A stretch of DNA of 13,350 nt from an uncultured Porphyromonadaceae bacterium. GTDB lineage: Bacteria; Bacteroidota; Bacteroidia; Bacteroidales; Muribaculaceae. Positions 1 to 13,350 of the stretch are shown piece after piece (the stretch's first letter is position 1; each line of letters starts with the position of its first letter). The position numbers and the translations under genes are program-made. Under the pieces are notes generated by a model. The model was not told the origin of the DNA, did not search any database, and was given only the letters and a program-made list of their open reading frames with translations. The stretch spans positions 1-13,350 of the forward strand of contig CAMWKC010000032.1 of NCBI GenBank assembly GCA_947174735.1, given 5' to 3'.

Positions 1-11
1 AATCATAATTA

Positions 12-44
12 AGAGGATATGTCGTTATGCCAAACATATCCTCT
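12..44 (-). terminator. Hairpin terminator of the susC/susD operon
   Basis: An 11-bp perfect inverted repeat (12-22 paired with 34-44) with an 11-base loop lies about 70 bases downstream of the SusD stop codon. On the minus strand it is followed by a mildly U-rich tail (TTAATTATGATT), so it most likely ends the susC-susD transcript. The U tract is weak, so termination strength is uncertain. Confidence 0.65.
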
Positions 45-116
45 GTTCAAATACTTAAAAAAGTTGTTTTAGAATGTAACTGTAATCTATTATTTGAATG
101 TCTATATAGTATTACT

Positions 117-1592
117 TCAGCGTGTGCCACCAAAGAGCCAGACAGGTTCGGTGAAGATATACATACCGGCGTCGTTACCGGTGCCGAAAGCTGCCGCTAT
201 GTTAGGATTGGCAGCTACATCGCTATTACCGTAGGGAAGGCGCAGAGGCCAGCGGTTAGCACCTGCTACTGTATTATTGGGATTAAGTGGTGTGAGCCAT
301 TCCTCACCAAGTGCGCGGCCGCGGCGCAAATCATTATAGTAGCTTATGGGACCTGTCACTGCAGTAGAAATGAATTTCTGACGCATTACTTCATTTAGGG
401 TAGCTTCCGGAACTGGAAGTACAGGTAATTCCGAGTATTCGAAAGCGGCTGCTCTACGGTATTCTGCGTATGAACATGTCATAGCCTCCGTCATAGGTGT
501 GGAAGCATCACGGCTGAGACGAACACGGGCTTCGGCTTGTATCAACAGTAATTCCGACTTAGCGAGTATATAAAGTGGAGCATTGGTATTTGAAAGCCAT
601 ACCGGAGCTCCTACCTGCTGGGTAGTGACGGAGAGAGAAGCATCGCCTGCCGGTGCCCACAGTATACCGGTGCTGAAAGTATCACAGGCATACATATCAA
701 GACGCGGATCACCGTTCTCAGCCAGAAGTGTAGCTAAAGTACCGTTAGCACCGAGGTATTTACGACTGCGCATGAAGGCTGCCCACGGGTTGTCGCGGTC
801 AGGATTATCGAATATATCGAGTACAGCACCGTCAAAGCCGAGATCAAGAGCTTTCTGTGCTGTTTCATCCACGGCCGCCAGACAGTCAGGATAGCGGTAC
901 ATACCGTCCAACAGAAGCCGTGCCTTAATACCGTATGTAAGAGCAAGCCACTTTGCAGTGCTGCCTTGATAGAGTAAATCCTGTGTACCGACGTTGTCAA
1001 GATGTTCACGGTCTGCTTCCGTAAGATGAGTGATAGCGCTGTCTATTGTTTTAAGTAGTCCGGCGTAGATATCTTCCTGTTTATCGAGTTTCGGTGTCTT
1101 AATATTAGCGTTCAAGGCTTCACTATATGGTACATCGCCATGCAACAGAGTTACAATTTCCCATTTGATACACCATAAAGTTTCGGCCATGCCTAACAAA
1201 TCGAGCTGACCGGCGTTAAGTCCGCCTTCACCGCATTTCTCTATAATTTGCTTTACGTTCTGCAAATTACGATAGATTGTATTCCAATCGTTATTAAAAG
1301 TCGTGGCGGCCGCAGTCACACCCGGATCACGCAATTCGGCATACATCAGAAGATTATTACCGTCGCCAAACATCTGCTCGTTATATGATGATATGTACCA
1401 AGCGTAACTGCCCCCGATATTGGAGAAGCCTGTCGAGACAATTGCGTCCGTAATCTGGAAACGGGCATTGACTGTTTCGGCCGGTGGATTGCTGGTATTA
1501 CGGTTAAGACGGTCCATTTCGGCATCAGTACAGGCTCCGACAGTCATCAGCAGACCTGCGGCTATAAGAGATATTAAACTTGAAATCTTCAT
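117..1592 (-). CDS. SusD/RagB-like outer-membrane lipoprotein (SusD-like_2 type)
   Basis: This 491-residue protein is the surface lipoprotein partner of a TonB-dependent transporter. SusD family members cap the SusC barrel and help bind a nutrient, usually a glycan or peptide. The N-terminus is a lipoprotein signal peptide with Cys21 as the lipidation site (TVGAC), followed by a polar linker. The helical segment around residues 126-160, ending in GDVPYSEAL, matches the SusD-family signature, and the C-terminal part (RLPYG..DVAANPN) resembles the SusD-like_2 branch. Length is normal for the family. It begins 27 bases after the SusC stop codon, so the two genes are almost certainly co-transcribed. 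No glycoside hydrolase, protease or sensor regulator lies beside it, so the substrate cannot be inferred. The family is clear; the subfamily is from recognition only. Confidence 0.9.
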   Translation of the reverse strand: MKISSLISLIAAGLLMTVGACTDAEMDRLNRNTSNPPAETVNARFQITDAIVSTGFSNIGGSYAWYISSYNEQMFGDGNNLLMYAELRDPGVTAAATTFNNDWNTIYRNLQNVKQIIEKCGEGGLNAGQLDLLGMAETLWCIKWEIVTLLHGDVPYSEALNANIKTPKLDKQEDIYAGLLKTIDSAITHLTEADREHLDNVGTQDLLYQGSTAKWLALTYGIKARLLLDGMYRYPDCLAAVDETAQKALDLGFDGAVLDIFDNPDRDNPWAAFMRSRKYLGANGTLATLLAENGDPRLDMYACDTFSTGILWAPAGDASLSVTTQQVGAPVWLSNTNAPLYILAKSELLLIQAEARVRLSRDASTPMTEAMTCSYAEYRRAAAFEYSELPVLPVPEATLNEVMRQKFISTAVTGPISYYNDLRRGRALGEEWLTPLNPNNTVAGANRWPLRLPYGNSDVAANPNIAAAFGTGNDAGMYIFTEPVWLFGGTR

Positions 1593-1619
1593 AAGACTTT
1601 GATTTTCATCTGTACGGAT

Positions 1620-4565
1620 TTAAAAAGTGATTTTAAGCCCACCGCCTATGGCAGTTGTAGCGGGCATGGAGAAACGCTCGAAATAACCACCCATATTGCC
1701 ATTACCCTGCGAAGATTCAGGGTCGAAGTTCGGCAGACGTGTCCATAGAAGCACGTTCCGTGCGAAAGCTGACAATTGAAGTTTCAGCGGTCCGAGGTCA
1801 GGAAGCTGCCATGTCAGCGATATATCTCGCAACTTGACGAAGCTCATATCATAGACTCCGCTCTCGCCCACCTGATAATAAGTCATATAATACTGCTGAC
1901 GTTCGACTTCAACAGTATTAGGTTCACCTGTGGCTTCATCTATACCTTCAGCTATAAAAGTCCCCTCATGCCATGGGAGTGATTCCATCGTTACACCGGC
2001 ATTGTTGAGCACCATATTGGTACCGTGATACATACGGCCACCATGCTGCCAGCTTAGTGTGGCGTTTAACGACAGTCTGCGCCAGCGTGCGCTGAGATTA
2101 AATCCTGTCACGAAGTCAGGCGAGCAGCTACCAAGATCTACCGAAGCTGCTGTAGCCTGCGGAAGTCCCTTGCTGAGAAGAAGCTGACCGTCGTCAGTAC
2201 GTTTGAAAGCTGTACCGTAAATAATAGGATAAGTCTTTCCTGCCTCGGCGCGTACCTGAGGCGAAGTGAATCCGCCGAGCATTAGAGATTCGACACCGGG
2301 AGCCAGTTCTACTACCTTGTTGTCTGTTAGTGTCAGATTAGCTCCAAGATTTATTTCCCAATCAGCACCGCGTACTACGGTACCGTCTATGAGTATCTCA
2401 TGACTCCATGTGCGCATGCGACCGGCATTCATAGTCATATACTGATAACCGGTTGAACCGGCCGTCGGCACCGAGAATATCTGATCTGTGATGTTTTGGT
2501 AAGACACCGTGTATTCCGCGTGCAGTCGGTCACCTAACAACCCGATTTCTATACCAGCTTCTACATTTTCTGTATTCTGGGGCTTCAGCTGTGGGTCATA
2601 TATCTGCTGGTAAGGCACGTATGAAGCTATGCCGTCTATAGGATAGCGTAACGGATAATAGGTATACATACCGCTACCGTACTGTGGCGTGAAATAGTAA
2701 TCGGTAAGATATGTGCCTGCCTGGCCGACCTGTGCGTATGATACACGTAGCTTGCCGTAATCAATAGCCGTGACACTTTGCAAAGCCGGCAGTTGGCTCC
2801 ACATCCATGCGAGCGAGACCGAAGGATAGAATACCGACCGGTGAGCACGCGGCATACTTGATACATAGTCATTGCGGCCGGTGACGTTCAGATATAGCAT
2901 TGACCGCCATGCAGCACTGAGATTACCAAAGAAACCTACCGTGCGGCTGCGTCGTGTATATTCCGAACTGGAATAGAATGTGGCATTACCTATAACAGGC
3001 ATACCGTAGAAATTGAAGTTCGTACCGTTATAATTCCACCAGCGGGCATTGTTTTGGTTTACTTCGCAACCTACCATAAGACCGATTTCCCAGTCTGTTC
3101 CTAAATAAGCGTTGAAGTCAGCTGTAGCCAGATTATTGAAAATAATGCGGCTGACCCCGTAATTGTCTATAGAACCGTTGTTATTTCCCGCGCTTCCCAC
3201 TTCGAGTATATCGGAGTCATTAGTATTATAGACATCAAGACCTGCCTGTTCGCGTATTTTGAGAGTAAATATGTCGCTCAGGCCGTACAACGGATTATAT
3301 TCAGCCCATACATTGCCGTAACCTCTGTCAGTATTTTGGTTATAACTGTTGTTGGCTGCCCACCAGTAGGGATTATCATATACAGTCGGCCTGTAGGATA
3401 CTTGTGCGGCAGGATCACCGGGACGATGACACGGTGTACCTTTCAGATCGAATTCAGCCGGTGCCGTGTACACCGAATTAAGTATAGCAGAGTTAGCCGA
3501 CGGGGCCGATTTAATACGTGTGGAAGCGTAATTAGCCGAGAATCCTGTTGACAGACGGTCTGTAAGTTTCAGATCTGTGAGAGCACGTACACCCCATCGG
3601 TTCATTCCCGTTGTAGGTACTATACCTTTCTGGTATGAATTACTTACGCCGAAGGCATAGTCCCCTTTAGCCGTATGCTGACTAACCGAGATATTGGTAT
3701 TGGCAGTTATACCCGTCTGAAAGAAGGTTCCTACATTGTCGTAAATAGTTGGTGTGGTCCAACCGCTTAGGCCGGCATCAGCCAATACCGGATTATAATA
3801 TTCTCCCGGATGTCCCTGACTGTCGCCGCCGTATTTTGCATCGGAAGGAAGCATGGATATACGCGGTCCCCATGTCATAGCTGAGTTAGGGGCAAAAGCC
3901 GAAATGGAAGTACCCTGAGCATAGACTTCCTGACGTCTGAAGCGGCGGGAAGCCATTTCGGCCGACACATCGGTAGAGAGTGTTACTGTAGGATGCGCCG
4001 TTTTACTATGACTGCGTTTCGTAGTGATGACAATGACACCGTTTGAAGCTCGTATACCGTAAAGCGCGGCTGCCGCCTGACCTTTGAGCACATTTATCGA
4101 CTCAATGTCTTCCGGATTGATGTCTATTGAACGGTCAGCGAGGTTAGCACCGCGTGTCGAGTTACCGGTACTGAAATCCGGAGTGGATTCAACCGGCATA
4201 CCGTCGACTACATAGAGCGGACGGTTGTTGCCTGTAAACGAACGGGCTCCGCGTATTACAATCTGGGCCGACGCACCCGGCGAACCCGACGATGGTCTAA
4301 TATCTACACCCGACAGACGTCCCTGCATCGCTGAGGCTAACGAAGCGGTACCGGCTGTGTTTAACTGATCGGCATCAAGGTGCTGTATACTATAGCCTAA
4401 TGTGCGGGGGTCTTTTCTGATACCCATAGCTGTCACTACCAAATCGTCAAGCTGACTGAAGAAGGCTGAATCGACAGGTGTAACGTTATTATATGTCGTG
4501 TCAGGTGTTTCAGCCAAGGTATTAAAAGTTAATCCCAAAGCAATGACAGACAGGTATAGTTTCAT
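1620..4565 (-). CDS. SusC/RagA-family TonB-linked outer-membrane transporter
   Basis: This 981-residue outer-membrane beta-barrel imports a substrate using TonB energy, with the SusD-like lipoprotein encoded just downstream. Residues 1-19 look like a signal peptide. A TonB-box-like segment with the SusC-typical LDDLVVTAMGIRK lies at 39-51. The plug domain (about 40-183) carries VIRGARSF, PLYVVDGMP and DIESINVLKGQAAAALYG, all typical of SusC. The rest is barrel, ending in a terminal Phe (GGGLKITF). Most SusC proteins have an N-terminal carboxypeptidase-regulatory-like domain of about 80 residues before the TonB box. Here only about 20 residues separate signal peptide and TonB box. An in-frame TAA lies four codons upstream of the ATG, so the N-terminus cannot be longer. 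No TAnnTTTG promoter is evident in the 113-base gap to mutS. Substrate unknown. Confidence 0.95.
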   Translation of the reverse strand: MKLYLSVIALGLTFNTLAETPDTTYNNVTPVDSAFFSQLDDLVVTAMGIRKDPRTLGYSIQHLDADQLNTAGTASLASAMQGRLSGVDIRPSSGSPGASAQIVIRGARSFTGNNRPLYVVDGMPVESTPDFSTGNSTRGANLADRSIDINPEDIESINVLKGQAAAALYGIRASNGVIVITTKRSHSKTAHPTVTLSTDVSAEMASRRFRRQEVYAQGTSISAFAPNSAMTWGPRISMLPSDAKYGGDSQGHPGEYYNPVLADAGLSGWTTPTIYDNVGTFFQTGITANTNISVSQHTAKGDYAFGVSNSYQKGIVPTTGMNRWGVRALTDLKLTDRLSTGFSANYASTRIKSAPSANSAILNSVYTAPAEFDLKGTPCHRPGDPAAQVSYRPTVYDNPYWWAANNSYNQNTDRGYGNVWAEYNPLYGLSDIFTLKIREQAGLDVYNTNDSDILEVGSAGNNNGSIDNYGVSRIIFNNLATADFNAYLGTDWEIGLMVGCEVNQNNARWWNYNGTNFNFYGMPVIGNATFYSSSEYTRRSRTVGFFGNLSAAWRSMLYLNVTGRNDYVSSMPRAHRSVFYPSVSLAWMWSQLPALQSVTAIDYGKLRVSYAQVGQAGTYLTDYYFTPQYGSGMYTYYPLRYPIDGIASYVPYQQIYDPQLKPQNTENVEAGIEIGLLGDRLHAEYTVSYQNITDQIFSVPTAGSTGYQYMTMNAGRMRTWSHEILIDGTVVRGADWEINLGANLTLTDNKVVELAPGVESLMLGGFTSPQVRAEAGKTYPIIYGTAFKRTDDGQLLLSKGLPQATAASVDLGSCSPDFVTGFNLSARWRRLSLNATLSWQHGGRMYHGTNMVLNNAGVTMESLPWHEGTFIAEGIDEATGEPNTVEVERQQYYMTYYQVGESGVYDMSFVKLRDISLTWQLPDLGPLKLQLSAFARNVLLWTRLPNFDPESSQGNGNMGGYFERFSMPATTAIGGGLKITF

Positions 4566-4590
4566 GTGTGGAAGTTATTGAGGCATAAGT

Positions 4591-4627
4591 AAAAATAGGG
4601 GTCTTATACATTTCTTATCCGACCCCT
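4591..4627 (-). terminator. Rho-independent terminator of mutS
   Basis: On the minus strand a 7-bp stem (4621-4627 with 4597-4603, AGGGGTC paired with GACCCCT) is followed at once by the U tract TATTTTTA (4590-4597). It lies about 50 bases after the mutS stop codon and about 30 bases before the SusC start, so it should end mutS transcripts. It could also act as an attenuator if susC is read from mutS. Confidence 0.75.
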
Positions 4628-4678
4628 TGGGCCTCCTGTGCGATGTGGGAGGAGAGGGAGACGGAGAGAGAACGAACG

Positions 4679-7288
4679 TCAGTCCGAACCTGTCAGTAAC
4701 GAGCGCATGTCGTAGAGCAGGTCAAGAGCCTGACGTGGAGTAAGATTGTCAATGTTAAGGTCCAGAAGACGGTCACGTAGCTGTGAAAGCAGCGGGTCAT
4801 CAAGCTGAAATATCGACATCTGGCACGCATCGGGAACCGGCGCTGTAAGAGCTGGTTTACCTCCCGGGTCACGCGGCGCGTTCTTTTCAAGCTGTCGCAG
4901 TACCTGTGAGGCACGTTTTACTATGGCCGGCGGCATACCCGCAAGTTTGGCTACATGTATACCGAAACTGTGTTCTGAACCGCCTCGTTCAAGTTTACGC
5001 ATGAACACCACCTTACCGTCAATGTCACGTACAGAAACATTGTAGTTGACTACTCTCGGATAAGTCTTCTCCATCTCATTAAGTTCGTGATAATGGGTGG
5101 CGAACAGTGTTTTGGGACGGCAACGCTTGTTATTGTGGATATGTTCCACAATAGCCCAGGCTATAGAGATACCATCGTATGTCGATGTACCGCGTCCTAA
5201 TTCGTCGAACAGTATTAGCGAGCGATCACTCATGTTATTGAGTATAGCGGCTGCTTCGGTCATTTCAACCATAAAGGTTGATTCGCCCAGAGATATGTTA
5301 TCGCTTGCTCCGACACGAGTGAATATCTTGTCAGTGATGCCTATATGGGCTTCGGTAGCAGGTACAAAACTGCCTGTCTGTGCCATAAGTACAATCAGGG
5401 CTGTCTGACGCAGCAATGCTGACTTACCACTCATATTAGGACCTGTTATCATCATTATCTGAGTCTCCTCCGGATCCAGTTCAACATCATTGGCTATATA
5501 TGACTGTCCCGGCGGCAGACGACGTTCTATGACAGGGTGGCGCCCCTGACGTATGCTGAGTTTACGGTCTTTATCAAGCACCGGTCTTACATAGCCGTTG
5601 TCAGCCGCTACAGTACCCAGACCGCAAAGACAGTCAATACGTGCTGTCAGAACAGCGTTGTTCTGAAGTTCGCCTATATGTCGCGTCAGTTCGTCGAGGA
5701 GCCCGTTATAAATTCTGCTCTCGGCTATCCCGATACCCTCCTGTGCATGGAGTATTTTCTGTTCGTATTCCTTGAGTTCGGGGGTAATGTAGCGTTCGGC
5801 GTTTACCAGAGTCTGTTTGCGTATCCACTCCGGAGGCACTTTCGAGCGGTGTGTATTACGCACTTCTATATAATAGCCGAAAACATTATTATTACTTATC
5901 TTAAGTGACGTAATACCGGTGGCTTGTATCTCGCGGTTGACTATCTGCTGTAGTGCTGACTTGCTGTCGTGAGCGAATGAGCGCATTTTGTCAAGCTCTA
6001 TATCCACGCCTGCACGTATCACTTCGCCTCCTCCCTTGCCGAATGTAGCCGGTGGGTCATCGGTGATAGTGCGTTCTATACGACGCGCAAGGGCGTCAAG
6101 ATTGTTATATCTGCCATTCAGCTTTTCGAGTACATCACATCCGCAGCCTGCCAGTAACGAGCAGATATGAGATATATTGTCGATAGCGTCACGTAGATGC
6201 AGCATCTCACGTGGGCCTATACGTCGTGAAGATATTTTACACACCAGTTTTTCGATATCTCCTATACCGCGTAGTGTATCAGTGAGCTGACTGCGTAATT
6301 CAGGATTGGCATAGAAGTGTTCGACAGCATCGAGGCGGGCGTTGATATTTTCTTGATCAATCAACGGAAACTGTAACCAGCGCCCAAGCATACGGCGTCC
6401 CATAGGTGTTAAAGTACGGTCGATAACCTGTCGCAGACTCCAACCCTCGGGATTTAGTGGTTCGTGCAGCTCAAGATTACGCACTGTGAATCGGTCGAGA
6501 CGTACATAGCGGTCTTCGTCGAGTCTGGCCAGCGAAGTAATGTGGGCTGTCTCGGTGTGCTGCGTGAGATCAAGATAATGCAGCAGACTTCCGGCGGCTA
6601 TAACAGCCTCTCCCATACCGTCTACACCGAAACCTTTCAGCGTCTGTACATCGAAGTGTTTCAACAGACGTCCGCGTGCTGTCTGGTCAGTATATACCCA
6701 GTCATCAAGTTCGTAGGTAGGACAACGCAGTGTGAAGTGATTATCACAATAGTCGCGCAGGCCGCGCATACGTAACAGTTCACGCGGAGCCATATCGGCT
6801 AACAGTTTGTCTACATATGTATCATCTCCCTGAGCACACAGGAATTCACCGGTAGATATGTCAAGAAAGGCTACTCCTACCTGTTTACGTCCTACATGAA
6901 TACCGGCTAAAAAATTATTTTCCGGTGTGTTCATGACGCTGTCACTGGTATTTACACCCGGAGTTACCAATTCGGTTATACCGCGTTTCACCAGCTTCTT
7001 GGTCTGTTTGGGATCCTCGAGCTGTTCGCAGATGGCTACACGCTTTCCGGCCCGCACAAGTTTGGGCAGATAAGTATCGAGGGCATGATGCGGAAATCCG
7101 GCCAAAGGTATCGGACCGGATTTGCCGTTACCCCGGCGTGTAAGTGTAATACCTAAAATTTCGCTTGCGGCGATAGCATCGTCCGAGAATGTCTCATAGA
7201 AGTCACCGACGCGAAACAGCAGTATAGCATCCGGATGTTTACGTTTCATCTGCTCATACTGCGTCATCAGAGGTGTGTCTGTTGCCAT
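4679..7288 (-). CDS. mutS: DNA mismatch repair ATPase MutS
   Basis: MutS recognises mismatches and small loops in newly replicated DNA and recruits MutL to start strand-specific repair. The 869-residue protein has the full-length MutS1 layout. The mismatch-binding Phe-x-Glu motif is at residues 30-32 (GDFYETF). The connector, lever and clamp domains follow to about residue 560. The ATPase has Walker A GPNMSGKS at 616-623, the SLGESTF signature at about 666-672, Walker B LILFDELGRGTST with Asp695-Glu696, and the switch FATHYHEL at 729-736. A C-terminal tail with a DPLLSQLRD helix completes it. Every key residue is present, so it should be active. It is transcribed alone, between the luxS terminator with its adjoining promoter and its own terminator. 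The ATG at 7288 fits the usual TPxMxQY N-terminus. It does not appear functionally linked to its neighbours. Confidence 0.98.
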   Translation of the reverse strand: MATDTPLMTQYEQMKRKHPDAILLFRVGDFYETFSDDAIAASEILGITLTRRGNGKSGPIPLAGFPHHALDTYLPKLVRAGKRVAICEQLEDPKQTKKLVKRGITELVTPGVNTSDSVMNTPENNFLAGIHVGRKQVGVAFLDISTGEFLCAQGDDTYVDKLLADMAPRELLRMRGLRDYCDNHFTLRCPTYELDDWVYTDQTARGRLLKHFDVQTLKGFGVDGMGEAVIAAGSLLHYLDLTQHTETAHITSLARLDEDRYVRLDRFTVRNLELHEPLNPEGWSLRQVIDRTLTPMGRRMLGRWLQFPLIDQENINARLDAVEHFYANPELRSQLTDTLRGIGDIEKLVCKISSRRIGPREMLHLRDAIDNISHICSLLAGCGCDVLEKLNGRYNNLDALARRIERTITDDPPATFGKGGGEVIRAGVDIELDKMRSFAHDSKSALQQIVNREIQATGITSLKISNNNVFGYYIEVRNTHRSKVPPEWIRKQTLVNAERYITPELKEYEQKILHAQEGIGIAESRIYNGLLDELTRHIGELQNNAVLTARIDCLCGLGTVAADNGYVRPVLDKDRKLSIRQGRHPVIERRLPPGQSYIANDVELDPEETQIMMITGPNMSGKSALLRQTALIVLMAQTGSFVPATEAHIGITDKIFTRVGASDNISLGESTFMVEMTEAAAILNNMSDRSLILFDELGRGTSTYDGISIAWAIVEHIHNNKRCRPKTLFATHYHELNEMEKTYPRVVNYNVSVRDIDGKVVFMRKLERGGSEHSFGIHVAKLAGMPPAIVKRASQVLRQLEKNAPRDPGGKPALTAPVPDACQMSIFQLDDPLLSQLRDRLLDLNIDNLTPRQALDLLYDMRSLLTGSD

Positions 7289-7351
7289 ATAGGTCAGAGA
7301 GGTTGTTGGAAGTGCGGAACTATGCTTGTGGCCTTGTCCTGCCTAAGACTA

Positions 7352-7383
7352 CAAAAGTAGTTAAAAAAAACGACTCCGTAAAA
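7352..7383 (-). promoter_or_regulatory. Putative mutS promoter
   Basis: The minus strand has a perfect Bacteroidota -7 element, TACTTTTG (7359-7352), about 64 bases upstream of the mutS ATG. Twenty bases further upstream the sequence is TTTT rather than TTTG, so the -33 element is imperfect. That element falls inside the luxS terminator stem. Confidence 0.55.
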
Positions 7384-7401
7384 ATAAGTTTACGAAGTCG
7401 T
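7363..7401 (-). terminator. Rho-independent terminator after luxS
   Basis: A 13-bp stem (7389-7401 with 7370-7382) contains one G-U pair and a 6-base loop. On the minus strand it is followed by an uninterrupted run of at least seven T (7369-7363). It starts about 28 bases downstream of the luxS stop codon. It is the strongest intrinsic terminator in the window and marks the end of the lytTR-luxS transcription unit. Confidence 0.88.
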
Positions 7402-7428
7402 CGATTTATTACGGAATCCGGCTGATTT

Positions 7429-7911
7429 TTATGCAGGATAATTAAGATTACTTTCATCAGGATTGGAAAGTGTCTCGTCAAGATAGCGTCTTGCAGCCCC
7501 GCGTGCACCCTCGAGATCCATAAAGGTATAATTGCCGCAGTCGCGTGCCGAGGCTCCCGGTATCTCACCCTCGTAACCGGCTATAAATTTCATAGTGTCG
7601 CGCATCAGCGGCAGAATATCGCGGCTTTGCAGGTCGCCGTTCAACAGCAGGTAATTGCCGGTACAGCAGCCCATCGGTCCCCAGTAGACTACGCGTGAGG
7701 CCCATTCAGGATCGTTGCGCAGATAGGTAGCTGCCAGATGTTCCATAGCATGGAGAGCCTCGGGAGACAGAGCAGGTTCACGGTTAGGCCGTGTCATGCG
7801 TATGTCGAAGGTAGTAATAACATCGCCTGATGGCGTTGTATCTTTGCGCGATACATAGACGCCTGGCTCAAGACGTGTATGGTCGATAGTGAAACTTGCT
7901 ATTTTTTTCAT
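7429..7911 (-). CDS. luxS: S-ribosylhomocysteine lyase LuxS (AI-2 synthase)
   Basis: LuxS cleaves S-ribosylhomocysteine to homocysteine and DPD, the precursor of the signal AI-2. It thereby recycles the S-adenosylhomocysteine left by methylation. The 160-residue length is normal. Metal ligands are His54 and His58 (HAMEHL) and Cys125 (RDCGNY). The catalytic base Glu57 and the catalytic cysteine Cys82 (GPMGCCTGNY) are present, as are His11 and the FDIR..RPN segment. The position after the catalytic cysteine is Cys and Asn follows Gly, where many LuxS proteins have GCRTGFY. This is a mild departure and does not touch the known catalytic residues. The ATG lies 2 bases after the stop codon of the upstream glycosidase-like gene, so translation is probably coupled. 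The nucleosidase acting just before LuxS (Pfs/MtnN) is not in this window. Confidence 0.96.
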   Translation of the reverse strand: MKKIASFTIDHTRLEPGVYVSRKDTTPSGDVITTFDIRMTRPNREPALSPEALHAMEHLAATYLRNDPEWASRVVYWGPMGCCTGNYLLLNGDLQSRDILPLMRDTMKFIAGYEGEIPGASARDCGNYTFMDLEGARGAARRYLDETLSNPDESNLNYPA

Positions 7912-7913
7912 AT

Positions 7914-8870
7914 TTATTGTCTGAATACCAGCAGTGGTGCCGGTAATGGTGTGTCATTATATTTAACGTATTTCTGACGTAGCCGGTCTGTGATATGAGC
8001 GGCGCCTGTTGAATCGCGATAGAAGGTATAGCTGTTACCTCCGGTGAGATAGATAGCATCTGTAAGACCGTATTCCCGCATTGCGTCGGCAAAGTCGTAC
8101 ATAGTTTCTTTGTGGCGGGTCACAATGTAGTACAGTTGGTCGTCAGCATCACGTGCTATGGCAGCACGTTCCACTTTGCCATGCAGATGGAAAGATGAAG
8201 GCAATTCGCCATCGCCGAGCAATACATATTGCCGAAAAAAAGAACCTCCGTTTTGTGCTGTATAATCCGCGACTTTATCAGATAGCGAGATGCCTGTAAC
8301 GGGTCGTCCTGACTTGGAGATAGCCAGATAGCCCTGACGCGATTTACGTTCTTTGGAATTGACTTTCCGGCCTTCATTCACTACTGTGCCGATAAGTGAA
8401 CCGTCGGAATGATAGTCGGCACTGCGTGTGAAAAGTACAAGTGTTCTGTCGGCAGTATCAGGTAATTCCGTCTCCAGTGAAGCTCTTAGTCCTTGGAGCG
8501 GATAGATTTCCATAGCTACTCCCAATACGCTGTCCGAAATCATTTCTGTGCCTTTGGCGGTTGGTATGAAGGGTTGTTGCAGTTTTTCGATATTCTCTCT
8601 GTCACTGACACTCACAGGTACTTCGGTCTCCATGAGGCTATACCGGAATATCCACAGCAGAACACCTGCTATAAGTATTGTCGTCAGTAGACTAAGTATC
8701 AGTAAAATATTCTTTTTTCGCTTAGGCTGTTTACGAGTAGCCCCGAAGTATTCTTCATTCCCGTAACTGCTATCCGAACTATTCTCGATACTGATTACAG
8801 GTATATCGACCGGTCTGTCGTCAGGACGCGGTGTCTCGGTTACCTCAATCACTCTTTGCTCGGTCTTCAT
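7914..8870 (-). CDS. Membrane-anchored phosphodiester-glycosidase (NAGPA)-like protein
   Basis: This 318-residue protein starts with a polar stretch of about 50 residues, then a basic KRKK flank and one membrane segment (about 54-76), suggesting a type II anchor with the C-terminal domain outside the cytoplasmic membrane. The C-terminal half resembles the NAGPA/phosphodiester glycosidase fold. It has a strand pair GYLAISKSGRPVTGIS (180-195), an NGGSFF segment (207-212), RAAIARDADDQLYYIV (235-250) in place of the usual R-T-A-x-G block, and YGLTDAIYLTGGNSYTFYRD (267-286) in place of the usual L-D-G-G-G-S block. The family removes sugar phosphodiester caps, but here the canonical DGGGS is TGGNS, so activity and substrate are uncertain. 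Its start overlaps the LytTR gene by 26 bases and its stop is 2 bases from luxS, which indicates an operon. The fold assignment is by eye. Confidence 0.7.
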   Translation of the reverse strand: MKTEQRVIEVTETPRPDDRPVDIPVISIENSSDSSYGNEEYFGATRKQPKRKKNILLILSLLTTILIAGVLLWIFRYSLMETEVPVSVSDRENIEKLQQPFIPTAKGTEMISDSVLGVAMEIYPLQGLRASLETELPDTADRTLVLFTRSADYHSDGSLIGTVVNEGRKVNSKERKSRQGYLAISKSGRPVTGISLSDKVADYTAQNGGSFFRQYVLLGDGELPSSFHLHGKVERAAIARDADDQLYYIVTRHKETMYDFADAMREYGLTDAIYLTGGNSYTFYRDSTGAAHITDRLRQKYVKYNDTPLPAPLLVFRQ

Positions 8871-9225
8871 ATTCGTCCATTTCTTTTTTAAGTTCCTTCA
8901 GAGAGTCGCGTCCGAGCTTATCCATGCGCAGCATTGGCAGTGAAGTCGATATAGTATGACCACCGAACTTTATGAGTCGGCCGGGTACATTGACTACGCG
9001 GATATGACGCTTGTTGACAATAAGGCTTCTTCCCACACGTGTGAACGTATTGTGTCTGAGTCGGGCGAAATATTCCTCGAAGTAATGTAGCTGGAATGTC
9101 ATGTTATGTGTCGACCCGTTTGAGAGCACAAGGTCACAATAGTTGCCGTCAGCCATAATATAGACTATTTCGTCTACGGCGACGCGTACAATTTCTGATG
9201 CAGTGGATATTTTCAGCCATTCCAT
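8845..9225 (-). CDS. Stand-alone LytTR-domain DNA-binding regulator
   Basis: This predicted transcription factor consists of little more than a LytTR domain. From the ATG at 9225 it is about 126 residues. Typical features are VDEIVYIMADGNYCDLVLSNG near the start, FTRVGRSLIVNKRHIRVVN (the conserved R-x-x-S-x-x-V-N block) and a charged C-terminal tail. No receiver domain or membrane segment is present, so the input signal is unknown. The reading frame stays open to a TTG at 9300. I prefer the ATG at 9225 because GGAA lies about 6 bases upstream, the LytTR domain begins right after it, and the in-frame ATG at 9285 lies within a hairpin arm. The gene overlaps the next by 26 bases and is probably read with luxS. 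LytTR proteins usually bind paired direct repeats about 21 bp apart; such a pair is at 9817-9850. Confidence 0.88.
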   Translation of the reverse strand: MEWLKISTASEIVRVAVDEIVYIMADGNYCDLVLSNGSTHNMTFQLHYFEEYFARLRHNTFTRVGRSLIVNKRHIRVVNVPGRLIKFGGHTISTSLPMLRMDKLGRDSLKELKKEMDEYEDRAKSD

Positions 9226-9282
9226 ATTATTTCCATAACGCCCGGAAGGTGAAATTAATTGCTTTGTAAAGTATCTGTTTTG

Positions 9283-9324
9283 CATAATCGGCCGGGTCAA
9301 TTCTGTTTGACCCGGCCGGTTATG
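9283..9324 (-). terminator. Large hairpin between the small secreted gene and lytTR
   Basis: An 18-position stem (9283-9300 with 9307-9324) is interrupted only by one G-T/G-U position and closes on a 6-base loop. Its core is GGCCGGGTCAA paired with TTGACCCGGCC. It begins 14 bases after the stop codon of the small secreted gene. No U tract follows on either strand, so it is not a classical terminator. It may be a partial terminator, an RNA-processing or 3'-end-stabilising element, or an attenuator that sets the ratio of the first gene to the regulator downstream. Confidence 0.6.
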
Positions 9325-9337
9325 GCATGGATATTCG

Positions 9338-9721
9338 TCAGAGATATTGGTTCACGAGCTGTTTGAAGAGTTTACGGGCCTGTGCGAAAGAGGTGCTGTA
9401 CACACGCTTGCCCTTTACACTGTTGACGATACGGAAGCTTGTCGACTGCAGTGAGGCAAGATCGCTGACGTTATAACCGTTGAGGTCACACTCCGAATAG
9501 ATTTCACACTGGTCTCCGTTTTTCTGGTAGTAGACCGTAATCTGGCGTCCGTCGCCGAGCGTCGCGGTCTGTTCGACCACTATCGAAACAGGAATGAGCG
9601 AGAGCAGTGACTTCTGTTCTGTCGGCTGAGCCGGAGCGGGAGCTGCCTGTGCTGCGGGTGCCGATACGAGAGTAGCCACGAGGATAGCGAGCGATGCGAA
9701 GATTGAAACGAGTGGCTTCAT
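9338..9721 (-). CDS. Small secreted protein of unknown function
   Basis: From the ATG at 9721 this is a 127-residue protein. A clear Sec signal peptide spans about residues 1-26 (hydrophobic core IFASLAILVATLV, cleavage likely after AAQA), followed by an Ala/Pro-rich linker and a mature domain of about 90 residues. The mature part has TLGDGRQITVYYQKNG, two cysteines six residues apart (Cys72 and Cys78), and a basic C-terminal helix ending in LFKQLVNQYL. I do not recognise a family. The frame is open up to a TTG at 9745, but the ATG is preferred because the signal peptide starts there. It has the strongest promoter of the region and is the first gene before the hairpin, lytTR, glycosidase-like gene and luxS. 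A direct repeat upstream suggests control by the LytTR protein. It could be an abundant envelope protein or a signal precursor; nothing decides this. Confidence 0.82.
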   Translation of the reverse strand: MKPLVSIFASLAILVATLVSAPAAQAAPAPAQPTEQKSLLSLIPVSIVVEQTATLGDGRQITVYYQKNGDQCEIYSECDLNGYNVSDLASLQSTSFRIVNSVKGKRVYSTSFAQARKLFKQLVNQYL

Positions 9722-9748
9722 TTCTTTGATAGTTTTAGGTTTCAAGGC

Positions 9749-9763
9749 CTCCGTCTATCGGAG
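9749..9763 (-). other. Stem-loop at the 5' end of the small secreted gene mRNA
   Basis: A 5-bp perfect stem (CTCCG with CGGAG, loop of 5) lies right where transcription from the promoter at 9770-9801 should begin. An alternative 5-bp pairing (9752-9756 with 9762-9766) competes with it. A 5'-terminal stem like this often protects an mRNA from decay; here that is inference. Confidence 0.4.
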
Positions 9764-9769
9764 ACGATG

Positions 9770-9801
9770 CAAAATTAGTACCTGTCCGTCGCTGCCCCAA
9801 A
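9770..9801 (-). promoter_or_regulatory. Promoter of the small secreted gene
   Basis: On the minus strand TTTG (9801-9798) is followed after exactly 20 bases by TAATTTTG (9777-9770), a full match to the Bacteroidota -33/-7 consensus TTTG-N(19-21)-TAnnTTTG. Transcription should start near 9763, about 40 bases upstream of the ATG at 9721. Confidence 0.82.
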
Positions 9802-9816
9802 TTTTCAGACACACTA

Positions 9817-9850
9817 TGTATGAAGCCGTTGGTTTAGTGTATGAAGCCGT
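9817..9850 (-). promoter_or_regulatory. Paired 13-bp direct repeat, candidate LytTR operator
   Basis: The 13-mer TGTATGAAGCCGT occurs at 9817-9829 and again, without a mismatch, at 9838-9850 (ACGGCTTCATACA on the minus strand). The copies start 21 bp apart, two helical turns, so both face the same side of the DNA. The nearer copy ends 15 bp upstream of the -33 element of the promoter at 9770-9801, a place where activators bind. LytTR regulators such as AgrA and BtsR recognise direct repeats with about this spacing. The LytTR gene lies one gene downstream. The link is inferred. Confidence 0.62.
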
Positions 9851-9864
9851 AATTTTTATACCTT

Positions 9865-10986
9865 TTACAGTCTGTCGACCCCGTCATCGAAAGCGGTTGA
9901 CCGAGCTTTATTAACAACTCTATCCCCTTCAGCATTGACTATTGTCCCTTCTGGTATCAGGAAAGAAAACCCTTTTCCTGATTTAGGTACAATACCTCCG
10001 AAATCAACTGTTAGAACCCAATGATCACATTCTTGTTTAAGTACGGGTATAGCTTCGCTCAGTATATCGTAAGTGGCTTCTGAATTATTATAGGCTATTT
10101 CGACAAGATATATTGGCTTATCTGGTATAAGCATAACAGGGCTATTATAATAAAAGCTCACTTCATTGATTACCGCTGGGTGTTCGTCAAAATAACTACA
10201 GTAGTAATAAGAGGGATATTGTAAAGGCTTTTCGTACCCACCGACAAAATCCAATACTGCTTCACGACTTAGCAGATCTTCTCTACGACCGCAGGCACTA
10301 CCAGCTTGTAGTACTATACGGTAATTGACACCTTTCTCGAAATGTAGTTTTTCTCCGAAGTCAAGAAACGCTGATCCAAGGTTCCAGTCACTGTTTATAT
10401 TGGCAGGATAGGTACGCACCAGTTCTCCTTCACGATATAATTCCCATTCAGGATTACCTACTGGTGATGCCTCCAGACCTAAAGTGCAGCTTATACACTG
10501 CTCGCTTATAATCTGACATCCGTTATAGAAGGGACCAAAATTTGGTTCTCCAAGATCAGCTGGTACCATAAATGGCAATAGGAGTTCATCGTTTGTGATA
10601 GTTAAGTCTTTACTAAGTCTAATACTACCTGGGGCTACATACAATTTATATGTTTTGCCTAAAGGCAGGTATTCACCTGAAAAATTTATATATACCCAGC
10701 CCTGCGTCCAATTTTGTCCTACATAGTTGTCTGTTTTGAAAGAAACAGCACGGGCTATTTCTTTACCGTCACAGATAACGTAAGCTTGGGCTTTATCCGT
10801 AAGTTCGATTTTTCCGTCAAAAGACAGAGTAAACATGTTAAGAGGCCCGTCTAACGGGTGGTCAAAAGTGCCTCCTAATGTACCGCTTTCGAGGTAGCAG
10901 TGCTCAGGCAACAAGCCTGAGGCAGTACATAGCGCTGGCATAATTACCAGCGTTATACCTGCGAAAAGTCGAAGTAATTTGTCCAT
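9865..10986 (-). CDS. Secreted protein with three Ig-like repeats, function unknown
   Basis: This 373-residue protein begins with a Sec signal peptide (about residues 1-23, MDKLLRLFAGITLVIMPALC). The mature part seems to consist of three similar beta-sandwich units at about 45-140, 160-245 and 272-357. Each unit starts with a strand of the type FTLSFDGKIELTDKAQAYVI, or NEVSFYYNSPVMLIPDKPIY in the third. Each ends with a block such as LGKTYKLYVAPGSI, FEKGVNYRIVLQAGSA or KGFSFLIPEGTIV. This pattern is like the SbsA/Big_5 Ig-like domains found in Bacteroidota surface proteins. No lipobox, catalytic motif or C-terminal sorting domain is evident, so it is probably periplasmic or surface-exposed and structural or adhesive. 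The gene is visibly more AT-rich than its neighbours, hinting at a different history. It has its own promoter and no clear terminator before the next gene. Confidence 0.8.
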   Translation of the reverse strand: MDKLLRLFAGITLVIMPALCTASGLLPEHCYLESGTLGGTFDHPLDGPLNMFTLSFDGKIELTDKAQAYVICDGKEIARAVSFKTDNYVGQNWTQGWVYINFSGEYLPLGKTYKLYVAPGSIRLSKDLTITNDELLLPFMVPADLGEPNFGPFYNGCQIISEQCISCTLGLEASPVGNPEWELYREGELVRTYPANINSDWNLGSAFLDFGEKLHFEKGVNYRIVLQAGSACGRREDLLSREAVLDFVGGYEKPLQYPSYYYCSYFDEHPAVINEVSFYYNSPVMLIPDKPIYLVEIAYNNSEATYDILSEAIPVLKQECDHWVLTVDFGGIVPKSGKGFSFLIPEGTIVNAEGDRVVNKARSTAFDDGVDRL

Positions 10987-11014
10987 AACAGATTGATTTT
11001 ATTTCTTAAATTTA

Positions 11015-11046
11015 CGAAGTTAGAAAATATTGCATACTTTTACAAA
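11015..11046 (-). promoter_or_regulatory. Promoter of the Ig-repeat secreted protein gene
   Basis: On the minus strand TTTG (11046-11043) is followed after exactly 20 bases by TAACTTCG (11022-11015), one mismatch from TAnnTTTG. The predicted start near 11008 gives a 5' leader of about 22 bases before the ATG at 10986. Confidence 0.68.
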
Positions 11047-11060
11047 AAATTATATCTTTT
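11029..11060 (+). promoter_or_regulatory. Possible plus-strand promoter for the HExxH protein gene
   Basis: ATTG (11029-11032) and TATCTTTT (11053-11060) are separated by 20 bases, which resembles the Bacteroidota consensus with a one-base departure in each box. It overlaps the minus-strand promoter at 11015-11046, so the two divergent genes would share control DNA. TATATTTC at 11060-11067 is an alternative -7 box. Confidence 0.4.
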
Positions 11061-11065
11061 ATATT

Positions 11066-11080
11066 TCCGTTTATAACGGA
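11066..11080. repeat. Short inverted repeat, possible operator or leader hairpin
   Basis: TCCGTT and AACGGA (11066-11071 and 11075-11080) flank a 3-base spacer in the divergent promoter region. It could be a binding site for a dimeric regulator, or a small hairpin at the start of the plus-strand mRNA. Confidence 0.35.
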
Positions 11081-11113
11081 TACATAACAGGATAATATAT
11101 ACATTTATTTCAG

Positions 11114-11443
11114 ATGAAGATAATATATAACAAAATTATACCTTTCGGCAGACGTTTTTATGCCATAAATCTATGTGGAGTGCTGTTTGCCAAGGGACCA
11201 TGTGACCGTCGGATGCTGAATCATGAGTGTATACATACGGCGCAGATAAAGGAATTAGCTTATATTGGTTTCTATATTTGGTATGTGCTGGAGTGGCTTG
11301 TGAGACTGCTGTTGAGACGTGGCGATACGTTCAGGGCTTACCATGACATATCGTTCGAACGTGAGGCATACGCTAACGAAGGTGATTACGGTTATCTCGG
11401 CCAGCGTCGCCGATATTCATTTCTATGTTATCTGCGAAGGTGA
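11114..11443 (+). CDS. Small membrane-associated HExxH protein (putative mini-zincin)
   Basis: This 109-residue basic protein contains HECIH at residues 37-41 (NHECIHTAQ), the zinc-binding HExxH pattern. It then has a hydrophobic segment at about 48-67 (YIGFYIWYVLEWLVRLLL) and FEREAYANE at 81-89, where Glu82 or Glu84 could be the third metal ligand. The order HExxH, membrane helix, acidic E-x-E-A-Y block is reminiscent of gluzincin-type proteases reduced to a core, but it is far shorter than known M48 or M56 enzymes. Whether it cleaves peptides is unknown. I recognise it only as a small conserved-looking protein. The ATG at 11114 is preceded by an AT-rich leader and no Shine-Dalgarno. It ends 42 bases before the aminotransferase start, and the promoter of that gene begins just after its stop. 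Confidence 0.78.
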   Translation: MKIIYNKIIPFGRRFYAINLCGVLFAKGPCDRRMLNHECIHTAQIKELAYIGFYIWYVLEWLVRLLLRRGDTFRAYHDISFEREAYANEGDYGYLGQRRRYSFLCYLRR

Positions 11444-11459
11444 TATGGACGATAGTTTG

Positions 11460-11467
11460 TAATTTTG
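11460..11467 (+). promoter_or_regulatory. Likely -7 element upstream of the aminotransferase gene
   Basis: TTTGTAATTTTGCGGC contains a perfect TAnnTTTG box (TAATTTTG, 11460-11467) about 18 bases before the aminotransferase start codon. No good -33 TTTG is present 19-21 bases upstream, so the promoter may be weak or need an activator. The transcript would be almost leaderless. Confidence 0.55.
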
Positions 11468-11485
11468 CGGCATAGAAAATCATAG

Positions 11486-12739
11486 ATGCTTATGAGTGAG
11501 AAAAGAAAGGTGCTGTTGTGTCTTAACCATCTTGGAGGACGCGAGATTGATTTCGTACTGAAGGCTTTTGCCGATAATTGGATTGTACCGCTCGGTCCGG
11601 ATGTCAGGGCTTTTGAGAGTGACCTCGAACATTTCATCGGCTGTGACCGTAAGGCTGTGGCTCTGTGTTCGGGTACGGCAGCTATGCATATAGCCCTTGA
11701 CTGCTGCGGTGTCGGACCGGATGATGAGGTCATGGTGCCGACATTCACTTTCTGTGCCTCGGTCAATCCGGTGGTGTATTTAGGTGCCACACCGATATTT
11801 GTCGACTCCGAGCCTTCGACATGGAATATGGACCCGACTTTGCTTGACACTGCTATAGATGCCCGTGTACGTGCTACGGGGCGACTTCCCAAAGCTATCG
11901 TGGCTGTTGACCTTTACGGTATGCCTGCCTCGCTGGATGCTATCGCGGCTGTAGCTGCGAAGTGGGAGATTCCGCTTATCGAAGATGCTGCTGAAGCTTT
12001 CGGCAGTTCGTATAATGGCCGTCGGTGCGGTTCATTCGGTCGGTGCGGTGTGCTGTCGTTCAACGGCAACAAGATGATAACCACTTCCGGCGGCGGAGCA
12101 CTGATGTGCGCTGACAGCGAACTAGCACGCCGTGCCATGTATCTGGCTACTCAGGCCCGGCAGGGTTACGCTTATTACCAGCATGATGAGATAGGCTACA
12201 ATTACCGTTTGAGCAATATATCAGCAGCCATAGGACGCGGTCAGATGCTTGTGGCCGAAGAACACATAGCTCATCACCGCCATGTACATGCCTTGTATAA
12301 AAAACTGTTTTCCGATGTGAAAGGTGTAACTCTGTTTGATAATCCTTCACCGGAATACGACAGTAATTTCTGGCTATGCAATATTCTGCTTGACGACAGC
12401 GTGCGTGTACACGGCCGTGAACGTGCCTACACGTCAGGTGTACAGGGAGCGGTAGGCGGAGCAGCCGCCACAACAACTGTAGCGGCGTCCGTACATACTG
12501 ATTGTGAGCCTTCGGCCGATGTCGAAGCATTGCGTCTGTGTCTGGCTGAAGAAGGTATAGAGAGTCGGCCGCTTTGGAAACCCTTGCATCGTCAGCCTGT
12601 ATTCGCCGGTGCGCCGGCCTATATCAGCGGTGTGGCTGAAAACTTATTCCGGCGTGGGCTCTGTCTGCCTGCCGGTCCGTGGGTCAGCGATGACGATGTT
12701 CACCGTATTGCTACTATTATATCCGCAGCTATAGAATAA
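11486..12739 (+). CDS. DegT/DnrJ/EryC1/StrS-family PLP-dependent sugar aminotransferase
   Basis: This family transfers an amino group to nucleotide-linked keto-sugars for surface polysaccharide or glycan synthesis. The 417-residue protein has SGTAAMH at 62-68 (phosphate contact), EDAAEAFGS at 166-174 with Asp167 facing the pyridine nitrogen, and the Schiff-base lysine Lys196 in SFNGNKMITTSGGG. It also has GYNYRLSNISAAIG (237-250) and ESRPLWKPLHRQPVF (359-373). The last motif fits the branch that includes EpsN and PglE-like enzymes. Residues about 308-344 form a Gly/Ala/Thr-rich insertion (GAVGGAAATTTVAASV) where relatives pass directly into the last domain. No other sugar-biosynthesis gene is in view, so the product sugar is unknown. 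Two starts (11486 and 11492) are close; either works. A strong hairpin 20 bases after the stop ends transcription. Confidence 0.95.
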   Translation: MLMSEKRKVLLCLNHLGGREIDFVLKAFADNWIVPLGPDVRAFESDLEHFIGCDRKAVALCSGTAAMHIALDCCGVGPDDEVMVPTFTFCASVNPVVYLGATPIFVDSEPSTWNMDPTLLDTAIDARVRATGRLPKAIVAVDLYGMPASLDAIAAVAAKWEIPLIEDAAEAFGSSYNGRRCGSFGRCGVLSFNGNKMITTSGGGALMCADSELARRAMYLATQARQGYAYYQHDEIGYNYRLSNISAAIGRGQMLVAEEHIAHHRHVHALYKKLFSDVKGVTLFDNPSPEYDSNFWLCNILLDDSVRVHGRERAYTSGVQGAVGGAAATTTVAASVHTDCEPSADVEALRLCLAEEGIESRPLWKPLHRQPVFAGAPAYISGVAENLFRRGLCLPAGPWVSDDDVHRIATIISAAIE

Positions 12740-12754
12740 TCAGCTCACTATATC

Positions 12755-13107
12755 ATGTACACAGAAAGCCACCTGACATCACGTCGGGCGGCTTTCTGTG
12801 TGACATAATACAGTGGCGCTATCTCAGACGGACCTTTAGGGTCAACATCAGTAAGCATCCGAACCGGTATCATGTCTCCTGCCATCAGCGAAGAGCTCCG
12901 GCAGGTGATGTACCATTATTCAACCAAACATACATTGGCATGCATTTAGCAATTCCAATGGCAACAACGATCTGAATCACTCAGACCATCGTTGCGGCTC
13001 AAAGTTGTTGTATAATCCCCGGCTTACTACAGCCTCACGGCCCAGCATAGTCGGGTACATCTATTGTTATGATGATATTAACCTTGGTATGCTATATTCT
13101 ATTTTGC
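12755..13107 (-). ncRNA. Putative stand-alone structured non-coding RNA, family not recognised
   Basis: From a consensus promoter (13113-13144) about 350 nt can be read on the minus strand to a strong hairpin. The RNA can form several separate helices. Positions 13018-13021/13052-13055 and 13026-13029/13048-13051 close a hairpin tipped by 13031-13034/13039-13042 with a GUGA tetraloop. Positions 12965-12971/12988-12994 enclose 12972-12975/12981-12984. Positions 12955-12960 pair with 12933-12938. Positions 12900-12905/12878-12883 are extended by 12906-12914/12866-12872. Positions 12831-12834 pair with 12840-12843. Short frames exist (27 codons at 12977-13060, 45 codons at 12748-12885), but none has a start context or family I know. 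I looked for tmRNA, RNase P RNA and cobalamin-riboswitch signatures and found none. The identity is open; 6S-like RNA or an undescribed family are possible. Confidence 0.6.
12759..12801. terminator. Hairpin terminator between converging transcripts
   Basis: A perfect 12-bp stem (ACACAGAAAGCC with GGCTTTCTGTGT, 12759-12770 and 12790-12801) continues inward as CCTGAC/GTCGGG with one G-U pair. It lies 20 bases after the aminotransferase stop codon and at the end of the minus-strand RNA. It can therefore act in both directions. Neither side has a long U tract. Confidence 0.72.
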
Positions 13108-13112
13108 TGGTG

Positions 13113-13144
13113 CAAAGTTAGCACTAATAAATGAACTAATCAAA
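13113..13144 (-). promoter_or_regulatory. Consensus promoter of the minus-strand RNA
   Basis: TTTG (13144-13141) and TAACTTTG (13120-13113) are separated by exactly 20 bases, a perfect match to the Bacteroidota housekeeping promoter. Transcription should start near 13107. It is the best promoter match in the window, and no long open frame lies downstream of it, which argues for an RNA product. Confidence 0.85.
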
Positions 13145-13350
13145 TTATTTTTAAAGAAATTTTAACCATATTGTAAAAAAAAGTATTTCTCTCTTATCAA
13201 CATGCTTTGATTTAGGCCTTAATGGTTGCTTTAAGGGAGTTTAAGGGGTGTGTTAACCTATCTGAGGCAATATTTTTTAGGTATTTTAAGATATTTATGA
13301 TAAAATGATAGGGAATACTTTTCATTTGTCAAGTATAATATTAGTCATAC
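13145..13350. other. AT-rich stretch with no recognisable gene
   Basis: This tail is strongly AT-rich and has stops in all long frames. It holds scattered TTAAGG/CCTTAA words, including TTTAAGGGAGTTTAAGGGG near 13231-13249, which is a short tandem-like repeat. An open frame from an ATG at 13305 runs off the window end but has no supporting signal. It could be the upstream region of a gene beyond the edge. Confidence 0.4.

Follow-up and report, generated by a model that had tools for sequence, protein, structure and literature searches.

Direct repeats at a nearly fixed distance from a promoter

The question raised by this locus is which protein recognizes two perfect direct repeats in front of a small gene and what that recognition would bring about. 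The window, i.e., the whole stretch of 13,350 nucleotides that was analyzed, carries on its minus strand, in this order, genes for a small protein, a LytTR regulator, a membrane protein with a NAGPA domain, and LuxS, followed by an 869-amino-acid open reading frame (7288-4679, minus strand) taken as mutS by eye; the named protein relatives are from Muribaculaceae. The explanation that we favor, and whose combined parts we consider highly probable, is that the repeats are the operator of this LytTR protein, that the promoter is activated from there, and that the LytTR protein is restrained by its membrane partner.

The 13-mers TGTATGAAGCCGT at 9817-9829 and 9838-9850 are indeed perfect copies with starts 21 bp apart, as the sequence-only reading had stated. 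On the minus strand, which is the gene strand, they read ACGGCTTCATACA-N8-ACGGCTTCATACA, with a proximal repeat at 9817..9829 (core TTCATACA, 9817-9824) and a distal repeat at 9838..9850 (core, 9838-9845). The core ACGGCTTCA that had been proposed is wrong; the one that recurs is TTCATACA on the minus strand, and seven of nine window-type loci retain the ACGG preceding it in the distal copy, with fewer doing so in the proximal copy. Chance is a very improbable source of the pair: according to our own arithmetic, 13,350 random bases should contain only about 2 × 10−4 perfect 13-mer repeats at any single offset. The 34-mer formed by both copies, with the 8 inner bases left free, occurs a single time in the genome of the window. 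The gap that holds the pair is bounded by the small gene (9721-9338) and, on the other side, by the end of the upstream gene at 9865. This upstream gene (9865-10986, minus strand) codes for 373 amino acids; its product begins with a signal-peptide-like segment and matched nothing in Pfam or NCBIfam.

The vegetative promoter consensus of Bacteroidota is TTTG-N19-21-TAnnTTTG. The near copy ends 15 nt before a TTTG −33 box (9798..9801, minus strand), a distance that had been read correctly before, and the −7 box TAATTTTG (9770..9777, minus strand) lies 39 nt after the pair. The resulting TTTG-N20-TAATTTTG agrees with the consensus, and the gene served is 9721-9338. Its product of 127 amino acids (9338..9721, minus strand) has a signal-peptide-like N terminus by eye and no Pfam match; it is the predicted first target, and related loci have a homologue of it downstream of the site. 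A doubled version of the small secreted protein occurs in G077, where one open reading frame (L121:4754-5365) carries the domain twice.

A search for TTCATACA-N{3,33}-TTCATACA in 150 related genomes gave 74 core pairs, and a spacer of 13 was the mode (24 pairs). Read without requiring a perfect −7 box, 10 of these 24 sites had TAnnTTTG 39 to 41 nt after the pair, a further 4 had a box that deviates at a single base (CAATTTTG or TAATTTAG), and the remaining 10, including 3 beside lytTR (L111, L114, and L115), had none at this distance. When the pair was combined with a perfect TAnnTTTG at any distance from 25 to 54 nt in 397 genomes of the family, 33 matches were obtained in 26 genomes, compared to none in the reversed control, and the distance was 39 to 41 nt in 30 of the 33 (18 at 39, 9 at 40, and 3 at 41). 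In the window's own genome, the pair alone with up to three mismatches was discarded as noise (37 matches versus 40 in the control). The pair with a −7 box at 39 nt, however, gave two exact sites and one with three mismatches versus none in the control; besides the site in the window, the second exact composite precedes a gene for an M23 peptidase (contig C64), and this second site is also kept in G045.

The spacing search had a second peak at a spacer of 15 (17 of 74 pairs), which was set aside because 14 of the 17 lie within four 23-bp tandem arrays and all seven spacer-15 loci read were without LytTR; the arrays seem to be of another nature. Arrays of TTCATACA-N15 units occur in L129, L130, and L132 (G005:C150, G052:C108, and G079:C144), stretches in which no LytTR was found; the genes behind them are similar, start with approximately GAVLIEGP.W.GKTT, and look ATPase-like by eye. 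As a separate observation, three other loci (L104, L166, and L189, from G051, G409, and G226) have, between the pair and the −7 box, inverted repeats (CCCGGCAAA...TTTGCCGGG type) that surround the −33 position, and their targets share a YYW[KR]T motif; the L104 target, the only one of the three checked singly, has no Pfam match.

Where a site lies is no proof of whether it activates or represses, and a LytTR protein bound to the pair could also act as a repressor, e.g., by blocking an upstream element. We give this little credence, since the pair lies upstream of the −33 box at a nearly fixed distance wherever a −7 box is present, and since the accessible text of two reports describes the same placement in promoters activated by AgrA and HdrR (PMC4227749 and PMC6193735), with the proximal AgrA repeat centered near −60 (PMC4227749). 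Activation is the sign adopted in our model.

Linkage of the site with LytTR genes

The candidate for the protein that would bind the pair is encoded at 8845..9225 on the minus strand. Its 126 amino acids match PF04397 above the curated cutoff and adopt a LytTR fold in the structure model, which in a fold search matched DNA-bound AgrA (3BS1), whereas a sequence search of the PDB gave no LytTR relative. Pfam finds LytTR only, even if translation is begun at an earlier TTG, and the absence of a receiver domain that had been noted from the sequence thus stands. It is the only receiver-less protein among the five LytTR proteins of its genome.

The syntenic relatives that keep lytTR also keep the repeats and their spacing and so did not supply the counterexamples that the sequence-only reading had named as its refutation. 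A LytTR protein search of the 150 genomes led to seven other syntenic loci (G045, G027, G033, G077, G052, G085, and G032), and all seven have the pair with 13 to 15 of 16 matches, an offset of exactly 21 bp, and a TA-box 39 to 41 nt downstream. The −7 box of G085 reads TAATTTTA, and in G045, the two copies share the same change, to TTTATACA. The pair is perfect in G469, a genome that was picked up by the motif search. In G039 and G079, the small gene is elsewhere near lytTR and the site is in front of it there, and G057 has an exact pair before the small-gene homologue as well as a second pair on the opposite strand. In G022, G070, and G054, the pair (15, 16, and 15 of 16) precedes a divergent gene, and no TA-box follows at the expected distance in G070 and G054. 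The divergent gene beside lytTR in G022 (L126) is creD by eye. For lytTR of G078, the best pair has only 12 of 16 matches and lies 2.1 kb upstream. In 11 loci picked on LytTR homology alone, a relaxed site was matched 14 times at an offset of 21 and 4 times in total at the 14 other offsets between 15 and 29 (0 to 2 each).

The same link is seen beyond the syntenic loci. LytTR was matched in 18 of 19 genomes with a spacer-13 pair but in 39 of 131 without one (P = 5 × 10−8 in a Fisher test that counts related genomes as independent), so that 39 LytTR-matching genomes of the 150 are without an exact spacer-13 pair; among genomes with other spacers only, it was 6 of 26. By locus, LytTR was detected around 5 of 11 spacer-13 pairs compared to 0 of 19 pairs with other spacers (30 of the 74 pairs); in this and the following counts by locus, LytTR was detected with a profile built from 21 LytTR domains rather than Pfam. 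Furthermore, 12 of the 30 composite sites in family genomes lie within 2.5 kb of a LytTR gene, and 18 have none in that range. A scan of 84,980 species, represented by one genome each, for the composite at 39 to 41 nt gave at least 117 stretches, of which the 80 listed were used, whereas by our own estimate, which takes all bases as equally frequent, chance would give about 0.1 over the entire set. By name, 77 of the 80 are, as we take it, Bacteroidales (two names were looked up), and the other 3 are named only Bacteroidetes, Bacteroidia, or bacterium; since TAnnTTTG itself favors Bacteroidota, the lack of other phyla says little. A LytTR gene is present in 42 of the 80 listed loci, in 38 of them within 2.5 kb, and the other 38 hold none in the stretch read.

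The many sites without a nearby LytTR gene indicate that the regulators there act from a distance or are others. It is imaginable that the pair in the window, too, is the operator of another regulator that shares the neighborhood, for which the 18 of 30 composite sites and 38 of 80 listed loci without a LytTR gene in the stretch read could be cited. We attach very little weight to this explanation. The presence of LytTR tracks the pair by genome and by locus, and direct repeats 11 to 13 bp apart just upstream of a promoter are the layout of LytTR systems, as far as the accessible text of PMC6193735 goes. In addition, the site lies directly before lytTR genes in other Bacteroidales; these genes are the commonest family among the predicted targets (14 of 73 proteins). 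The 73 targets were chosen from 85 distinct open reading frames by script and by eye as likely genes, and some may be wrong. Among the 25 of 34 matched families that were listed, WG repeats (7), DUF4846 (3), M23 (3), CHAP (3), Sel1 (2), CreD (1), NlpE (1), and others follow. The predicted targets include small secreted proteins, M23 peptidases, CreD (L103:6193-7497 in G064, by Pfam), and an L,D-transpeptidase (YkuD_2), which stands behind the minus-strand pair in G057.

Taken together, the geometry of 30 of 33 composite matches, the seven syntenic loci, the 14 lytTR genes among 73 targets, the status of the window protein as the sole receiver-less LytTR of its genome, and its AgrA-like model make a strong case for reading the repeat pair as the operator of LytTR 8845-9225, an assignment that is well supported by comparison.

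A predicted membrane partner with a conserved tail

The gene that follows lytTR overlaps it by 26 nt and encodes a protein of 318 amino acids (7914..8870, minus strand) with a predicted cytosolic tail containing PVISIE, one predicted transmembrane helix (residues 51 to 74, by hydropathy and helix prediction), and a NAGPA ectodomain. The tail is of low confidence in the structure model, and the ectodomain model has the NAGPA enzyme fold (6pky and 3ohg). This arrangement is widespread: for 58 of the 63 distinct LytTR genes whose downstream region was long enough to inspect, the next gene overlaps or starts at most 11 nt away and encodes a predicted membrane protein (at least 200 amino acids, with a hydrophobic helix in the first 120 residues). 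Five LytTR genes deviate: L195, L220, and L244 have no such gene, L237 is followed by an FHA protein, and L099 is of the receiver type by eye. Pfam was run on 56 of 59 partner references; at an E value of 0.01, 46 matched NAGPA, 10 did not, and none matched DUF2154, the domain of HdrM. A short tail motif of the PVxIE or DDEIRII type, patterns drawn up after sight of the sequences, is present in 53 of the 56. In 46 close relatives, conservation is 0.72 in the tail-motif box, 0.23 in the linker that follows, and 0.67 in the ectodomain. One Prevotellaceae partner (L270:4720-5913) has a penicillin-binding transpeptidase ectodomain instead of NAGPA, together with an NDELQVLG tail. The retention of the tail motif and the exchange of the ectodomain in L270 suggest a contact between the tail and LytTR and an exchangeable ectodomain.

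The enzyme fold of the ectodomain would also suit an arrangement in which LytTR binds the repeats, the abundance of LytTR alone sets the output, and the NAGPA protein merely works as an enzyme encoded in the operon, without any role in control. We regard this as unlikely: in 58 of 63 cases, lytTR and the partner gene overlap or are at most 11 nt apart; 53 of 56 partners retain a tail motif beside a linker that is not conserved; and one partner joins a transpeptidase ectodomain to the same type of tail. A switch under the control of the partner is, by analogy with known LytTR systems, a good hypothesis.

In our model, LytTR, either as a dimer or as two tandem molecules, would probably occupy the two TTCATACA half-sites from the same side of the double helix, with two helical turns between them. 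The bound protein would then contact RNA polymerase near −33, as AgrA does, and switch on the promoter that begins 15 nt past the repeats, which would drive the small secreted gene. Transcripts that pass a GC-rich hairpin in the gap between the small gene and lytTR (9289..9318, minus strand), a possible attenuator or terminator, would also reach lytTR and the gene of the membrane partner, and a positive feedback loop is predicted if they do. The partner would hold LytTR inactive via its tail until the ectodomain senses a signal in the envelope, a likely role that is proposed by analogy with Streptococcus mutans. The geometry and its recurrence, the linkage of the genes, the domain matches, and the tail motifs are read from the sequences themselves; binding, activation, and control by the partner are what we infer from them.

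The readthrough into lytTR that the sequence-only reading had considered possible has to be amended, since the hairpin has a folding energy of −30.1 kcal/mol (z = −7.35, segment 9270-9337) and must be passed first; lytTR may therefore be read only in part from the repeat-linked promoter, and the hairpin may uncouple it from this promoter. The hairpin is without a T-run, and a similar inverted repeat is visible in G045. At the other end, luxS (7429..7911, minus strand) directly follows the partner gene. A general role of the system in luxS regulation was rejected, because luxS adjoins the operon in only 2 (G045 and G469) of 19 related loci checked, 1 of which had less than 200 nt of room downstream.

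Relation to known LytTR systems

In its LytTR fold and the two direct repeats upstream of a promoter, the system resembles AgrA of Staphylococcus aureus and BtsR of Escherichia coli. The repeats of both have an offset of about 21, the BtsR site being ACCRCTYA-N13-ACCRCTYA, and AgrA is a response regulator with a receiver domain. BtsR is described as such as well in the accessible text of PMC5552118. The window LytTR has no receiver domain and hence does not belong to the AgrA/BtsR type.

A closer parallel is offered by the LytTR Regulatory Systems of S. mutans, HdrRM and BrsRM (Zou et al. 2018, PMC6193735). In the accessible text of that article, a membrane protein restrains the LytTR activator, and the activator feeds back on its own operon via repeats just before the −35 box. 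The locus studied here likewise has a LytTR gene with an adjacent membrane protein gene, and the placement of the site before lytTR genes would fit positive autoregulation. In contrast to the S. mutans systems, the partner is predicted to cross the membrane once and to combine a NAGPA ectodomain with a conserved tail in the cytosol, and the site TTCATACA-N13-TTCATACA is tied to a −33/−7 promoter of Bacteroidota. The same article, as far as accessible, describes similar operons in Bacteroides thetaiotaomicron and Bacteroides ovatus, where direct repeats lie 11 bp before a promoter whose last bases are TATCTTTG; the repeat of B. thetaiotaomicron is TCCGGTATTCA-11 bp-ACCGGAAATCA. These sites are other than TTCATACA-N13-TTCATACA. 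They share with our locus a Bacteroidales LytTR protein and direct repeats upstream of a promoter but differ, according to the same text, in that the LytTR protein itself has transmembrane segments and an upstream gene codes for the membrane protein (NfeD-like plus DUF2154). In titles and the beginnings of abstracts of the papers listed, with few subscription papers among them, we found no description of a pairing of LytTR with a phosphodiester glycosidase or of the TTCATACA site.

The model may extend to a class of switches throughout the Bacteroidales, in which a receiver-less LytTR protein would be held at the membrane by a short cytosolic tail, of the DDEIRII or PVxIE type, that belongs to a single-pass protein. 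The ectodomain of this protein, usually of the phosphodiester-glycosidase fold and in the one Prevotellaceae case a penicillin-binding transpeptidase, would sense glycans of the cell envelope. Once released, LytTR would turn on wall enzymes, small secreted proteins, and the operon that encodes it through promoters of the TTCATACA-N13-TTCATACA type. We put the chances of this wider reading at somewhat short of even.

In sum, our analysis points to a DNA code by which the sites of a LytTR regulator family can be recognized in plain sequence throughout Bacteroidales genomes, an order that is dominant in the gut. With it, LytTR regulons would become listable genome by genome, and the membrane partner is named as the candidate to be tested.
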